This document shows, one piece after another, positions 1 through 64,000 of a stretch of 64,000 nt of DNA. Source of the DNA: Lachnospiraceae bacterium (lineage in GTDB: Bacteria > Bacillota > Clostridia > Lachnospirales > Lachnospiraceae); the NCBI GenBank assembly GCA_017469945.1, contig JAFUFI010000004.1, positions 62,001 through 126,000 on the forward strand, in the 5' to 3' direction. Position numbers and translations under genes: made by a program. The first letter of the stretch is position 1, and every line of letters begins with the position of its first letter. The notes below the pieces were generated by a model. That model saw only the letters and a program-made list of their open reading frames with translations, had not been told where the DNA came from and did no database searches.

Positions 1-1016
1 GGAAGCGGCAATCCTGTGTTAGGTAATATAAATGTCGCAACGCCGATATTTATAAAACTCTGAAAGCCGATAAGTGCGCCCATACCTGCACCTATTATAC
101 TTCCGCCCACATCCGGGGCTCTTCTGCCCACAGATATGCATTCGAGAGCTATCAGAATAAGCAGGCCTATAACCACTACACTGCCTCTGAATCCAAATTC
201 CTCTCCTATTATCGCAAAAATAAAATCTGTCTGGTCCTCCGAAAGAAAGTTTCCGTTTTTAACGGAGGTGATCTCATTATTGCGATATCCTTTACCTTCA
301 AGCATACCTGATGCTATGGCGGTAACGGAGTTCTGTTGCTGATAAACAAGGTCCGGATAACTCTCGGGATCCTGGAAGGACCAAACTCTTTCCATCTGAT
401 AAGTCTTTAAGATGGTGGAATCGGGTCTTAAGGCAATCGACATAAATATAAGCGCCGCTGGCACTATGATCGCCAAAATGCCTAAAATGATCCGGAACTT
501 AAGCTTGCCTGCAAACATGATAGCAGCAAATATAATAGCTAGCATGATGGTAGTAGACAGATCCGGCTGCGCCAGTACAAGCGCAACAGGTGCACCGATA
601 AATACAACGCAGAGCAAGATGACAGGAAAAGAATTAAATTTTTCTCTCTGTATCATAATAAACTGTGCGAAGAATAAAATCAATAAAATTTTAGCCAGTT
701 CGGAGGGCTGAAACTTTATGGAACCTATCATAAGCCAGCGCTGTGCGTTGTGGGAGGATTCACCTGTAAATATTACCAAAACAAGCAAGGCAATGTTTAT
801 TATGTATATGACCCAGTAAAACTTAAGGATAAAATGGTAATCGACCAGTGAAACGATTATCATAACTACAAGTCCTACAATATAGCCGTACAGCTGTTTT
901 TTGAACAGATTCGGCTGTGCGCTTCCTACCGCAAATACACCTATTAAAGCAACGGCCGCAACCAAAAGTATTAACTTAAAATCATAATCCCTGATCTTGA
1001 ATTTCTTAAAGGGCAT
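1..1016 (-). CDS. rodA: RodA/FtsW-family peptidoglycan glycosyltransferase (3' end beyond window)
   Basis: SEDS-family integral membrane glycosyltransferase that polymerises lipid II during lateral wall synthesis with the class B PBP2 encoded upstream. About 338 N-terminal residues are visible; the C-terminus runs off the left edge. The protein starts MPFKKFKIRDYDFKL and shows successive hydrophobic membrane segments. The SEDS signature reads around QRWLMIGSIKFQPSELAK, followed by LAQPDLSTT and then EDQTDFIFAIIGEEFGF. The ATG lies inside the end of minC (11-base overlap) and is preceded by a GGAG-type ribosome site, so translation is probably coupled. Position after minC and PBP2 in the mre cluster favours RodA over FtsW or SpoVE. 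Family is certain; the RodA assignment rests on context. Confidence 0.9.
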   Translation of the reverse strand, partial: MPFKKFKIRDYDFKLILLVAAVALIGVFAVGSAQPNLFKKQLYGYIVGLVVMIIVSLVDYHFILKFYWVIYIINIALLVLVIFTGESSHNAQRWLMIGSIKFQPSELAKILLILFFAQFIMIQREKFNSFPVILLCVVFIGAPVALVLAQPDLSTTIMLAIIFAAIMFAGKLKFRIILGILAIIVPAALIFMSIALRPDSTILKTYQMERVWSFQDPESYPDLVYQQQNSVTAIASGMLEGKGYRNNEITSVKNGNFLSEDQTDFIFAIIGEEFGFRGSVVVIGLLILIALECISVGRRAPDVGGSIIGAGMGALIGFQSFINIGVATFILPNTGLPL

Positions 1017-1695
1017 AAACCTGCTCCAATACGGACTTGTTCAGATTGTCAAAAACAAGCTCTCCGTTTTGTGAATAAACTATTTTAGGACTGATCTTTT
1101 TTCTAAAGCCCCACTTCGGCTTTGTTTCGGGAACGTACTTTGCATTTCCGACACCGATTGCCTCAGCAGAGAGCTCTAACGCTATAACAAACGCATCCGT
1201 ATCATCAAAGTCGGATCCTGCGTAAGCTTCGCCGTAAAGACCGCCGAGAACTATTATGCTTCCGGAGCTTTTGACAACACATCCCGGGTTTACATCGCCA
1301 AGTATAACGATTCCGTCGTCGTATTCGAGCTTTTGACCGTCGGTTACGCTACCGCGATAAAAATGCCCAGTATCTCCGGGTTTTGTCATATCCTGAATAT
1401 GCTTAACCGCCTTGAGATAATGCTTATTATGGATCTCATCATCGCAAACTATACAAAGTACGTTGAGAGAACATGTAGAGCGGATTATTGTCAGGATTTC
1501 AAGCTCCTGTGCATCCGTAAGCTTTTGGCCCTCAATGGCGAGAGCTACGGTGGCATCTCCGAAAAATGCTCTTCCTTCTGTAAACTTCTTTGCAAGCTCA
1601 TCACAGATCTCGTCAAATCCGGCATCAGGATCAAGCATCAGTTTAATGCCGTCTTTAAAGCTTCTGATAACCAGTGGAGTTTTCTTTGTATTCAT
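1006..1695 (-). CDS. minC: Septum site-determining protein MinC (minD/minE absent beside it)
   Basis: MinC inhibits FtsZ ring assembly away from mid-cell and normally acts bound to membrane MinD. The 229-residue protein has the usual two parts: an N-terminal FtsZ-antagonist domain (about 1-105) and a C-terminal beta-helix domain (about 110-229) with YDDGIVILGDVNPG and a glycine-rich IIVLGGLYGEAYAG stretch. The RSGQ motif that in characterised MinC proteins contacts MinD reads T118-D119-G120-Q121 here. In many Firmicutes minD and minE sit between minC and rodA; here minC runs directly into rodA. The start has AAAGG upstream. The MinC identity is clear from fold motifs and position; whether it still works with a MinD is open. 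Confidence 0.88.
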   Translation of the reverse strand: MNTKKTPLVIRSFKDGIKLMLDPDAGFDEICDELAKKFTEGRAFFGDATVALAIEGQKLTDAQELEILTIIRSTCSLNVLCIVCDDEIHNKHYLKAVKHIQDMTKPGDTGHFYRGSVTDGQKLEYDDGIVILGDVNPGCVVKSSGSIIVLGGLYGEAYAGSDFDDTDAFVIALELSAEAIGVGNAKYVPETKPKWGFRKKISPKIVYSQNGELVFDNLNKSVLEQVYAL

Positions 1696-1728
1696 TCCAA
1701 AACCTTTCTGATAATAATATCAAAAACA

Positions 1729-4629
1729 TTAGAGTTCGTTTGTAATACCGCTGTCCGGTGAATCGGCCTTACCGTCTATCAGCTCTTCCTCGTTTACAAG
1801 CTCAAAGTAGTATTTGTAAACATCTCTTGCAAGCTGAGCCGCATAGTCCGATGAATAACCAAAGGGTATACGTACGGCCATACCTATCTCCGGCTCCTCG
1901 TAAGGCGCAAAGCTTACAAAAAGCGCGTGGCTGGGACGCGATGTCGACTGCTGCGCCGTACCGGTTTTTCCGGCAACGTTCACGCCAATATCGTTAAAGT
2001 AAGACTTGTTTTGAACCACGTTTCTCATACCCTTGTGGAAAACCTCCCAATACTCGGAGGGAATATCCACAACATTTCTGACATCGGGCTCCGTATATGT
2101 AGCCGTATTTCCATAAGCTTTTTGCGTATGGTCGATCAGGGTAAGGTTATAAACGGTTCCCTTGTTTGCGATAGCCGAAACATATCTCGCAAGCTGAGCC
2201 GTGGTATAGCTGTTTGTACCCTGTCCGATGGCTGAACGGACCGCGTCGGAATTAGATACATCCGGGTCATATTCTGAAATCTCAACGCCCGATTTAGATG
2301 ATAAACCGTAAAGATCCGCATATTCAGCCAGAGCCGCAAGACCTTCTTCGTCGTTGTAAATACCGTCTTTTGTTGCAAGTCTGTAACCAACTTCATAGAA
2401 ATAATAGTTACATGAATCTCTTATCGCGGTCTGAACAATCTCGTTGCCGTGTCCCCAGACATTCCAGCACTTAGGAGAAGGTGTGATCGATTCGAAGGTT
2501 CCGAGGCACCTTATAGGCTCTCTTAAGGTTATAACATCTTCCATAAGCCCCGCAGTAGCCGATACGATCTTAAAAGTAGATCCCGGAGCGGCCTTATACT
2601 GAGTCGCAAAGTTAAGAAGAGGCGATGCTTTATCGCTTGTAAGCTTCTCATAGTAGGCGGCATCAACGGAGTTTGCCATCATATTGTTGTTATATCCCGG
2701 GTAAGAAACCATACACAGCACCTTACCGGTATGAACATCATTGATTACAACCGACGCATTACAAGGGTCAAGCGCAAGCTGAGCCGGTGTGATATCGATA
2801 TTGGTAATCCGGTTCATCATAAACTGATAAGACGAAATCCGGGAGTTTTTAAGCTTTTCTATCTCATCGATAGGAATATTGCAGGCATCCTGTTCGTATA
2901 AAAGGAGGCATATCTGTCTGCCGGAAATCTTACCGTTTAAAAGCATATATTTGTAAAAACGCTTCTGAAATTCGGTATTTTTCTCTATAGATGAGATTAT
3001 TTCATTGTAAAGAGCATCAAAAATCTGCGCTGAGGAAGGATATTTCTCGGCTATGGTAAGCTTTGAAGTATCCACCCAGTTCATGGAAATACAATAATCA
3101 AGGTATTCTCCGAGAGATATCGTTTCATCAACGGTCCATGCGTTGTATGTAGAATCCTTTGGATCGATCTTTTCAAAATCGATTATATTATTCTTGTAAA
3201 GGAGGCTGACAATATTGCTCTCGTATACCTGATACTCTTTTGAAAGCCTTTTGTAAATCGTACGCTTGTTGTAAAGCTCGTCGTAAAGCTTATCGTAGGA
3301 CGAAGCCTTGTAATCAAGGAAGGCGTGATAGACTTCCTTTTCGGTCTCTTTCGCGTCTTCGGATTCGAAATGCTTTACGTTTACTATGGAGTTGTTGATG
3401 ACAGCAAAGTAAACATCATAAATAGGGATCTTGATATTTGCGCTGCTGGAGTTTTCGGAAGGAATATACTCCTTGGCGTTTATTATCTTTGATGCAACAA
3501 GTCCCGCAAGCTTTTGCTCTATAAGCTGATAAACCGCAATGGTAAGGTCCTTGTCTATGGTAAGATAAATATCCTCACCCGAAGTAGCCTCCTGCCTTTC
3601 AAGAACGGAAATAACCTTACCTGTATTGTTAACCATTACCTTTTCATATCCCTTGACTCCCTGAAGCTTTGTCTCCATGGAGCTCTCGATTCCGCCCTTT
3701 CCGACAACATCATTTATGGAGTAGGTATATGATGTAATATTTTCATCCAAAAGTCTGTTATTTAGTTCATCAAGCTCCTCAGACGAAATCTTACCGGTAT
3801 ATCCGAGAATATGTGAAAAATAGGAACTGTCCACATATCTTCTGACTGTGTCTTCTTCGATGGTAACTCCGGGAAGAGAATCCGAATTCTCTAAGATAAC
3901 CGCAACAGTTTCATTACTGACATCTGTGGCTATTGTTGTTCCCATGTATTTTCTGAAGGAAGTCTGGCTCATAGCAAAGCGCATAGTCACGATCTTAAGC
4001 CAGTCTTTTCTTGAATACCCTTTTCCGGGGATCCACTCGGATTTTGTATTGTCAGGTTCTGCATATTCCCCGACATAATACCTGTATCCTTTACCGGAAG
4101 CTCTGCTTAAATAGATCATAACGTCTTCCGCGGTAGAACTAAGCTCTTCATCCGTCAGATCTGTGGTGTAAGGATGGTCGTAAACATCAGCCAAAAATCT
4201 TTCAAGAGATTTTCCGCTTACGTTAAATGCAAAATTATCATCCTCATCGAGATAAATCTTAAAATCCGAATTAATATGATCTCCGTTTTTCTCGATGTAA
4301 TTAACAAGATTATATAAAAGAGTGTTGAGTTCTTTGTTTTTGGTATTTCCCGAAGATTCAAAGGTGTCTTCTACTTTAATGGAATAAGCGAGCTCGTTAT
4401 AAGCAAGGAGATTTCCGTTTCTGTCGTAGATATTTCCTCTTGCAGGGGAGATGTCGCGAGTCTTTTCCTGATTCAAAACAAAATTGTCTAAATATGTCTG
4501 ACCCTCGATTATCTGCAGCTTATAGCAGCGATAAACTAAAACGCCGCCAAGCAAAAGGACAATTACCCAAAGAATAGTCAGGCGATTTGTAAAAATATTT
4601 AATAATCTTTCTCTGAAGCTGTTAAACAC
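1729..4629 (-). CDS. mrdA: Class B penicillin-binding protein 2 (elongasome transpeptidase), with large insert
   Basis: Peptidoglycan D,D-transpeptidase of the rod complex, anchored by one N-terminal membrane helix (about residues 15-35). The pedestal region follows (SPARGNIYDRNG near 61-72), then the transpeptidase domain with S684-T-F-K687 (nucleophile and lysine), S739-C-N741 and K888-T-G890, so all three catalytic motifs are intact. At 966 residues it is much longer than the 600-700 usual for PBP2. Most of the excess is a roughly 240-residue, charged and helical insert between LTIDKDL (about 356) and the start of the transpeptidase core (about 624). The start codon is GTG, four bases after the mreD stop, with GAGG upstream. 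Confidence 0.92.
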   Translation of the reverse strand: MFNSFRERLLNIFTNRLTILWVIVLLLGGVLVYRCYKLQIIEGQTYLDNFVLNQEKTRDISPARGNIYDRNGNLLAYNELAYSIKVEDTFESSGNTKNKELNTLLYNLVNYIEKNGDHINSDFKIYLDEDDNFAFNVSGKSLERFLADVYDHPYTTDLTDEELSSTAEDVMIYLSRASGKGYRYYVGEYAEPDNTKSEWIPGKGYSRKDWLKIVTMRFAMSQTSFRKYMGTTIATDVSNETVAVILENSDSLPGVTIEEDTVRRYVDSSYFSHILGYTGKISSEELDELNNRLLDENITSYTYSINDVVGKGGIESSMETKLQGVKGYEKVMVNNTGKVISVLERQEATSGEDIYLTIDKDLTIAVYQLIEQKLAGLVASKIINAKEYIPSENSSSANIKIPIYDVYFAVINNSIVNVKHFESEDAKETEKEVYHAFLDYKASSYDKLYDELYNKRTIYKRLSKEYQVYESNIVSLLYKNNIIDFEKIDPKDSTYNAWTVDETISLGEYLDYCISMNWVDTSKLTIAEKYPSSAQIFDALYNEIISSIEKNTEFQKRFYKYMLLNGKISGRQICLLLYEQDACNIPIDEIEKLKNSRISSYQFMMNRITNIDITPAQLALDPCNASVVINDVHTGKVLCMVSYPGYNNNMMANSVDAAYYEKLTSDKASPLLNFATQYKAAPGSTFKIVSATAGLMEDVITLREPIRCLGTFESITPSPKCWNVWGHGNEIVQTAIRDSCNYYFYEVGYRLATKDGIYNDEEGLAALAEYADLYGLSSKSGVEISEYDPDVSNSDAVRSAIGQGTNSYTTAQLARYVSAIANKGTVYNLTLIDHTQKAYGNTATYTEPDVRNVVDIPSEYWEVFHKGMRNVVQNKSYFNDIGVNVAGKTGTAQQSTSRPSHALFVSFAPYEEPEIGMAVRIPFGYSSDYAAQLARDVYKYYFELVNEEELIDGKADSPDSGITNEL

Positions 4630-4632
4630 TTT

Positions 4633-5142
4633 TTAGGCCTCTTTCCTGACTTCCCTTTTTTCAAAGGCATTGTATATCAAAACAATTATCGGATAAATGA
4701 TTATGGTAATAAGCATTGTGTAGAGCATTTCCGGCAGGATTATATGGGCAAAGTAGTAGGAAAAATGCAATCTTCCCCTGATAAGATAGCCGAAAATATA
4801 ATCCAGTACGCCGCAGGAAATATTGCTCAAAAATATAAGCAAAAGCGGAAGCTTGATATCCTCGGGATAATATATTCCGCAAAACTTGCCGTTTATATAG
4901 CCGATGTACATAAAAATAAGAGCATGAAGTCCGATGATATCGCCATAAAAAATATCAAATCCGAGACCGAGAAGAAATCCCGCAATAAGCCCGGCTTTTT
5001 CACCGTGCATAAAGCCGTAGATTCCGGTAATAAGAAGAATAAGATTAGGTACGATTCCGCCTGTATTAAATTGTGTAAATACGCAGTTTTGAAGCAAAAA
5101 TATGACGAAAGCTCCAAGAACCATAATTATTTTTCTTATCAT
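4633..5142 (-). CDS. mreD: Rod shape-determining protein MreD
   Basis: Small polytopic membrane protein of the elongasome that links MreC to the RodA/PBP2 machinery. It has 169 residues, nearly all hydrophobic, with about five membrane segments. Typical MreD features include NLILLITGIYGFMHGEKAGLIAGFLLGLGFD and a basic C-terminus KREVRKEA (quoted parts are discontinuous in function). Sequence conservation in this family is low, so the call depends on hydrophobic profile, length and position between mreC and mrdA. It starts at ATG, ten bases after the mreC stop, and ends four bases before the GTG of mrdA. Confidence 0.88.
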   Translation of the reverse strand: MIRKIIMVLGAFVIFLLQNCVFTQFNTGGIVPNLILLITGIYGFMHGEKAGLIAGFLLGLGFDIFYGDIIGLHALIFMYIGYINGKFCGIYYPEDIKLPLLLIFLSNISCGVLDYIFGYLIRGRLHFSYYFAHIILPEMLYTMLITIIIYPIIVLIYNAFEKREVRKEA

Positions 5143-5152
5143 ACTTTAAAGA

Positions 5153-6022
5153 TTACTCGTAATCGTTATTTTTCATATCCGTAATAACAAGTACTTCGGA
5201 CATATGTTCAAAATCCACAGCGGGGGTGATATATCCCGATTTTGTAAGGTTATTGTTATCGTTTTCGATGTACTGGATAAATCCGATAAGGATTCCGGGA
5301 AGGTATTTGTCGGAGATCTTGCTTGTAACAACCTTATCTCCCACAACGACTGCATCATTTTCATCTTCGAGCATAGAAAAAGAAATGATATTGCTGTTTA
5401 AAAGTTCCAAATCACCTTCGACAAAAAGGGTCTCACCTGTAGAAAGCACCTGACCGCTTACAAAGTTTTTGTCGGAAACAATAGCCTTTACCCTGGCCCA
5501 GTTGGGGCCGATTCCGGTAATACATCCCACAAGGCCGCCGCCGGAAATAACGTTCATATCTACCTGAAGCCCGTCATTCGTTCCCTTGTCGATTATAAAA
5601 GATGAAAACCAGTTTCCGCTGTCCTTGGCGATAATACGTGCCCCTACTTTATTGTAGGAATCGTACTCGTTGCTGAGTTCAAAAAGGGTCCTGAGGGAAT
5701 TTAACTCATATCTTTCCTGGCTAAGGATCGCGTTCTCCTCGGTAAGTTTGTTTATTTCGTTTTTAAGCTCTTCATTTTCCGCAAGAAGCCTTTTAACATC
5801 GGTAAACTCTTCGGAACGGTTTGAAAGCCATTCGCCCAGTCTTCCAATACCCTTTTCAAAAGGCACAACAACATATCCCACAGCAGTATTAAAAGGCCCG
5901 TCAAAGGCCGTAGTGCCATAGGTTACCACCATAAGAGCTATACTTAAGATTGAAAAAATTAAAAGGAGATATTTACCCGGAAAAGTAAATTTCTCCTTTT
6001 TTGGTTTAACTACAGGGCTCAT
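5153..6022 (-). CDS. mreC: Rod shape-determining protein MreC
   Basis: Elongasome scaffold that spans the membrane once and activates PBP2/RodA from outside. The 289 residues comprise a basic cytoplasmic N-terminus (MSPVVKPKKEK), one membrane helix at about 17-36, a coiled coil at about 75-115 rich in E, N and L, and a two-lobed beta domain with the family motifs GNWFSSFIIDKGTNDGL and GLVGCI. The ATG overlaps the stop of mreB by four bases (ATGA-type overlap), indicating translational coupling. Length and domain order are normal for MreC. Confidence 0.93.
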   Translation of the reverse strand: MSPVVKPKKEKFTFPGKYLLLIFSILSIALMVVTYGTTAFDGPFNTAVGYVVVPFEKGIGRLGEWLSNRSEEFTDVKRLLAENEELKNEINKLTEENAILSQERYELNSLRTLFELSNEYDSYNKVGARIIAKDSGNWFSSFIIDKGTNDGLQVDMNVISGGGLVGCITGIGPNWARVKAIVSDKNFVSGQVLSTGETLFVEGDLELLNSNIISFSMLEDENDAVVVGDKVVTSKISDKYLPGILIGFIQYIENDNNNLTKSGYITPAVDFEHMSEVLVITDMKNNDYE

Positions 6023-7026
6023 TTACTCATTCCTTCAACAGAATATGCAATGCTCTGGTAATAGCTTTCCTTGAGCATTCTGCCAAGTCCCTCAGCAACA
6101 GTTGTCATGGGATTTGAAGTAGCATTGACTTTAAGCTTTGTTCCGTTTCCGATAGCTTCTACGAGATGGTTTACCTGCGAAGCTCCGCCCGTTAGATAGA
6201 TACCGTTTTTGTAGATATCTGCCGCAAGCTCGGGCGGTGTAAGATCGAGATATACCTTGATGGCATCAACGATCTTTTCAAACTCGGTCATAAGAGACTT
6301 ATCAACAAGGGCTGTGGGGATATCTCTCTCAACGGGAAGTCCGGTAACAGCATCTCTTCCGTAAACCGTAACAGGCTTTCCTTCAGCTTCGTGCTCTGTA
6401 AGAGAACACTTTATAAACTCGGCGGATTTGTTGCCGATATGAAGATGAAAATCATTTCTGACAAGGCTCTTGATATTTTCGTCAAAAGCAAGACCGCCCA
6501 CATTAAGCAGTCTGTTAAGGACGATTCCGCCAAGGGAAATAACGGAAATCTCGGTTGTTTCGTATCCAACGTCTACGACCATGATACCCTGGGTACTCTT
6601 AACATCAAGGCCCATTCCGAGTCCGTCGGCTACAGCCTTATCGGCAACAAGAATCTTCTTTCCTTTAACATTCGCCTCTTTGATGAGATCGTAAAAAGCT
6701 CTCTTTTCAACGTCCGTAATATCCGTAGGTACCGCAACAATAAAATCGGCGGGCTTAAGCTGTCCGTCCTGAAGGTCGCTGATAAAGAACTTGATCAGAG
6801 TTTCCATATTGTTAAGGTCGGATATAACTCCGTTGTTAACAGGGAAAGTGATATCGAAATTTGCGGGAGCCTTCTCATACATATCGTAAGCAGAATCTCC
6901 GTAAGCAAAAATAGTATTTTTATTTTGAATGGCGATAAGGTTCTTTTGAACCATAATATCATCATTAGCAAGGGAATAAATCTTTATATTGTTTGTTCCC
7001 AGATCAATACCGAATGCGTTACTCAT
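6019..7026 (-). CDS. mreB: MreB-family actin-like cell shape protein, divergent at nucleotide-binding loops
   Basis: Actin-fold filament protein that guides wall elongation. The chosen start (ATG at 7026, protein MSNAFGIDLG) has GGAAGG upstream and matches the family N-terminus; a longer reading into radC is unlikely. The 335-residue length is normal. Phosphate-1 reads DLGTNN (residues 8-13) where MreB usually has DLGTAN. The usual IEEPMAAAIG region reads around A128-D129-K130 in ILVADKAVADGLG, losing the conserved Glu pair. Phosphate-2 reads VDVGYETTE (151-159) instead of the usual DIGGGTTE. The C-terminal YLTGGASQ resembles VLTGGGA. It is first in the mreBCD-mrdA run. Position says MreB; ATP hydrolysis may be altered. 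Confidence 0.87.
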   Translation of the reverse strand: MSNAFGIDLGTNNIKIYSLANDDIMVQKNLIAIQNKNTIFAYGDSAYDMYEKAPANFDITFPVNNGVISDLNNMETLIKFFISDLQDGQLKPADFIVAVPTDITDVEKRAFYDLIKEANVKGKKILVADKAVADGLGMGLDVKSTQGIMVVDVGYETTEISVISLGGIVLNRLLNVGGLAFDENIKSLVRNDFHLHIGNKSAEFIKCSLTEHEAEGKPVTVYGRDAVTGLPVERDIPTALVDKSLMTEFEKIVDAIKVYLDLTPPELAADIYKNGIYLTGGASQVNHLVEAIGNGTKLKVNATSNPMTTVAEGLGRMLKESYYQSIAYSVEGMSK

Positions 7027-7027
7027 G

Positions 7028-7726
7028 TCATTCCTTCCGCCTTTTGGTCTGTAAATTTCCTTCTTCCATAAAGCTGTAATATCTGTTGTCTCCGATAACG
7101 ATATGGTCAAGAAGTCTTATCTCAAGAAACTCTCCCGCCTCGTATACCTTTTCGGTAAACTCCATATCCATCTTGCTTGGAGTCGGATCTCCGCTGGGAT
7201 GATTGTGAAGAAGTATAATTGAGACAGCTTTTTTTGAAAGCGCCTCGATAAAGATACTTCTCGGTGAAATAATAGAAGCATTCACATTTCCGACAGAGAT
7301 CTTTTGGGAAAAAAGCAACTTAAGCTTAGAGTCAAGACCGCATAAAACAACAGTTTCATGGCTTAAATGTCTTAAGTCTTCCATAAAGTAGTCCGCTACA
7401 GTCGAAGGCTTGTCCGCTCTGAAGGAGCTTTGGGCGCAGGCTCTGTGCATCCTCATGGAAAGCTCGGCAAGGGCTTTAAGTTTTATCGCTTTTACCTTTC
7501 CGACGCCTTTTACTTTACAGAGCTCGTCAAGGCTTAAATCGTATAAGCCAAGGAGCCCCTCTCTCGGATATGCACCGAGGCCAAGCACCTGCCTAGCAAC
7601 GTCGGTTGCATCATGGTCCTTTGTTCCCGTTCGGAGTATGATAGCTATAAGTTCACTTTCGGAAAGTGAACCCGCTCCGTACTTTACAAACTTTTCGTAA
7701 GGCTGTTCTGTTTTTATATTATTCAT
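7028..7726 (-). CDS. radC: RadC family JAB/MPN domain protein
   Basis: RadC (UPF0758) protein of unsettled function. The 232-residue protein has an N-terminal helix-hairpin-helix-like part (GVGKVKAIKLKALAEL, about 74-89) and a C-terminal JAB1/MPN metalloprotease-like domain with the metal motif HNHPSGDPTPSKMD. Both histidines, the serine and the aspartate expected for zinc binding are present. It starts at ATG with GGGAGG upstream and ends one base before the mreB start, so it is the promoter-proximal partner of the shape operon, as in Bacillus. It is annotated historically as DNA repair, but that role is not well supported for the family. Confidence 0.93.
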   Translation of the reverse strand: MNNIKTEQPYEKFVKYGAGSLSESELIAIILRTGTKDHDATDVARQVLGLGAYPREGLLGLYDLSLDELCKVKGVGKVKAIKLKALAELSMRMHRACAQSSFRADKPSTVADYFMEDLRHLSHETVVLCGLDSKLKLLFSQKISVGNVNASIISPRSIFIEALSKKAVSIILLHNHPSGDPTPSKMDMEFTEKVYEAGEFLEIRLLDHIVIGDNRYYSFMEEGNLQTKRRKE

Positions 7727-7778
7727 ATACCTCCCAAATCTTCTTCGGGGACTTAAGAGGAATTAAACAAATTTTATT

Positions 7779-9065
7779 TTACCATAAAACAATGCCATTA
7801 TCCACAAGGGATTGCAAAGATTTTAAAATGCCGAATTTACCGTGAGGCCATGTAAGACCGCCCTGGAAATATACAGCATAGGGAGGCTTTATCGGTCCGT
7901 CTGCGGAAAGCTCGATGGAGGATCCCGAAACAAAAGCACCGGCCGCCATTATAACAGGGGCATCGTACCCGGGCATATCCCAGGGAATCGGCGTTACGTG
8001 TGAATCGATGGGCGCCGCAGCCTGAATACCTCTGCAGAAAGCTTCAACCGCATCCGCTCTTCCGAAAGTAATAGCCTGAATAATATCATGCCTGTCCTCT
8101 GTGCTGTTGGGAAGTACTGAAAAGCCAAGCTTTTCGTATATATTTGCTCCGAAAATAGCGCTCTTTAATGCACATGCCGTAACTGTGGGCGAAAGAAAAA
8201 GTCCTTGGTAAAAGCTCTGAAGTATTCCAAGGGAAGCGCCGACTTCTTTTCCAAGGCCCGGGGAAGTAAGTCTGTATGCCGCATTTTCAACGCAGCTCTT
8301 TTTTCCGGCAATATATCCGCCGATAGGTGCAAGTCCTCCGCCGGGATTCTTTATAAGGCTTCCGACGCACATATCCGCTCCAACATCGGAAGGCTCGATT
8401 GTCTCAACGAATTCACCGTAGCAGTTGTCTACCATACAGATAACATCGCTCTTTATATTCTTGATAAAGCTTATAAGCTCCCCAATCTCTGAAACGGAAA
8501 GAGTATGTCTTGTCTGGTAACCTTTGGATCTTTGTATAGTGACAAGCTTTGTCTTTTCATTGACAGCAGCCTTAATTCCATCCCAGTCAAAGCCTCCGTC
8601 CGGTAAAAAATCCACCTGCTTATACGTTACACCGTATTCGGCAAGGGAACCCTTAGAAGGTCTTATACCGATAACTTCTTCGAGAGTATCGTAGGGTTTT
8701 CCAACAGGGCTTAAAAGCTCATCACCGGGGCGCAGATTACTCATAAGAGCAAGGGCAAGAGCGTGGGTTCCGCAGGTGATCTGCGGTCTAACAAGAGCAT
8801 CCTCTGTGTGGAATATGTCAGCATATACGGCCTCCAATTTTTCACGGCCCATATCGTTATATCCGTATCCGCTTGTTCCGTGAAGGCAGGCTTCGGAAAC
8901 CTGATTCTTTTGAAGAGCGGCAAGGACTTTAAGCTGGTTTATCTCGGCGATCTCATCGATCTTTTCGAATCTTTCCTTTAAGCTCTCAAGAGTCTTTTCT
9001 CCAAACTCTGCCACTTCATCCGATATTCCCAAAGAATTATAAATATTTTTTAAATCACTTTTCAT
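7779..9065 (-). CDS. PLP-dependent methionine gamma-lyase-like 'aluminium resistance' family protein
   Basis: Fold-type I pyridoxal-phosphate enzyme of the family named aluminium resistance protein (YnbB-like), distantly related to cystathionine and methionine gamma-lyases. The 428 residues include the cofactor region QITCGTHALALAL near the N-terminal third, MVDNCYGEF with the aspartate expected to hold the pyridine nitrogen, and GSLIKNPGGG containing the likely Schiff-base lysine. The ATG lies within the end of miaA (11-base overlap). The pairing miaA then this gene is common in Clostridia and Bacilli. The physiological substrate is not known from sequence, and no aluminium role should be assumed. 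Confidence 0.85.
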   Translation of the reverse strand: MKSDLKNIYNSLGISDEVAEFGEKTLESLKERFEKIDEIAEINQLKVLAALQKNQVSEACLHGTSGYGYNDMGREKLEAVYADIFHTEDALVRPQITCGTHALALALMSNLRPGDELLSPVGKPYDTLEEVIGIRPSKGSLAEYGVTYKQVDFLPDGGFDWDGIKAAVNEKTKLVTIQRSKGYQTRHTLSVSEIGELISFIKNIKSDVICMVDNCYGEFVETIEPSDVGADMCVGSLIKNPGGGLAPIGGYIAGKKSCVENAAYRLTSPGLGKEVGASLGILQSFYQGLFLSPTVTACALKSAIFGANIYEKLGFSVLPNSTEDRHDIIQAITFGRADAVEAFCRGIQAAAPIDSHVTPIPWDMPGYDAPVIMAAGAFVSGSSIELSADGPIKPPYAVYFQGGLTWPHGKFGILKSLQSLVDNGIVLW

Positions 9066-10017
9066 CTTCTACTCCGTTCAAAAGCTTATTACATTCGGTA
9101 ATCATAAACTCAAGTATCTTCTTATCATCTCTTCCGAATTCATTTTTATTTACCCAGGTTACGTTCTTTTCTCTTTTAAACCATGTTATCTGGCGCTTTG
9201 CAAAATGTCTTGTCTGAAGCTTTATCTGATAAACGGCTTCATCAAGACTTATATCACCGTAAAGGTAGTCAAAAAGCTGTCTGTAGCCCAAAGACTGCAT
9301 ACTTACCGCATCCCTCGGAATCTTTTTATCGTAAAGGCTCTTTACTTCGTCCAAAAGTCCCGCAGACATCATTTTATCGACTCTTTCGTCAATCCGTTTA
9401 TAAAGGACCTCTCGCTCGTCGTTTAAAACAAAGAATTTATAGTTAAACTCAGACTCTTTATTTTTCTCTTTTTCATTATGTACCGAAATCTTTTCTCCGG
9501 TAACTTTAAAGAACTCTAAAGCTCTTACAACCCGCTTTACATTTCCGGAATGAATTGCCTCCGCGGCCTCGGGGTCAACTGCTTTTAGCTTATCATGAAG
9601 AGCCTCTTTTCCTTCCTTAGCGGCAAATTCTTCCAGGTTTTTTCTGTAATCAGGATCTGAAGCTCCGTCCGAAAAATCAACATTTTTAAGGACTGCCTGT
9701 ATATAGAATCCCGTACCGCCAACAAGAATTGGGATATGACCTCTTTCGTAGATATCCTCTGCTGCTTTATAGACAAGGTCTTTGAATAATGCAACATTGA
9801 AATCATCCGCCGGATCAAGGATATCAATTAAATGATGTCTTATACCCCCCATCTCTTCCTTTGATATCTTCGCAGAGCCTATATCCATTTCTTTGTAAAC
9901 CTGAACCGAATCAGCAGAAATAATCTCGCCGGATATAGCTCCTGCGAGATTAATTGAAATATCGGTTTTTCCCACTGCCGTAGGTCCGGCTATGATGATT
10001 AAAGGTTTACGGTTCAT
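9055..10017 (-). CDS. miaA: tRNA dimethylallyltransferase MiaA
   Basis: Transfers a dimethylallyl group to N6 of A37 in tRNAs reading UNN codons; MiaB, encoded nearby, then adds the methylthio group. The 320-residue protein has the P-loop GPTAVGKTD (about 11-19), SADSVQVYKEMDIGSAK, and the family motif VGGTGFYIQA (about 100-109). The C-terminal RQITWFKRE also fits. Length is normal. It follows mutL after ten bases and overlaps the next gene, so it belongs to the mutS-mutL-miaA operon. Confidence 0.97.
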   Translation of the reverse strand: MNRKPLIIIAGPTAVGKTDISINLAGAISGEIISADSVQVYKEMDIGSAKISKEEMGGIRHHLIDILDPADDFNVALFKDLVYKAAEDIYERGHIPILVGGTGFYIQAVLKNVDFSDGASDPDYRKNLEEFAAKEGKEALHDKLKAVDPEAAEAIHSGNVKRVVRALEFFKVTGEKISVHNEKEKNKESEFNYKFFVLNDEREVLYKRIDERVDKMMSAGLLDEVKSLYDKKIPRDAVSMQSLGYRQLFDYLYGDISLDEAVYQIKLQTRHFAKRQITWFKREKNVTWVNKNEFGRDDKKILEFMITECNKLLNGVEDEK

Positions 10018-10027
10018 TTTTCTTTTG

Positions 10028-11953
10028 TCAATCCACGATACGTTTAAACTTCTTTTCCATCTCGTTTTCGGTCATAACGATGATCGTCGGGCGACCATGG
10101 GGACAGTTATAAGGATTCTCTAGGCTTAGTAACTCATCAATAAGAGTTTCCACTTCCGCTCTTGATATCACATCTCCGCCTTTAATTGAGGCTTTGCATG
10201 CCATACCCGCTATTCTTTCCTCGATGGCAAGATAACTGCCTCTGGAGTTTCCTTCGGCAAGTTCATCAAGTACAGTAAGAAAAAGCTCTTTTTCGGAATG
10301 GCCGTAAAGATCTACGGGAACTGCTCTTAAAGCATATTCGTTACCGCCGAAGTTTTCAATCTCAAATCCTAAGGCAGCGAAAGCATCTTTATTTGCAAGA
10401 TATACATTTTCCTCCGCGCCGTTTAAAGATACGATTATCGGCGGAAGCAGGGTCTGTGAAACAATTTCCTTTTTGCGGAAGCGTTCCATCATGCGCTCGA
10501 AATTTACTTTTTCATGGGCCGCATGCTGGTCGATTATAAAAAGCTTTCTGTCGTACTGTATAAGCCAGAAAGTTTCAAACACCTGTCCTATTATACGGTA
10601 TTTTTTGCGATTTTCAACAGTTAATATCTTATCTTCAAATAAATCGGTCTGCTTAATGTCTGAAATTTGCGGCGCCTTGGGCTCTATGGGAGTCTCTTTT
10701 TCCTCGAAAACAGTATTGTCGGTGAAGAACTCTTCAGCTACTTTTGAAGGCTTTTCTGGCTCTTCGCTGTAAAAAACCTCGGCAGGCTTTTCCTTAAAAA
10801 TCGGAACTGTTTCGGCAGGCTTTTCGCTGTAAACAGAAATTTTTCTTTCGGGATTGTTAGGTACAAGGAAAGGTTCCGGGTTAACTCCCTTCCTTGCTTC
10901 CTTTAAGCCTTCCGCCTCAGCCTTTTTGATCTCCGAAGGTTTATCAAGGACATGTCCGGGTATCATCTCCCTAGACTTTAAGGTATCAAATATAGCCTCT
11001 GAAAGCTTTGCAAAGAATCCGGGTCCGTCGGAAAATCTGACATCCATTTTGGTGGGATGTACATTTACATCCACATTTCCCGGCTCAAGCTCTAATGATA
11101 AAAAGCAAACCGGGAATTTATGAAGCATCAAATACTCCCTGAAGCCTTCTTCTATAGCCCTTGCAATAAGGTTGCTCCTTATAAATCTTCCGTTTATAAA
11201 GTAAATCTCAAAGTTTCTGTTCGACCTTACCTGTTCGGGCTTTCCAAGATAACCTGTAATATGAAGATCACCTTTGGTTACATCTATCGGGACAACGGCA
11301 TTTGCTACTTCTCTTCCGTATATGCGGTAAATAACCTCTTTCATATCTCCGTTTCCGGATGTATGGAATCTTGTCTGCGAACCGATGGTGAACTGAAAAG
11401 CTATATCCGGATGGGATAAAGCAAGATGCTCCATAAGGTCCGATATATATCCGCCTTCGGTAACCGCCGATTTCAGGAATTTCTTGCGTACCGGGGTGTT
11501 GTAAAAGATATTTCTAACAAAAAATGTGGTTCCGTTCGGAGCTCCGACTTCCTCACAATTTTTCTCTGTCGCTCCCTCCAAAACTATCCTTGTTCCAACA
11601 AGGTCGCTTTCTGTTTTGGTAATCACTTCAAGCATCGAGACTGCCGCTATCGAAGATAATGCTTCACCTCTAAATCCGAGGCTTGTAACCTTTGAAAGGT
11701 CCTCCGATGAGCTTATCTTGCTGGTGGCATGCCTAAGAAACGCTGTCCGAAGTTCCTTTGAAGGAATACCGCATCCGTTGTCGCTGACTCTGATGTAGGA
11801 AATACCGCCGTCCTTTATCTCGACCGTTATGGCGTTTGCCCCTGCGTCAATTGAGTTCTCAACCAGCTCTTTTACAACGCTCGAAGGCCTTTCAACAACC
11901 TCTCCGGCGGCAATCTTATCTATAGTTTCGTTGTCCAATACTTGAATAGGCAT
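10028..11953 (-). CDS. mutL: DNA mismatch repair protein MutL
   Basis: Coordinates mismatch repair after MutS recognition. The GHKL ATPase domain is N-terminal with ENSIDAGA, DNGCGI and FRGEALSSI, then VNVHPTKMDVRF at the end of the N-terminal half. A long acidic, proline-rich linker (about 345-460) leads to the C-terminal dimerisation/endonuclease domain with the DQHAAHE motif typical of MutL endonucleases, and ACKASIKGGD and CPHGRPTI near the end. MutL nicks DNA itself in bacteria without MutH, and this form keeps those metal motifs. It starts three bases after mutS ends. Confidence 0.97.
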   Translation of the reverse strand: MPIQVLDNETIDKIAAGEVVERPSSVVKELVENSIDAGANAITVEIKDGGISYIRVSDNGCGIPSKELRTAFLRHATSKISSSEDLSKVTSLGFRGEALSSIAAVSMLEVITKTESDLVGTRIVLEGATEKNCEEVGAPNGTTFFVRNIFYNTPVRKKFLKSAVTEGGYISDLMEHLALSHPDIAFQFTIGSQTRFHTSGNGDMKEVIYRIYGREVANAVVPIDVTKGDLHITGYLGKPEQVRSNRNFEIYFINGRFIRSNLIARAIEEGFREYLMLHKFPVCFLSLELEPGNVDVNVHPTKMDVRFSDGPGFFAKLSEAIFDTLKSREMIPGHVLDKPSEIKKAEAEGLKEARKGVNPEPFLVPNNPERKISVYSEKPAETVPIFKEKPAEVFYSEEPEKPSKVAEEFFTDNTVFEEKETPIEPKAPQISDIKQTDLFEDKILTVENRKKYRIIGQVFETFWLIQYDRKLFIIDQHAAHEKVNFERMMERFRKKEIVSQTLLPPIIVSLNGAEENVYLANKDAFAALGFEIENFGGNEYALRAVPVDLYGHSEKELFLTVLDELAEGNSRGSYLAIEERIAGMACKASIKGGDVISRAEVETLIDELLSLENPYNCPHGRPTIIVMTENEMEKKFKRIVD

Positions 11954-11956
11954 TTA

Positions 11957-14638
11957 TTACTTATCCCCAAAACTGAATCTGTTGTTTATCTTATTTTGAA
12001 GCTTATATAAAGTATTTAAGGCATCAAGAGGAGTTAACGTCGAAATATTGATCTCCGCAAGTTCCTTTAATACGTCTTCATCCTTAACCGTCTCGAAAAA
12101 GCTCATCTGTCCGAGGTCAACATCATCGGGTTTTTCAATCTTTTTCTTGACCTTCTCACCGCTTTTTATGCTGATGGCCTGAATCTTTTCGGTAATATCG
12201 TTATCCGAAAGCTGGTCGGCTATCTCTTTTGCTCTGTCGATGACCATATCTGGAACTCCCGCAAGTCTCGCCACCTGAATACCGTAGCTTCTGTCGGCGC
12301 CGCCCTTTATGATCTTTCTTAAAAAGACTATATCATCACCGGATTCTCTTACGGCAACACAATAGTTGTTTACATTGCTGATCTTTCCTTCAAGCTCCGT
12401 AAGTTCATGGTAATGCGTGGCAAAAAGCGTCCTGGCTCCTAAGATATTGGTATTTGATATATGCTCGATTACGGCCCATGCAATAGAAAGTCCGTCAAAG
12501 GTTGAAGTACCTCTTCCGATCTCATCTAATATCAAAAGGCTCTTGGAAGTAGCATTTCTAAGGATATTTGAGACTTCATTCATCTCAACCATAAAAGTTG
12601 ACTGACCGCTTGCAAGATCGTCCGAAGCTCCGACTCTTGTAAAGATCCTGTCCACAATACCGATATTTGCGCTTTTTGCAGGTACAAAACAGCCTATCTG
12701 CGCCATAAGGACGATGAGCGCGCTCTGACGCATATAAGTTGATTTTCCCGCCATATTGGGGCCGGTTATGATGCTGATGCAGTTGTTCTTTGTATCGAGA
12801 TAGGTGTCGTTTTCAACAAAGAGTCCGCCATTTAACATCTGTTCTACAACAGGGTGCCTTCCGTCCTTGATATCGATGATACCTTTATCGTTAAGCTTTG
12901 GTCTTACGTATCTGTTTTTTTCGGAAACATAAGCCATACTAGCGAGCATATCAAGCTCAGCTACCGCTTTTGCCGTCTTTTGAATTCTCTCCATCTCAGC
13001 GCCGATTGAATCTCTGATCTCGCAAAAGATGTCATGCTCAAGTCTAAGGAGCTTATCTTCGGAATTTAAGATGGCATCCTCAAGTTCATTAAGCTTAGCG
13101 GTAGAGAATCTTTCCGCATTTGTAAGGGTCTGTCTCCTGATGAAGTAATCGGGCACCATATCGGTGTACATATTTGTAACCTCAAAATAGTATCCGAAAG
13201 CCCTGTGGTACTTGATTTTTAAGCTCTTTATTCCCGTCTTTTCTCTTTCTTCCTCTTCGTAGGCTGCAAGCCAGTTCTTGCCTTCGTTTTTGGCAACGCG
13301 AAGCCTGTCTACATCTTCGGAAAAGCCGTCCTTTATAATACCTCCGTCATGTAAAGATAAAGGCGCATCCTCGCTGATAGCTCTTTCTATAAGTCCGGAA
13401 ATATCCTCGAGAGAATCAATCTCTTCATCTACGGATTTCATGGTATCGCTGCTAAGGTCCTTTAAGGCTATCTTTATCTGAGGAAGCATAGAAAGGGAGT
13501 TCTTAAAAGCCAAAAGATCCTTGGGATTCGCTGTTTTAAAAGCAACTCTTCCGAGAAGCCTTTCAAGGTCATAGATCGGATTAAGGTATTCTCTTATCTC
13601 ATCCCTTGATATGGCATGAGCATTAAGGTCTTCTATGGCATCAAGCCTTTTGTTCATCTCGTCTGTATCAATAAGGGGCTGTTCTATCGTAGACCTTAAA
13701 AGCCTTCCGCCCATTGCAGTCTTTGTCTTATCAAGTACCCAAAGCAGGGAACCTCTCTTTTGCTTTTCACGAAGAGTTTCGGTAAGCTCAAGGTTTCTTC
13801 TTGTGGAAGAATCTATAAGCATATACTTACTTGATACGTAAGGTGTTAAATGCGTAATATGCGAAAGCTCTGTTTTTTGCGTATCGTAAAGGTACTTAAG
13901 AAGAGAGCCGGCAGCTATAATTCCGTAGGAAAAGTCCTCTACTCCAAGGCCCACAAGAGAGCTTGCTTTAAAATGCTCTGTGAGCAGATTCTTGCAAAAT
14001 GTATCGTCAAAGAGATGTGAATCAAGGGTTGTAAAGGGAATATGCAGCCTTTCTTTCAGATCGTTGATAAAATCCCCGCAAAGATAAAAAGATTCATTGC
14101 AGGTAATCTCGCTGGGCTCAAATTTTGCAATCTCATCCCGAAGCTTTGAAAGGTCATCAACCTCTGTAAGGAAAAAGTCTCCGGTAGAAACGTCTGAAAC
14201 CGCAATTCCTATCTTACTGTCCGAATAATAAATACCAAGACAATAATTGTTTTTATTGGAATCAAGGCTTGCAAGGTTGGTATTTGTACCGGGGGTAACG
14301 ATCCTTATAACTTCCCTTTTTACAAGGCCTTTTGCAAGCTTAGGATCCTCTACCTGCTCGCAGATTGCCACCTTGTATCCTCTGGATACGAGCCTGGGAA
14401 GATATGAATCAACGGCATGAAAAGGTATACCGCACATCGGAGCTCTCTCGTCAAGGCCGCAGCTTTTACCCGTAAGAGTAAGCTCTAACTCCTTAGATAC
14501 AAGTTCCGCGTCTTCAAAAAACATCTCATAGAAATCACCGAGTCTGTAAAAAAGGATGCAGTCCTCGTACTCCTTTTTAGTCTCAAGGTATTTTTGCATC
14601 ATCGGTGACAGTTTACTGATTTCTTCATCTGTAAGCAT
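11957..14638 (-). CDS. mutS: DNA mismatch repair protein MutS
   Basis: Mismatch-recognition ATPase. The 893-residue length is normal. Mismatch-binding domain I carries the F-Y-E wedge in RLGDFYEMFFEDA (about 31-43). Connector, lever and clamp domains follow. The ATPase has Walker A GPNMAGKSTYMRQ and Walker B LLILDEIGRGTSTFDG, then TLFATHYHEL. The start has GGATGAAG upstream. A strong hairpin terminator lies between miaB and mutS, so mutS is probably the first gene of the mutS-mutL-miaA run with its own promoter in the AT-rich gap, which I could not place. Confidence 0.97.
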   Translation of the reverse strand: MLTDEEISKLSPMMQKYLETKKEYEDCILFYRLGDFYEMFFEDAELVSKELELTLTGKSCGLDERAPMCGIPFHAVDSYLPRLVSRGYKVAICEQVEDPKLAKGLVKREVIRIVTPGTNTNLASLDSNKNNYCLGIYYSDSKIGIAVSDVSTGDFFLTEVDDLSKLRDEIAKFEPSEITCNESFYLCGDFINDLKERLHIPFTTLDSHLFDDTFCKNLLTEHFKASSLVGLGVEDFSYGIIAAGSLLKYLYDTQKTELSHITHLTPYVSSKYMLIDSSTRRNLELTETLREKQKRGSLLWVLDKTKTAMGGRLLRSTIEQPLIDTDEMNKRLDAIEDLNAHAISRDEIREYLNPIYDLERLLGRVAFKTANPKDLLAFKNSLSMLPQIKIALKDLSSDTMKSVDEEIDSLEDISGLIERAISEDAPLSLHDGGIIKDGFSEDVDRLRVAKNEGKNWLAAYEEEEREKTGIKSLKIKYHRAFGYYFEVTNMYTDMVPDYFIRRQTLTNAERFSTAKLNELEDAILNSEDKLLRLEHDIFCEIRDSIGAEMERIQKTAKAVAELDMLASMAYVSEKNRYVRPKLNDKGIIDIKDGRHPVVEQMLNGGLFVENDTYLDTKNNCISIITGPNMAGKSTYMRQSALIVLMAQIGCFVPAKSANIGIVDRIFTRVGASDDLASGQSTFMVEMNEVSNILRNATSKSLLILDEIGRGTSTFDGLSIAWAVIEHISNTNILGARTLFATHYHELTELEGKISNVNNYCVAVRESGDDIVFLRKIIKGGADRSYGIQVARLAGVPDMVIDRAKEIADQLSDNDITEKIQAISIKSGEKVKKKIEKPDDVDLGQMSFFETVKDEDVLKELAEINISTLTPLDALNTLYKLQNKINNRFSFGDK

Positions 14639-14669
14639 AATTCTTCATCCAAATATTTAAAATAATCTC

Positions 14670-14717
14670 AAAAAAGCAATAACCATGCGTACTAAATTTA
14701 GTACATACATGGTTATT
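14670..14717 (-). terminator. Strong hairpin terminator after miaB
   Basis: Arms AATAACCATG (14678-14687) and CATGGTTATT (14708-14717) are perfectly complementary over ten pairs and enclose a second perfect palindrome GTACTAAATTTAGTAC (14689-14704). Read on the minus strand, the stem is followed by GCTTTTTT (14670-14677), as expected of an intrinsic terminator for miaB. On the plus strand TTTTA follows, so it may act weakly in that direction too. Confidence 0.85.
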
Positions 14718-14809
14718 TTACCGCAAAATATTGTATTTGTATATAAATAAATACACTTAAAACCCTTGTAAAAACAAGAATTTTTATCAAGATTTAGAAA
14801 CCTTAATCG

Positions 14810-16204
14810 CTAATTAACGGCTTCCCCGAGATAATAGAATCCTTTGCATTCATTAAGCTTAACATTTACATACTTTCCGACAAGGTCAGCGCTTCCGGGG
14901 AAATGAACGATGATGTTGTTCGAAAGTCTTCCGGTAACCAGGTTCTCGTCATTTTCATTTACTTCCTCAACGAGGGCTTCCATCACACGACCTTCAAATC
15001 TGGAGCTCTGCTTCTTGGCGTACTTTTGTACCTCCGCAAGAACTCTGTCAAACTGCTTATGGCTCTCTTCTTCAGGGACCTGATTATCCATAGCGGCAGC
15101 AGGCGTGCCCGTTCTCTTAGAGTAGATGAAGGTAAAGGCGTTGTCATATTCAACGCGGCGGATAACGTCGATCGTCTCATCCACATCTTCCGGAGTCTCT
15201 CCGGGGAAACCGATAATAATATCCGTCGTAATGGATACATCGGGAATCTCGCGCCTGATCTTTTCAGCCACCTCAAGATATCTTTCCTTGTCATAGCATC
15301 TGTTCATGGCCTTCAATATCTTTGAAGATCCCGACTGAAGCGGCAAATGAATATGTCTGCAGATCTTAGTTGAATTCTTTATTGTCTCTATAAGTTCATC
15401 GGAAAGATCCTTGGGATGAGAAGTCATAAAACGGATTCTTTTAATTCCTTCTATCTTTTCAACTTCTCTTAAAAGCTCAGGGAAGGAAATCGGATCCTCA
15501 AGACCTCTGCCGTAGGAGTTAACGTTTTGTCCAAGGAGCATAACCTCGGAAACTCCCTCCGAAACAAGTCTCTCGCACTCTTTGATAATCTCCTTTGGTT
15601 CTCTGCTTCTTTCGCGTCCTCTGACATAAGGAACGATACAGTAAGTACAGAAATTGTTGCATCCAAACATAATATTTACGCCGGATTTAAAAGGATATTT
15701 TCTTTCAGTGGGTAAGTTTTCCTCAATCTCGTCAGGCTTATCCCAGATGTCGATGATCTGGCCGTCCTGTGAAAGGCAGCTGACAAGATACTCCGGAAAC
15801 TTGTAAAGATTATGGGTACCGAAAACAAGATCCACAAATCTGTAGGTCTTTTTAATCTTCTCAATAACCGTCGGCTCCTGCATCATACAGCCGCAAAGAG
15901 CGATCTTCATATGGGGATTTTTCTTTTTAAGACCTCCCACATATCCGAGTCTTCCGTAAACACGCTGATTGGCGTTGTCTCTAACGGTACATGTATTGTA
16001 AATAACAAAATCAGCAGATTCTTTTTCAATAATCAAAAAGCCTGCCTGTATTAATATACCGGTAAGCTTTTCGGAATCACGTGCATTCATCTGACAACCA
16101 AATGTTACAACGCACGCCGTAGGAACTCTACCGAGCTTTTCCTTAAGCCCCGAAACGAGTTCCCTTGCTCTTTGAATTGAATCCGTCATCAAAGAACTGT
16201 CCAT
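14810..16204 (-). CDS. miaB: tRNA-2-methylthio-N6-dimethylallyladenosine synthase MiaB
   Basis: Radical SAM methylthiotransferase that acts on the product of MiaA. It has three parts: the N-terminal UPF0004 domain with cluster cysteines (FGCQMNARDSE, VYNTCTVRDNA, CGCMMQ); the radical SAM core with CNNFCTYCIVP; and a C-terminal TRAM domain (about 400-464). The first cysteine ligand is present in VVTFGCQMN. Length 464 is normal. The ATG comes directly after the degV stop, with GGGAG inside the degV end, so the two are coupled. A terminator follows. Confidence 0.96.
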   Translation of the reverse strand: MDSSLMTDSIQRARELVSGLKEKLGRVPTACVVTFGCQMNARDSEKLTGILIQAGFLIIEKESADFVIYNTCTVRDNANQRVYGRLGYVGGLKKKNPHMKIALCGCMMQEPTVIEKIKKTYRFVDLVFGTHNLYKFPEYLVSCLSQDGQIIDIWDKPDEIEENLPTERKYPFKSGVNIMFGCNNFCTYCIVPYVRGRERSREPKEIIKECERLVSEGVSEVMLLGQNVNSYGRGLEDPISFPELLREVEKIEGIKRIRFMTSHPKDLSDELIETIKNSTKICRHIHLPLQSGSSKILKAMNRCYDKERYLEVAEKIRREIPDVSITTDIIIGFPGETPEDVDETIDVIRRVEYDNAFTFIYSKRTGTPAAAMDNQVPEEESHKQFDRVLAEVQKYAKKQSSRFEGRVMEALVEEVNENDENLVTGRLSNNIIVHFPGSADLVGKYVNVKLNECKGFYYLGEAVN

Positions 16205-17074
16205 TTATCTGATATCTCCCATAAAGAATAAAGCAATAAGGCTGGGACCTGTGTGTCCGCCGATTACGGGGCTTAAGTTGTTGATCATGAAGTTTTCAAA
16301 TCCGAAACGCTCTTTGATCATATCTCTTAAAAGCTCTGCATCTTCAAGGCAATCGCCGTGATTGATCATGATCATCTCTTTGTTTAAATCCTTATGGCTT
16401 CCCATCTTCTCGTCCATAAGCTCAAGGAGTCCGGCCAAAGCTTTTTTACGTCCTCTTACCTTATCTACGGATACAAGCTTTCCTTCGTAGTTAACGTGTA
16501 AAAGGGGTTTGATTGAAGCAAGGGTTCCAAGGAAAGCGCTTGTCTTTGAAACACGTCCGCCTCTCCAGAGGTCAAAAAGATTATCCACTGTAAAGAGGTG
16601 AACCATATTCATTTTATTGGATTCGATCCAATCGGCAACTTCTCTTAAAGACTTGCCCTCTTTCCACATTTTGTTGCAATAGTAAAGTAAGAGTCCCTGT
16701 CCCATTGCGGCGCTTAAAGTATCCACAACGATGATCTTGACCTCAGGATGCTCGTCCATGATCTCCTCAGCGGCAATGCGGGCACTGTTTACAGTTCCGG
16801 AAAGACCCGAAGAAAATCCGACATATAAAATCTCTTTATATTCACCGATATATTCTTCAAAAAACGCCTTGGCCTCCTGAGGATTAACCTGTGAAGTGGT
16901 GGGTTTTGCTCCGTTTCTCATACGAGCGTAGAAATCAGAAGCGGCGATTTTTTTATCCTTGCCCCAGACAACCTCACCGTCAATAAAACAGGTAAGATTG
17001 ATAACACCAATTTCATTTTCCTCGTAAAAGCTTTCAGGAAGGTCACAAGAACTGTCGGTTAATAATTTCCACAT
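16205..17074 (-). CDS. DegV family fatty-acid-binding protein
   Basis: DegV/EDD-fold protein; family members bind fatty acids and feed the FakAB kinase in Gram-positives, though the ligand here is not proven. I take the ATG at 17074 (MWKLLTDSSCDLP) because it has AAGGAG upstream and matches the family N-terminus; a longer reading would begin without a ribosome site and prepend a hydrophobic stretch unlike the family. The 289 residues include GFSSGLSGTVNSARIA (lipid carboxylate-binding loop), VDTLSAAMGQGL and LFTVDNLFDLWRGGRVS. A promoter-like sequence lies upstream at 17139-17167. Confidence 0.9.
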   Translation of the reverse strand: MWKLLTDSSCDLPESFYEENEIGVINLTCFIDGEVVWGKDKKIAASDFYARMRNGAKPTTSQVNPQEAKAFFEEYIGEYKEILYVGFSSGLSGTVNSARIAAEEIMDEHPEVKIIVVDTLSAAMGQGLLLYYCNKMWKEGKSLREVADWIESNKMNMVHLFTVDNLFDLWRGGRVSKTSAFLGTLASIKPLLHVNYEGKLVSVDKVRGRKKALAGLLELMDEKMGSHKDLNKEMIMINHGDCLEDAELLRDMIKERFGFENFMINNLSPVIGGHTGPSLIALFFMGDIR

Positions 17075-17138
17075 AAAAAACTCCTTTTTGATAGGGCCTG
17101 CTAAGCTGAGCCCCAAAACACATAAGTAAACCTGTAAG

Positions 17139-17167
17139 AATATAACATAAATACGTTTAAAAAACAA
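17139..17167 (-). promoter_or_regulatory. Putative sigma-A promoter of degV-miaB
   Basis: On the minus strand TTGTTT (17162-17167), a 17-base spacer and TATATT (17139-17144) with a TGT extension give a promoter-like pair in the 100-base gap between dut and degV. This implies degV-miaB can be expressed apart from nrdDG-dut. Placement is by eye only. Confidence 0.5.
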
Positions 17168-17174
17168 CAATCTG

Positions 17175-17681
17175 CTATTTAGAGGTACTTCCGAAGCCAC
17201 CGTTTCTTACTCCCGTAGCATCGTCATCTTCCGTAACACCGTACTGCAGGAAAATACCCTGTGAAAAAGCATCTCCTTCTCCTATCTCAACACTCTTTCC
17301 TTCATTAGAATCGTTTGTTATCTTTACAAAGATATGTCCCTCATTGTCGGATCCGTAATAATCGCTGTCTACGACGCCCACAGTATTGTTAAGCTGCAGT
17401 CTGTATTTAAATCCGAGACCGCTTCTTGGGAATATAAAAAGCGCGTAGTCATCATTAATGCGGCATCTGATTCCCGTCGGTATTTTTATGGTCTCGCCGG
17501 GATCAAGTTTAAAGCTTACGGTAGAATAAATATCATACCCCGCAGAAAATGCCGTTGCCCTCTTCGGGAGCTTTATCCTGTCATAAACATCCGCTAAAGC
17601 GGAATCCGAAAGACCAAAGTCCCCCATATCCTTTTTAAACTGCTCAAAAGAAACCTTTTCAAATTTTGCTACTGCTTTCAT
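17175..17681 (-). CDS. dut: dUTP diphosphatase (trimeric type)
   Basis: Hydrolyses dUTP to dUMP, limiting uracil in DNA and feeding dTMP synthesis. The 168 residues show the five trimeric dUTPase motifs: AGYDI, PRSGLGFK, NTVGVVDSDYYG, GDAFSQGIF and the C-terminal RNGGFGSTSK. Motif IV is less standard (usually G-R-I-A-Q) and a roughly 30-residue N-terminal extension precedes motif I. The ATG overlaps the nrdG stop (ATGA), so it is translated with the anaerobic ribonucleotide reductase, a sensible pairing for dNTP supply. Confidence 0.93.
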   Translation of the reverse strand: MKAVAKFEKVSFEQFKKDMGDFGLSDSALADVYDRIKLPKRATAFSAGYDIYSTVSFKLDPGETIKIPTGIRCRINDDYALFIFPRSGLGFKYRLQLNNTVGVVDSDYYGSDNEGHIFVKITNDSNEGKSVEIGEGDAFSQGIFLQYGVTEDDDATGVRNGGFGSTSK

Positions 17682-18151
17682 TTTCTCTCCTTAGTCATTT
17701 CGTTTAATCTGATTACCCTTTGGTTAGTAGATCCCGCCCATTCGTATTTATTGTCCTTCAGACTCTCAACAAACTTCCCGTCTACAAGAACGTCAATATA
17801 CTTTAAATGTTCAAGGTCTTTAACCTCTTCGTATGTATACCCTGTATAGCACCAAACCGTCTTTTGGGGAAATAAAGCCTTTACTTCCTTAAGAAGTCCC
17901 AGTATATCCGATCTGTTTCCGGGAAACAACGGATCTCCGCCGCTTAAGGTAAGTCCGCTTATATAATCTCTCCCAAGGATCTCAAAGAGCTCTTCCCTCG
18001 CCTTATCGTCAAAGATAAGCCCGTCATCGGGGTCCCAGGTAACAGGGTTTTGGCATCCGGGGCAGGCATGCTCGCAGCCCGATACCCAAAGGACCGCTCT
18101 AAGCCCGTCCCCGTTTTTCATATCATCTTTTGTTATATCATGATATCTCAT
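17678..18151 (-). CDS. nrdG: Anaerobic ribonucleotide reductase activating protein NrdG
   Basis: Radical SAM enzyme that makes the glycyl radical on NrdD. The cluster motif is in VSGCEHACPGCQNPVTW (C-x3-x-C-x2-C pattern), followed by LSGGDPLFPGN and VWCYTGYTYEE, both typical of NrdG. The ATG at 18151 has AGGA nine bases upstream; an earlier in-frame TTG is less likely. It is 157 residues, normal for the family, and begins 19 bases after nrdD. Confidence 0.95.
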   Translation of the reverse strand: MRYHDITKDDMKNGDGLRAVLWVSGCEHACPGCQNPVTWDPDDGLIFDDKAREELFEILGRDYISGLTLSGGDPLFPGNRSDILGLLKEVKALFPQKTVWCYTGYTYEEVKDLEHLKYIDVLVDGKFVESLKDNKYEWAGSTNQRVIRLNEMTKERK

Positions 18152-18170
18152 CAAAATAGTTCCTGTTTAT

Positions 18171-20324
18171 CTACATAGATTTTCTGTCGGCTATTTCCGC
18201 CATCTTTGCGCTGTTAAGCCTTGTGTCGCCGTGAACCCTCGAATAAGACAGGTATCCGTTCATCCTCTCAATCTTGGTAAGATTTCTGCTTCCGCATTTA
18301 GGGCAGACATCCATCTCAAGCTCTTCGTGGCCGCAGTCATCGCAATAAGCAAGAGACATATTTACGCCCTCGTAGAAACCAAGCTTCATAGCCCGTCTTA
18401 TAAGAGTTCTGATGGCTTCGATATTATAGCTTATAGGATATTTAACGTACTGGATCTTGCCGCCGTTAAACAGATCCCAAAATCTCTTTTCATAATCCTG
18501 TTTCTCAATGGGCGTAATGAGCTCGGAAACATGGCAGTGAAAACTGTTGGATACGTAGGGCTTATCCGATACGCCTTCCACGATACCGTAGATGTTTCTA
18601 AACTGCGTAATCTGCAGGCCGCAAAGATTCTCCGCCGGCGTTCCGTAAATCGCGTAAAGATTTCCGTCCGCTTCCTTAAACTCCGAGACTCTCTTGTTTA
18701 TATGCTCCATAACTTCAAGAGCAAAAGCTCCGTCCTCTACGAGGGATTTTCCGTTATAAAGCTCCTGAAGTTCATTAAGGGCCGTTATGCCGAAAGAAGC
18801 GGTAGCCACCTTTAGGATGGGCTTTATCTTGTCGTGCAGCCCTAAATGGCCTCCGTAAAATCCTCCCTCGCAGTAAGCAAGAGGGTTTGTGGAAGCCGTC
18901 ATCTCCCCAAGGTATGCGTATGTCCTTATATGGATCTGACGGATCATCTCAAGATAATAATCAAGTACGGTATAAAAATCCTTGTTTTCTTTTCTTGCTT
19001 TTGCAAGGATCATCGGAAGGTGAAGGGATACAACACCTATATTAAAACGTCCTATAAATACTGGCTCATCGGAATCATCCGCCGGGTGAATCCCTCCTCT
19101 TTTAAAGTAAGGCGAAAGGAAGGCTCTGCATCCCATAGGAGAAATTACCTGACCGTATTTTTGATAGATCGATGCAACATATCCTTCTCCGGAAAGAGAA
19201 AGCCAGTCGGGGTACATTGACCTTGAGGAGCACTCTACTCCCGCTTCAAATACGTCTTCAAGAGGGCATCCTTTTCCGTGAAGTTTTTCATCGTAAAGGA
19301 AAACTATCTTCGGGAAAAGAACAGGCTTTTTATGCCCTTTCTTTCCTTGTCCGTTTTTACGAACGTTAAGCATGGTAATAGCCGCAAGCTTCTCAAAACG
19401 GCTCTGTCCGAGGCCTATCGTCATCGTAATAAACGGGTAATCTCCGCGGCTCGAAGCTACGGTATTAAACTTGTACTCCCAGCCCTGAAATCCCTGTTCA
19501 AATTCTTTAGAGATATCTTCAAAAGCTGTTTTATCCGCAAGATCGTCCGGCACGCCAAGTCTTTGATACTTGGCAAGGTATTTGTTAAAAGACTTCTGGG
19601 CAAAGGGCTCCAGAATCTTATCAACACAGCTTATCGTAAATCCTCCGTACTGCTGGCTGGCAGCGGAAAGGATGATATCACCCATAACGTCAAAGGCTAC
19701 ATCCAAGGTCTTAGGTTCGTTATACCAGACATTTCCCATCTCAAAGCCGCCCTTTAAGACGCTTTCAATATCAAAGAGGCAACAGTTCATGGTATCACGC
19801 CTTGCAGACATATCGTGTATATAGATATAACCGTCGTTGTTGGCCTGAATCTCTTCCTGCGTCATAAAAAACTTTTGATAAAGCTGACGGTTGAGCTCGT
19901 TGAATATAAGGCTCCGCCTTGTACTGACAAGAGCCGAATCCGTATTGGAATTCTCCTTGTCGCCGATGTACATTATGGACTGGCTTTTGCGGTACACATC
20001 ATCAAGCATATGGATGAAATCCTGCTTGTAATTGCGATAATCCCGATAGCTTTTTGCAACAGCGGGATTAACCGACTCAAGAGCTCCTTCCACGATGTTA
20101 TGCATAAGTGGAATATGAATTTCGTCTGCTCCGCTATCATCGACTCTTCCGATAACGTACTTGCAGATGTTTTCTTTATCTGTTTCCGAAAAAGTGACCA
20201 TCGCTCTGTATGCACTTTTCTGGACGGCATTTATAACCTTTGTCACATCAAAGGCAACCTTTGTACCGTCTTTTTTAATAATATATACTTCTTTTGCAGG
20301 CTTATATTTTTCGTTATATTCCAT
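18171..20324 (-). CDS. nrdD: Anaerobic ribonucleoside-triphosphate reductase NrdD (class III)
   Basis: Reduces ribonucleoside triphosphates under anaerobiosis with a glycyl radical. It carries an N-terminal ATP-cone (KKDGTKVAFDVTKVINAVQKS, about 18-38, discontinuously conserved), a reductase barrel, a zinc ribbon near the C-terminus (CDDCGHEELEMDVCPKCG, four cysteines), and a C-terminal RVHGDTRLN loop where the radical glycine is expected. The 717-residue length is normal. The ATG has GGAG upstream. A 21-bp tandem repeat lies just 5' of the gene and may be its operator. Presence of only class III enzyme here fits a strict anaerobe. Confidence 0.96.
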   Translation of the reverse strand: MEYNEKYKPAKEVYIIKKDGTKVAFDVTKVINAVQKSAYRAMVTFSETDKENICKYVIGRVDDSGADEIHIPLMHNIVEGALESVNPAVAKSYRDYRNYKQDFIHMLDDVYRKSQSIMYIGDKENSNTDSALVSTRRSLIFNELNRQLYQKFFMTQEEIQANNDGYIYIHDMSARRDTMNCCLFDIESVLKGGFEMGNVWYNEPKTLDVAFDVMGDIILSAASQQYGGFTISCVDKILEPFAQKSFNKYLAKYQRLGVPDDLADKTAFEDISKEFEQGFQGWEYKFNTVASSRGDYPFITMTIGLGQSRFEKLAAITMLNVRKNGQGKKGHKKPVLFPKIVFLYDEKLHGKGCPLEDVFEAGVECSSRSMYPDWLSLSGEGYVASIYQKYGQVISPMGCRAFLSPYFKRGGIHPADDSDEPVFIGRFNIGVVSLHLPMILAKARKENKDFYTVLDYYLEMIRQIHIRTYAYLGEMTASTNPLAYCEGGFYGGHLGLHDKIKPILKVATASFGITALNELQELYNGKSLVEDGAFALEVMEHINKRVSEFKEADGNLYAIYGTPAENLCGLQITQFRNIYGIVEGVSDKPYVSNSFHCHVSELITPIEKQDYEKRFWDLFNGGKIQYVKYPISYNIEAIRTLIRRAMKLGFYEGVNMSLAYCDDCGHEELEMDVCPKCGSRNLTKIERMNGYLSYSRVHGDTRLNSAKMAEIADRKSM

Positions 20325-20340
20325 ACATTTTCTCCAAGTT

Positions 20341-20382
20341 CGTTAACTAAGTTTTCTAGTACGTTAACCTAGTTTCCTAGTA
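20341..20382 (-). repeat. Two 21-bp tandem repeats upstream of nrdD (candidate NrdR-type operator)
   Basis: Unit 1 (20341-20361) and unit 2 (20362-20382) match at 18 of 21 bases and are exactly two helical turns apart, 17-58 bases before the nrdD ATG. Each unit on the minus strand contains a dyad of the type CTAG-N4-CTAG (second copy CTAG-N4-CTTAG). Paired, in-phase dyads before nrd genes are the known arrangement of NrdR boxes, but the bases differ from the best known consensus, so the regulator is an inference. Confidence 0.6.
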
Positions 20383-20391
20383 TGTAATATG

Positions 20392-20857
20392 AAACCTCGG
20401 GCCTAGGCTACATATGCTATTTTCTGCGCGAAGATAACGCTCCGTCGAAATGTTCCTCGAATTTCTACGCGCCTGCTAAAATTGTCTCTGGAGGGGAGAC
20501 AATTTTTACGCATTCGCTTAGAACTTCGGGACAGATTTCTCCTGCGCTAAGTGCATCTTCCAGATTGCGCATAAAACAGCATATGCACCCTCTCCCTCGA
20601 GTTTATGATAACTCAAGGCGCAAGTGCGGTAAGTTTGGTATCTGAGCGGGTAGATGGAGCACTTAGCAAGAGTCGCGTGCGAAAATCGGTCCCTGCGATA
20701 TTGTTCGAGCAGCTCGCCATGATGAGGCGAGCGTCGCGAGTTAAAGCAGGGCGATTTTGCCTTTAGCAAAGCGACTCGAGCTTAGTAGCGGAATCGTAGC
20801 GAGGAACCAACTTGCCGTAATTGCGCCGTGAATTATTATAAATGAGGCCCGAGACTT
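20392..20857 (-). ncRNA. Gene-free, highly structured intergenic island (candidate structured RNA)
   Basis: No credible gene fills this 530-base gap. Arms that pair by eye and are all mutually compatible: 20396-20404 with 20845-20853; 20452-20459 plus 20465-20469 with 20795-20807; 20478-20488 with 20496-20506; 20546-20554 with 20659-20667; 20565-20570 with 20618-20623; 20670-20676 with 20771-20777; 20682-20688 plus 20691-20696 with 20746-20758; 20712-20718 with 20726-20732. Several flanking C-A mismatches of the plus strand become G-U on the minus strand (545/668, 598/615, 395/854, 394/855), so a minus-strand RNA is favoured. The island begins eight bases after the upstream aminotransferase stop codon. 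It could instead be a miniature mobile element. Not matched to a known family. Confidence 0.55.
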
Positions 20858-20861
20858 ATGA

Positions 20862-22046
20862 CTACGCAAGCACACCGCTGGAAGCGATGATGTTTACTGC
20901 CTCCTCGATAACAGGAACGGGCAAAACAAGCGCAAAGCGGACATGACCCGCACCTAAAGATCCGAAGCTGCTACCCGGTGTGCAGAGCACTCCCGTCTTT
21001 TCAAAAAGCTCCATTACGAAGCGAACATCATCTTTTCCGTATTTCTCAGGGATTGCCGTCCATGCAAACATAGATCCCTGGCTTCTTTCGAATTTCCATC
21101 CGATATTGGTAAGACCGTCGCAAAGTGCATTGCGTCGCTTCTCGTATTCCTTGCACTGCTCCTTTACACAATCATCAGGTCCGGTAAGGGCTGCAATTGC
21201 CCCATACTGTACAGGAAGAAAGATGCCGTAATCGATCTGGCTCCTAAGGCGCTTAAAAGCCGCCACAAAATCCTTGTTTCCGACTACAAAAGACATTCTC
21301 GCTCCCGTGTAATTAAAGGACTTTGATAATGAGTAGAACTCAACTCCGACTTCCTTTGCACCTTCAAAAGCAAGGAAAGACTTTCCTATCTTACCGTCGT
21401 AAACAATATCCGAATATGCATTATCGTGTATGACTAGGATCTCATTCTTTTTAGCCCAGGCAATAAGCTCCTCGTAAAATGAATCGGGAGCACATTTGCA
21501 GACAGGATTTAATGGATATGAAACAATGATGGCTTTTGCCTTTTTAGGAGAACCCTTACCGTAAAGCTTTTCAATCTCTGAAAGGTCAGGAAGATATCCC
21601 TTTTCTTTGTAAAGCTTATAAGGCTTTAAATCCGCTCCTGCAAGAGAAGGGCCGATTGAAAATACAGGATATCCGGGATCAGGTACAAGGACAATATCAC
21701 CGGGATTAGCAAAAGTAAAAGCAATATGAGTAATGCCTTCCTGAGATCCGTAAACGCTCATGATCTCATCTTTTTCAAGGCTGACACCATATCTTTTTGA
21801 ATACCTGCAGATCACAGCATCAATAAGTTCCGGGATATCGATAAGGGAGTACTTGTAATTGGCAGGGATCTTTGCCGCTTCCACTAAAGCATCAATGATA
21901 TGCTTCGGAGGTTCAAAATCAGGAGTGCCTACCGAAAAGTTAAAAACCTTTCCACCCGCTTTTTCCCTTTCGATCTTTTTCTCGTTCAAAACCTGAAAGA
22001 TACCCGCCTCGTAGTCTTTCATCCTCTGTGCTAATTCGATGGTCAT
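20862..22046 (-). CDS. Class I/II pyridoxal-phosphate aminotransferase
   Basis: Fold-type I aminotransferase resembling the LL-diaminopimelate/methionine aminotransferase branch. The 394 residues include VYGSQEGITHIAF (cofactor phosphate region), PDPGYPVF, VIHDNAYSDIVYDG with the aspartate-tyrosine pair, the Schiff-base lysine in SLSKSFNYTGARM, and RFALVLP with the substrate-carboxylate arginine. The motif that is usually YPNNPTG reads YPLNPVCKC, an unusual substitution next to the active site. The start has GAAAGGA upstream. It follows the WYL regulator by 23 bases. The substrate cannot be fixed from sequence; DapL-like or general amino acid roles are possible. Confidence 0.85.
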   Translation of the reverse strand: MTIELAQRMKDYEAGIFQVLNEKKIEREKAGGKVFNFSVGTPDFEPPKHIIDALVEAAKIPANYKYSLIDIPELIDAVICRYSKRYGVSLEKDEIMSVYGSQEGITHIAFTFANPGDIVLVPDPGYPVFSIGPSLAGADLKPYKLYKEKGYLPDLSEIEKLYGKGSPKKAKAIIVSYPLNPVCKCAPDSFYEELIAWAKKNEILVIHDNAYSDIVYDGKIGKSFLAFEGAKEVGVEFYSLSKSFNYTGARMSFVVGNKDFVAAFKRLRSQIDYGIFLPVQYGAIAALTGPDDCVKEQCKEYEKRRNALCDGLTNIGWKFERSQGSMFAWTAIPEKYGKDDVRFVMELFEKTGVLCTPGSSFGSLGAGHVRFALVLPVPVIEEAVNIIASSGVLA

Positions 22047-22069
22047 TTTTTCATAATCCTTTCAAGACT

Positions 22070-23059
22070 TTATTTTGAATTGATCTTTATAATATCCTTT
22101 AAATATTTAACGTAATTACTTCTTACAGACTCGGGAGAAACAATAACGCACTCCGTACCGAGTCCTGAAAGCCATCCGAAAAACTGCCCGCTGATAACAA
22201 CTTTTGTGCGGAGCCTCAACCTTCCGTCCTCAGTTCTTGTAAGGGTAATATCCTTACCGAATCTGTCGATAACAACGCCCACAAGCTCCTCGGGAAATTC
22301 AAGAGTAATACTTTCCTGCTTTCCGCCCATCATTCCGAAGGTACTCTCGGCGTACCTCGCAAGATCGATCTTGGAAAACTCCTTTGCACCAAGCCTCTTT
22401 TCGGGCAGCACTGTTACCTTAGACATTTTATCGACTCTGAAGTGTTTGAATCGTCCGGCTTCTTCATCGTAAGCTACAAGATAATAGTTCTCATCATTCC
22501 AGATAAGAGCCCAGGGGCTTACTATTCGCTTAATTTTTCCCTTCGGCACCAGTTCCTTACTGATATTCCAGGAAAGATACGTAAAGGAAATCTGCATATT
22601 TTCCTGAATAGCTCTGTGAATCGAATCGACTATATAAAAGATGGACTCATTTTCAGACTTTATACGGCTGGCAACATAAACCTGTCTGTTAAGCTTTGTC
22701 GCGTCAAAGTCGCTTACAAGATTTCCCAGTTTTTTAATAAGCTCTCTCGACTTTTTTGTTGTTATAAACTTTGAGGAAGAAATGGCATCAACAAGTAGCT
22801 TTAGCTCCGCAAGCTCGAATCTTCTGGAAACTAATTTCCATCCGCCTCCGTTTCTTGAAGGCTCCTGCTGTATGTCATATCCGAGATCTATAAGGCAGGC
22901 TATATCAGAATAAATCGTTTTTCTGTCTGCGGTAATGCCAAGATTGTCAAGTTCATCGCGGATAAACGCCGTGGTTATAGAGTGGTTTTCATCCGTATAT
23001 TTTTCAAGCATATCAAGTATGTGTATAATTTTGGATTTCTGACCTGATGATTTTGCCAT
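22070..23059 (-). CDS. WYL-domain HTH transcriptional regulator
   Basis: Predicted DNA-binding regulator with an N-terminal winged helix (about 1-70, including TADRKTIYSDIACLIDLGYDI), a WYL ligand-binding domain (about 145-215, with PWALIWNDENYYLVAYDE in place of a canonical W-Y-L) and a C-terminal WCX-type extension. WYL regulators sense small ligands or nucleic acids and may activate or repress. The 329-residue length is typical. It starts at ATG with AAGGAG and is first of a two-gene unit with the aminotransferase. A terminator separates it from the gene upstream. Confidence 0.88.
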   Translation of the reverse strand: MAKSSGQKSKIIHILDMLEKYTDENHSITTAFIRDELDNLGITADRKTIYSDIACLIDLGYDIQQEPSRNGGGWKLVSRRFELAELKLLVDAISSSKFITTKKSRELIKKLGNLVSDFDATKLNRQVYVASRIKSENESIFYIVDSIHRAIQENMQISFTYLSWNISKELVPKGKIKRIVSPWALIWNDENYYLVAYDEEAGRFKHFRVDKMSKVTVLPEKRLGAKEFSKIDLARYAESTFGMMGGKQESITLEFPEELVGVVIDRFGKDITLTRTEDGRLRLRTKVVISGQFFGWLSGLGTECVIVSPESVRSNYVKYLKDIIKINSK

Positions 23060-23096
23060 AGACTCTCCTTGTAAAGGTAGTATAAGCCGTTAATAT

Positions 23097-23148
23097 ACAA
23101 AAAAGCTCCCGGGACATCCGGGAATAACCCTTAGATGACCCGGAAGCT
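23097..23148 (-). terminator. Intrinsic terminator after the 62-residue membrane protein gene
   Basis: Arms 23104-23113 and 23139-23148 form a ten-pair stem (nine Watson-Crick pairs plus one G-U when read on the minus strand) followed on that strand by TTTTTTG. A shorter alternative CCCGG/CCGGG hairpin lies within. It ends the tyrS-punA-cdd run before the WYL gene. Confidence 0.8.
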
Positions 23149-23151
23149 GTA

Positions 23152-23340
23152 TTAATTGCTGCCTTCTTTGTTGTCAGTAGACTCCGAAACAGTTTCCGAA
23201 GCGCTCTTCTTTTTATCAACAGCCTTTCTAACATTGTATCCGATAAGAAAACCAATACCGGCAATAACGACAATAAGAATCAAAGTGATTAAAAAACCTA
23301 AAAAGGATCCTAAAAACAAACCTAAATTACTGACTGCCAT
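23152..23340 (-). CDS. Small single-pass membrane protein, function unknown
   Basis: A 62-residue protein with AAAGGAGG upstream. Residues about 7-32 form one strongly hydrophobic, glycine-punctuated membrane helix (GSFLGFLITLILIVVIAGIG), followed by RKAVDKKKS and a polar, acidic serine-rich tail (about 42-62). No catalytic motif is visible. It lies 60 bases downstream of the membrane MutS-like gene and before a terminator, so it is probably the last gene of that transcript. The ribosome site, composition and terminator make it credible as a real gene; I do not assign a function. Confidence 0.75.
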   Translation of the reverse strand: MAVSNLGLFLGSFLGFLITLILIVVIAGIGFLIGYNVRKAVDKKKSASETVSESTDNKEGSN

Positions 23341-23400
23341 AATTACCTCCTTTGGGGGAATATATTGTACTTAATAATCTTAATTATAGTTATTTGCACC

Positions 23401-25095
23401 TTAAGAGTCAAGGTTAAGAGCTTCTTTTTCGGCTTCTTCGGTAATCTCTTTGGGGAAACCGTAAGATTTCAAAAGCTTTATCGCATTCCTCGAATCCGCC
23501 TTGCCTTTCTTAAGCACATAGTCAAAATAAACATCACTTCCGTTTACATTTTCGCTGAAATGATAATTATCGTATTCTTCGCAAAGAAAATCTGCCAAAG
23601 CCCCGTCATGTGTCGCCGCAAAGCAAAGAATCGGACGCTTTTTGAAGTATTTAAGTATCGTTTCGGATGCGCTTACCCTCTCAACGGTATTGGTTCCTCT
23701 TAAGACCTCATCTATAAAGCAAAGCACAGGGAACTTGCCTATGTTTGTATCAAGTATTCTTTTAAGGGATTTGATCTCCACGATAAAGTAGCTCTCATTT
23801 CCCGAAAGGTTGTCCTTTAAGGCTATAGATGAAAAAATATTGAAAACAGGCGCATTATAATTCTTTGCACAGACGGTATAAATACTTTGTGCAAGTATAG
23901 CATTTATCGCTATCATCCTTAAAAATGTGGATTTTCCGGAGGCATTGGATCCTGTAAGCAAAACTCCTTTTTCAGTATCTATTGAATTGCTTACAAAATT
24001 CTCGACAAGAGGATGATATCCGTCCTTTATGCTAAGATGAACGTCACTCCTATCGCCGTTAAAAGCGGTAAACTGCGGCTTACAGTATTTTCCGTTTAAA
24101 GATGCTCTGAAATCAGCCACGCTTATAGCGGCATCGATCCTTCCGAAAAGATAAAGCATGTATTCAAACAGTTCCTTGTTTCCGCAAAGATTTCCGATAA
24201 GAAGCTCGTAAGTAATAAGGTCAAAATGAAAAAGAATATTTACGTAAGTAAGGATTACTTCAAGCGGATTTCCGGTGGGCGTAACTCTGCCGCTTCCGGA
24301 CGCCGCAAGATACCTTCCCTTGCTTTTAATTGCTTTGGCGGTCTTTATAATGCTATCCGTTTCTACTGCTTTTCCGGGAAAATGGCCTTCTTTTAATATT
24401 CCTGCATACTCCGGATAATTTCTTGCAAGATTTATGTATTCGCCGGAGAGCCTTATAAGCAGCCCGATGCTTTCCATGATCCCGTAGGGCTTACGTTTTT
24501 CTTTAAAATATAAAAAAACATTGATAAGTACTGCCAAGAATACCGATACTCCGCCCCAAATAGGGTAAAAGAATATAAGCGTGACCGCCGGTATATAAAG
24601 GAGAATCGGCAATATGTGTTTAATAGGAAATATGCTCTTTTTCCCGGTAAGAAAATCCAAATAATCAAAAGGAGAAAATCCCTTGATAAAGCCGAGTCTG
24701 TTTAAAGAATATAAAAGGTCCGTTCTTATTTTTTCGTCATTTGAAAACTGTTCGCAGAGCCTGTCAAAGTCCGCTCCGTTATCGGAATAATGCTCTCTGT
24801 GGAGCATATAATACAGATACTCTTCACCCACAGCGGATTTACATTTATCAATCCTCTCAAAGACAGATTCCATATCTAGGTCGCTCCAGGTTATATCGTC
24901 TATAAGGCCTTCCGAAGGGTTTCTTTTTAAAATCGCATCCCGGTGAGCATTGCCGTATTTATATTCTTTTTTTCTTATTGTTCCGAAATCGTTTTTCAGG
25001 GAAGCATAAAGAGAAAGGCGTTTTTTCCTTTCAAGGAAAACGCCTCTGATGATAAGTCCGACTATAATTACTCCGATAATTATTGCAACAGGCAT
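23401..25095 (-). CDS. Membrane-anchored MutS-like ATPase (MutS domain V without mismatch-recognition domains)
   Basis: A MutS C-terminal ATPase fused to membrane segments. There is an N-terminal membrane helix (VAIIIGVIIVGLIIRGVF region), and two more hydrophobic stretches at about 165-200. The P-loop is LLTGSNASGKSTFLR, with LCFIDEVLRGTNTVERVSA as Walker B and FAATHDG as the switch histidine. It lacks the MutS mismatch-binding and connector domains, so mismatch repair is unlikely. I choose ATG at 25095 because GGGG precedes it; a GTG at 25107 has no ribosome site. It lies close behind cdd (14 bases). Its role is unknown. Confidence 0.82.
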   Translation of the reverse strand: MPVAIIIGVIIVGLIIRGVFLERKKRLSLYASLKNDFGTIRKKEYKYGNAHRDAILKRNPSEGLIDDITWSDLDMESVFERIDKCKSAVGEEYLYYMLHREHYSDNGADFDRLCEQFSNDEKIRTDLLYSLNRLGFIKGFSPFDYLDFLTGKKSIFPIKHILPILLYIPAVTLIFFYPIWGGVSVFLAVLINVFLYFKEKRKPYGIMESIGLLIRLSGEYINLARNYPEYAGILKEGHFPGKAVETDSIIKTAKAIKSKGRYLAASGSGRVTPTGNPLEVILTYVNILFHFDLITYELLIGNLCGNKELFEYMLYLFGRIDAAISVADFRASLNGKYCKPQFTAFNGDRSDVHLSIKDGYHPLVENFVSNSIDTEKGVLLTGSNASGKSTFLRMIAINAILAQSIYTVCAKNYNAPVFNIFSSIALKDNLSGNESYFIVEIKSLKRILDTNIGKFPVLCFIDEVLRGTNTVERVSASETILKYFKKRPILCFAATHDGALADFLCEEYDNYHFSENVNGSDVYFDYVLKKGKADSRNAIKLLKSYGFPKEITEEAEKEALNLDS

Positions 25096-25109
25096 AAAAA
25101 ACCCCACTA

Positions 25110-25529
25110 CTAAATCATATTCTCGGCCCCAAAGCTTTCAGGTAGTAGCTCTCCGAGAGAAAAAACTCTAAAATCCGAAACAGATTTCGCTACAATTATC
25201 TTAAAATCTCCGGTGCAGAATTCTGCCATAACCTGCCTACAGATTCCGCAGGGAAATGCGTAGCTTTCAGGCTTATTACCTTCAAGATACCCTATAATTG
25301 CTATAGCCTCGAAACTCCTTTGTCCTTCGCTTACTGCTTTAAAGAAAGCAGTCCTTTCAGCGCAGTTTGTGGCTCCGTAGGATGAATTCTCTATATTGCA
25401 TCCGGTAAAAACGGTGCCATCACCACATAAAAGAGCGGCTCCGACATGGTAACCGGAATACTTACAGTATGCATTTTTTGAAGCTTCATAAGCGCTTTCA
25501 ATAAGCATTTTTGTACTGTCTTCAGACAT
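25110..25529 (-). CDS. cdd: Cytidine deaminase
   Basis: Deaminates cytidine and deoxycytidine to uridine forms in pyrimidine salvage. The 139-residue protein has the zinc and catalytic motif NCAERTAF (Cys-Ala-Glu) and PCGICRQV with the two further cysteine ligands, plus GCNIENSSYG for substrate binding. Length matches the homotetrameric bacterial form. The start has GGAGG. It is paired with purine nucleoside phosphorylase upstream, which makes a nucleoside salvage unit. Confidence 0.96.
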   Translation of the reverse strand: MSEDSTKMLIESAYEASKNAYCKYSGYHVGAALLCGDGTVFTGCNIENSSYGATNCAERTAFFKAVSEGQRSFEAIAIIGYLEGNKPESYAFPCGICRQVMAEFCTGDFKIIVAKSVSDFRVFSLGELLPESFGAENMI

Positions 25530-25589
25530 CCAGCACCTCCGGATATATCAGAAATTGGTTTACATAATATTATATGCAGGTTTACATAA

Positions 25590-26420
25590 TTAGCCAAGTG
25601 TCTTTATTACTTCCGTAACAAGCCTTGTAAATCTGGGCGCGGCTTCATCGGCAGCCTGCTGTACTTCGGCATGTGAAAGAGGTGTCTTGGATATACCTGC
25701 AGCCAGATTGCTGATGCATGATATTCCGCAGACATTAACGCCCATATGCCTTGCGGCGATAGCTTCAACTACGGTACTCATTCCTACAGCATCAACGCCT
25801 AAGGTCTTAAGCATCTTTATCTCAGCAGGAGTCTCGTATGTAGGTCCCGTAAGCTGACAATAAACGCCGGTTTCCAGAGGAATATCATTTTCGTAAGCAA
25901 TCTCCTGAATCTTCTCACGGATTTTCAGATTATAAACTTCCGTCATATCAGGAAATCTGGGACCCATTTCGGGATCGTTGGGTCCGATAAGGGGGTTAGG
26001 GGCAAACACAGATATATGGTCTGTAATAAGCATTAAATCACCGGCAGAAAAGCCATCCTTAAGTCCGCCTGCAGCATTGGTAAGGAAAAGCGTTTTAATG
26101 CCAAGCTTTATCATAAGTCTGATGGGAAGTACAACATCGGATACTTTGTACCCTTCGTAGTAATGAACTCTTCCCTTCATACAAACAATCGGTACGTCAG
26201 CTATATATCCAAAGATAAATCTTCCGTCATGTCCGGGAACGGTAGATACAGGGAACCCCTCTATCTCGCTGTAAGGGAGTTCGAAAGATACATTGATCTC
26301 CTTTGCAAACTCTCCGAGTCCCGAACCGAGTACAAGACCAACCTTCGGAACAAAATCCGTCTTTTCTCTGACTGAATTAAAAACGCCTTCAAGCTTTTCC
26401 ATAAAATCAGTGTTTGCCAT
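25590..26420 (-). CDS. punA: Purine nucleoside phosphorylase (trimeric, PNP/MTAP class)
   Basis: Phosphorolyses purine nucleosides to base and sugar 1-phosphate. Motifs of the trimeric class are present: LVLGSGLG near the N-terminus, GHDGRFIFGY, MKGRVHYYEGY with the phosphate-binding residues, FLTNAAGGL, and QLTGPTYETPAE followed by DAVGMSTV and ISCISNLAAG. The 276-residue length is normal. It starts with CGGAGG twelve bases after tyrS. The product choice between guanosine/inosine and adenosine is not visible, but class motifs favour Guo/Ino. Confidence 0.95.
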   Translation of the reverse strand: MANTDFMEKLEGVFNSVREKTDFVPKVGLVLGSGLGEFAKEINVSFELPYSEIEGFPVSTVPGHDGRFIFGYIADVPIVCMKGRVHYYEGYKVSDVVLPIRLMIKLGIKTLFLTNAAGGLKDGFSAGDLMLITDHISVFAPNPLIGPNDPEMGPRFPDMTEVYNLKIREKIQEIAYENDIPLETGVYCQLTGPTYETPAEIKMLKTLGVDAVGMSTVVEAIAARHMGVNVCGISCISNLAAGISKTPLSHAEVQQAADEAAPRFTRLVTEVIKTLG

Positions 26421-26432
26421 ATGACCTCCGAT

Positions 26433-27656
26433 TTAAAAAACTATCTTTTTGAAATTCTTCTTTCCGCGCTTAACGAGTAATCCGTCACCTGCAAATGCAG
26501 CCTTGTCGTAAGATGTCTTGATATCGGTAACCTTTTCGTCATTAACGGTTACGCCGCCCTGTTCAACATTTCTTCTCGCATCGCTTCTTGAAGGGCAAAG
26601 TCCGCTTGATACAAGTACCTGAAGAATATCTACGCTACCGTCTCTAAAGTCCTCTTCCTTAAGAGAAACAGCGGGGACATCCTCCAAAGCTCCGGCTCCG
26701 GCAAAGAGTGCTTTAGCTCCGGCCTCAGCCTTCTTAGCTTCCTCTTCTCCGTGTACAAGGGTGGTAAGTTCTCTTGCAAGAATTTCCTTTGCCTCATTAA
26801 GCTTACTGCCTTCCCACTTATCCATCTCTTCGATCTGTTCGAGAGGAAGGAATGTAAGCATACGGATGCACTTAAGAACATCAGCGTCGGAAACATTTCT
26901 CCAATACTGGTAAAACTCGTAAGGAGTAGTCTTATTCGCATCAAGCCATACAGCGTTTCCTGCGGTCTTACCCATCTTCTTGCCCTGTGAATCGGTAAGA
27001 AGTGTAATGGTCATAGCGTGTGCGTCCTTGCCAAGCTTTCTTCTTATAAGCTCGGTACCGCCCAGCATATTACTCCACTGGTCGTCTCCGCCGAATTCCA
27101 GATTACAATTGTACTTCTGGAACATGTAGTAGAAGTCGTAGGACTGCATGATCATGTAGTTGAACTCAAGGAAAGAAAGTCCTTTTTCCATTCTCTGCTT
27201 GTAGCACTCTGCTCTAAGCATATTGTTAACGGAAAAGCAAGCTCCGACCTCTCTTAAAAGCTCGATGTAATTAAGGTTCATAAGCCAGTCGGCGTTATTT
27301 ACCATAAGAGCCTTTCCGTCTGAGAAATCGATAAATCTCTCCATCTGCTTCTTAAAGCACTCAGCATTGTGATCGATGTCTTCTCTTGTAAGCATCTTTC
27401 TCATATCGGTTCTTCCGGAAGGATCGCCGATCATAGTAGTACCGCCTCCGATAAGAGCGATAGGCTTGTTACCTGCCATCTGAAGTCTCTTCATAAGAGT
27501 AAGAGCCATAAAGTGTCCCGCTGTTAAGCTGTCTGCGGTACAGTCAAATCCGATATAGAAGGTTGCCTTTCCGGAGTTGATAAGGTCTCTTATCTGCTCC
27601 TCGTCAGTAACCTGTGCAATAAGGCCTCTAGCCTTTAATTCTTCATAAATTCCCAT
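26433..27656 (-). CDS. tyrS: Tyrosine-tRNA ligase
   Basis: Class I aminoacyl-tRNA synthetase. The HIGH-equivalent reads TAGHFM (about residue 46) after YIGFDCTADSL, and the KMSKS-equivalent reads KMGKT, both normal for tyrosine enzymes. A C-terminal S4-like RNA-binding domain covers about 345-407 (SRSDARRNVEQGGVTVND). Length 407 is normal. It starts with AGGAG. Upstream lies a hairpin with part of a T-box-like sequence followed by seven T, within only 138 bases of leader. Confidence 0.96.
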   Translation of the reverse strand: MGIYEELKARGLIAQVTDEEQIRDLINSGKATFYIGFDCTADSLTAGHFMALTLMKRLQMAGNKPIALIGGGTTMIGDPSGRTDMRKMLTREDIDHNAECFKKQMERFIDFSDGKALMVNNADWLMNLNYIELLREVGACFSVNNMLRAECYKQRMEKGLSFLEFNYMIMQSYDFYYMFQKYNCNLEFGGDDQWSNMLGGTELIRRKLGKDAHAMTITLLTDSQGKKMGKTAGNAVWLDANKTTPYEFYQYWRNVSDADVLKCIRMLTFLPLEQIEEMDKWEGSKLNEAKEILARELTTLVHGEEEAKKAEAGAKALFAGAGALEDVPAVSLKEEDFRDGSVDILQVLVSSGLCPSRSDARRNVEQGGVTVNDEKVTDIKTSYDKAAFAGDGLLVKRGKKNFKKIVF

Positions 27657-27695
27657 TTTTATCTAAATCTCCTAAAATAATTTTTTTATGCATTT

Positions 27696-27728
27696 AAAAA
27701 AAGCCGCGGTATCGAAATACCACCTTTT
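27696..27728 (-). terminator. Hairpin plus U-tract before tyrS with T-box-like sequence
   Basis: On the minus strand a run beginning AAAAGGTGGTATTT continues to ATACCGCGGC and then seven T. The stem GGTAT/ATACC (27717-27721 with 27708-27712) can be lengthened by a G-U and a G-C pair around a UUCG-type loop. It reads as a terminator of the VWA gene or as a tyrS attenuator. The words GGTGG and ACCGCGG are those of a T-box antiterminator, but are split by the hairpin, and no stem I fits in the leader. Confidence 0.6.
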
Positions 27729-27794
27729 CTTCGCGAAACCTTGTCTTTATAAGGTTTGTAAGACTGTTTGTTTTCATAAAAATCACCTTTACCA

Positions 27795-29000
27795 TCACCT
27801 TTTGGGCGACATAAGCTCATACATAGCCTTATTAAGTCCGGCTACAGTAAGCTTATACATGGGGAATAATTCCTTGCAGGCTGTCTCGGCCTCTCTCCAT
27901 GGCGCCTTACCCGGTGCCATCTTGGGGTTAAGCCATACAACCTTTTTATAATGTCTTTTGACCAGTTTAAGCCACTCGTATCCCGAAAGGCCTCCGTTTG
28001 GTCCCCTGTAATTTCCCGTATCTGAGTAAAGCTCCTCTGGGGCCATAGCTGCGTCTCCGACTATTATAACCTTATAGTCGCTGTCCGCATTTCTAAAGAG
28101 CCATTCCGTCTCCACCCAGTCTCCGTTTTCACATTCCGGAGTTTTATACAAATGATTGTAAATGCAGTTATGGAAATAATAGCATTTAACATCTTTATAA
28201 TGATTTGATTTATTAACAGACTGGAATAGATCGTTGAGTAGTGAGCTGTATGGAATCATTGTTCCGCCGCTGTCCATAAGAAGCATCAGCTTAACCGCAT
28301 TCTTACGGGGCTTTTTCATAACGATTCCCAAAACTCCGCCCTGATTGCAGGTCTTATCAACGGTTCTGTCAATATCAAGTTCCGACTCGGGTATATCAAG
28401 GTTTGCGGAAAACTGTCTCAGTCTCCTGAAGGCAAGCTGGAACTGTCTGTTGTCCATAACCCTGTCATCTCTGAAATCCCGATATTTTCTTGCGCCCACA
28501 ACGGAAAAAGCGCTCTGGTAACCCGTCTGTCCGCCGACTCTTACGCCACCGACATTTCCGCCCATATTTCCGAAGGAAGTCTTACCCATGGTACCGATCC
28601 AGAAGGAACCGCCGTTGTGCTCCTCGTTCTGGTCCTTGAGCCTTTGCTTAAACTTCTCTTCAACGTCATCTTTGTCGATCTGAAGATCTTCAGTCTGGTT
28701 TAAATGCTTTCGGGCTTCTTCATGCGCCAGCTCAAGCATCTCAGACTTATCAAGCCAGCGCAGCATCTGCGCGCCGACTTCTGTTTCATGCTCCGCCGCC
28801 TTAAAGCACTCTTCGAAAGCCATATCAAATTTGTCGTAATCGGTCTCTGATTTAACAAGGATCATCCTTGCCACATAGTAAAACTGCGTGAGGCTGCTTC
28901 CGCAAAGGCCTTTGTCCAAAGCATTCTGCAGATCAAGGAACTCTCCCAGCGTTACATGAAGACCTTTCGCCCTGAGGCTTTCAAAAAAAGTTAAGAACAC
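27795..29000 (-). CDS. VWA (CoxE-like) domain protein
   Basis: A 401-residue protein of the CoxE/VWA type that partners MoxR ATPases in metal insertion or complex assembly. The C-terminal half holds the von Willebrand A region with a MIDAS-like LLMDSGGTM (usual D-x-S-x-S, here D-S-G-G-T), IVGDAAMAPEEL and KKVVWLNP. The middle (about 140-175) is glycine-rich. The start codon is GTG, sharing one base with the MoxR stop, so the two are coupled. No target gene for assembly lies beside the pair, so the client is unknown. Confidence 0.85.
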   Translation of the reverse strand: MFLTFFESLRAKGLHVTLGEFLDLQNALDKGLCGSSLTQFYYVARMILVKSETDYDKFDMAFEECFKAAEHETEVGAQMLRWLDKSEMLELAHEEARKHLNQTEDLQIDKDDVEEKFKQRLKDQNEEHNGGSFWIGTMGKTSFGNMGGNVGGVRVGGQTGYQSAFSVVGARKYRDFRDDRVMDNRQFQLAFRRLRQFSANLDIPESELDIDRTVDKTCNQGGVLGIVMKKPRKNAVKLMLLMDSGGTMIPYSSLLNDLFQSVNKSNHYKDVKCYYFHNCIYNHLYKTPECENGDWVETEWLFRNADSDYKVIIVGDAAMAPEELYSDTGNYRGPNGGLSGYEWLKLVKRHYKKVVWLNPKMAPGKAPWREAETACKELFPMYKLTVAGLNKAMYELMSPKR

Positions 29001-29812
29001 TAAACAAGTCCGCCCTTCTTAACAAGCTCTAAATCTTCGTCTTTTTTAACTACAACTCCGACAAAAGGAAGCTTACTTCTTATCTGGTCGGCGTTTATTC
29101 CGCCAAGCTGCAGAGCATTAACCCAGTCAATAAGCTCCGATGTGGAAGGTTTCTTACGTATATCATGTATATTTCTGATATCGTAGAAAGTATCCATAGC
29201 CGCATTAAGCAGATTCTCCTCAACATTTGGATAGTGAACTTTGACTATCTGCGCCATAAGCTCCTTGTCGGGAAAATCGATATAATGGAAAATGCATCTT
29301 CTAAGGAATGCATCGGGAAGCTCCTTCTCTGCATTTGAAGTAATTATAACAATGGGTCTGTGCTTAGCCTTGATGGTCTTTTTTGTCTCTCCGATATAAA
29401 ACTCCATCTGATCGAGCTCCCAGAGAAGGTCATTGGGGAACTCAAGATCGGCTTTATCTATCTCATCTATAAGAAGTACAACCTGGTCCTCGGAGTCAAA
29501 AGCTTCGCCTAATTTGCCAAGTTTGATATACTTTGAAATATCATCAACTCCGCTCTCGCCGAACTGTCCGTCGTAGAGTCTCTGAATGGTATCGTAAATA
29601 TAAAGGCCTTCCTGTGCCTTTGTGGTTGATTTGATATTCCAGATGATGAGACGCTTTCCAAGTGCTTTTGAAACCGCCTGCGCAAGCTGAGTCTTTCCCG
29701 TTCCTGGCTCTCCTTTTATAAGAAGAGGTTTCTCAAGGGCCATAGCGATATTAACGCTGGCCATTAATTCCTCGCTTGCAACGTATTCTGTTGTACTTTC
29801 AAAATTCTGCAT
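29000..29812 (-). CDS. MoxR family AAA+ ATPase
   Basis: AAA+ chaperone of the MoxR family. It has Walker A in IKGEPGTGKTQLA (about 33-45), Walker B in VVLLIDEIDKADLEF, sensor 1 at IVITSNAEKELPDAFLRRC with arginine fingers, and a winged C-terminal region. The 270-residue length is slightly short but complete. The start has AAAGGA. It is directly followed by its VWA partner, the conserved arrangement for this family. Upstream is a 430-base gene-free structured region. Confidence 0.9.
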   Translation of the reverse strand: MQNFESTTEYVASEELMASVNIAMALEKPLLIKGEPGTGKTQLAQAVSKALGKRLIIWNIKSTTKAQEGLYIYDTIQRLYDGQFGESGVDDISKYIKLGKLGEAFDSEDQVVLLIDEIDKADLEFPNDLLWELDQMEFYIGETKKTIKAKHRPIVIITSNAEKELPDAFLRRCIFHYIDFPDKELMAQIVKVHYPNVEENLLNAAMDTFYDIRNIHDIRKKPSTSELIDWVNALQLGGINADQIRSKLPFVGVVVKKDEDLELVKKGGLV

Positions 29813-29893
29813 ATAATAATCCTTTATCTAACGTTATCCTATCCGGTTGCTATTAAATAAGATTCTATCTTATAAATAATAATTTTATCTTAG

Positions 29894-30235
29894 TTACGGC
29901 GCTTAGCGCCGATCATTTTTGGCGCTCACACACCTCTCGGCTCTACCCCGCGTACGTAGCGGAACTAACTTCGAGCTACGCAATGCTTGCTCTCAGTAAG
30001 TACAGGCGACGCTAGGAGGTGAGCTTATGAAACGATCGCCACTCTCGCCTGTTTATAAAAATAATTATTATTATCAGGCGGAGACTGTGAGTTATATGTG
30101 TGAAAGCAGCATGTCCGAGGCCGGTACTTAACGAGAACGAACAAAGTGAAGTTCGAGTTTAGTTCCGCTGCCACGAGGACCTTGCAGCCGAGAGGCGGTG
30201 CTGGAATACATATACTCGCAGTAGGCCGCCGTGAA
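29894..30235. other. Gene-free long foldback island (candidate structured RNA or small repeat element)
   Basis: The 434-base gap between gpsA and MoxR holds no credible gene. Nested complementary arms: 29894-29901 with 30227-30235 (one bulge); 29933-29942 with 30186-30195; 29956-29977 with 30150-30171 (one mismatch, three G-U on the plus strand); 29983-29991 with 30105-30112 (one bulge). In the centre, CGCCTG at 30046-30051 can pair either with CAGGCG at 30004-30008 or with CAGGCG at 30075-30080, so two hairpins exclude each other. At the left end GGCGC (29898), GCGCC (29906) and GGCGC (29921) also compete. The orientation is unclear: the wobble pairs favour plus in the longest arm. Confidence 0.5.
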
Positions 30236-30246
30236 TAAAATTATAT

Positions 30247-31236
30247 TTAATTCTCATCTTTGCGCTCGCGATTCATCAGATCATTAAACGCATCAATCGC
30301 CTTTTTATCCTCAAAGAGCACTTTATTTACCTGTTCAATAATAGGCATCTGAATACCATACTTTTCTGCTAGAGCTCTGGCAGCTTTTGCTGAGTATACG
30401 CCCTCAACAACCTGCTTTACTTCGTCCATAGCTTCCTGCATAGTCTTGCCCTGACCGATCAAAATGCCGGCTCTTCTGTTGCGGGAATGCATACTTGCGC
30501 AGGTAACAATAAGGTCTCCTATACCCGTAAGCCCGTTAAAGGTCTCGGCTTTTCCGCCCATTGCGGTGCCAAGTCTTGACATCTCGGCAATACCTCTCGT
30601 AATAATTGCCGCCTTTGCGTTGTCGCCGTATCCGAGTCCGTCGGAAATACCGGCCGCAAGAGCTATGACATTTTTTAAAGATCCGCCAAGTTCAATACCA
30701 AGAACGTCACAGCTTGTGTAAACTCTGAATACATCGCACATAAAAAGATTCTGGATGTATTTTGCAGTCTCTTTATTCTTAGAGCCTACAACAACGGTTG
30801 TGGGCATAAACTTACTTACTTCTTCGGCGTGGGAAGGACCTGAAAGAGCCGCAACATCAGCCTGAGGGATCTCATCGGATATGATATCCGTCTGAGTCAT
30901 AAGAGTTCCTTCTTCAATACCCTTGGCAACTGCAACGATCTTTTGATCCTTGGCAACAAGAGCTGAAAGTCTTTTTGCCGTTCTTCTTGTGAAGCTGCTG
31001 GCAACTGCCATAACAAGAAGATCGGCACCCAAAACAGCTTCCTTATCATCAAGAGTATAGGAAATACTGTCTGAGAGCTTAACTCCCGGAAGTCCGGGAT
31101 GAGCGTGAGTTTCGCTTAAAGCTTTAATCTCGCTTTCAAGAGCGGACCATACTTTTACTTTATGTCCGTTCTTGTTTAATAACTGAGCGATTGCGATACC
31201 CCATGTACCGCCGCCCAAGATGGTAACATCAGCCAT
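30247..31236 (-). CDS. gpsA: Glycerol-3-phosphate dehydrogenase [NAD(P)+]
   Basis: Makes sn-glycerol 3-phosphate from dihydroxyacetone phosphate for phospholipid synthesis, the substrate of PlsY encoded just upstream. The N-terminal Rossmann motif is GGGTWGIAIAQLL (about 6-18), with GPSHAEEV, GSLKNVIALAAGI containing the catalytic lysine, and FNGLTGIGDLIVTC. I take ATG at 31236, which has AAAGGGG six bases upstream; an in-frame GTG 15 bases earlier lacks such a site. The 329-residue length is normal. Only this gene and plsY-der-DUF512 form the run. Confidence 0.96.
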   Translation of the reverse strand: MADVTILGGGTWGIAIAQLLNKNGHKVKVWSALESEIKALSETHAHPGLPGVKLSDSISYTLDDKEAVLGADLLVMAVASSFTRRTAKRLSALVAKDQKIVAVAKGIEEGTLMTQTDIISDEIPQADVAALSGPSHAEEVSKFMPTTVVVGSKNKETAKYIQNLFMCDVFRVYTSCDVLGIELGGSLKNVIALAAGISDGLGYGDNAKAAIITRGIAEMSRLGTAMGGKAETFNGLTGIGDLIVTCASMHSRNRRAGILIGQGKTMQEAMDEVKQVVEGVYSAKAARALAEKYGIQMPIIEQVNKVLFEDKKAIDAFNDLMNRERKDEN

Positions 31237-31265
31237 ATTTTCCCCTTTCACCGCAAATCCCGATT

Positions 31266-32003
31266 TTAGTTTTCGGAAGAACTTTTTGCGGCTTCTTTGG
31301 CAGCTTCTCTTGCTGCTTTTTCAGCGTTGTAAGCATCTCTGTGCTTCTTTACAAGATAAGTCTTATTTTCCTCGCCCTTAACAAGTCTTACAATATTCTT
31401 TCTGTGAAGGAATATTGCCAAAGATGCAAGTATAAACATTATAACATAAATCTCAATAAGTACATCCTGCGAATACTCGAATCCGGGCCACTGCATCTGA
31501 CCGTAGAGGATAAACTCCGCAAAAAGTGCTACGTAAACAAGGATCGATCCCAATGAAACGTAGTGGGTGGTGAGGAAAGGAATTAAAAATACAAAAAATG
31601 TAACAATAAAGATCCAGGGATTAAAAAAGCAAAGTCCGATGCAATATCCTGCCGTACATGCTATTCCTTTTCCGCCTTTAAAATGCATATAAAAAGGAAA
31701 ATCGTGTGAAATGATGGCACCCATAGCAGAATACATGCAAAGAAGGAGTTTCATATCCGGGTACATTCTTCCAAAGGTAAAATACACTATAAGCATTGCA
31801 AGAAGTGTTTTAGCCGCATCTCCCGCAAGTACAAGAAGTCCTTTGCCGGTACCTAAAACTCTTACCGCATTTGTGGTTCCGGAGTTTCCGCTTCCGTAGT
31901 TTCTAAGATCGATACCGTTAGCCTTTCCGACAATATATCCGGTCTGGAAAAGACCGAATGCCATACCGATTGCCAAACAAATAAATCTAATTACGATCGT
32001 CAT
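31266..32003 (-). CDS. plsY: Glycerol-3-phosphate acyltransferase PlsY
   Basis: Membrane enzyme that transfers the acyl group from acyl-phosphate (made by PlsX, also in this window) to glycerol 3-phosphate. Motifs are [15 protein letters not shown] (phosphate loop), [10 protein letters not shown], and a C-terminal TM. About five to six hydrophobic segments are visible. The chosen ATG at 32003 has GGAG upstream and lies in the der 3' end (17-base overlap), agreeing with the family N-terminus; the upstream extension would be charged. A lysine, alanine and serine-rich C-terminal tail (about 220-245) is extra to the core enzyme. Confidence 0.94.
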
Positions 32004-33333
32004 TTTCTCCACGCTCCCTAATGATAAATTTAAGTGGTGTTCCGACAAATCCGAAGGTCTTTCGGATCTGGTTTTCGATGTATCTCGTATAGGAGAAGTG
32101 CATTAATTCTTTATCGTTTACAAATATAACAAAGGTAGGAGGTTTAACCGCAACCTGAGTAATATAGTAAAGTCTTAAGATCTTACCCTTATCGTTGGGC
32201 GGCTGCTGCATAGCAACTGCCTCTGCCATGATCTCGTTAAGTACACCGGTACCGACTCTCATAGCATGGTTTTCATATACCGCATCGATAGTCTCAAAAA
32301 GCTTGGGAAGACGCTGACCGGTAAGGGCCGAAATAAAGAGGATCTCGGCATACTGCATAAATGAAAGTGTTTCCCTTACTTTTTCCGTAAATCTGTAGAT
32401 GGTCTTGTCATCCTTTTCAATGGCATCCCATTTATTCACGGCAATAATAACCGCTTTTCCGCGATCATGAGCGATTCCTGCGATCTTTGCGTCCTGCTCG
32501 GTAACGCCCTCGGTAGCATCAATTACAAGCACAGCAACATCGGCTCTTTCAATAGCGCCGACTGTTCTTAAGATCATATAATGCTCAAGATCTTCGTTTA
32601 TCTTGTTCTTTCTGCGGACGCCGGCAGTATCGATAAGGATATATTCCTTGTCATTAAAGGTAACCCTTGTATCTACCGCGTCTCTTGTTGTACCCGCAAT
32701 ATCCGAAACGATAAGTCTGTCTTCACCGAGAAGCTTATTGATAAGGCTGGACTTTCCGACATTCGGCTTACCTACGATAGCAATCTTGGGAAGTTCTTCC
32801 TCTTCTTCGTCCTCACGGGTCTCGGGGAAATGCTCTATTACTGCATCAAGCATATCGCCAAGTCCGAGTCTGTTAACGGAAGAAATGGCGTAGGGCTCTC
32901 CTATACCGAGGTTGTAAAACTCATAAACATCCGCCATATACTTGTCAAAGGAATCAACTTTATTAACGACAAGTACGACAGGCTTATGAGAGCGGCGGAG
33001 CATATCCGCCACTTTAGCGTCAGAATCAACAAGTCCCTGTTTTACATCGACCAAAAATATTATAACATCAGCGGTATTTATTGCAATCTGAGCCTGTTCT
33101 CTCATCTGGGAAAGGATGATATCCTTACTCTCGGGCTCGATTCCGCCCGTATCGATAAGAGTAAAATTCTTATCAAGCCAGTTTACATCCGCATAAATAC
33201 GGTCTCTTGTAACACCGGGGGTGTCTTTAACTATAGCAATCTTGTCGCCTGCGAGAAGATTAAAAAGTGTTGATTTACCAACATTGGGTCTTCCTACTAT
33301 GGCAACAATAGGTTTTGTCTTGTTTCCGGCCAT
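31987..33333 (-). CDS. der: Ribosome biogenesis GTPase Der (EngA)
   Basis: Double-GTPase needed for 50S assembly. Two G domains in tandem: the first with [12 protein letters not shown] (P-loop), DTGG and NKVD; the second with [20 protein letters not shown] and NKWD. A KH-like domain follows (about 355-448). The 448-residue length is normal. The start has AAGGAG. plsY begins inside its 3' end. Confidence 0.97.
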
Positions 33334-33367
33334 ACTAATCTCCTTAAAAAATGCCGATTTTGGGGAT

Positions 33368-34702
33368 TTATCTGTCTAACCCCAACATACAATTTACAAA
33401 ATCGCGTCCGCTTGATTTTACAATACTAATCCCGCATTGTAAAGCGGTTTCAACTTCAGGGATATGTACGTCATCAAGGAAAATATCATCTCCGCTTCTC
33501 ACGCAGTTTTCGGGAAGATAAAGTCTTTGTCCTAAGTTTTTGCCCTTAAGCTGATTAATTATATCATTTTCAACCAAAAGTCCGGTAATCGTAATTCCGT
33601 GACCGTAAAAATCATTAAGTATCGTATAAACATGAATCTTCAGCCAGGGGAATTCTTTCATAAGTCTGTCCGCAAATTCATTGTTCATCTTTTCGGTTAA
33701 GGTACCGGTTATTGTGCAGACCTCTCTCTCCGGCCTGTCGTATATTCCGGGGATCTGCTTAGCTCTTTCAAAGGCTTCATTAAACTCGTCCGTTACAAGC
33801 CTTGCTTTTCCTACTCCGTTATCTATCTGTCTGTAGCCGTCGTATCTTGAAGCTTCCGGAAGATCCCTTCCCGCCACGATATAAAACTCGTCGCTGGCGT
33901 GTATAAAGTGAAATCCGTATTTTTCATAGGCTATTTTCTGATACTTTTCAATAAGGTCTATTACTTCCCCGCTTCCCTTTGCGTCAAAAGTTGTAAGGGG
34001 CTCTAAGCCTTCCCTAAAGCGGGTAAGTCCCACAGGAACAACAGACACGCTCTCAAGAACCGGCAGATACTTCATAAGCTCTTTTATAGAAAACTCAAGC
34101 TCTGCTCCGTCATTCCATCCGGGACAAAGAACAATCTGACCGTTCATGGTTATGCCTGCCTCGAAGAATCTGTCCACCTTCTTTAAGGCTTCCCCTGCGA
34201 AGCGGTTTTTAAGCATCTTGCACCTAAGCTCGGGATTCATTGTATGGAAAGAAATATTAATAGGTGAAAGATGGTATTTTATGATCCTGTCTATATCGTG
34301 GTCCGACATATTGGTCAGAGTGATATAATTTCCCTGAAGGAAGCTGAGCCTTGAGTCATCGTCTTTAAAATAGAGGCTCTCGCGCATCCCGGGAGGGTTC
34401 TGATCTATAAAGCAAAAAATACATTTATTGTGACAGGACCTGTAATTATCCATAAGTCCGTTGTCGAAAACGATACCTAAATCCTCATCCTCGTCTTTTT
34501 CGATTTCAAGCGTAACACGCTCTCCGTCCTTAGTCTCAACAAGAATATTCAGTTCTTCGTCCTGGGTATAATACTGATAGTCAAATATATCCTCGATGGG
34601 ATTGCCGTTTATCTCCAAAATGGCATCGCCCGCTTCAAGTCCCATTTCCTCAGCGATAGAGCCGAGCAAAACGCTGCCAACAACATGTTTATGATCCTTC
34701 AT
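33368..34702 (-). CDS. DUF512 Fe-S protein with N-terminal PDZ-like domain
   Basis: A 444-residue protein conserved next to der in Clostridia. An N-terminal PDZ-like segment (about 1-70, [24 protein letters not shown]) leads to a radical SAM-like iron-sulfur region with [15 protein letters not shown], carrying C-x3-C-x2-C, and then the DUF512 domain. GWNDGAEL and [13 protein letters not shown] are typical of the family. The reaction is unknown. The ATG has AAAGGA but at about 13-14 bases, longer than usual, so the exact start is not certain. It is divergent from prs and heads the der-plsY-gpsA run. Confidence 0.85.
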
Positions 34703-34749
34703 AAATAATACAAATTCCTTTCAGTGCCAAATAAAAAAGCAAACTTTTT

Positions 34750-34778
34750 TTGACAACTACAATAATAGTATGTAAAAT
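34750..34778 (+). promoter_or_regulatory. Sigma-A promoter of prs
   Basis: TTGACA (34750-34755), a 17-base spacer and TAAAAT (34773-34778) form a near-consensus promoter about 50 bases before the prs ATG. A small hairpin TTTGTC/GACAAA (34799-34804 with 34809-34814) sits between it and the GGAGG ribosome site. Confidence 0.8.
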
Positions 34779-34830
34779 AATTAATCGCAAATGAACTCTT
34801 TGTCTTTCGACAAATTAACGGAGGAACCTA

Positions 34831-36015
34831 ATGCCTAACACAGCAGAACTCGAAAACGCAATGCCCGTCGGCCCCCTTAAGATCATCGCTTTGCCTTCGA
34901 TGGAAAAAATGGGCCGTACAATAAATGATTATCTTGTTGAATTCCGCAAGGTAGTCCACAACGATTCCGTTAAAAACGATCCCGCTTTCCACGGATATAA
35001 AGAAGACAACTATCTTCTCGATTACTCTCTTCCCCGCTTCGGAAGCGGTGAAAGCAAAGCTCTTATTAAAGAGTCCGTCCGCGGAAAAGATGTTTTTATT
35101 CTTGTCGATGTATGTAATCATTCCATCACATATAATATGAACGGATATGAAAACCATATGTCTCCCGACGATCATTATCAGGATTTAAAGCGTGTTATTG
35201 CAGCCTGCAACGGAAAAGCAAACCGTATAAACATCATCATGCCCTTCCTTTACGAAGGTCGTCAGCACAGAAGAAACGGTCTCGAGTCACTTGATGCAGC
35301 TTACATGCTCGAAGAGCTTTACGAGATGGGCGTAAGCAATTTTATTACATTTGATGCCCACGATCCCAGAGTTCAAAACTCCACACCTCTTAAAGGATTC
35401 GACAACTTTATGCCGCCTTATCAGTTTATGAAGGCTCTTCTCGGAAGCGAGAGCGGTCTTACCGTTGATAAGGACCATCTTGTAGTCATCTCCCCCGATG
35501 AAGGTGCTTTGGACAGAGCAATCTACTTTGCAAACGTACTCGGTATCAACACAGGTATGTTCTACAAAAGACGTGACTACACAACAATCGTTAACGGAAA
35601 GAACCCCATTGTAGCACACGAATTCCTCGGAGATACTCTTGACGGTAAAGATGTTATCATCATGGATGATATGATATCCTCCGGAGGATCTATGATAGAT
35701 ACCGCCAAAAAGCTCAAGGAAATGAGATGCGGCAGAGTTTACATCTGCACGACATTCGGCCTGTTTACCGAAGGCCTTTCCGGATTTGACGATGCTTTTG
35801 AGAAGGGATATTTTGATAAGCTTATAACTACCAATCTCACTTATCTTCCTCCCGAGATCTACGAGAGAAAGTATTTCGTGGAAGCCGATATGAGCAAGTT
35901 CATCTCTTCCATCATCGACTTTATGAACCATGACGCTTCCTTGTCAAACGTTATGGCTACTACCGAAAAGATGCATGCAATACTTGACAGATATAATAAT
36001 ACTAAGTCCATTTAG
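34831..36015 (+). CDS. prs: Ribose-phosphate diphosphokinase (PRPP synthetase), long divergent form
   Basis: Makes PRPP from ribose 5-phosphate and ATP for purine, pyrimidine, histidine and tryptophan synthesis. The C-terminal PRPP loop is VIIMDDMISSGGSM (about 277-290) and the metal-binding motif is FDAHDPR (about 173-179). The catalytic flexible loop, usually YARQDRK, reads YEGRQHRR. The protein is 394 residues, against about 315 in Bacillus, with an extended N-terminus and central inserts; it belongs to a longer clostridial-type branch. Consensus promoter and terminator flank it, and GGAGG precedes the ATG, so it is transcribed alone. It is the only gene on the plus strand in this window. 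Confidence 0.92.
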   Translation: MPNTAELENAMPVGPLKIIALPSMEKMGRTINDYLVEFRKVVHNDSVKNDPAFHGYKEDNYLLDYSLPRFGSGESKALIKESVRGKDVFILVDVCNHSITYNMNGYENHMSPDDHYQDLKRVIAACNGKANRINIIMPFLYEGRQHRRNGLESLDAAYMLEELYEMGVSNFITFDAHDPRVQNSTPLKGFDNFMPPYQFMKALLGSESGLTVDKDHLVVISPDEGALDRAIYFANVLGINTGMFYKRRDYTTIVNGKNPIVAHEFLGDTLDGKDVIIMDDMISSGGSMIDTAKKLKEMRCGRVYICTTFGLFTEGLSGFDDAFEKGYFDKLITTNLTYLPPEIYERKYFVEADMSKFISSIIDFMNHDASLSNVMATTEKMHAILDRYNNTKSI

Positions 36016-36031
36016 GACTTAGTATTTTTTT
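36000..36031 (+). terminator. Intrinsic terminator of prs
   Basis: ACTAAGTCC, a five-base loop and GGACTTAGT (36001-36023) form a perfect nine-pair stem followed by seven T. The stop codon of prs is inside the loop. It may help separate prs from the converging histidine kinase gene. Confidence 0.9.
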
Positions 36032-36033
36032 AT

Positions 36034-38475
36034 CTATAAAACATCAAAGATTATATCTACTTTAAACAGATCACCGTCGGCTATTACTTCAAAGCTTCCG
36101 TTTTGAAGTTCCGTAAGAGATTTGGCGATATACAGTCCGAGTCCGCTTCCTTCCGAAGTTCTTGAAGAATCTCCTCTTATAAACCTCTCCGTAAGTTCAT
36201 TTCCCTGAAGCGTATTTGGCGTTGCGGAAACGTTTTTTACGCTGATAAGGATCTTTCCTGCGCTTTCTCCCGTAAGCTCCCTAACAGATACATATACTCT
36301 CGTACCCTTAAGGGAGTACTTGCAGACATTTTCGAAAATATTGTCCATAAGTCTCCACATATGTCTGCCGTCAGCCATAATAGAAGCCTTTGACTCTCCG
36401 TCAAATATCACATCAAGTCCGGCATTTTCCAGCTTATCCGAATACTCAGCGATTATCTGGTGCAAAAGCTCTGTAATCTTGATCTCTGAAAGAGAAACCT
36501 CTGTTGTACCCGATGAAAGTCTCGAAGCATCTATAAGGTCTATAAGGAGCTGTTTTAATCTGATTGATTTTTCCTCGAGGGTTTTAATATATCTCGCCGC
36601 AGGCTCCTTATCAATGTTTTCATCCTGAAGAAGGTTAACGTAGTTGATTATCGAAGTAAGCGGAGTCTTAAGGTCATGAGAAACATTGGTTATAAGATCC
36701 GATTTCATCTTTTCATCTTTTAAAGATGTGTTAACCGCCTGTTTGATGGCATCTCCGATATGGTTGATATTGTCCGCAAGATCTTTATTTATATTCAAAA
36801 GCTCTTCTTTTTCAATCTTGTAATCAATATCGCCGCCGGATATACGTTTAATACCGTCTATAAGTTCGTTGCGATCGAGGGTCTTTCTGATCTGTCTTAT
36901 GGCAAAAAGCACATTGATAAGCACCATAACCACGATCGGTATAAAGATACCGAGGCTGTTGTTTCTTTTTGAACTGACCACAATGATCGCAAACAAAAAG
37001 AAATTGATCGCAAAATAGAAATGGAAAGGAACAAGCGCCGCAAAATATGCGTTATGATGATTCTCAATCCGGTCTCTTATGCGCTGATAAACAAGGAATA
37101 TGCGGTAAAACAAGCTTAAGTTCTTAAAAGACTTTCCCCGTATACGGCGTATCGTTGTAAACAGAGCCGAGCAAAAGGAAAAACTGGTAACCATTCCAAG
37201 CGGCAAGAATACTCCGTATATGTTGGATATTCCCTCGGTGTAATTCTTGGTAAAGGCGATCTTTGATACAATGATGCTCGCCGCAAGAAGGATAACATAT
37301 ATCTCCAGGAATATGTTATCGAAGAAAAGGAAATAATACTCTCCCTTTTTCTTAACTCCCGCTGTAAGCGCCATAAAGAATACAAGCACAACATAAATCA
37401 CCAAAATAGCTGATACAAAAGCGACGCTTCTGTATGTAAGACCTTTTCTTCCCGATGTGGCGTTATATGCGATAGAAAAGGCATCGTCAGCCTTTGTGTA
37501 ATCCCCCTCAACGTAAGCCCAAAGCTTAATGGGAACCTGGTATTCATCGGAATAGAGCCTTACATAAATATACAGATCCGACTCCTTGACATTTGAAAAA
37601 GTCGAATACTCAAGGTTGTCCGGGTAGTAAACAAGGAATCCTTTGTAATCGGATATTATCTCGGTAAGCTCATCATCGGAAAAAGCCGCATAATCAAGAA
37701 GCCCGTTCTTAATATTTGTGTATGTTGTGCAGTCCTTTCCGTCCCCGATTCTCAAAACATACTTTGTATTGATGTTGGTAAATTCGTATAAACCTACACC
37801 GTTTCGGTACATATCGTAGTATTTGACGTATTTTTCCGCGGCAACCTTAAGGGCATTTTGAATATCAAGGAATGAAATCCAGTTGTCCGCAACAGAGTCA
37901 AATGAAGTTATACCGTTAACCGACGGATATAAAATGTCAAGATATTTTACGGAAACAATAGTCTGTCCGTCATCGTTTACATAGTAGTAAATATCGTCTC
38001 CGCTGTGGTATAAAATATCATCAAAACTGTAAGGCGAAGAATAATGGCTCATAAATTCTTCGACGGTATATTCTTTAAAGGTATAGGTAAAGCCGCTTCT
38101 ACCCCATTTGATAAGGTCGTCGATATTATAAATAAGCCCGCCGTTTCTTTCATTTTGATCGCTTGAATAATCAAAATCCAGAATATTTACGGTATCGCTT
38201 ATATGCTTATCATTTTTTTCAAAAACATTTTTTATGGCACAATAAGTAATTATGTCCTGCAGCTGGTGCGTGTATATCTCGGTATAAAGATCCGATTCTT
38301 CAAACTCATACTCTTCCGCAAAAGCGCTGCCTCGGACATAAGTCACTTCATCGTCCAAAAAATTAATCTTAAAATCAGAGCGGATCAAAAGATTCGCCAT
38401 TATTACGAAAGCAGCTCCTATAAGCAGATGAATAAGTATGCTTACAAGAACTCTTACGGTAATCTTTTTTCTCAT
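36034..38475 (-). CDS. Sensor histidine kinase with large extracellular domain and multiple membrane segments
   Basis: Membrane sensor of the two-component pair with the next gene. An N-terminal membrane helix (about 8-30) is followed by a roughly 300-residue extracellular part (about 31-340), rich in aromatic and acidic residues with no domain I recognise. Five more membrane helices follow to about 530, then a HAMP-like segment, the dimerisation helix with the phosphorylated His in NVSHDLKTPL (His about 600), and the HATPase domain with NIFENVCKYS (N box) and GSGLGLYIAKS. The ATG overlaps the response regulator stop by four bases. The signal is unknown. Confidence 0.92.
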   Translation of the reverse strand: MRKKITVRVLVSILIHLLIGAAFVIMANLLIRSDFKINFLDDEVTYVRGSAFAEEYEFEESDLYTEIYTHQLQDIITYCAIKNVFEKNDKHISDTVNILDFDYSSDQNERNGGLIYNIDDLIKWGRSGFTYTFKEYTVEEFMSHYSSPYSFDDILYHSGDDIYYYVNDDGQTIVSVKYLDILYPSVNGITSFDSVADNWISFLDIQNALKVAAEKYVKYYDMYRNGVGLYEFTNINTKYVLRIGDGKDCTTYTNIKNGLLDYAAFSDDELTEIISDYKGFLVYYPDNLEYSTFSNVKESDLYIYVRLYSDEYQVPIKLWAYVEGDYTKADDAFSIAYNATSGRKGLTYRSVAFVSAILVIYVVLVFFMALTAGVKKKGEYYFLFFDNIFLEIYVILLAASIIVSKIAFTKNYTEGISNIYGVFLPLGMVTSFSFCSALFTTIRRIRGKSFKNLSLFYRIFLVYQRIRDRIENHHNAYFAALVPFHFYFAINFFLFAIIVVSSKRNNSLGIFIPIVVMVLINVLFAIRQIRKTLDRNELIDGIKRISGGDIDYKIEKEELLNINKDLADNINHIGDAIKQAVNTSLKDEKMKSDLITNVSHDLKTPLTSIINYVNLLQDENIDKEPAARYIKTLEEKSIRLKQLLIDLIDASRLSSGTTEVSLSEIKITELLHQIIAEYSDKLENAGLDVIFDGESKASIMADGRHMWRLMDNIFENVCKYSLKGTRVYVSVRELTGESAGKILISVKNVSATPNTLQGNELTERFIRGDSSRTSEGSGLGLYIAKSLTELQNGSFEVIADGDLFKVDIIFDVL

Positions 38476-39167
38476 AAATCACCTTCGATTTTATATCCCA
38501 CACCCCAGACAACCTTTAAATACTCCGGCTCTCTGGGATTGATCTCGATTTTTTCACGTATATGTCTTATATGTACAGCCACCGTGTTCTCGGCGTCTAT
38601 AGGCTTTTCATTCCAGATATGTTCATAAATCTGTGGAGATGAAAAGACATTACCCTTATTTCTCGCAAGGAAAAGAAGGATATTGTACTCGATCGGAGTA
38701 AGCCTTACGAAATCTCCGTCAACAAAAACCTGCTTGTTTTCATCATTGATCGTAAGTCCGCCGATCTTGATAACGGATGCGTTCTCGTCCTTTTGCCCCC
38801 CAAGGGAAGTGTATCTGCGCAGGTTGGATTTAACTCTTGCCACAAGTTCTCCCGCGTTAAAAGGCTTTGTGATATAGTCATCTGCGCCTATGTCAAGGCC
38901 GCCGATTTTGTCCTTTTCCTCAGATTTGGCGGATAAAAGAATTATAGGGAGTTTTGAGGTCTCTCTGATCTTCTTCGTAGCCTCGATTCCGTCCATCTTA
39001 GGCATCATAATATCCATAAGAAGCAGCTGAACGTCTTCTTTATCAAGGATTTCCAGAGCCTCCTCGCCGTTATAAGCCTTTAACACTTCGATGCCCTCTC
39101 TGGTTAAATAGATCTCGATAGCGTCGACAATTTCCTTGTCATCATCACAAACCAAAACTCTGTCCAT
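38472..39167 (-). CDS. OmpR/PhoB-family response regulator
   Basis: DNA-binding partner of the kinase. The receiver domain has DDD near the N-terminus (LVCDDDKEI), phospho-acceptor aspartate in LLLMDIMMPKMDG, and KPF in DYITKPFNAGEL. The C-terminal winged helix reads VDGDFVRLTPIEYNILLFLA and AVHIRHIREKIE. I choose the ATG at 39167 (MDRVLVCDDD), with AAGGGAG six bases upstream, over an ATG 15 bases earlier. The length of 231 is normal. It begins the pair, with the kinase translated by overlap. Confidence 0.95.
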   Translation of the reverse strand: MDRVLVCDDDKEIVDAIEIYLTREGIEVLKAYNGEEALEILDKEDVQLLLMDIMMPKMDGIEATKKIRETSKLPIILLSAKSEEKDKIGGLDIGADDYITKPFNAGELVARVKSNLRRYTSLGGQKDENASVIKIGGLTINDENKQVFVDGDFVRLTPIEYNILLFLARNKGNVFSSPQIYEHIWNEKPIDAENTVAVHIRHIREKIEINPREPEYLKVVWGVGYKIEGDL

Positions 39168-39193
39168 AACTTCTCCCTTCATAAACAGTTAAA

Positions 39194-39556
39194 TTAAAAG
39201 CCTTTTCCGCAGTATGGAAATGCATTTTTAATCCAGTAAAGCTTATCCTTTTGAATTGCTATAACATCATATCTAACTTCCAGATTCATATATTGTTTGA
39301 AACAGACTCTGAAATAATCGGAAACCTGCGAGATCACCTGTCTTTTTTTAGGCCCGACTACTTCAACGGCTGTACCGTATTTATCGCTGCTTCTGTACTT
39401 AACTTCAAAAAATATAAGAATTCCTTCTTTAACCCCTACAATATCGATTTCGCCGAATCTCGAGCGGAAATTTCTTGATATGATCTTAACTTCGTTTTTC
39501 TCTAAAAATCTGCATGCGGCATCCTCATACATACTGCCTGCTTTTCGCTTATTCAT
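39194..39556 (-). CDS. YraN family (UPF0102) putative endonuclease
   Basis: Small protein of the restriction-endonuclease-like fold. Motifs FGEIDIV and EVKYRSS with the catalytic-type D-E-x-K pattern (the D in EIDIV and E-x-K in EVKYR) are intact. I use the ATG at 39556 (MNKRKAG) because the family begins that way and GGGGGAG is close upstream; another ATG twelve bases earlier has AAGG seven bases off and is possible. The 120-residue length is normal. It commonly follows rnhB in bacteria, as here. Function in the cell is unproven. Confidence 0.88.
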   Translation of the reverse strand: MNKRKAGSMYEDAACRFLEKNEVKIISRNFRSRFGEIDIVGVKEGILIFFEVKYRSSDKYGTAVEVVGPKKRQVISQVSDYFRVCFKQYMNLEVRYDVIAIQKDKLYWIKNAFPYCGKGF

Positions 39557-39577
39557 TTTCTCCCCCATATTAAAACC

Positions 39578-39865
39578 TTAACTTTTAAGTTTACTCTTAA
39601 TCTTGTCCATATTATCAACAAACAAAAGTATCTCGGCAACAACTTCATAAAGCTCCGGAGGGATCATCTCTCCGATTTCGAGCCTAGAAAGGGTGTCTGC
39701 CAATTTGTCGTCCCTATGAACCGGGACATCAGATTCCTTTGCCTTTTCAATGATCTTTTCAGCCAATGCGCCGCGGCCTGTGGCTATGACCTTGGGCGCA
39801 GCATCATTCGGATCGTATTCAAGCGCAATTGCCTGTTTTATTTTGTTTTTACCGTTTTCAGCCAT
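39578..39865 (-). CDS. FlhB C-terminal-like protein (YlqH type)
   Basis: A 95-residue free-standing version of the cytoplasmic domain of the flagellar export switch protein FlhB. It matches in KIKQAIALEYDPNDAAPKVIATGRG and VPVHRDDKLADTL and LEIGEMIPPELYEVVAEIL. It lacks the NPTH self-cleavage motif and all membrane segments. In Bacillus the equivalent ylqH lies beside ylqG and rnhB, exactly the order here. In Bacillus such proteins can partly replace the FlhB C-terminus, but the real job is not settled. It starts one base after the gene upstream ends. Confidence 0.88.
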   Translation of the reverse strand: MAENGKNKIKQAIALEYDPNDAAPKVIATGRGALAEKIIEKAKESDVPVHRDDKLADTLSRLEIGEMIPPELYEVVAEILLFVDNMDKIKSKLKS

Positions 39866-39866
39866 A

Positions 39867-41660
39867 TCAGGTCCTTACATCAAAAGAGTACTGCGATAAT
39901 TTGATCATTCTGCTCTGAGATAAGAGTCCGTTTACTCCTCCGCCATCCGCGGCATCGGAAAAAGGATTCTCCTTGGCCTCGCTGCTTCCCTTTAATACAG
40001 CGCCGGCTCTTACGGAATAACCCTTTGCCTCTAATCTCGCAGTAAGTTCATCCATATGATCGTTCAAGAAATCCAGTATGGAATCGTCGGCCACATAAAA
40101 GTTTGTACTAAGCTTAGAAGTAGCCGAAGAAGTATCCATAGAAACATACACATCAACGGGCCCTAAATGCTCCATATCAAGATGCAAAAGAGCGGTCACT
40201 TTTCCGTCCTTATCCGAAAGCTTTTTCCCGTTGGAATACACATAAAGATCCCCGTGGGCGTTATCACCGCCATCAAGTTTAATAGGCAGCTGGATATACG
40301 AATACATCTGATTAACCTGATGTAAAAAATCCAGATTGGAGCTCATATTTGTGACACTTCCGGAAGCTGAAGAATCCTTTAATCCCACGCTTTCAAGAGA
40401 CTGTTTGATAAGATTAAGCTGTTTTGTAAGACCTTTGTACAGCTCCAAAACCTTTTCCTTATCGGCTACGTCTCCGGGCGAAATACTCCACTCCTCTGAA
40501 AGTGCTTTAAAAACAGCATCTTTTATGCCGTCGCTTCCAAGCATCCTTAAAAGGGTATTGGTATCTCCTTTTGAAAGAGCGGTCGTAAAAAGATTTTTAG
40601 TGATATCAAAAAGTTCCTTAAAAGACTTTCCGGAAAGGTCTTCGGGCGTTCCGGAGAATGCGGAAAGTTCCTTATAAAGAGCTGTTCTGTCATCTTCATT
40701 AAGAGGAGCGCTGTACTCCTTAGCGCTGGGTGCCAAAGTGTTATCTTCGTTTTTGATATTGCTTTTACTTAAAATATTTTCCTCTGCAGTTTCATCTTGA
40801 AAAGCTGAAAGCATTTTGAGAGCTCTGTCGGCTGCGGCCTGATTCTCAGTACCTGAATCTGCGGCAGAAGCTTTTTCACCCTGTTCAAAATAAGCTTCTT
40901 CAAGATTAATCCCCCCATTTGTAACTTCTCCTCCGGTACTTAAAGTTTTTTCCGAAGATAAACTTCCTTCTGATACTATATTTGTCAAATCCTTAAAAAG
41001 CTCTCCGGCTTTGGTAATCTCGCCCTCTGATATAAGACCTCTTACCGCCTCGGAAAGTTCCCCTAAAACCTCACTCATCCCTTCGCCTATCTTGTAGGAA
41101 AGGTTCTTATAAGCGCTCATCTGACCAAGATTTGTCTCGTTTACATCCACTCCAAGCTTGTGAAGATCCACAATATCAGACACAGGGTAATCGCTGAAAA
41201 GATAAACATCTTTATATATACCGGATAAAGAAGCGCGATCCACATTCATTCCGGATCTCATCATTGTCTGTGCCATCTCCCCCGATCTTTCGTTAAGAGG
41301 AATACCGGCCATATTAAGAGCCTTTGAAACATTGGGATCTGAGGAAAGATTAGTAAAAAGCGGCGAAAGAGACAGAGCGGCCCCCGTACTTTTTACTTCA
41401 AAAGTAAGAAGCTTACCGACATCAAGATCGATACCGGAAGCAAGCTTGGCATCAAAGAGCAGATTCCCGGGAAGCTGCATAGTTACAGTATTTCCATCCT
41501 TAGATACAACCTGTGCCCTAAGCATGTCTCCCGCTTTTAACTCCGCAAGAAGCGCATCTGCCGCTTCCGGTTTAAGCGTTAATGTTTCCGAAGGGCTTAT
41601 TCCGGAAGTCTTGCCTGCAAATATTTGATTTGAATTAGTCAGATCAAAATTAATATTCAT
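39867..41660 (-). CDS. FliK-like protein with hook-length-control C-terminal domain (YlqG type)
   Basis: A 597-residue protein with an N-terminal beta-like region (EALLAELKAGDMLRAQVVS style, about 30-100), a long low-complexity polar linker (about 195-330), and a C-terminal domain resembling the flagellar hook-length control domain (about 460-570; LPIKLDGGDNAHGDLYVY, LLHLDMEHLGPVDVYV). No secretion signal is seen. The gene sits beside the FlhB-like gene and rnhB, which is the ylqG-ylqH arrangement of Bacillus. It may be a paralogue of FliK outside the flagellar locus. The homology is at the level of fold motifs; the role is unknown. Confidence 0.78.
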   Translation of the reverse strand: MNINFDLTNSNQIFAGKTSGISPSETLTLKPEAADALLAELKAGDMLRAQVVSKDGNTVTMQLPGNLLFDAKLASGIDLDVGKLLTFEVKSTGAALSLSPLFTNLSSDPNVSKALNMAGIPLNERSGEMAQTMMRSGMNVDRASLSGIYKDVYLFSDYPVSDIVDLHKLGVDVNETNLGQMSAYKNLSYKIGEGMSEVLGELSEAVRGLISEGEITKAGELFKDLTNIVSEGSLSSEKTLSTGGEVTNGGINLEEAYFEQGEKASAADSGTENQAAADRALKMLSAFQDETAEENILSKSNIKNEDNTLAPSAKEYSAPLNEDDRTALYKELSAFSGTPEDLSGKSFKELFDITKNLFTTALSKGDTNTLLRMLGSDGIKDAVFKALSEEWSISPGDVADKEKVLELYKGLTKQLNLIKQSLESVGLKDSSASGSVTNMSSNLDFLHQVNQMYSYIQLPIKLDGGDNAHGDLYVYSNGKKLSDKDGKVTALLHLDMEHLGPVDVYVSMDTSSATSKLSTNFYVADDSILDFLNDHMDELTARLEAKGYSVRAGAVLKGSSEAKENPFSDAADGGGVNGLLSQSRMIKLSQYSFDVRT

Positions 41661-41663
41661 CAG

Positions 41664-42422
41664 TTAGCCAATAAAATTCTTGATAAAAGTACGTCTGTGA
41701 ATAGGACAAGGACCATATTTTTTAATGGCCTCTATATGCTGCGCAGTTCCATATCCCACATGCTTTGCAAATCCGTATTCGGGATATTCCCTGTCATATT
41801 CATACATAAGCCTGTCTCTTGTAACCTTGGCGTAAATACTTGCCGCACCAATGGATATACTCTTTGCATCACCTTTTATGATGGGCACCTGTTTTATATT
41901 AACCTGAGGTATCGTTACAGCGTCGTTAAGAAGGATATCCGGAGATACCGAAAGCTTTGAAATTGCTTCTCGCATAGCCTCATACGTTGCCTGCAATATA
42001 TTGATCTCGTCGATCCTAGCGCTTGATGCATATCCGACAGCGCAGGCAACCGCCTTTTTGCTTATCTCTTCGTAAAGCTGATCGCGCATCTTTTCGGAAA
42101 GCTTCTTCGAGTCATTGATATAAAGGATATCGCAGTCTTTCGGAAGGATAACGGCTCCGGCAACAACGGGACCCGCCAAAGGACCTCGTCCTACCTCGTC
42201 GATTCCGCAGATAAGTCCGCAGCCCTCATACTGTCTCTCAAACTTAGACAGCTCAAAAATCCTCTTTTTCTCTTTATCAAGAGCGTCTAACTTTTTTTGC
42301 GCATTTGCAACAAGTTTAACGACTCCGCCTCTTTCATCGCTTTTATATTCTGCGATAAATGCCTCCATATCTTTTATATCGGCATTTTTAAATTCAGCAG
42401 TAATCTCTGATATACTTTTCAT
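41664..42422 (-). CDS. rnhB: Ribonuclease HII
   Basis: Removes ribonucleotides from DNA and RNA-DNA hybrids. The catalytic motif is CGIDEVGRGPLAGPVVAGA (Asp-Glu), with NDSKKLSEKMR and KGDAKSISIGAASIYAKVTRD. An N-terminal extension of about 60 residues, helical and charged (about 1-62), precedes the core, as in other clostridial enzymes. Length 252. It follows lepB after ten bases. Confidence 0.96.
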   Translation of the reverse strand: MKSISEITAEFKNADIKDMEAFIAEYKSDERGGVVKLVANAQKKLDALDKEKKRIFELSKFERQYEGCGLICGIDEVGRGPLAGPVVAGAVILPKDCDILYINDSKKLSEKMRDQLYEEISKKAVACAVGYASSARIDEINILQATYEAMREAISKLSVSPDILLNDAVTIPQVNIKQVPIIKGDAKSISIGAASIYAKVTRDRLMYEYDREYPEYGFAKHVGYGTAQHIEAIKKYGPCPIHRRTFIKNFIG

Positions 42423-42432
42423 GGGTAAAATC

Positions 42433-43014
42433 CTAATCTATAGGTCCAAAATTCTTAAAAGGAAACAGTCTGAAAACAGCTCTTCCGATGATTTCTTTGC
42501 GGGTAACGTTTCCGATGATATCAAATCTCGAATCGACGGAATTGTTTCTGTTGTCACCCATAACAAAATATTCACCATCACCAAGGGTTATTCCTTCACC
42601 CTTGCCCCTGTTCCAGAGAGTGTCATTGTAATTGATAACTTCGGCTCCGTAGTTTTCCTCAAGGAGCTTATCGTTGATATATATACTTCCGTCCTCACCG
42701 ATCCTTACGGTCTCTCCGGGAAGTCCGATTACGCGCTTAATATAGTATGTATTTTTCTTTTCAGCATACTTATAAGGGAAAATAACAATATCAAATCTCT
42801 TTGGATCCGTAAATCTGTATGTGATCTTATCAACGATAAGATGATCTCCGTTTTCCAAAGTAGGGTGCATCGAAGTCTGATGTACAACAGTCTTCTGCGC
42901 AATAAATGTAATAAAAAGTACCGTAATACCAAGTGCGATCAAAAGGTGAATCGCAAGAGAGAACAATTCCTTTAACACATCTTTGTATTTCTTTTTATTC
43001 GTTGACATTTTCAT
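42433..43014 (-). CDS. lepB: Signal peptidase I (first copy)
   Basis: Cleaves signal peptides from secreted proteins. One N-terminal membrane helix, then the catalytic serine in QTSMHPTLENGD and lysine in YYIKRVIGLPGETV, plus GDNRNNSVDSR. The start at 43014 (MKMSTNKKKY) is chosen within the rbgA end (20-base overlap); an ATG six bases on is equally possible because the upstream GGAAAATG region gives only a weak ribosome site. It is one of two lepB genes that flank rbgA. Confidence 0.92.
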   Translation of the reverse strand: MKMSTNKKKYKDVLKELFSLAIHLLIALGITVLFITFIAQKTVVHQTSMHPTLENGDHLIVDKITYRFTDPKRFDIVIFPYKYAEKKNTYYIKRVIGLPGETVRIGEDGSIYINDKLLEENYGAEVINYNDTLWNRGKGEGITLGDGEYFVMGDNRNNSVDSRFDIIGNVTRKEIIGRAVFRLFPFKNFGPID

Positions 43015-43864
43015 TTTCCGGACTCTCAAGCGAAATGTTTCCAAGTCTGCCCGTTCTGAAATCATCTATCAGATACGAAGCGGCTTTTTCGCTGTCGGGT
43101 TCCTCTCCTTTTTTAAGTGCTCTTCTGTTTATAGCTATATTTTCAAGTATCTTAAGGCTGTCATCTTCCTCAGATAAAGTATATCTTTCCGCCAAAACTC
43201 CGGGGTATGCCTTTACGAGGAAATCAATAAGCTTAATCGAAAGTGTCGGAATATCGAGTATGTTGTCATTGATCGTTCCAAGAAGGGCCAGCCTAAGGCC
43301 GACCTGTTCATCACCTATCTTAGGCCAAAGTATACCGGGAGTATCCAAAAGCTCGATGGAGTCGCTGAGCCTTATCCACTGCTTTCCCTTTGTGACTCCG
43401 GGCTTGTTGCCTGTTTTAGCCATTCCCTTACCCACAAAGGAATTGATAAAAGTGGATTTTCCGACATTGGGGATTCCGCAGACCATCGCCCTTATAGGAC
43501 GATTTTTGATACCGCGCTTTCTGTCTCGTTCTATCTTTTCCTTGCAGACTTCTTTGACAATCGAATCAACGCTTCTTGTATTTCCGCGGTTTCTCGCGTC
43601 CATAGTAATAACAGTGATCCCTTTTTCTTTAAAGAAGGCTTTCCATTTTTCCGTTGCGCCCTTGTTTGCAAGGTCCGCTTTATTTAAAATAACAAGTCTG
43701 AATTTGTTCTTTCCGAGATCGTCGATATCCGGATTTCTGGAGGACAGAGGCGCTCTTGCATCGAGAAGTTCGATAATTAGATCTACAAGAGAAATCTCTT
43801 CCTTCATCATTCGGACAGCTTTTGTCATATGTCCCGGATACCAGTTAATTGTATTATCACTCAT
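42995..43864 (-). CDS. rbgA: Ribosome biogenesis GTPase RbgA (YlqF)
   Basis: Circularly permuted GTPase for late 50S assembly. The motif order is permuted: NKADL (G4) comes first at about 57-61, then the P-loop GIPNVGKSTFIN (about 125-136) and DTPGILWP. The 289-residue length is normal. The start ATG overlaps the second lepB stop (TAATG). Its place beside rnhB and rplS follows the Bacillus order. Confidence 0.96.
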   Translation of the reverse strand: MSDNTINWYPGHMTKAVRMMKEEISLVDLIIELLDARAPLSSRNPDIDDLGKNKFRLVILNKADLANKGATEKWKAFFKEKGITVITMDARNRGNTRSVDSIVKEVCKEKIERDRKRGIKNRPIRAMVCGIPNVGKSTFINSFVGKGMAKTGNKPGVTKGKQWIRLSDSIELLDTPGILWPKIGDEQVGLRLALLGTINDNILDIPTLSIKLIDFLVKAYPGVLAERYTLSEEDDSLKILENIAINRRALKKGEEPDSEKAASYLIDDFRTGRLGNISLESPENENVNE

Positions 43865-44445
43865 TATCTGACAAAACCCATTTTCTTTCCGCCCTGGGGC
43901 AATTTAAACCACACATGTCCCTTTATATCCGCAAGAGGAACCGGACCGATTCCCGAAGATCTTGAGTCTTCGCTTTCGCCAGGATTATCCCCCATAACGA
44001 AGTATTCATTAATATCCAGGGTAATCTCATTTTCAGCTATTCCGGGCTCCGATATATACCCGCTGCAAACCTTACTTATCTCTCCGTTAACAAATAACCT
44101 TCCGTTTTCAACCTTTACGGTATCTCCCGGAACGGCAACAACTCTTTTGGTGTAGTAGCACGAGTTTTCATTTCCGTTTGGAAGAAATATAACTACATGC
44201 CCATGCTTGGGCTTTCCAAGGACATAGCTGAACCTGTCTATAAGCATACTCTGTTCGGGCTCTATATTCGGTTCCATTGATGCTCCTACCACCTGGATCT
44301 TCATACCGAAAAGCATAACAAGGGCCGTACCAAGGAAAGCTGCTATCAAAACGCTGAGGATCCAGCTGATGACTTCATGTACCGCTTTGTAACTTATTCT
44401 CTTTTTTCTTTTATAAAAGGACAAACCGCCCGTATTTCTAGCCAT
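43864..44445 (-). CDS. lepB: Signal peptidase I (second copy)
   Basis: A second type I signal peptidase, 193 residues. It has a basic N-terminus (YKRKKRISYK), one membrane helix (about 28-48), catalytic serine in VGASMEPNIEPEQS and lysine in YYTKRVVAVPGDTV, with GDNPGESEDSRSSG at the C-terminus. It differs from the other copy in the loop sequences, so the two are not a recent duplication. The ATG has no ribosome site: the promoter-like TATAAT at 44454-44459 would put the RNA start within a few bases of the ATG. The gene ends sharing one base with rbgA. Confidence 0.92.
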   Translation of the reverse strand: MARNTGGLSFYKRKKRISYKAVHEVISWILSVLIAAFLGTALVMLFGMKIQVVGASMEPNIEPEQSMLIDRFSYVLGKPKHGHVVIFLPNGNENSCYYTKRVVAVPGDTVKVENGRLFVNGEISKVCSGYISEPGIAENEITLDINEYFVMGDNPGESEDSRSSGIGPVPLADIKGHVWFKLPQGGKKMGFVR

Positions 44446-44453
44446 ACTCAGTT

Positions 44454-44482
44454 ATTATATCATAATTATGCACAAAAACAAA
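44454..44482 (-). promoter_or_regulatory. Putative promoter of the second lepB with start site at the ATG
   Basis: On the minus strand TATAAT (44454-44459) is preceded by TGA, an extended minus-10, with a weak TTGTTT about 16 bases further up. The ATG at 44445 begins nine bases after the hexamer, leaving practically no untranslated leader and no ribosome site. Confidence 0.5.
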
Positions 44483-44514
44483 GAAAGATAGGCTCTCCGG
44501 GCTATTAAGAATTC

Positions 44515-44553
44515 ATAAGAAAAAGGCAATCCTTCAAATGAAGAATTGCCTTT
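44515..44553 (-). terminator. Intrinsic terminator after rplS
   Basis: Arms 44522-44535 and 44540-44553 pair over 13 positions with one mismatch around a four-base loop (AAAGGCAAT and ATTGCCTTT at the base). On the minus strand the stem runs into TTTTTCTTATG. It ends the rplS transcript before the second lepB. Confidence 0.85.
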
Positions 44554-44571
44554 AAGTGCAAAAGAAAAGAA

Positions 44572-44919
44572 TTATTTAACGATTTCCTTAACCTTAGCCT
44601 TCTTACCAACACGATCACGAAGGTAGTTAAGCTTAGCACGTCTAACTTTACCTTTTCTAACTACTTCAATCTTCTCTACGTTAGGAGAATGAAGGGGCCA
44701 GGTCTTTTCTACACCTACACCGTTTGAAGACTTTCTAACGGTAAAGGTCTCTCTGTTGCTTCCGCCCTGACGCTTGATAACGGTTCCCTCGAAGATCTGG
44801 ATTCTTTCGCGGTTACCTTCCTTGATCTTGCCGTGTACCTTAACGGTATCTCCTACTGCAAAATCATCGATCTGAGCCTTTAACTGCTCTGCTTCGATCT
44901 CTTTAATAATGTCGCTCAT
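44572..44919 (-). CDS. rplS: 50S ribosomal protein L19
   Basis: Ribosomal protein at the subunit interface. Protein [12 protein letters not shown] to KVKEIVK, 115 residues, includes [23 protein letters not shown] and [22 protein letters not shown] typical of L19. The ATG at 44919 has AAGGAG six to seven bases upstream, so the longer in-frame reading is rejected. A leader of about 80 bases with folded, L19-leader-like sequence precedes it, and a terminator follows. Confidence 0.97.
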
Positions 44920-44927
44920 TTTAAGCT

Positions 44928-44985
44928 CCTTCCTTACAATGGATGTTCTTAATACCATTTAGGTAACAGAGGACCATCTTTGTTT
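44928..44985 (-). promoter_or_regulatory. Candidate L19 leader RNA upstream of rplS
   Basis: The short 5' leader contains pairable blocks on the minus strand: GATGG with CATCC (44974-44978 with 44939-44943), and TACC with GGTA around a five-base loop. This is the pattern of ribosomal protein L19 leaders known in Firmicutes. A covariance model search is needed to confirm. Confidence 0.5.
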
Positions 44986-44998
44986 ACACAACATTAAT

Positions 44999-45027
44999 AA
45001 TCTACTACAAAGAATCGTAAATTGCAA
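44999..45027 (-). promoter_or_regulatory. Putative promoter of rplS
   Basis: TTGCAA (45022-45027), a 17-base spacer and TAGATT (44999-45004) on the minus strand, upstream of the putative leader. It would give rplS its own transcript besides the trmD one. Confidence 0.55.
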
Positions 45028-45052
45028 GTACTTTTTGCATTTACCTATATCT

Positions 45053-46459
45053 TTATAAGTGTAGCCAGGTAAGTATCTTGTCTCCCCCGTAAACTCCCAT
45101 TTTTTCCTGAAGTTTAATCGAGGCCTCATTGCCTAAAACAACTTGCCCGTAAGGTATCCTTCCGAGCTCTAAATCCTTGTTAAACATAAAAGACTCAAGA
45201 TCGGCGGCATACCCTTTATGCCTGTGCTTTTCGTCGATATAAAGCATACCGATGCTTCCTTCTCCGTGGCATCCTATAAAACCGGCTATTTCGCCGTCTT
45301 CAAAGATTCCGTATACAACGCCGTCTCTTACTCTGCTTACAGCGTACTCATATCCGCCGAGTTCGTATGCCTTACCGACAAAATCTGCATACTTTTCATC
45401 AAGAAGTCTTATATCTTTGTTTTTTATCTTGTGATGAACATTTTCGGTGTATACATAGTTGTACACATCGCAGGATTTTTCGAGACCGGGAACATCTTTA
45501 AGAATATCTCCGAACTCCTTTGAAACCACAATACTGTGAATATTATCGGGGATGATATCAAAAAACTCCTTAACATCCATCACAGCGTTTGTATCAACAA
45601 GTACCAACTCATCACAGGGCATATAAATGATCAGAGGTTCTGTGCAGATGATTTCTCCCGTACCGCGGCGAAGAGCTTCGATAAGCTGTATATTGTTTCT
45701 CTTATCCTTAAGAAGCTCTTTTATGCATTTGTTTCGAAGCTCATATTTTTCGTAAAGATCGGGTCTTACTTTTTTTGTAAGGATTTCCGCTTTACTCCTT
45801 CTAAAAGCAGCGACCTCTTTCGGATTTCCGGTAAGAAGCTCACAAGGGACACTTTCCCCCTCCCAGATTTCGGGTCTTGTATATTGAGGGTATTCCAAAA
45901 GGTCTCCGTAGAAAGACTCCACATCCGCAGATGTCTCATTTCCAAGGACTCCGGGAATAAGTCTGGCTATAGCATCGATCATAACAAGAGCAGGTAACTC
46001 ACCGCCGGTTAATACATAATCACCAATGGATAATCTGTCTGTAACTATTTTATCCAGAACTCTTTCGTCGATTCCCTCGTAGTGACCGCATAAAAATACG
46101 ATCTCATCCTCTTTTGAAAGGCTTATGGCATCACTTTGTTTAAAAGGTTTTCCCTGGGGAGTAACGTAAATGACGCGCTGTTTTCTTGTAATTCCATCGG
46201 CAGCCACATCACCTGCGGCATTTTCCTTATTAAGCTTTAAGGATTTAAATGCGTCATACACCGGCTGTGCCTGCATAAGCATTCCGGCTCCGCCGCCGTA
46301 TGTATAATCATCGACTCTTCCGTTTTTATCCTTACTAAAGTCTCTGATATTTACTGTATTTACATTTAAGAGCCCGTTTTCACAGGCTCTTCCCAAAATA
46401 CTCGTATGTACTCCCGACTCTATAAACTCGGGGAATAAAGTAAGAACATCAATTTTCAT
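45053..46459 (-). CDS. trmD: Fusion: tRNA (guanine37-N1)-methyltransferase TrmD with C-terminal GNAT acetyltransferase
   Basis: TrmD methylates N1 of G37 in tRNA to prevent frameshifting. The N-terminal 235 or so residues hold a complete TrmD (MKIDVLTLFPEF start, VDDYTYGGGAGMLMQ, FLCGHYEGIDERVL, IGDYVLTGGELPAL, EVAAFRRSKA). After about residue 240 an unrelated 225-residue region follows, ending in GNAT motifs (IAGFIGCHGEGSIGMLYIDEKHR, then HKGYAADL at about 414-421). The usual TrmD is about 240 residues. I take ATG at 46459 with GGTGA upstream; a longer reading would use TTG. The GNAT substrate is unknown. Confidence 0.92.
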   Translation of the reverse strand: MKIDVLTLFPEFIESGVHTSILGRACENGLLNVNTVNIRDFSKDKNGRVDDYTYGGGAGMLMQAQPVYDAFKSLKLNKENAAGDVAADGITRKQRVIYVTPQGKPFKQSDAISLSKEDEIVFLCGHYEGIDERVLDKIVTDRLSIGDYVLTGGELPALVMIDAIARLIPGVLGNETSADVESFYGDLLEYPQYTRPEIWEGESVPCELLTGNPKEVAAFRRSKAEILTKKVRPDLYEKYELRNKCIKELLKDKRNNIQLIEALRRGTGEIICTEPLIIYMPCDELVLVDTNAVMDVKEFFDIIPDNIHSIVVSKEFGDILKDVPGLEKSCDVYNYVYTENVHHKIKNKDIRLLDEKYADFVGKAYELGGYEYAVSRVRDGVVYGIFEDGEIAGFIGCHGEGSIGMLYIDEKHRHKGYAADLESFMFNKDLELGRIPYGQVVLGNEASIKLQEKMGVYGGDKILTWLHL

Positions 46460-46473
46460 TAGATCACCGGTAA

Positions 46474-47517
46474 CTAGCAAATATATCTGCCGACAAAAGG
46501 TATCCTTCTCGCAAGCGCAGAGCCCAAAATACCTATAAGGACCACAGCAAAGCAGTAGAAAAGTATTCCGGCCGCAAGCGGCATAGCATCATGAATTCTT
46601 CCGATTATCGGTATGTTTTCAATAATAAGTAAATGAGACAAATATAAGCCGAAGGTGTCGATTCCGACTTCGCTGACAGCCCATTTAAGCCCATAAGGCA
46701 CTTTTCTGTCTTTAAAAAGATCAAATATAAGGCTAAAAAGCGAGACAGAATAAAAGAAAGTAAAACTCATATAACTGTCAACAAGTTCCGCAGCGGCTAT
46801 TCCATGCTTGATGGAAACAAATATAAGCAAAAATATGCTTGATGCGAGTCCCAATCCGCCTAAAATATACAAAATCTTTTTGGTGACCTTTTTAAGGCCT
46901 ATGTGAACAATATAATAGCCGATTACAAAATATCCGGCATATGAGCAAACAAGCGTAATGTTTCTCATATCCATCACCGTATCGACCATATCAGCGAAGT
47001 GAAAGGCTTTAAGGCTTTCGGCTCCTATCTGAAAAACTATAAAAATAATGATAAAGTATCTGATCTCAGCTTCGGAAGCGCTTTTTACCCACCTTAAAAG
47101 AATAGGGCTGATGATATACAAGCCAATTATCATAGGCAAAAACCAGAGGTGAGGTCTGGACACTATAGCACACCAGATAAACCCTTTGAAGCCGTTTCTG
47201 TATTCTACGAAATCAACGATTCCGTAGATAAAGCTCCAAAGGACAAAGCAAACAGTGATCCTTAAAATGTTATGGATCCAAAGCTTTTTAATATCAATCT
47301 CTTTCCCGGGGGAAAGAAAAAGAGCACCGCTAATCATAACAAATATCGGTACTCCAAAGTGCGAAACAGAATTAATGAGGGCCGACGTGGTCCAACCCGC
47401 CGAACCTATTTCTAAGGAATACAGGTTTCCGGAAGTAAGATGCATTAATACAATGCTTATCGCGGAAATTATCCTCAAAATATCAAAGGAAATATTTCTG
47501 TTAGAATAATCTTTCAA
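46474..47517 (-). CDS. Acyltransferase family 3 membrane protein (OafA/WecH-like)
   Basis: Integral membrane acyltransferase of the family that O-acetylates surface sugars. It has ten or so hydrophobic segments over 347 residues. The family motif around ISIVLMHLTSG (R and H catalytic site region) near the N-terminus and HFGVPIFVMISGALFL fit. The start codon is TTG (MKDYSNRN), with GAGGG upstream; no nearer ATG exists. It sits between rimM and trmD, where these two are normally adjacent, so it is an insertion into the conserved block. The acyl acceptor is unknown. Confidence 0.87.
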   Translation of the reverse strand: MKDYSNRNISFDILRIISAISIVLMHLTSGNLYSLEIGSAGWTTSALINSVSHFGVPIFVMISGALFLSPGKEIDIKKLWIHNILRITVCFVLWSFIYGIVDFVEYRNGFKGFIWCAIVSRPHLWFLPMIIGLYIISPILLRWVKSASEAEIRYFIIIFIVFQIGAESLKAFHFADMVDTVMDMRNITLVCSYAGYFVIGYYIVHIGLKKVTKKILYILGGLGLASSIFLLIFVSIKHGIAAAELVDSYMSFTFFYSVSLFSLIFDLFKDRKVPYGLKWAVSEVGIDTFGLYLSHLLIIENIPIIGRIHDAMPLAAGILFYCFAVVLIGILGSALARRIPFVGRYIC

Positions 47518-47534
47518 AATAAAACCCTCATAAA

Positions 47535-48041
47535 TTAATCAAGTAAACCGTCAAGGAGATGAACCTTCATACAGCCTTCCTCAACGTCCACATCAAGAAT
47601 ACAGTCTTTGATGGCGGGGATAAGAACCTCTTTACCGTCATTCATACTTACCACATAAACATCATTGGCTCCGGTAGGCATTACTTCTTTCAAGGTACCG
47701 AGTTCGCTTCCGTCATCGCAGATCACTTTAATACCGATAAGATCGGCTATAAAGTATTCATCTTTTGAAAGTCTGACAGCATTCTTACGGTCAACAAAAA
47801 TACCCCTTTGGCGATATTTAACCACTTCCTCGGGAGTATCAATGCCCTTTAGTTTTAAAAGAACCTTGTCAGAGACACGGGCGCTCTCAACCTCAAACAC
47901 CTTGAAACCTTCTTTAGTCTCGACAAAAACCTGTTTAAGTTTCTTAAAGCGCCTCGCATCATCCGTCGTAGGATAAACCTTCATCTCACCGCGAACGCCG
48001 TGAGATGAGGTGATTATACCAATTTTGAAATAGTCTTCCAT
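47535..48041 (-). CDS. rimM: Ribosome maturation factor RimM
   Basis: 16S rRNA processing factor for 30S head assembly. The N-terminal RimM domain begins FKIGIITSSHGVRGEMKVYP, the C-terminal PRC-barrel-like half has GTLKEVMPTGANDVYVV and IPAIKDCILDVD. The 168-residue length is normal. A ribosome site overlaps the khpA stop. It lies between khpA and the acyltransferase gene. Confidence 0.95.
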   Translation of the reverse strand: MEDYFKIGIITSSHGVRGEMKVYPTTDDARRFKKLKQVFVETKEGFKVFEVESARVSDKVLLKLKGIDTPEEVVKYRQRGIFVDRKNAVRLSKDEYFIADLIGIKVICDDGSELGTLKEVMPTGANDVYVVSMNDGKEVLIPAIKDCILDVDVEEGCMKVHLLDGLLD

Positions 48042-48045
48042 AATC

Positions 48046-48276
48046 TTATTCCACTATTTCAACATCTACTCTTGTATTATCTCTGGTTGAAGCAGCCTTA
48101 ACAACGGCGCGGATGGATTTTGCAATCCTTCCCTGCTTTCCTATAACCTTACCCATATCAGAAGGGTCAACACGAAGTTCTACTACAATGTTTCTGCCTT
48201 CTGTTTTCTCGGTTACTACAACCTTATCCGGATTGTCTACAAGAGCCTTGGCCATTACTTCTACTAATTCTTTCAT
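48046..48276 (-). CDS. khpA: KH domain RNA-binding protein KhpA (YlqC)
   Basis: Single KH-domain RNA-binding protein, normally paired with KhpB. MKELVEVMAKALV start with AAAGGAG upstream, and the KH motif around MGKVIGKQGRIAKSIR (GxxG in IGKQG). The 76-residue length is normal. It sits between rpsP and rimM, the standard order. Confidence 0.95.
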   Translation of the reverse strand: MKELVEVMAKALVDNPDKVVVTEKTEGRNIVVELRVDPSDMGKVIGKQGRIAKSIRAVVKAASTRDNTRVDVEIVE

Positions 48277-48309
48277 TGCAAGCTCCTTTGACAAAAAGAT
48301 TAGATGTTA

Positions 48310-48555
48310 TTATTTCTCAATTCCTGCAATCTTGAAGAGCTTAGAAACAACCTCAGTAGGCTGAGCTCCGTTAGCGAGCCACTTCTTAGCTGCTTCTTCG
48401 TCAATATTGAAGCTTGAAGGATCGGTAGAAGGATTGTAAGTACCAATCTCCTCGATAAATCTTCCGTCTCTGGGTGAACGAGAATCTGCAACGATTACTC
48501 TGTAGATGGGAGCCTTCTTCTGGCCCATTCTTCTTAATCTGATCTTAACTGACAT
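48310..48555 (-). CDS. rpsP: 30S ribosomal protein S16
   Basis: [26 protein letters not shown] at the N-terminus is diagnostic. The 81-residue product begins at an ATG with GGAGG upstream; the longer reading is not used. It follows ffh and precedes khpA, as in most Firmicutes. Confidence 0.98.
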
Positions 48556-48639
48556 TTTGGTTTCCTCCATTAAAAAAAATAAATTATTAATATAAACAAA
48601 ATCATTTTCCCTGATCAGCAAAATGAAAATGTACTTAAG

Positions 48640-50016
48640 TTAGAAAGGTCTGCGGCCTCCGCCGAAACCTCCGAATCCGCCCATGCCGCCAAAAAGCCCT
48701 CTTCCGTGCTTATTGCCGCCCATTTGCTTCATCATTTTCTGGCTTTGTTCAAACTGTTTGACAAAGCGGTTAACTTCCGCGATATCAACACCGGCGCCTT
48801 TGGCAATCCTGAACTTTCTTCTGGGATTTAAGAGCTTGGGGTTGCGTCTTTCGGAAGGAGTCATAGAAAGAACGATGGCTTCCATATGAGCAAGTTTCTT
48901 TTCATCAACCATGCCCTCTAAATCCGAAGCTTTCATACCCATGCCGGGAAGCATTCCCATGATTCCCGCAAGGCCGCCCATGTTCTTCATCTGCTTCATG
49001 CTTTCAAGGTAGTCCTCAAAATCGAACTGTCCTTTTTTCATGCGCTTAGCCATGTCGCGGCTTTTATCTTCATCTATGTCGATGCTTTCCTGAGCCTTTT
49101 CAATAAGGGAAAGCACATCGCCCATTCCAAGGATACGGCTTGCTATTCTGTCGGGATGGAACTGCTCGAGATCGTCAAGCTTCTCACCCATTCCGCAGTA
49201 AAGGATCGGCTTACCGGTAACAGCCTTTATTGAAAGAGCCGCACCGCCTCTCGTATCGCCGTCAAGCTTTGAAAGGATGACTCCGTCTACTCCGACTTTT
49301 TCATCAAATTCCTTTGCTACATTGACAGCATCCTGACCGGTCATAGCATCAACAACAAGGATTGTCTGATGAACTTCTACGGCCTTCTTTATATCTTCAA
49401 GCTCCTGCATCATATCTTCATCCACATGAAGACGTCCGGCAGTATCTAAGATAACTACATTAAATCCGTTCTTTTCGGCGTACAAAAGAGCCTCTTTTGC
49501 GATAACGGGCGGCTTAACATCTGTACCTAAAGAAAAGAAATCAACAGAAACCGCTTCAGCGTTAATACGCAGCTGTTCTACAGCGGCAGGTCTGTATATA
49601 TCGCAGGCAACAAGAAGACTCTTTTTACCCTTGTTTTTAAATCTCTTTGCCATCTTAGCGGTGGCTGTTGTTTTACCGGCACCCTGAAGTCCAGCCATCA
49701 TAATAACGGTAATGGCTTTTCCGGGCTGAAAAGCTACTTCGCTTGTTTCGCTTCCCATTGTGCTGATAAGCTCATCATTTACAAGCTTAATAACTGTCTG
49801 CGCAGGATTAAGTCCGGTTAAAACATCGCTTCCAACAGCTTTTTCCTCGACGGTCTTGACAAACTGTTTGACCACCTTGAAGTTAACGTCAGCCTCAAGG
49901 AGCGCCATCTTGACTTCCTTTAAAGCGGCTTTAACATCTTCCTCGGTAAGTTTTCCTTTACTGCGAAGCTTTTTAAATACATTTTGAAGTTTATCTGTTA
50001 AGCTTTCAAATGCCAA
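48640..50016 (-). CDS. ffh: Signal recognition particle protein Ffh (TTG start)
   Basis: SRP GTPase that delivers nascent membrane proteins to FtsY. An N-domain (about 1-85), G domain with GLQGAGKTTATAK, DTAGRLHVDEDMM and SKLDGDTRGGAALS, and a methionine-rich M domain (about 300-458, with MGMLPGMG) form the usual 458 residues. A glycine-rich tail GGMGGFGGFGGGRRPF ends it. The start is TTG (MAFESLTDKL, the conserved N-terminus) with GAGG nine bases upstream, inside the ylxM end. Confidence 0.97.
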   Translation of the reverse strand: MAFESLTDKLQNVFKKLRSKGKLTEEDVKAALKEVKMALLEADVNFKVVKQFVKTVEEKAVGSDVLTGLNPAQTVIKLVNDELISTMGSETSEVAFQPGKAITVIMMAGLQGAGKTTATAKMAKRFKNKGKKSLLVACDIYRPAAVEQLRINAEAVSVDFFSLGTDVKPPVIAKEALLYAEKNGFNVVILDTAGRLHVDEDMMQELEDIKKAVEVHQTILVVDAMTGQDAVNVAKEFDEKVGVDGVILSKLDGDTRGGAALSIKAVTGKPILYCGMGEKLDDLEQFHPDRIASRILGMGDVLSLIEKAQESIDIDEDKSRDMAKRMKKGQFDFEDYLESMKQMKNMGGLAGIMGMLPGMGMKASDLEGMVDEKKLAHMEAIVLSMTPSERRNPKLLNPRRKFRIAKGAGVDIAEVNRFVKQFEQSQKMMKQMGGNKHGRGLFGGMGGFGGFGGGRRPF

Positions 50017-50017
50017 A

Positions 50018-50362
50018 TTACAATTCCTCTATGATCCCCTCGGAAAGCTTTGCAATTTCCTTTAAAGCTCCCTTCATTTTAGCGGGATCCATCTCCCCCG
50101 AAAGTAGGGATATATCCGATGCTTTCTTTTTGATCGATACAAATTTAGAAACAAGATGTAGCTTATCTTCGTATCCTTGAAGTATCTTATCGCATCTTTT
50201 AATAAGGTCATGCACGCCCTGTCTGGAGATTCCTTCTTCTTCGGCAACCTCAGCCAATGACATATCATCAAAAACGGACCTTTCATATATACTCTTTTGA
50301 TGATCCGTTAAAAGTTCACCGTAGAAATCATATAATAAAGATTTTTCAAAAAGCTCATCCAT
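50018..50362 (-). CDS. ylxM: YlxM family DNA-binding protein (UPF0122)
   Basis: Small sigma-70 region 4-like HTH protein that modulates SRP in some Firmicutes. MDELFEKSLLYDFYGELL start, then LTDHQKSIYERSVFDDMSLAEVAEEEGISRQGVHDLIKRC, the HTH, about 22-60. The ATG at 50362 has GGAG upstream, chosen over an ATG six codons earlier. It is translated immediately before ffh, with one base between, the standard pairing. Confidence 0.94.
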   Translation of the reverse strand: MDELFEKSLLYDFYGELLTDHQKSIYERSVFDDMSLAEVAEEEGISRQGVHDLIKRCDKILQGYEDKLHLVSKFVSIKKKASDISLLSGEMDPAKMKGALKEIAKLSEGIIEEL

Positions 50363-50408
50363 AATATAGCTCCGAGGCAAACTTCAATCAAAAATACAAA
50401 TATCAAAA

Positions 50409-50450
50409 GCGCACATATACTAAAATAGTACATGTGCGCCAATCTGTCAA
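50409..50450 (-). promoter_or_regulatory. Promoter of ylxM-ffh overlapping a 31-bp palindrome
   Basis: On the minus strand TTGACA (50445-50450), a 17-base spacer and TATTTT (50422-50427). The palindrome GCGCACATATACTA/TAGTACATGTGCGC (50409-50422 and 50426-50439, 13 of 14 pairs) overlaps the spacer and minus-10. Transcripts arriving from the chemoreceptor gene meet the hairpin followed by TTTT, so it can also act as that gene's terminator. Confidence 0.65.
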
Positions 50451-50490
50451 GTATTTTTTCTTTACACCCTTAAAAACTTTTAAAGGCAGA

Positions 50491-52548
50491 TTACTCAAGC
50501 TTAAACTTATTAACGATATCAATAAGGCTGTAAGCTGTCTTTTGCTGCTGCTGAGCCATATCCGCAACGCTTTCAACCGCATTGGATACATTATTAACGG
50601 AGTCTGTGATCTCAGCCGATTTTCCGGAAGTATCCTGTGTAGATTCAGCGATACTTGCAACAGCGTCATTAACTTCATTCATAGAATTGCGGATCATCTC
50701 TGTCATCTCATCGATCTGAGCTGCGAGTTTTCCAAATAGAGATGCATCATCGCCGTACTGATGTCCAACCTCTACGAAGTTGTCATAGTCGGGAGTAACG
50801 GTCTCGGTAACAAATGAAAGAAGCTTGTTTGATCCCTCAGCCATCTCAAGGAATGCTGTCTGGATCTCATTGGTAGTACCCTTTATCTTTTCAACGGCAT
50901 CTGCTGTTTCGGATGCAAGCTTATTGATCTCGGTAGCAACTACAGCGAAACCTCTTCCGGCCTCTCCTGCTCTTGCAGCTTCGATTGAAGCGTTGAGTGA
51001 AAGGAGGTTGATCTGTTCCGCAATCTCGGAAATCGTAGAGGCAAGAGTGTCGATTTCGTTGACAACTTCTACCTTTGCATTAGCTCTCTCAAGCTCATCG
51101 CGTCTAAGCTTAGCGATTGAGATTGCCTCATCATGCGCTTTGCTCGACTTCTCCTGGATTTCCTTTGCACGTCCTGTGATACGTTCAACTTCATGCTTAG
51201 TAGTTTCGGTCTCTTCTGCAAGTCCTCTTACGGATTCGTTTACATCGGCTACAGAAGCGCTAACCTGCTCTGTAGCGGCACCTGTCATCATCATAGCGTC
51301 GTTAACAACAGCCATGTTCTCACGGATTCTCTCGAACTCCGCATTAAGCTCTTCGCTCATTGCGCCGAGAGTTGTGGAAGCATCGTTAATATCACGAGAC
51401 TCCTTGGCAATACCCTGAATGATAGACTTGTTGTTATAATACATATCATTAAGAGCGTTACCAACCTTACCGACTTCATCCTTTGATCTTACTTTCAAAG
51501 GATCGATAGTAAAGTCTCCGGATGCAAGTACGCCGGCAAAAGCAGAAACCTTGGCAAGCTGGCTTGTAATGGCGTTGATTACAAGGAAGATAACAACAGC
51601 GCCTACGACAAGGGCTATAACAAGGATAATGATCATAATATTGAGCATCTTGTATACATTTGCGAGAAGCTCTTTGTCATCGATCTGGAGCATCAGCTTC
51701 CAGTTAACCTCGGGAAGTGTTGAATAAAATACATCATATTTAACATTTCCTTCGTTATAGGTTCCTGTTCCCTCATCGGTTGCAAGGACGGTTGATCCCA
51801 AAGAGGCAAGCGATTTATTTGCATCTGCAGTTATATTCTCACCGTTCTCAGACTTTGTGGTGTCTTTATGGTAAAGGAACACACCGCTTGAAGTGGTAAG
51901 CATAGCAGATCCGGTCTCACCCATCTTGATGCCGCCTACTACCTCTTCAATTGTTCCAAGCTGGATATCTACGGTAACGCAGCCGATAAACTTCTGCTGT
52001 CTGTTGAAGATAGGCGCTGAGCAGGTCGCCATAACCGTCTGGGATACGGGATCGTAATATGGGTCTGTTATCTGAGCTTCCCCGCTGGTCATAGTCATAG
52101 CATTAGTATAATACTCTTGCACAAAATAATCGTACTCTTTATTACTGTAGTCCATGGTAAGAACTATCTCACCGTTATCTACATAGTAATAAGGTCCGTA
52201 GTAGCGCTTGTCGGGGTCAAACTTAAAGGGCTCGAACCAAAGTCCTGCTCCGGAGATCATGTCGTTATTTTCGATAATGCGCTTAAGCATCATCTCATAG
52301 GTCTGTGGGGTTGTTTTAACATAAGTTGCGGAAACCGCACTGGCGATATTAAGAGCTGTAAATCTGATGTTGTCGAGCTCGCCGTTCATCTGATTGATTG
52401 CGGCGTCAAGAGTAGCGTCAGCAACCTGCTTGGCCTGATCGGTTATAATTGTTCTACTCTCCTGAAGGCTAAAAATTGCCATAAATATAAGTACTAAAGC
52501 AAACAGAGGCAATAATGTAACCAGCATCTTTGTTTTAATGCTTCTCAT
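50491..52548 (-). CDS. Methyl-accepting chemotaxis protein with dCACHE sensor
   Basis: Transmembrane chemoreceptor of 685 residues. An N-terminal membrane helix (about 8-28), an extracellular double-Cache-like domain (about 40-285; [32 protein letters not shown]), a second membrane helix (about 295-320), HAMP, and the cytoplasmic signalling coiled coil with the conserved hairpin tip (about 505-525; [31 protein letters not shown]). No C-terminal CheR pentapeptide is seen. ATG at 52548 has TAGGAGG upstream; the extra N-terminal reading is rejected. No chemotaxis or flagellar structural genes are nearby. The ligand is unknown. Confidence 0.95.
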
Positions 52549-52552
52549 AAAA

Positions 52553-52619
52553 ATTCCTCCTATAGCATAAAGTTTACGAGTTTTAAATTTATTATACTTT
52601 AGGAGGAATGTAAAGTCTA
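52553..52619 (-). promoter_or_regulatory. MCP 5' region: promoter with anti-SD inverted repeat
   Basis: TAGACT (52614-52619), a 17-base spacer and TATAAT (52591-52596) on the minus strand. Ten bases ATTCCTCCTA (minus strand, 52600-52609) are perfectly complementary to the ribosome-site segment TAGGAGGAAT (52553-52562). If an RNA starts upstream of the promoter it could hide the ribosome site; an RNA from this promoter begins after the first arm and would not contain it. Confidence 0.5.
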
Positions 52620-52670
52620 TGTAAAACTTGGTCAATAATTATAAAAAAATTATAAACCATTGTCTATTTT

Positions 52671-53894
52671 TTATATTTTTGTGGATACAAGTCTCGGTTT
52701 GTAGCCCTCTTTTTCAAGAGCATCCATAATCTGATTTTTGTGTTCAGTTCCGAAGGCTTCAAGAGTGATCCTAAGCTCAACGGCAGCGCTTCTGTTGATG
52801 GAAACAAACTGGTTGTGTTCAAGTTTGATAACATTTCCGCTCTCTCTTGCGATCTCGCCAGATACTCTTGAGAGCTCGCCCGGCTTGTCTGGAAGAAGTA
52901 CGGATACGGTAAATATCCTGTCTCTTAAGATAAGTCCCTGCTGAACAACGGATGACATTGTGATAACATCCATATTTCCGCCGCTTAAGATAGACACTAC
53001 TCTCTTGTCCTTAGCATCAAGCTGTTTTAAGGCTGCAACGGTAAGAAGTCCGGAATTTTCAACAACCATTTTATGGTTCTCGACCATATCAAGGAAAGCT
53101 ACAACAAGATCGGCATCCTCAACAGTGATGATATCGTCAAGATTCTCTTTAAGGTAAGGGAAGATCTTGCTTCCGGGGGTCTTAACCGCAGTACCGTCGG
53201 CGATTGTATTTACTCCGGGAAGAGTAACAACTTTACCCGCTTCAAAAGAAGCTTTCATGCATGCTGCTCCCGCAGGCTCAACGCCTATAACTTTAATCTT
53301 TGGATTAAGTAACTTGGTAAGAGTAGACACGCCTGTTGCAAGTCCGCCTCCTCCGATGGGTACAAGTATATAATCAACCAGAGGAAGCTCCTTTACGATT
53401 TCCATAGCGATTGTTCCCTGTCCGGTAGCAACGCAAAGATCGTCGAAGGGATGAACAAAAGTATAGCCGTGCTCATCAGCAAGCTCATAAGCCTTGGCGC
53501 AAGCCTCATCGTAAACATCTCCGTGAAGGATTACTTGAGCACCATAACCCTTTGTTCTGTTAACCTTTATAAGAGGAGTAGTGGTAGGCATAACGATCGT
53601 AGCCTTAGCTCCGAAAGCCTTCGCCGCGTAAGCCACGCCCTGTGCATGGTTTCCCGCAGATGCTGTGATAACACCCTTGTTTCTTTCCTCCTCACTTAAA
53701 AGACTCATCTTGTAGTAAGCGCCTCTAAGCTTGTAAGCCCCGGTATACTGCATATTCTCTGGTTTAAAGTATATCTTATTACCATACTTGGCACTGAAAT
53801 ACTCAGAATATACAAGTTTAGTTTCGGATGTCACTTTCTGTACAACTTCCGTTGCCTCTTCAAAAGCATCAAGAGTAAGCATTTCTTTTTTCAT
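52671..53894 (-). CDS. ilvA: Threonine ammonia-lyase with C-terminal ACT domain
   Basis: PLP enzyme deaminating threonine to 2-oxobutanoate for isoleucine synthesis or catabolism. Schiff-base lysine in YTGAYKLRGAYY (about 51-62), SAGNHAQGVA, glycine loop in PIGGGGLATGV. An ACT domain covers about 330-407 (VLLPDKPGELSRVSGEIARESGN). The 407-residue form with one ACT domain is common in Firmicutes and may be less strictly feedback-regulated than the longer IlvA. The start has GAGG. It lies between ftsY and the chemoreceptor gene, away from other branched-chain genes. Confidence 0.93.
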   Translation of the reverse strand: MKKEMLTLDAFEEATEVVQKVTSETKLVYSEYFSAKYGNKIYFKPENMQYTGAYKLRGAYYKMSLLSEEERNKGVITASAGNHAQGVAYAAKAFGAKATIVMPTTTPLIKVNRTKGYGAQVILHGDVYDEACAKAYELADEHGYTFVHPFDDLCVATGQGTIAMEIVKELPLVDYILVPIGGGGLATGVSTLTKLLNPKIKVIGVEPAGAACMKASFEAGKVVTLPGVNTIADGTAVKTPGSKIFPYLKENLDDIITVEDADLVVAFLDMVENHKMVVENSGLLTVAALKQLDAKDKRVVSILSGGNMDVITMSSVVQQGLILRDRIFTVSVLLPDKPGELSRVSGEIARESGNVIKLEHNQFVSINRSAAVELRITLEAFGTEHKNQIMDALEKEGYKPRLVSTKI

Positions 53895-53926
53895 CTTAAA
53901 AGCCTCTTTTCCATTTCCTAAATTAA

Positions 53927-54850
53927 CTAACTGAATATAGCTTCGACAAAGGAATCGGGATCGAATTTCTGAAGATCGTCGATCTGTTCGCCTACGCCGA
54001 TATACTTAACGGGTATATCAAGCTCGGATTGTATCGCTACAGCGATACCGCCCTTTGCCGTTCCGTCCATCTTGGTAAGGACTATTCCCGTAAGGGGAGC
54101 AACTTCGGAGAATTCCTTTGCTTGGACAAGCGCGTTCTGTCCTGTTGTACCGTCAAGGACGATAAGGTTTTCTCTGTGTACCTCGGGGAACTCTCTTGAA
54201 ATGATCTTGTCCATCTTACGAAGCTCTTCCATAAGGTTCTTCTTGTTATGAAGCCTACCCGCGGTATCGATAAGGAGTACGTCTATGCCTCTTGCCTTGC
54301 AGGCGGAAACAGCGTCAAAAACAACGCTTGCGGGATCTGCACCGTTTACGCTGCCAACGATTCCGACATCGGCTCTTTTTGCCCAGACTTCAAGCTGTTC
54401 ACCCGCTGCGGCTCTGAAAGTATCGGCCGCCGCAATAAGGACTTTCTTTCCTTCGGCTTTAAACTTAGAAGCAAGCTTTCCGACGGTCGTTGTCTTTCCT
54501 ACGCCGTTGACTCCGATAACCATAATAACGGACTTTTCCGTCTCAAACTTATACTCCGTCTCTCCCACAGCCATCTGCTGTTTGATAGACTCCTTAAGGA
54601 TCTCTCTGCATTCTTCGGTCTTTTTAAGATGCTCTTTTTTTACTTTCGCCTTAAGATCCTCAATGATGTTATCCGTAGCGGTAACACCGATATCGGCCAT
54701 TATAAGGATTTCTTCCAACTCCTCATAGAAATCATCATCAATTTCAGATGCCGTAAAGGCATTGTTTAAGTTTTTGACAAAGCTGTCTCTTGTTTTTGTA
54801 AGTCCGGCTTTTAATCTGCCGAAGAAACCGATCTTGCTCTCTTCTTCCAT
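53927..54850 (-). CDS. ftsY: Signal recognition particle receptor FtsY
   Basis: SRP receptor GTPase. Short N-terminus without a long acidic A domain, then the N-domain (about 1-90), G-domain P-loop VIGVNGVGKTTTVGKLA, DTAGRLHNKKNLM and TKMDGTAKGG. The 307-residue length is typical for Gram-positives. Its ATG directly follows the smc stop, so it is coupled to smc. Partner Ffh lies 4 kb on. Confidence 0.97.
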   Translation of the reverse strand: MEEESKIGFFGRLKAGLTKTRDSFVKNLNNAFTASEIDDDFYEELEEILIMADIGVTATDNIIEDLKAKVKKEHLKKTEECREILKESIKQQMAVGETEYKFETEKSVIMVIGVNGVGKTTTVGKLASKFKAEGKKVLIAAADTFRAAAGEQLEVWAKRADVGIVGSVNGADPASVVFDAVSACKARGIDVLLIDTAGRLHNKKNLMEELRKMDKIISREFPEVHRENLIVLDGTTGQNALVQAKEFSEVAPLTGIVLTKMDGTAKGGIAVAIQSELDIPVKYIGVGEQIDDLQKFDPDSFVEAIFS

Positions 54851-57800
54851 TTAAGCGTCCAAATCCTTTTCTATGAGGTTAACAGATACAAGCGTTGAAA
54901 CACCCTTTTCCTGCATGGTAATACCGTAAAGTCTGTCAACATTTTCCATAGTTCCTCGTCTGTGAGTAATAACGATGAACTGAGTATGCTTGGTAAGCTT
55001 ATGCAAATACTTTGCAAATCTTCCGACGTTAGAATCATCAAGCGCCGCCTCAATCTCGTCAAGGAGACAGAAAGGCGAAGGCTTAAGGTTCTGAATCGCA
55101 AACATCAGCGCTATGGCTGAAAGAGCCTTCTCACCACCGGATAACTGCATCATATTCTGAAGCTTCTTTCCCGGGGGCTGAGCGATGATCCTGATTCCCG
55201 CCTCAAGGATATCCTCTTCTTCCATAAGTTCAAGAGTACCTTTTCCGCCTCCGAAGAGTTCCTTAAATACTCTGTCGTACTCTTCGCTGATCTCTTTAAA
55301 CTTCTCGGAAAACTGCTTACGCATAGCGCTGTCAAGCTCTGCGATAATACCCTTCAAGGTCTCGGCCGCCTGAACAAGATCCGTCTGCTGAGTCTTCATA
55401 GTATTGTAACGCTCGGATATTTCTTTATACTCCTCAATAGCGTTTACATTGACATCGCCGAGTCTCTTTATCTTGTCCTTAACTTCGGCAATATCTCTCT
55501 TCATAACGACAAGATCATTCATAGACTCATCGCGGATAGCCGCCGCTGCAGAAAGAGTGATCTCATATTCATCCCACATATAATTGATGTGGCTCTCAAT
55601 GGATTCCTCGCTCTTTTCCTTTTGAGATGTGAGTCTGAAAACTTCCTTATCAAGGGAAGCCATCTTATCCGCAAGGGCTTCTCTGTCTTCGAAGAAGGTC
55701 TTTTGCTTAGCCGAAAGCTCTGCCTTCTTTTTGATGTTTTCCTGCATCTCGGTTTGCTTATTCTCGGCAACGGAATAGGATTTTTCGATAGTCTCCTCAA
55801 TAAGGGAAATATTTTCCTTATTTTCCGCAACCATCTTCTCGTTGGCCTCGAGAGCGGAAAGCACGGCAGAAAGCTCTTCATCCGATTTCGAAAGCTCGGC
55901 ATCTATTCTGTCAAGGTTTTCCTGCTTATACAAAAGGGCCTGACGCATCTTGGTCACTTCAACTTCAAATGCGTTTACTTTAGCTGAGCTTTCCGTCTCT
56001 TCTTTATGCTTTTCATCAAGAAGTCTGCCAAGCTCAGCTATCTTTTCGTTTGCTAAGCTTTCCTTTTCTTCGCTCAAAGCAAGCTCATCCTTGGCGCTTT
56101 CTCTGCCCTCTGCAATCTCTGCGAGCTGCTTTTCGATGTCCTGCTGTTCCGAAGCAAGGCTTAAAGCGTTCTCTGATTCTTCCTCCATACGCTCTCTTGC
56201 GGATGAAAGGTTTATTCTGGCGGTATTTTGCTTTATTGTAAGATCGGAAATCTCAAGCTTAATATGTTCAAGCTTTGTACGCATTTCCGTTCTCTTATCG
56301 CGCAACTCGTTAACCTCTTTATCGCCTCTTTCAATCTCTTTTTCTAGCTTGTCTACGCTCTTTTCAAGGTCTGCGATCTCTCGGCGCTTTCCGAGGAAAT
56401 TGGTATTGTTTTTAAAAGCACCTCCGCTAATGGCGCCGCCCGGAGCAAGTAACTCGCCCTCAAGGGTAACCATACGGATCGTGTAATTGTATTTTCTTGC
56501 AATCTTTGTTGCGTTGTCCACGCTGTCTACAACGACAAATCTTCCAAGAAGGCTTTCTGCGATCTTTTCATACTCTTTATCTGTATCAACAAGAGTATGT
56601 GCAAGTCCTAATACGCCCTTTTCGTTAAGAACGTCTATAGCCTTAATCTGCTGAGGGTTTGAAACTGCGTCCATGGGAAGGAATGTAGCTCTTCCAAGCT
56701 TTCCCTCTTTAAGGAAACCTATAAGCTTCTTTGCCGTATCTTCATCCTTTGTGACAATATTTTGAATATTACCGCCGAGAGCAGTTTCAATTGCGGTCTC
56801 GTACTTTTTATCAACCTTGATAATATCGGCAACAACTCCCACAATTCCCTTAAAGCGAGACTTTTGCTCCATAACCTTTTTAACGCTTCCGCCGTATCCT
56901 TCGTATCTTTCGGCGATGTCTAAAAGGGTCTGCAGCTTTGTCTTTTCCTGGTGGTAAAGAGCCTGATCGCTTCTAAGCTTATCATCGGTTTTATTTATCT
57001 TGGAACGAAGCTCTTCAATTGTGCTTTCGGTTTCCTTTTCTTCTTTTTGCTTGGAAGTGATCTCTTCCGTAGCCTTTTCAAAGACATCCTCAAGCTCTTT
57101 TATTGACTCTTTTCTTTCTTCCTCATCGCTCTTTACGCGAAGGATTCTGGAATTAAGCTCCGCCTTACGAACGTTTATCTGCTCGCTTAAAGAGTCAAAA
57201 CGGCTCATCTTGGCCTTTATCGTAGATCTTGAGTTAAGCTCTCCGATGATAATATTTTTATTCTCTTCAAGTTCGCTGTTCAGCTTTTCGATCTCGCTTT
57301 GAACCCTTGATAGAGCATCAGCAAGTTCTTTTGCTGTATTTTCCGTTTCAAGAGCCTTTTCATCGGCGTCTTTATTGTCGTTTAAAATCTTTTCACGCTC
57401 TGCCCTTCGTTTTTCGATTTCTTCGTTAATTGAATTCTTACGCTCAAGATAATATGCATCGGAATCCCCGGCAGACCTTATTTTTTCCTTTAACAGCTCA
57501 ATCTGACCTTCAAGGCGGCTTCTGTTAAGATCGGTATTTGAAAGCTCGTTTCTAGCGCTTTCAATCTCCTTATCAAGACCGGCGATGGTCTCCTGCATGC
57601 GGTCATATTCTTCCTTGACTCCGTCATACTCCTTTTTAACACCGGTAAGATCTTCACTTGCGATACTGAGCTTTTCCTCAACATCAATAAGCTTAGACTT
57701 AAGGCTTTCATGTTCAAGAAGGAAGGCATTGACGTCGAGAGTCTTAAGGTTTTCTTTAAGAGAAAGATACTGCTTGGCCTTCTCGCTCTGGCGCTCTAAC

Positions 57801-58411
57801 GGACCGACCTGGCGCTCCAGCTCGGTTAAAATGTCATTAACTCTGACAAGGTTATTCTGCTCATTTTCAAGTTTCTTTAAAGCGGAAGCCTTGCGTCTTT
57901 TAAACTTTACGATTCCCGCAGCTTCATCAAAAAGCTCACGTCTCTCCTCGGGCTTTCCGGAAAGGATCTTGTCGATCTGACCCTGTCCGATGATGGAGTA
58001 ACCTTCTTTACCGATACCTGTATCGTAGAAAAGCTCATTTACATCTTTAAGGCGACAAGCCGTTCCGTTTAAAAGGTATTCGCTCTCACCGGATCTGTAG
58101 AGGCGTCTGGCAATTGTAACCTCTTCAAAATCTGTAGGAAGCGCATGATCCGAATTATCAAGAGTAATAGCTACGTATGCATAACTTAAGGGCTTACGAG
58201 TCTCTGTTCCGGAGAAAATGACATCGGTCATTGTTCCTCCGCGGAGCTGTTTAACGCTCTGTTCTCCCAAAACCCATCTGACAGCATCGGCTACATTACT
58301 CTTTCCCGATCCGTTAGGTCCTACAATACCTGTAATTCCGTTGTGGAACTGAAAAACGATCTTGTTTGCAAAGGACTTAAATCCCTGTACTTCAATACTT
58401 TTTAGAAACAT
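54851..58411 (-). CDS. smc: Chromosome partition protein SMC
   Basis: Condensin ATPase for chromosome segregation. N-terminal P-loop IVGPNGSGKSNVADAVRWVLGE (about 28-49), a long coiled coil (about 170-500), the hinge with GYGGSVKKVM and TFLPMDAVS (about 505-655), return coiled coil, then the C-terminal signature LSGGEKALSAIALMFA and CLLDEIEAALDDSNVGRF. Length 1186 is normal. Its ATG overlaps the rnc end by 20 bases. ScpA and ScpB are not in this window. Confidence 0.97.
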   Translation of the reverse strand: MFLKSIEVQGFKSFANKIVFQFHNGITGIVGPNGSGKSNVADAVRWVLGEQSVKQLRGGTMTDVIFSGTETRKPLSYAYVAITLDNSDHALPTDFEEVTIARRLYRSGESEYLLNGTACRLKDVNELFYDTGIGKEGYSIIGQGQIDKILSGKPEERRELFDEAAGIVKFKRRKASALKKLENEQNNLVRVNDILTELERQVGPLERQSEKAKQYLSLKENLKTLDVNAFLLEHESLKSKLIDVEEKLSIASEDLTGVKKEYDGVKEEYDRMQETIAGLDKEIESARNELSNTDLNRSRLEGQIELLKEKIRSAGDSDAYYLERKNSINEEIEKRRAEREKILNDNKDADEKALETENTAKELADALSRVQSEIEKLNSELEENKNIIIGELNSRSTIKAKMSRFDSLSEQINVRKAELNSRILRVKSDEEERKESIKELEDVFEKATEEITSKQKEEKETESTIEELRSKINKTDDKLRSDQALYHQEKTKLQTLLDIAERYEGYGGSVKKVMEQKSRFKGIVGVVADIIKVDKKYETAIETALGGNIQNIVTKDEDTAKKLIGFLKEGKLGRATFLPMDAVSNPQQIKAIDVLNEKGVLGLAHTLVDTDKEYEKIAESLLGRFVVVDSVDNATKIARKYNYTIRMVTLEGELLAPGGAISGGAFKNNTNFLGKRREIADLEKSVDKLEKEIERGDKEVNELRDKRTEMRTKLEHIKLEISDLTIKQNTARINLSSARERMEEESENALSLASEQQDIEKQLAEIAEGRESAKDELALSEEKESLANEKIAELGRLLDEKHKEETESSAKVNAFEVEVTKMRQALLYKQENLDRIDAELSKSDEELSAVLSALEANEKMVAENKENISLIEETIEKSYSVAENKQTEMQENIKKKAELSAKQKTFFEDREALADKMASLDKEVFRLTSQKEKSEESIESHINYMWDEYEITLSAAAAIRDESMNDLVVMKRDIAEVKDKIKRLGDVNVNAIEEYKEISERYNTMKTQQTDLVQAAETLKGIIAELDSAMRKQFSEKFKEISEEYDRVFKELFGGGKGTLELMEEEDILEAGIRIIAQPPGKKLQNMMQLSGGEKALSAIALMFAIQNLKPSPFCLLDEIEAALDDSNVGRFAKYLHKLTKHTQFIVITHRRGTMENVDRLYGITMQEKGVSTLVSVNLIEKDLDA

Positions 58412-59102
58412 ATCCCTGATCTCTCAACTTTAATAACGCCTCATAAGCAGCCTGCTGTTCCGCAGCCTTTTTTGTACGGCCTTTGCCTCTTCCGAGCTCG
58501 TTCTTTCCGCTCTTTACAATAACCTCAAACTCTTTATCGTGTTCCGGGCCATTCTCGCCTAAAAGGACGTATTCGAATTCTTTCTTTAACTCCCCTTGCA
58601 TAACTTCCTGAAGGGTACTTTTACTGTCATAAAAAAGGACCTTATTCTCAAGATCTGACAAAATGAACTTGTTAATATGATCTTTTGCTTTATCCATGCC
58701 ACCGTCAAGGAAAATAGCGCCGATAATGGCTTCCATGACATCGGAGGTGATGCTTTCACGGCCTCTTCCGCCCGTGCTCTCCTCACCCTTACCGAGAAGA
58801 ATATATTTGCCGAGATCTAAATCTCTGGCACAAATAGCCAAAGAGGGCTCACACACCATAGAAGCGCGCAATTTAGTAAGACGTCCCTCCGGCAAATCCG
58901 GATATTTATGAAAAAGGAATTCCGAGGAAACGACTTCTAAGACAGCGTCTCCGAGAAATTCTAATCTTTCATAATCACCCGATTTATTGATCTTTTGCTC
59001 ATTGGCATAGGAGCTGTGGGTAAGGGCCTGTTTCAAAAGGCTTTTATCCTTAAACTCATAACCAATGGCTTTTTCCAAACCATTTAAATCCAAAGTATTC
59101 AT
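58392..59102 (-). CDS. rnc: Ribonuclease III
   Basis: Double-stranded RNA endonuclease for rRNA processing. N-terminal catalytic domain with ERLEFLGDAVLEVV (catalytic acidic residues) and DVMEAIIGAIFLDGG, C-terminal dsRBD (about 160-236; GRGKGRTKKAAEQQAAYEALLKL). I place the start at 59102 (MNTLDLNGLEKAIGY) because a terminator hairpin (59131-59163) would lie inside a longer reading. AGGAA lies upstream. The length of 236 is normal. Confidence 0.95.
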   Translation of the reverse strand: MNTLDLNGLEKAIGYEFKDKSLLKQALTHSSYANEQKINKSGDYERLEFLGDAVLEVVSSEFLFHKYPDLPEGRLTKLRASMVCEPSLAICARDLDLGKYILLGKGEESTGGRGRESITSDVMEAIIGAIFLDGGMDKAKDHINKFILSDLENKVLFYDSKSTLQEVMQGELKKEFEYVLLGENGPEHDKEFEVIVKSGKNELGRGKGRTKKAAEQQAAYEALLKLRDQGYVSKKY

Positions 59103-59125
59103 TTTTAAGTATTCCTGTTTAAGTG

Positions 59126-59163
59126 AAAAAGATTCCCAGATGACCATATTACATCCGGGAATC
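59126..59163 (-). terminator. Hairpin terminator between acpP and rnc
   Basis: Arms 59131-59142 and 59152-59163 form a twelve-position stem with one mismatch that becomes G-U on the minus strand, followed by CTTTTTCAC. It may be an attenuator that lets only part of transcripts pass into rnc-smc-ftsY. Confidence 0.8.
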
Positions 59164-59196
59164 ATTTATTCCAAATGTTTGATCCAAAGAAAAGAT

Positions 59197-59427
59197 TTAG
59201 CTTAAAGCTTCCTTGATAAGTTCAACAGCCTGTCCTACGGTTGTAATCTGCTCAGCCGCATCCTCTTCTACGTGAATATCGAAAGCGTCCTCGATACCCA
59301 TAACGATCTGATATACGTCGAGTGAATCAGCTCCAAGATCGTCGGTAAAAGTAGTTTCGGGTGTGATCTCATCGGGATCTACATTTAATACTTCCGCAAT
59401 AATTGCTTTTAATTTTTCAAGTTCCAT
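59197..59427 (-). CDS. acpP: Acyl carrier protein
   Basis: Carrier of growing acyl chains in fatty-acid synthesis. 76 residues, highly acidic, with the phosphopantetheine serine in GADSLDVYQIVM. FTDDLGADSLD is the family hallmark. The start has GGAAGG about nine bases upstream. It follows plsX, the usual place in Firmicutes, and is followed by a terminator before rnc. Confidence 0.97.
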   Translation of the reverse strand: MELEKLKAIIAEVLNVDPDEITPETTFTDDLGADSLDVYQIVMGIEDAFDIHVEEDAAEQITTVGQAVELIKEALS

Positions 59428-59463
59428 AGTAAAGTTTCCTTCCTTAATTACAAAAAAAATATC

Positions 59464-60480
59464 TTAGTTATCAGATTCCGTTTTAAGCAATTCTTTGATC
59501 TTGCCGTTTATATCCAAATCTGTAAACTTAACACACTGTAAAACAGAGTTTTTAATGGCAACGGATGAGCTGCTTCCGTGAGTCTTTACGAGAAGCCCGT
59601 TGCATCCGAGAAGAGGCGCGCCGCCGTAACTCTCGGTATCAAATATCTTAAGAGTCTTTTTAAGAGCTTTCTTGGACATCAACGCTCCGATCTTTGAAAT
59701 AAAGGTACTCATAAGTCCCTTTTTGATCATCTTGACCAAAGCTCCGCTCACGCCTTCCATCATCTTAAGAACAACATTTCCCGTAAATGCTTCGGCTACC
59801 ACAACATCGCAGGCTCCGTGAGGAATATCTCTCGCTTCGCAGCTTCCTACGAAATTGATTCCCTTTGCCTCTTTAAGGAGAGGAAAAGTTTCCTTAACAA
59901 GAGCATTACCCTTTTCTTCCTCGGCTCCGATATTAACGATTCCGACAGTGGGATTCTTAATGCCAAGGAAATTCTCGGCGTAGATAGAACCCATCTGAGC
60001 GAACTGTACAATAGCGGTAGGCTTGGCGTCTACATTGGCACCGCAGTCTAAGAGGAACGAAATACCCTTTGTTGTAGGGATAACGGTTGCAAGAGGCGGT
60101 CTCTCGATACCCTTAATACGACCAACGATTATCTGGCCGCCCACAAGGAAAGCACCGGTAGATCCGGCAGTAACAAGAGCGTCGCAGTTTCCTTCTTTTA
60201 CAAGGTACATTGCCCTTACAAGAGAAGAATCCTTTTTGCGCCTTACAGCGTTAACGGGAGGCTCCGCAGTCTCGATCACTTCAGTGCAATGAACGATTTC
60301 AATAGAGTCGGGATCGTACTCGTATTTAGCGAGCTCTTCCCTTATCTCCGGTTCCTTACCGCAAAGAAAGATCTTAACACGCTTCTCGGCATTAACTGCT
60401 TCAACAGCACCCTTAACAATCTGCTCAGGGGCGTTGTCGCCGCCCATAGCGTCTACGGCAACCTTGACGATTCTGTCCAT
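59464..60480 (-). CDS. plsX: Phosphate acyltransferase PlsX
   Basis: Converts acyl-ACP to acyl-phosphate for PlsY. VAVDAMGGDNAPEQIVKGA start, DALVTAGSTGAFLVGG, GIERPPLATVIPT and VVAEAFTGNVVLKMMEGVSGAL. Length 338 is normal. A promoter (60534-60562) lies immediately upstream, and the rpmF terminator separates it from rpmF. acpP follows after 36 bases. Confidence 0.97.
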   Translation of the reverse strand: MDRIVKVAVDAMGGDNAPEQIVKGAVEAVNAEKRVKIFLCGKEPEIREELAKYEYDPDSIEIVHCTEVIETAEPPVNAVRRKKDSSLVRAMYLVKEGNCDALVTAGSTGAFLVGGQIIVGRIKGIERPPLATVIPTTKGISFLLDCGANVDAKPTAIVQFAQMGSIYAENFLGIKNPTVGIVNIGAEEEKGNALVKETFPLLKEAKGINFVGSCEARDIPHGACDVVVAEAFTGNVVLKMMEGVSGALVKMIKKGLMSTFISKIGALMSKKALKKTLKIFDTESYGGAPLLGCNGLLVKTHGSSSSVAIKNSVLQCVKFTDLDINGKIKELLKTESDN

Positions 60481-60533
60481 AAAAGCTTATCTCCAATTTT
60501 TATTGTATACGTTTTGCTTCTTACCTAAAAGAT

Positions 60534-60562
60534 ACTATACAAGAGGGTGAATCAAAAATCAA
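60534..60562 (-). promoter_or_regulatory. Putative promoter of plsX-acpP
   Basis: TTGATT (60557-60562), a 17-base spacer and TATAGT (60534-60539) on the minus strand, ahead of plsX by about 50 bases. The rpmF terminator lies just upstream, consistent with a new transcript. Confidence 0.65.
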
Positions 60563-60572
60563 CATAAAAATA

Positions 60573-60604
60573 ACAAAAAAAAGAAGCTGAAAAATCAGCT
60601 TCTT
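60573..60604 (-). terminator. Intrinsic terminator after rpmF
   Basis: AAGAAGCTGA, four bases, TCAGCTTCTT (60581-60604) is a perfect ten-pair stem followed by eight T on the minus strand. Confidence 0.9.
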
Positions 60605-60634
60605 TGTAACCTCTTATTAATGCTCAGAAGAGTA

Positions 60635-60814
60635 TCAATCAACGTCGATGACCTGCTTCTTGTCATAAGAGCCGCACTTCTTGCAAACTCTGTGGGGCTG
60701 CATAAGAGCGCCACACTTGCTGCACTTTACGAGAGTAGGAGCAGACATCTTCCAGTTAGCTCTTCTCTGATCTCTTCTTCCCTTGGAAGATTTGTTCTTA
60801 GGGCAGATAGACAT
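60635..60814 (-). CDS. rpmF: 50S ribosomal protein L32
   Basis: Fifty-nine residues beginning MSICPKNKSSKGRR, with RRANWKMSAPTLVKC and a four-cysteine zinc ribbon (CSKCGALMQPHRVCKKCGS: C31, C34, C44, C47). This is the zinc-binding, C+ form of L32. ATG has GGAGG upstream. It lies three bases after yceD ends, the standard order, and before plsX. Confidence 0.97.
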   Translation of the reverse strand: MSICPKNKSSKGRRDQRRANWKMSAPTLVKCSKCGALMQPHRVCKKCGSYDKKQVIDVD

Positions 60815-60817
60815 GAT

Positions 60818-61342
60818 TTACACCTCCTTAGTGGATTCCAATTTATCGAAAATAGCTGCCATGCGAGGGTCCGGCACAAAGGTATCGCATCCGCAATCTC
60901 CCTCGTTCAAATCATGTCCGCAAACCGGGCAAAGCCCTTTACAGTCTTCTCGGCACAAGATCTTGACAGGCCAGTTTACAGTAATCTCTCCTTGCAAAAG
61001 CGCTTCGGTATCAAGGCTGTAGCCTTCCATGTAATCGAAAAGCTCTTCTTCCTCTTCACCTGCCGCAAAATCAGGGGATGCGACCTCTCTGTCTATCTGT
61101 ATATCCAGATTTACCGGAGTACTCTTAAGACATCTGTCGCACTGTCCTTCAAATGACAGCTTAACATTTCCGCTCACATTAATCTTGCCTTTTTCAAGGT
61201 TCTGAAATTTTAAAACATATTTTTCCGAAGATGTTACCGGGAACTCGCCGAAACCACTGTCGTAAGAAGCTATCTCGGGACTGGTCTCCAAAGTACTTAT
61301 CTTGCCGGATGAATTAAAAACATCAGAAAGATTAATCAGCAT
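60818..61342 (-). CDS. DUF177 (YceD) family protein
   Basis: A 174-residue member of the YceD/DUF177 family that in other bacteria is linked to rRNA (23S) handling and precedes rpmF, as here. The N-terminal half has LKFQNLEKGKINVSGNVKLSF and CDRCLKSTPVNLDIQIDREV. A C-terminal cluster of cysteines (CREDCKGLCPVCGHDLNEGDCGCD) suggests zinc binding. The start has AAAGGA upstream. It has a consensus promoter. Confidence 0.88.
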   Translation of the reverse strand: MLINLSDVFNSSGKISTLETSPEIASYDSGFGEFPVTSSEKYVLKFQNLEKGKINVSGNVKLSFEGQCDRCLKSTPVNLDIQIDREVASPDFAAGEEEEELFDYMEGYSLDTEALLQGEITVNWPVKILCREDCKGLCPVCGHDLNEGDCGCDTFVPDPRMAAIFDKLESTKEV

Positions 61343-61389
61343 ACTTTGTTCCTTTGCAATAAATTACACGCAAAATCGCATACTCGAAT

Positions 61390-61418
61390 ATTATATGAAT
61401 CCACCCGTATTATGTCAA
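61390..61418 (-). promoter_or_regulatory. Consensus sigma-A promoter of yceD-rpmF
   Basis: TTGACA (61413-61418), exactly 17 bases, TATAAT (61390-61395) on the minus strand. This is a perfect-consensus promoter, as suits a ribosomal protein gene. Confidence 0.88.
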
Positions 61419-61473
61419 GTGATTTTCGAAAAAATCTGAAAAATTTAGGTACAATTTTTCTTATACACGTAAA

Positions 61474-62874
61474 TTATCTTTTATTAATAGGAACATAAGG
61501 CACGTGAGTACCTACGTATTTGTACGCGGGACGAACGATCTTTCCGGCATTTAAGATCTCCTCGAGTCTGTGAGCACACCATCCTGAGATTCTGGCGATG
61601 GCAAAGATAGGGGTGTAGAGCTCCTCGGGAATTCCCATCATGCTGTATACAAGTCCGCTGTAGAAGTCCACATTGGCGCAAACTTCTTTGTGAACGTTCT
61701 TCTGCTGCATAATAAGCTTACCGGCGATCTTTTCAACTCTCTCGTAGAAATTAAAGTCGTCAAGACGTCCCTTCTCCTCAGCCAGCTTCTTGGCGTACTC
61801 TTTGAGCACAACCTCTCTGGGATCGGAAAGAGTATAAACGGCATGTCCCATTCCGTAGACAAGTCCCTGCTTGTCAAATACCTGCTTGTCGAGGATTTTC
61901 TGGATATAAGTCTTTACTTCCTTCTCATCCTCACGGTTCTTGATGTTTTTGTATAGATCGGCAAACATATTCTGAACCTTAAGGTTGGCACCGCCGTGAC
62001 GGAATCCCTTAAGAGATCCGATTGATGCGGCAATTGAAGAATATGTGTCTGTGCCCGAAGAAGTGACAACGTGGGTCGTAAAGGTGGAGTTGTTTCCTCC
62101 GCCGTGGTCCGCGTGAAGGATAAGGGCTACATCCAAAACCTTGGCCTCAAGCTCTGTAAACTTACCGTCGGGACGAAGCATCTGCAAAATATTCTCAGCC
62201 ACAGAAAGCTCCGGCTTGGGATTTCTGATAACAAGAGCCTCGTCCTTTCTGAAGTGGCAGTATGACATATAAGAATATACCGCTATAAGAGGAAGCTTGT
62301 TTATAAGCTCCAAGGACTGACGAAGCACATTCTTAGCCGAGATATCATCCGGGTTATTGTCGTATGTATACAGAGTAAGGATGCATCTCTGAAGCGCATT
62401 CATAATATTGGCATTTGAAGCCTTCATAACAACGTCACGGGTAAAACGGGCGCCGAGATTCTGGAACTCTCTGCTGACGCGGATGAACTCATCCAGCTGA
62501 CTCTTTGTGGGGAGCTTTCCGAAGATAAGAAGATATGTTGTCTCCTCAAATCCGAATCTCCTGTCCCCAAGTCCCTTTATAAAGTCTACGACATTTACTC
62601 CCTGATAATAAAGGCGTCCGTCACATGGGATCTGGTTTCCGTCTTTAAGATCGTAAGCAACAACATCGGAAATCTCGGTAAGGCCTGTAAGCACACCTTT
62701 TCCGGCGGCATCACGGAGTCCTCTTTTTACATCATATTCAAGATAAAGGTTTTTATCTATACGATGGTTGCCTTCAAGGATCTGCTCCAGCGAATCGATT
62801 TCTTCCTTAATGTGATCCATCTCGGAAAAATCAAGCATTTCGTTGTGTTCATTGATAGAATAAATGTCTGCCAT
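61474..62874 (-). CDS. gltA: Citrate synthase
   Basis: Condenses acetyl-CoA and oxaloacetate, feeding glutamate synthesis in anaerobes. Catalytic motifs are present: HADHGGGNNSTFTTHVV (histidine), GFRHGGANLK, GMGHAVYTLSDPRE (histidine) and DFYSGLVYSMMGIP (aspartate). Length 466 includes an N-terminal acidic extension of about 45 residues (DEISLEQILEGNH style). GAGGAGG precedes the ATG. A promoter and TTGTAT half-sites precede it. No other TCA genes are in the window. Confidence 0.94.
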   Translation of the reverse strand: MADIYSINEHNEMLDFSEMDHIKEEIDSLEQILEGNHRIDKNLYLEYDVKRGLRDAAGKGVLTGLTEISDVVAYDLKDGNQIPCDGRLYYQGVNVVDFIKGLGDRRFGFEETTYLLIFGKLPTKSQLDEFIRVSREFQNLGARFTRDVVMKASNANIMNALQRCILTLYTYDNNPDDISAKNVLRQSLELINKLPLIAVYSYMSYCHFRKDEALVIRNPKPELSVAENILQMLRPDGKFTELEAKVLDVALILHADHGGGNNSTFTTHVVTSSGTDTYSSIAASIGSLKGFRHGGANLKVQNMFADLYKNIKNREDEKEVKTYIQKILDKQVFDKQGLVYGMGHAVYTLSDPREVVLKEYAKKLAEEKGRLDDFNFYERVEKIAGKLIMQQKNVHKEVCANVDFYSGLVYSMMGIPEELYTPIFAIARISGWCAHRLEEILNAGKIVRPAYKYVGTHVPYVPINKR

Positions 62875-62891
62875 AAACGTTCCTCCTCAGA

Positions 62892-62952
62892 TTGTATACA
62901 AGTATATTTGTATAACTTTTCTGATTATACAACTACTTTGAAGTCTCGTCAA
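62892..62952 (-). promoter_or_regulatory. Citrate synthase promoter with overlapping TTGTAT half-site array
   Basis: The minus-strand promoter is TTGACG (62947-62952), 17 bases, TATAAT (62924-62929). Half-sites TTGTAT at 62892-62897 and 62908-62913 (plus strand) and ATACAA at 62896-62901 and 62927-62932 form a perfect TTGTATACAA palindrome and two wider dyads over the minus-10 and start region, as a repressor operator would. Confidence 0.7.
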
Positions 62953-63030
62953 GAAGAATACCCGCAGTATAGCTTATTGCTTTCTTAACTGCACCTTTTT
63001 CGAAAGGATTTAAAGGCTTAAATACTTTCT

Positions 63031-63828
63031 CTATACAGACAATACTGCATCCTTCATACTCTTAACGTAGTCATAGAGATACTTGCCCGCATCTTTTCCG
63101 TGCTCTGCAACGATCCTTACAATAGCGCTTCCTACAATAGCTCCGTCGGATTTAGCCGCCATAGCCTTTGCCTGATCGGGAGTACTGATTCCGAAACCGA
63201 TAGCACATGGCGTGTCCGTTACCTCTCTTATATGTCCGATTATAGAATCAAGGTCGGTATTTATCTCACTTCTTACGCCCGTAACTCCCATAGAGCTTAC
63301 AACATAGATAAAACCGTCTGCATCCTTGGCGATATTCTTGATCCTTTCCTCGGATGTAGGAGAAACCATTGAAATAACGGAGATATTATGCGCATTTGCA
63401 GGCTCTTCCATTTCCTGTTTTTCCTCAAAAGGCATATCGGGAACAATTATCCCGTCCACCCCGAGCTTCTCGCACTTTGAAAAGAATTCATCGTATCCGT
63501 AGTGGAACACAGGATTTGCGTATGTCATAAAGCAAAGAGGGATATCGCTTTCTTCTCTTACTCTTTTAACAATATCAAAAACGCCGTCAGTAGTCATTCC
63601 GCCCTTAAGTGCGCGGATATTGGCATCCTGAATTACAACACCCTCTGCGGTAGGATCCGAGAAAGGGATCCCAATCTCTATAAGGTCTGCTCCGGTTCTT
63701 GCCATCTCTAAGATATATTTAACCGTACTGTCCGCATCCGGATCACCGGCGGTTATAAAAGCAATAAATGCTTTACCGTTTGCATTATCAAAAGCTTTTG
63801 AAATCTTGTTTGTAATATTTTTGCTCAT
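63031..63828 (-). CDS. trpA: Tryptophan synthase alpha chain
   Basis: Cleaves indole-3-glycerol phosphate to indole, which passes to TrpB. FITAGDPD (about 22-29) and LIEIGIPFSDPTAEGVVIQ with the catalytic Glu-Asp, then GADGIIVPDMPF and GFGISTPDQAK. The ATG at 63828 (MSKNITNK) has GAGGAG upstream. The length of 265 is normal. The preceding gene is trpB, ending 11 bases upstream. Confidence 0.96.
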   Translation of the reverse strand: MSKNITNKISKAFDNANGKAFIAFITAGDPDADSTVKYILEMARTGADLIEIGIPFSDPTAEGVVIQDANIRALKGGMTTDGVFDIVKRVREESDIPLCFMTYANPVFHYGYDEFFSKCEKLGVDGIIVPDMPFEEKQEMEEPANAHNISVISMVSPTSEERIKNIAKDADGFIYVVSSMGVTGVRSEINTDLDSIIGHIREVTDTPCAIGFGISTPDQAKAMAAKSDGAIVGSAIVRIVAEHGKDAGKYLYDYVKSMKDAVLSV

Positions 63829-63838
63829 GTTCTTCTCC

Positions 63839-64000
63839 TCAATCGTGTAAATCAACGCCTCTGTATCTTGCTATAGCCGCAACGTCTTTGTCACCCCTTC
63901 CGGAGATACAGATAATAATGCTCTGATCGGGGGTATAGTTTTTGGCGATCTTTATAGCCTGTGCTACAGCGTGTGCACTCTCGATTGCAGGAATGATGCC
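63839..64000 (-). CDS. trpB: Tryptophan synthase beta chain (C-terminal end only)
   Basis: The last 53 residues are visible at the right edge. [20 protein letters not shown] is the standard TrpB C-terminal region and [13 protein letters not shown] (with the PLP phosphate/C-terminal motif SGRGDKD) completes it. The TGA stop is at 63839-63841. The rest lies to the right, so a trp operon enters the window from the right. Confidence 0.95.

Follow-up and report, generated by a model that had tools for sequence, protein, structure and literature searches.

An intergenic island upstream of nrdD is probably a member of a MITE-like palindromic repeat family of rumen Lachnospiraceae

The window analyzed here, a 64,000-nucleotide stretch of the 2.62-Mb draft genome of a Lachnospiraceae bacterium (G000), contains at 20392-20857 an island that is, in our assessment, quite probably a two-module member (modules A and B within a closing inverted repeat) of a genus-restricted, noncoding, MITE-like palindromic repeat family of rumen Lachnospiraceae. 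The initial annotation had offered a mobile miniature element as one of its readings, with exact copies at unrelated sites and target duplications as the observation pointing to it; we found both related copies at unrelated sites and empty orthologous sites, which together support that reading. The upstream neighbor of the island is an aminotransferase gene (20862-22046, minus strand), and its downstream neighbor is nrdD, the gene for anaerobic ribonucleotide reductase (18171-20324, minus strand), whose product is 97% identical to the NrdD of the rumen metagenome-assembled genome (MAG) RUG13622 (G006); the remaining near relatives of this NrdD are mostly from Lachnospiraceae MAGs. As described earlier, the island is gene-free: no annotatable gene lies between the aminotransferase gene and nrdD, and the sole open reading frame, of 83 amino acids, is a chance one, leaving no credible coding capacity, as in MITEs.

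Architecture and fold of the island

The island folds far better than shuffled controls on both strands. For 20380-20861, the minus-strand fold has an energy of -193.8 kcal/mol (shuffles, -135.1 +/- 6.3; z = -9.3) and the plus-strand fold one of -199.5 kcal/mol (z = -8.8), a stability that no shuffle reached on either strand; comparable stability on both strands is expected from a palindrome. Ensemble pairing probabilities upheld the closing helix of the eight-helix map proposed earlier, whereas the detailed map proved partly wrong. The closing helix is real and comprises 13 bp, with the left arm of the closing inverted repeat, which has a CTCGGGCC core, at 20392-20404 and the right arm at 20845-20857, as found in the ensemble fold and, for the left arm, by direct reading as well. 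Among the five wobble pairs that had been noted, 395/854 and 394/855 were recovered, with minus-strand probabilities of 0.72 and 0.46, respectively, whereas 545/668, 598/615, and 563/625 had a probability of 0.000 on both strands, their bases pairing elsewhere or remaining unpaired. The wobble support claimed for the minus strand fails: of the 168 pairs in the minimum-energy fold, the minus strand has 7 as wobbles and the plus strand 8, which leaves no strand signal.

Inside the closing helix, two long imperfect hairpins, B and A, lie side by side, and self-comparison aligned island positions 20-260 (A) and 258-469 (B) with their own reverse complements at 65-66% identity each. Hairpin module B occupies 20409-20587, as placed by self-comparison and fold, with its tip at 20478-20506; further copies of B are found at L009, L124, L126, L154, and L174 and in the composites of genome G009, and among these copies the sequence of the tip stem varies while its complementarity is kept. 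Hairpin module A, placed by self-comparison, model matches, and fold, occupies 20602-20842. Its core, modeled by R1, lies at 20672-20762 on the minus strand (row L001:1848-1938 of alignment A2; R1 match G000:C21:82673-82762) and carries two nearly invariant motifs on that strand, the 5' motif AACTCGCRACG at 20732-20742 and the 3' motif CTGCTCRRACA at 20702-20712.

Between the island and nrdD, direct reading of the sequence identified a tandem repeat of two ~21-bp copies of GTTAACYWAGTTTYCTAGTA (20342-20383). These copies are missing in G006, the closest relative, where the gap from the island to the start codon is only ~30 nt. Judged by eye only, the tandem repeat looks like GTTTAACGTACTAA within the terminal repeat of G009 described below.

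Distribution, orthologous sites, and element ends

A search of the island against its own genome returned, besides the island's own palindrome, nine to about 10 partial matches elsewhere (contigs C15, C17, C19, C21, C23, and C27), and BLAST matches among 59 genomes were confined to G000 and 10 others, all of the same genus. Within that genus, an A-tip pattern identified 53 cores in 13 of 31 genomes, with zero for the reversed control, and the covariance model R1 of the A core gave 67 matches in 14 of the 31 genomes and none in the other 17, with up to 15 divergent copies per genome. The copies diverge in both sequence and length and lie in intergenic sites, adjoining unrelated genes. A stricter core pattern matched 0 of 397 Lachnospiraceae genomes (366 of them from other genera), which is a partial test: with its anchors required to stand 14 or more bases apart, the pattern overlooked the shortest tips, among them the window genome's own; it was then corrected for the genus and IMG/VR searches. 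IMG/VR contained no match with either core pattern, original or corrected, and the plasmid collection contained no match to the whole island.

The modules A, B, and C are hairpins that occur in differing combinations, and sub-families with different outer stems have the same interior; in G009, two A types (L144 versus L143/L145) are joined to one and the same B module, with outer repeats that are similar. Several individual elements have features of their own. At L009 (~830-1000), a third hairpin type (GCCCGACTTATCATGATAATTTCAGCA ... TGCTGAAATCATTCATGACAAGCCGGGC) is joined to hairpin B, and this ~490-bp composite has long, nearly matching end repeats. The A element that precedes a glpK-like gene (L015 850-1250, G000:C19) is reduced by an internal deletion to its basal stem, the tip being gone; the corresponding site carries a complete, oppositely oriented A in G029 and an A+B composite in G009. 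Lastly, L010 and L013 in G000 and L135 in G029 bear extra hairpins beside the A tip, on one side only, forming a hairpin within a hairpin.

Copies thus dispersed are accompanied by presence and absence among relatives, as in MITEs. At the aminotransferase-nrdD site, G006 has an island that is 92% identical and in the same orientation, so the insertion took place before the window's species and RUG13622 diverged, whereas in L045 and L046 the two genes stand in the same order ~20 nt apart. At the L011 site, the flanking genes are separated by 48-132 nt in nine relatives, as opposed to 319 nt in G000. Elements are present at several orthologous sites in many species, which means that the family is in part old and was inherited vertically; this counts against the MITE-like reading.

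Comparison of orthologous sites showed elements that agree in orientation at some (nrdD, L010/L125/L155, L127/L138, L128/L157, and L140/L141/L194/L198) and inverted relative to their flanks at others (L009/L126, L012/L129, L014/L165, L015/L134, L135/L160, and L140/L166), with the G013 sites in this comparison aligned on one flank only. Between G000 and G006, the ~175-bp element of L012/L129 retains ~99% identity yet is inverted precisely at its base, GTTTGC...GCAAAC, within flanks that are ~90% identical, and the ~490-bp composite of hairpin B and the third hairpin at L009/L126 is likewise flipped. Whether they arose by in-place inversion or by reinsertion at the same site, these flips are DNA-level events.

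Terminal inverted repeats are clear in G009 (AATTGTAGTTTAAC...). This genome has an A+B composite of ~565 bp, pieces of which, 95-100% identical, are found at many contig ends, the whole being on no single contig. The common ends of the composite are AATTGTAGTTTAACGTACTAA on the left and TTAGTCAGTTAAACTACAATT on the right (~21-bp terminal inverted repeats), and TA lies directly outside four of five left and four of six right ends, no copy having both ends on one contig. Contigs broken inside an element are the outcome expected of recent identical repeats, and these observations support recent transposition of the composite in the G009 species. The window copy is older, and its closing inverted repeat, CTCGGGCC/GGCCCGAG, differs in sequence from the G009 terminal repeats. 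In G006, the island ends read ATTAA|CCCCGGGC...GCCCGAGG|ATTAA, where the ATTAA at both ends may be a short duplication, an arrangement that is suggestive only; the window island itself is without a clean target duplication. A short intergenic stretch elsewhere in G009 (L186 ~1500-1550, G009:C36) contains the end-repeat-like pieces GTAAACTACAGTTT and ATTAAACTACAA with no element between them and is possibly an excision remnant.

Covariation, the A core, and a possible route of spread

In an alignment of 49 distinct A cores, pairing holds in 92.0% of cells (99.7% in the tip helix), percentages that lean toward structure, as the stems were picked while viewing the same alignment. The covariation score is 0.324; shuffles give 0.106, none of the 500 attaining the observed score, and sliding the partner columns gives no more than 0.057. 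Covarying pairs, which the initial annotation had proposed seeking in homologous islands, are therefore present, but the G-U intermediates on one strand that would accompany them in an RNA are absent: counted relative to the commonest pair, the A-core stems show only Watson-Crick changes, with 123 changed-and-paired cells of the both-side type and 0 of the one-side (G-U) type, a split with no obvious dependence on the choice of stems. In a control with SRP RNA (RF00169), drawn from 25 genomes of this genus, 46 cells were both-side and 68 one-side (G-U type); the SRP alignment itself served to predict the structure, so the two tables differ in method, but the contrast is large. Moreover, among 44 sequences of the longer A hairpin, G-T (40) and C-A (46) mismatches are nearly equal. 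A strand leaning in the raw mismatch counts (a C-A excess in A and a G-T excess in B) was dropped, because the A excess vanishes when counted by aligned stem column and the independent copies of B are too few.

The exclusively double Watson-Crick changes, unlike those of SRP RNA, point to homogenization of the arms at the DNA level. Template switching in replication is reported to homogenize inverted-repeat arms and invert spacers (PMC8604942), as well as to create multi-base compensatory changes (PMC8794818). Between the nrdD islands of G000 and G006, the A tip has been swapped as a block in both arms (CTCGCC...GGCGAG versus TTCACGC...GCGTGAA), and the differences outside the tip are scattered single changes.

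Over the same 49 divergent A cores, no variation is seen in 31 columns, among them most of the asymmetric AACTCGC(R)ACG and CTGCTC(RR)ACA, and some of these stretches are unpaired. Since such columns are not explained by the passive drift of a parasite, and since the core is common to elements with different outer stems, the alignment suggests that the A core may be under some selection, most simply as a putative enzyme-binding site.

In the MITE-like reading, the copies would owe their spread to a transposase that works in trans on the outer inverted repeats. This enzyme would be Tc1/mariner/IS630-like, as expected from the G009 ends with TA outside most of them; the lasting complementarity of the arms, and the occasional flipping of elements, would come from recombination between these arms or from template switching, at the DNA level. 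If transcribed through, the island would give a ~460-nt hairpin pair between the aminotransferase gene and nrdD, as a side effect rather than the reason for its existence. A local effect of the island on nrdD transcription is possible.

No transposase with matching ends was found, and a scan of G009 for the ends with up to 3 mismatches returned element ends only. The genomes are drafts broken at these very repeats, which makes the absence of a full transposon weak evidence, and we accordingly use "MITE-like" and not "MITE." An IS630 (DDE_3) transposase was considered as the mobilizing enzyme and rejected, as it occurs only in G009 and G013 and has differing ends (CTAGTAT...). In G013, an intact-looking IS630-type transposase gene with these CTAGTAT... 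ends lies at one end of a 6.6-kb contig (G013:C67; L240 1-1300), the other end of which carries an A core (G013:C67:6354-6443). A Y1/TnpA-REP protein was rejected as well, since its distribution does not track the cores: of the 13 core-bearing genomes 5 have long (>200 amino acids) Y1 proteins, as do 3 of the 18 core-free ones, and the copy-rich G009 and G021 have none. In the 31 genomes, no integron integrase matched above the cut-off, and no cassette array was seen.

Alternative readings and known repeat systems

The failure to find a matching-ended transposase, the want of a clean target duplication at the island, the invariance of the A core, and the varied outer stems around one interior, which is the reverse of ordinary MITEs, all count against the MITE-like reading. 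In a minority explanation, hairpins A and B would function, as single-stranded DNA or as cruciforms, as sites for a dedicated protein, in the way that TnpA-REP recognizes REP hairpins and an integron integrase attC sites, and the family would spread or flip via the folded strand instead of double-stranded terminal repeats. It would account for (i) invariant asymmetric motifs inside a covarying stem, (ii) a tip helix so completely paired by strict Watson-Crick changes, (iii) flip points exactly at the hairpin base, and (iv) a core kept while the outer repeats vary. We nevertheless regard it as unlikely, given that Y1/TnpA-REP-type proteins do not track the core, that neither an integron integrase above the cut-off nor a cassette array was seen, and that the G009 composites have ordinary-looking terminal repeats beside TA. 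Just as tentative is the related idea of a new kind of mobile DNA-hairpin element served by an enzyme still to be named, with an invariant asymmetric core that would be recognized as folded DNA within a continually renewed Watson-Crick hairpin. If so, a single core would serve elements with unrelated outer arms, which could come back to the same intergenic sites and invert in place.

A large ornate structured RNA on the gene strand, of the ROOL, GOLLD, HEARO, OLE, or raiA kind, was the reading favored at first, and the very stable fold, the strong A-core covariation, and the invariant loop motifs are what such an RNA would display. We now consider it very improbable. An Rfam search with these or any other models gave no match at the gathering or E <= 5 threshold; the plus strand folds equally well; the near-equal G-T and C-A mismatches have no strand preference; the one-side G-U changes so frequent in the SRP RNA control are absent; up to 15 divergent copies occur per genome; and the two orientations at the same sites do not fit a conserved strand-specific RNA. 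A long cis-regulatory leader of nrdD was another earlier suggestion, and the island does precede nrdD immediately, on that gene's strand, and is kept in G006. As a conserved feature, however, such a leader is excluded by the ~20 nt found in its place within the same gene order at L045/L046; given also that copies adjoin unrelated genes and that the TATAAT within the closing region is not conserved in G006, this reading is scarcely credible.

The MITE-like family, in turn, carries a warning for RNA discovery, namely that a strong fold combined with strong covariation can arise from a palindromic DNA repeat, and the contrast between both-side and one-side changes (123/0 here and 46/68 in SRP RNA) suggests a simple test to tell a DNA repeat from an RNA. 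The family also offers many copies for following arm homogenization, flipping, and module swapping across closely related species. In the open-access literature searched, we found no paper describing a MITE family in this group, which does not prove that none exists; the island family could not be matched to any described family, although its kind is known. What sets it apart, and is unusual, is the invariant hairpin core behind varying ends, the strict renewal of the arms, and the flipping between species.

Correia elements are bacterial MITEs with IS630/Tc1-mariner-type ends, and BOX repeats are modular. BOX, RUP, and SPRITE are known kinds of intergenic repeats (PMC3049150). RUP, a pneumococcal MITE with IS630/Tc1-mariner-type ends, is like the island family short, noncoding, and intergenic with inverted terminal repeats, and RUP-type MITEs are likewise genus-restricted and without a transposase of their own (PMC3049150); TA stands at most G009 ends here. 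In contrast to them, the present family has sub-families with different ends around one invariant core, long nested hairpins, and no insertion sequence found with matching ends. The BOX repeats of Streptococcus pneumoniae are also intergenic, lineage-restricted, extensively structured, and considered parasitic (PMC3049150), whereas the modules here, compared by description and not by sequence, are hairpins of ~200-250 nt with flipped copies at the same site. The stem-loop sequence families of bacterial genomes, of which a survey of 40 older genomes described 92, are similarly repeated, folding, and mostly intergenic (PMC2267715), a likeness again of description and not sequence by sequence. 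Finally, the literature on REP/BIME elements and TnpA-REP describes palindromic intergenic DNA in many copies, as here (PMC8266576, PMC2817692), but gives REPs a length of 20-40 bp (PMC3733652) compared with ~200-250 nt per hairpin in the island family, which Y1/RAYT-type genes do not track.
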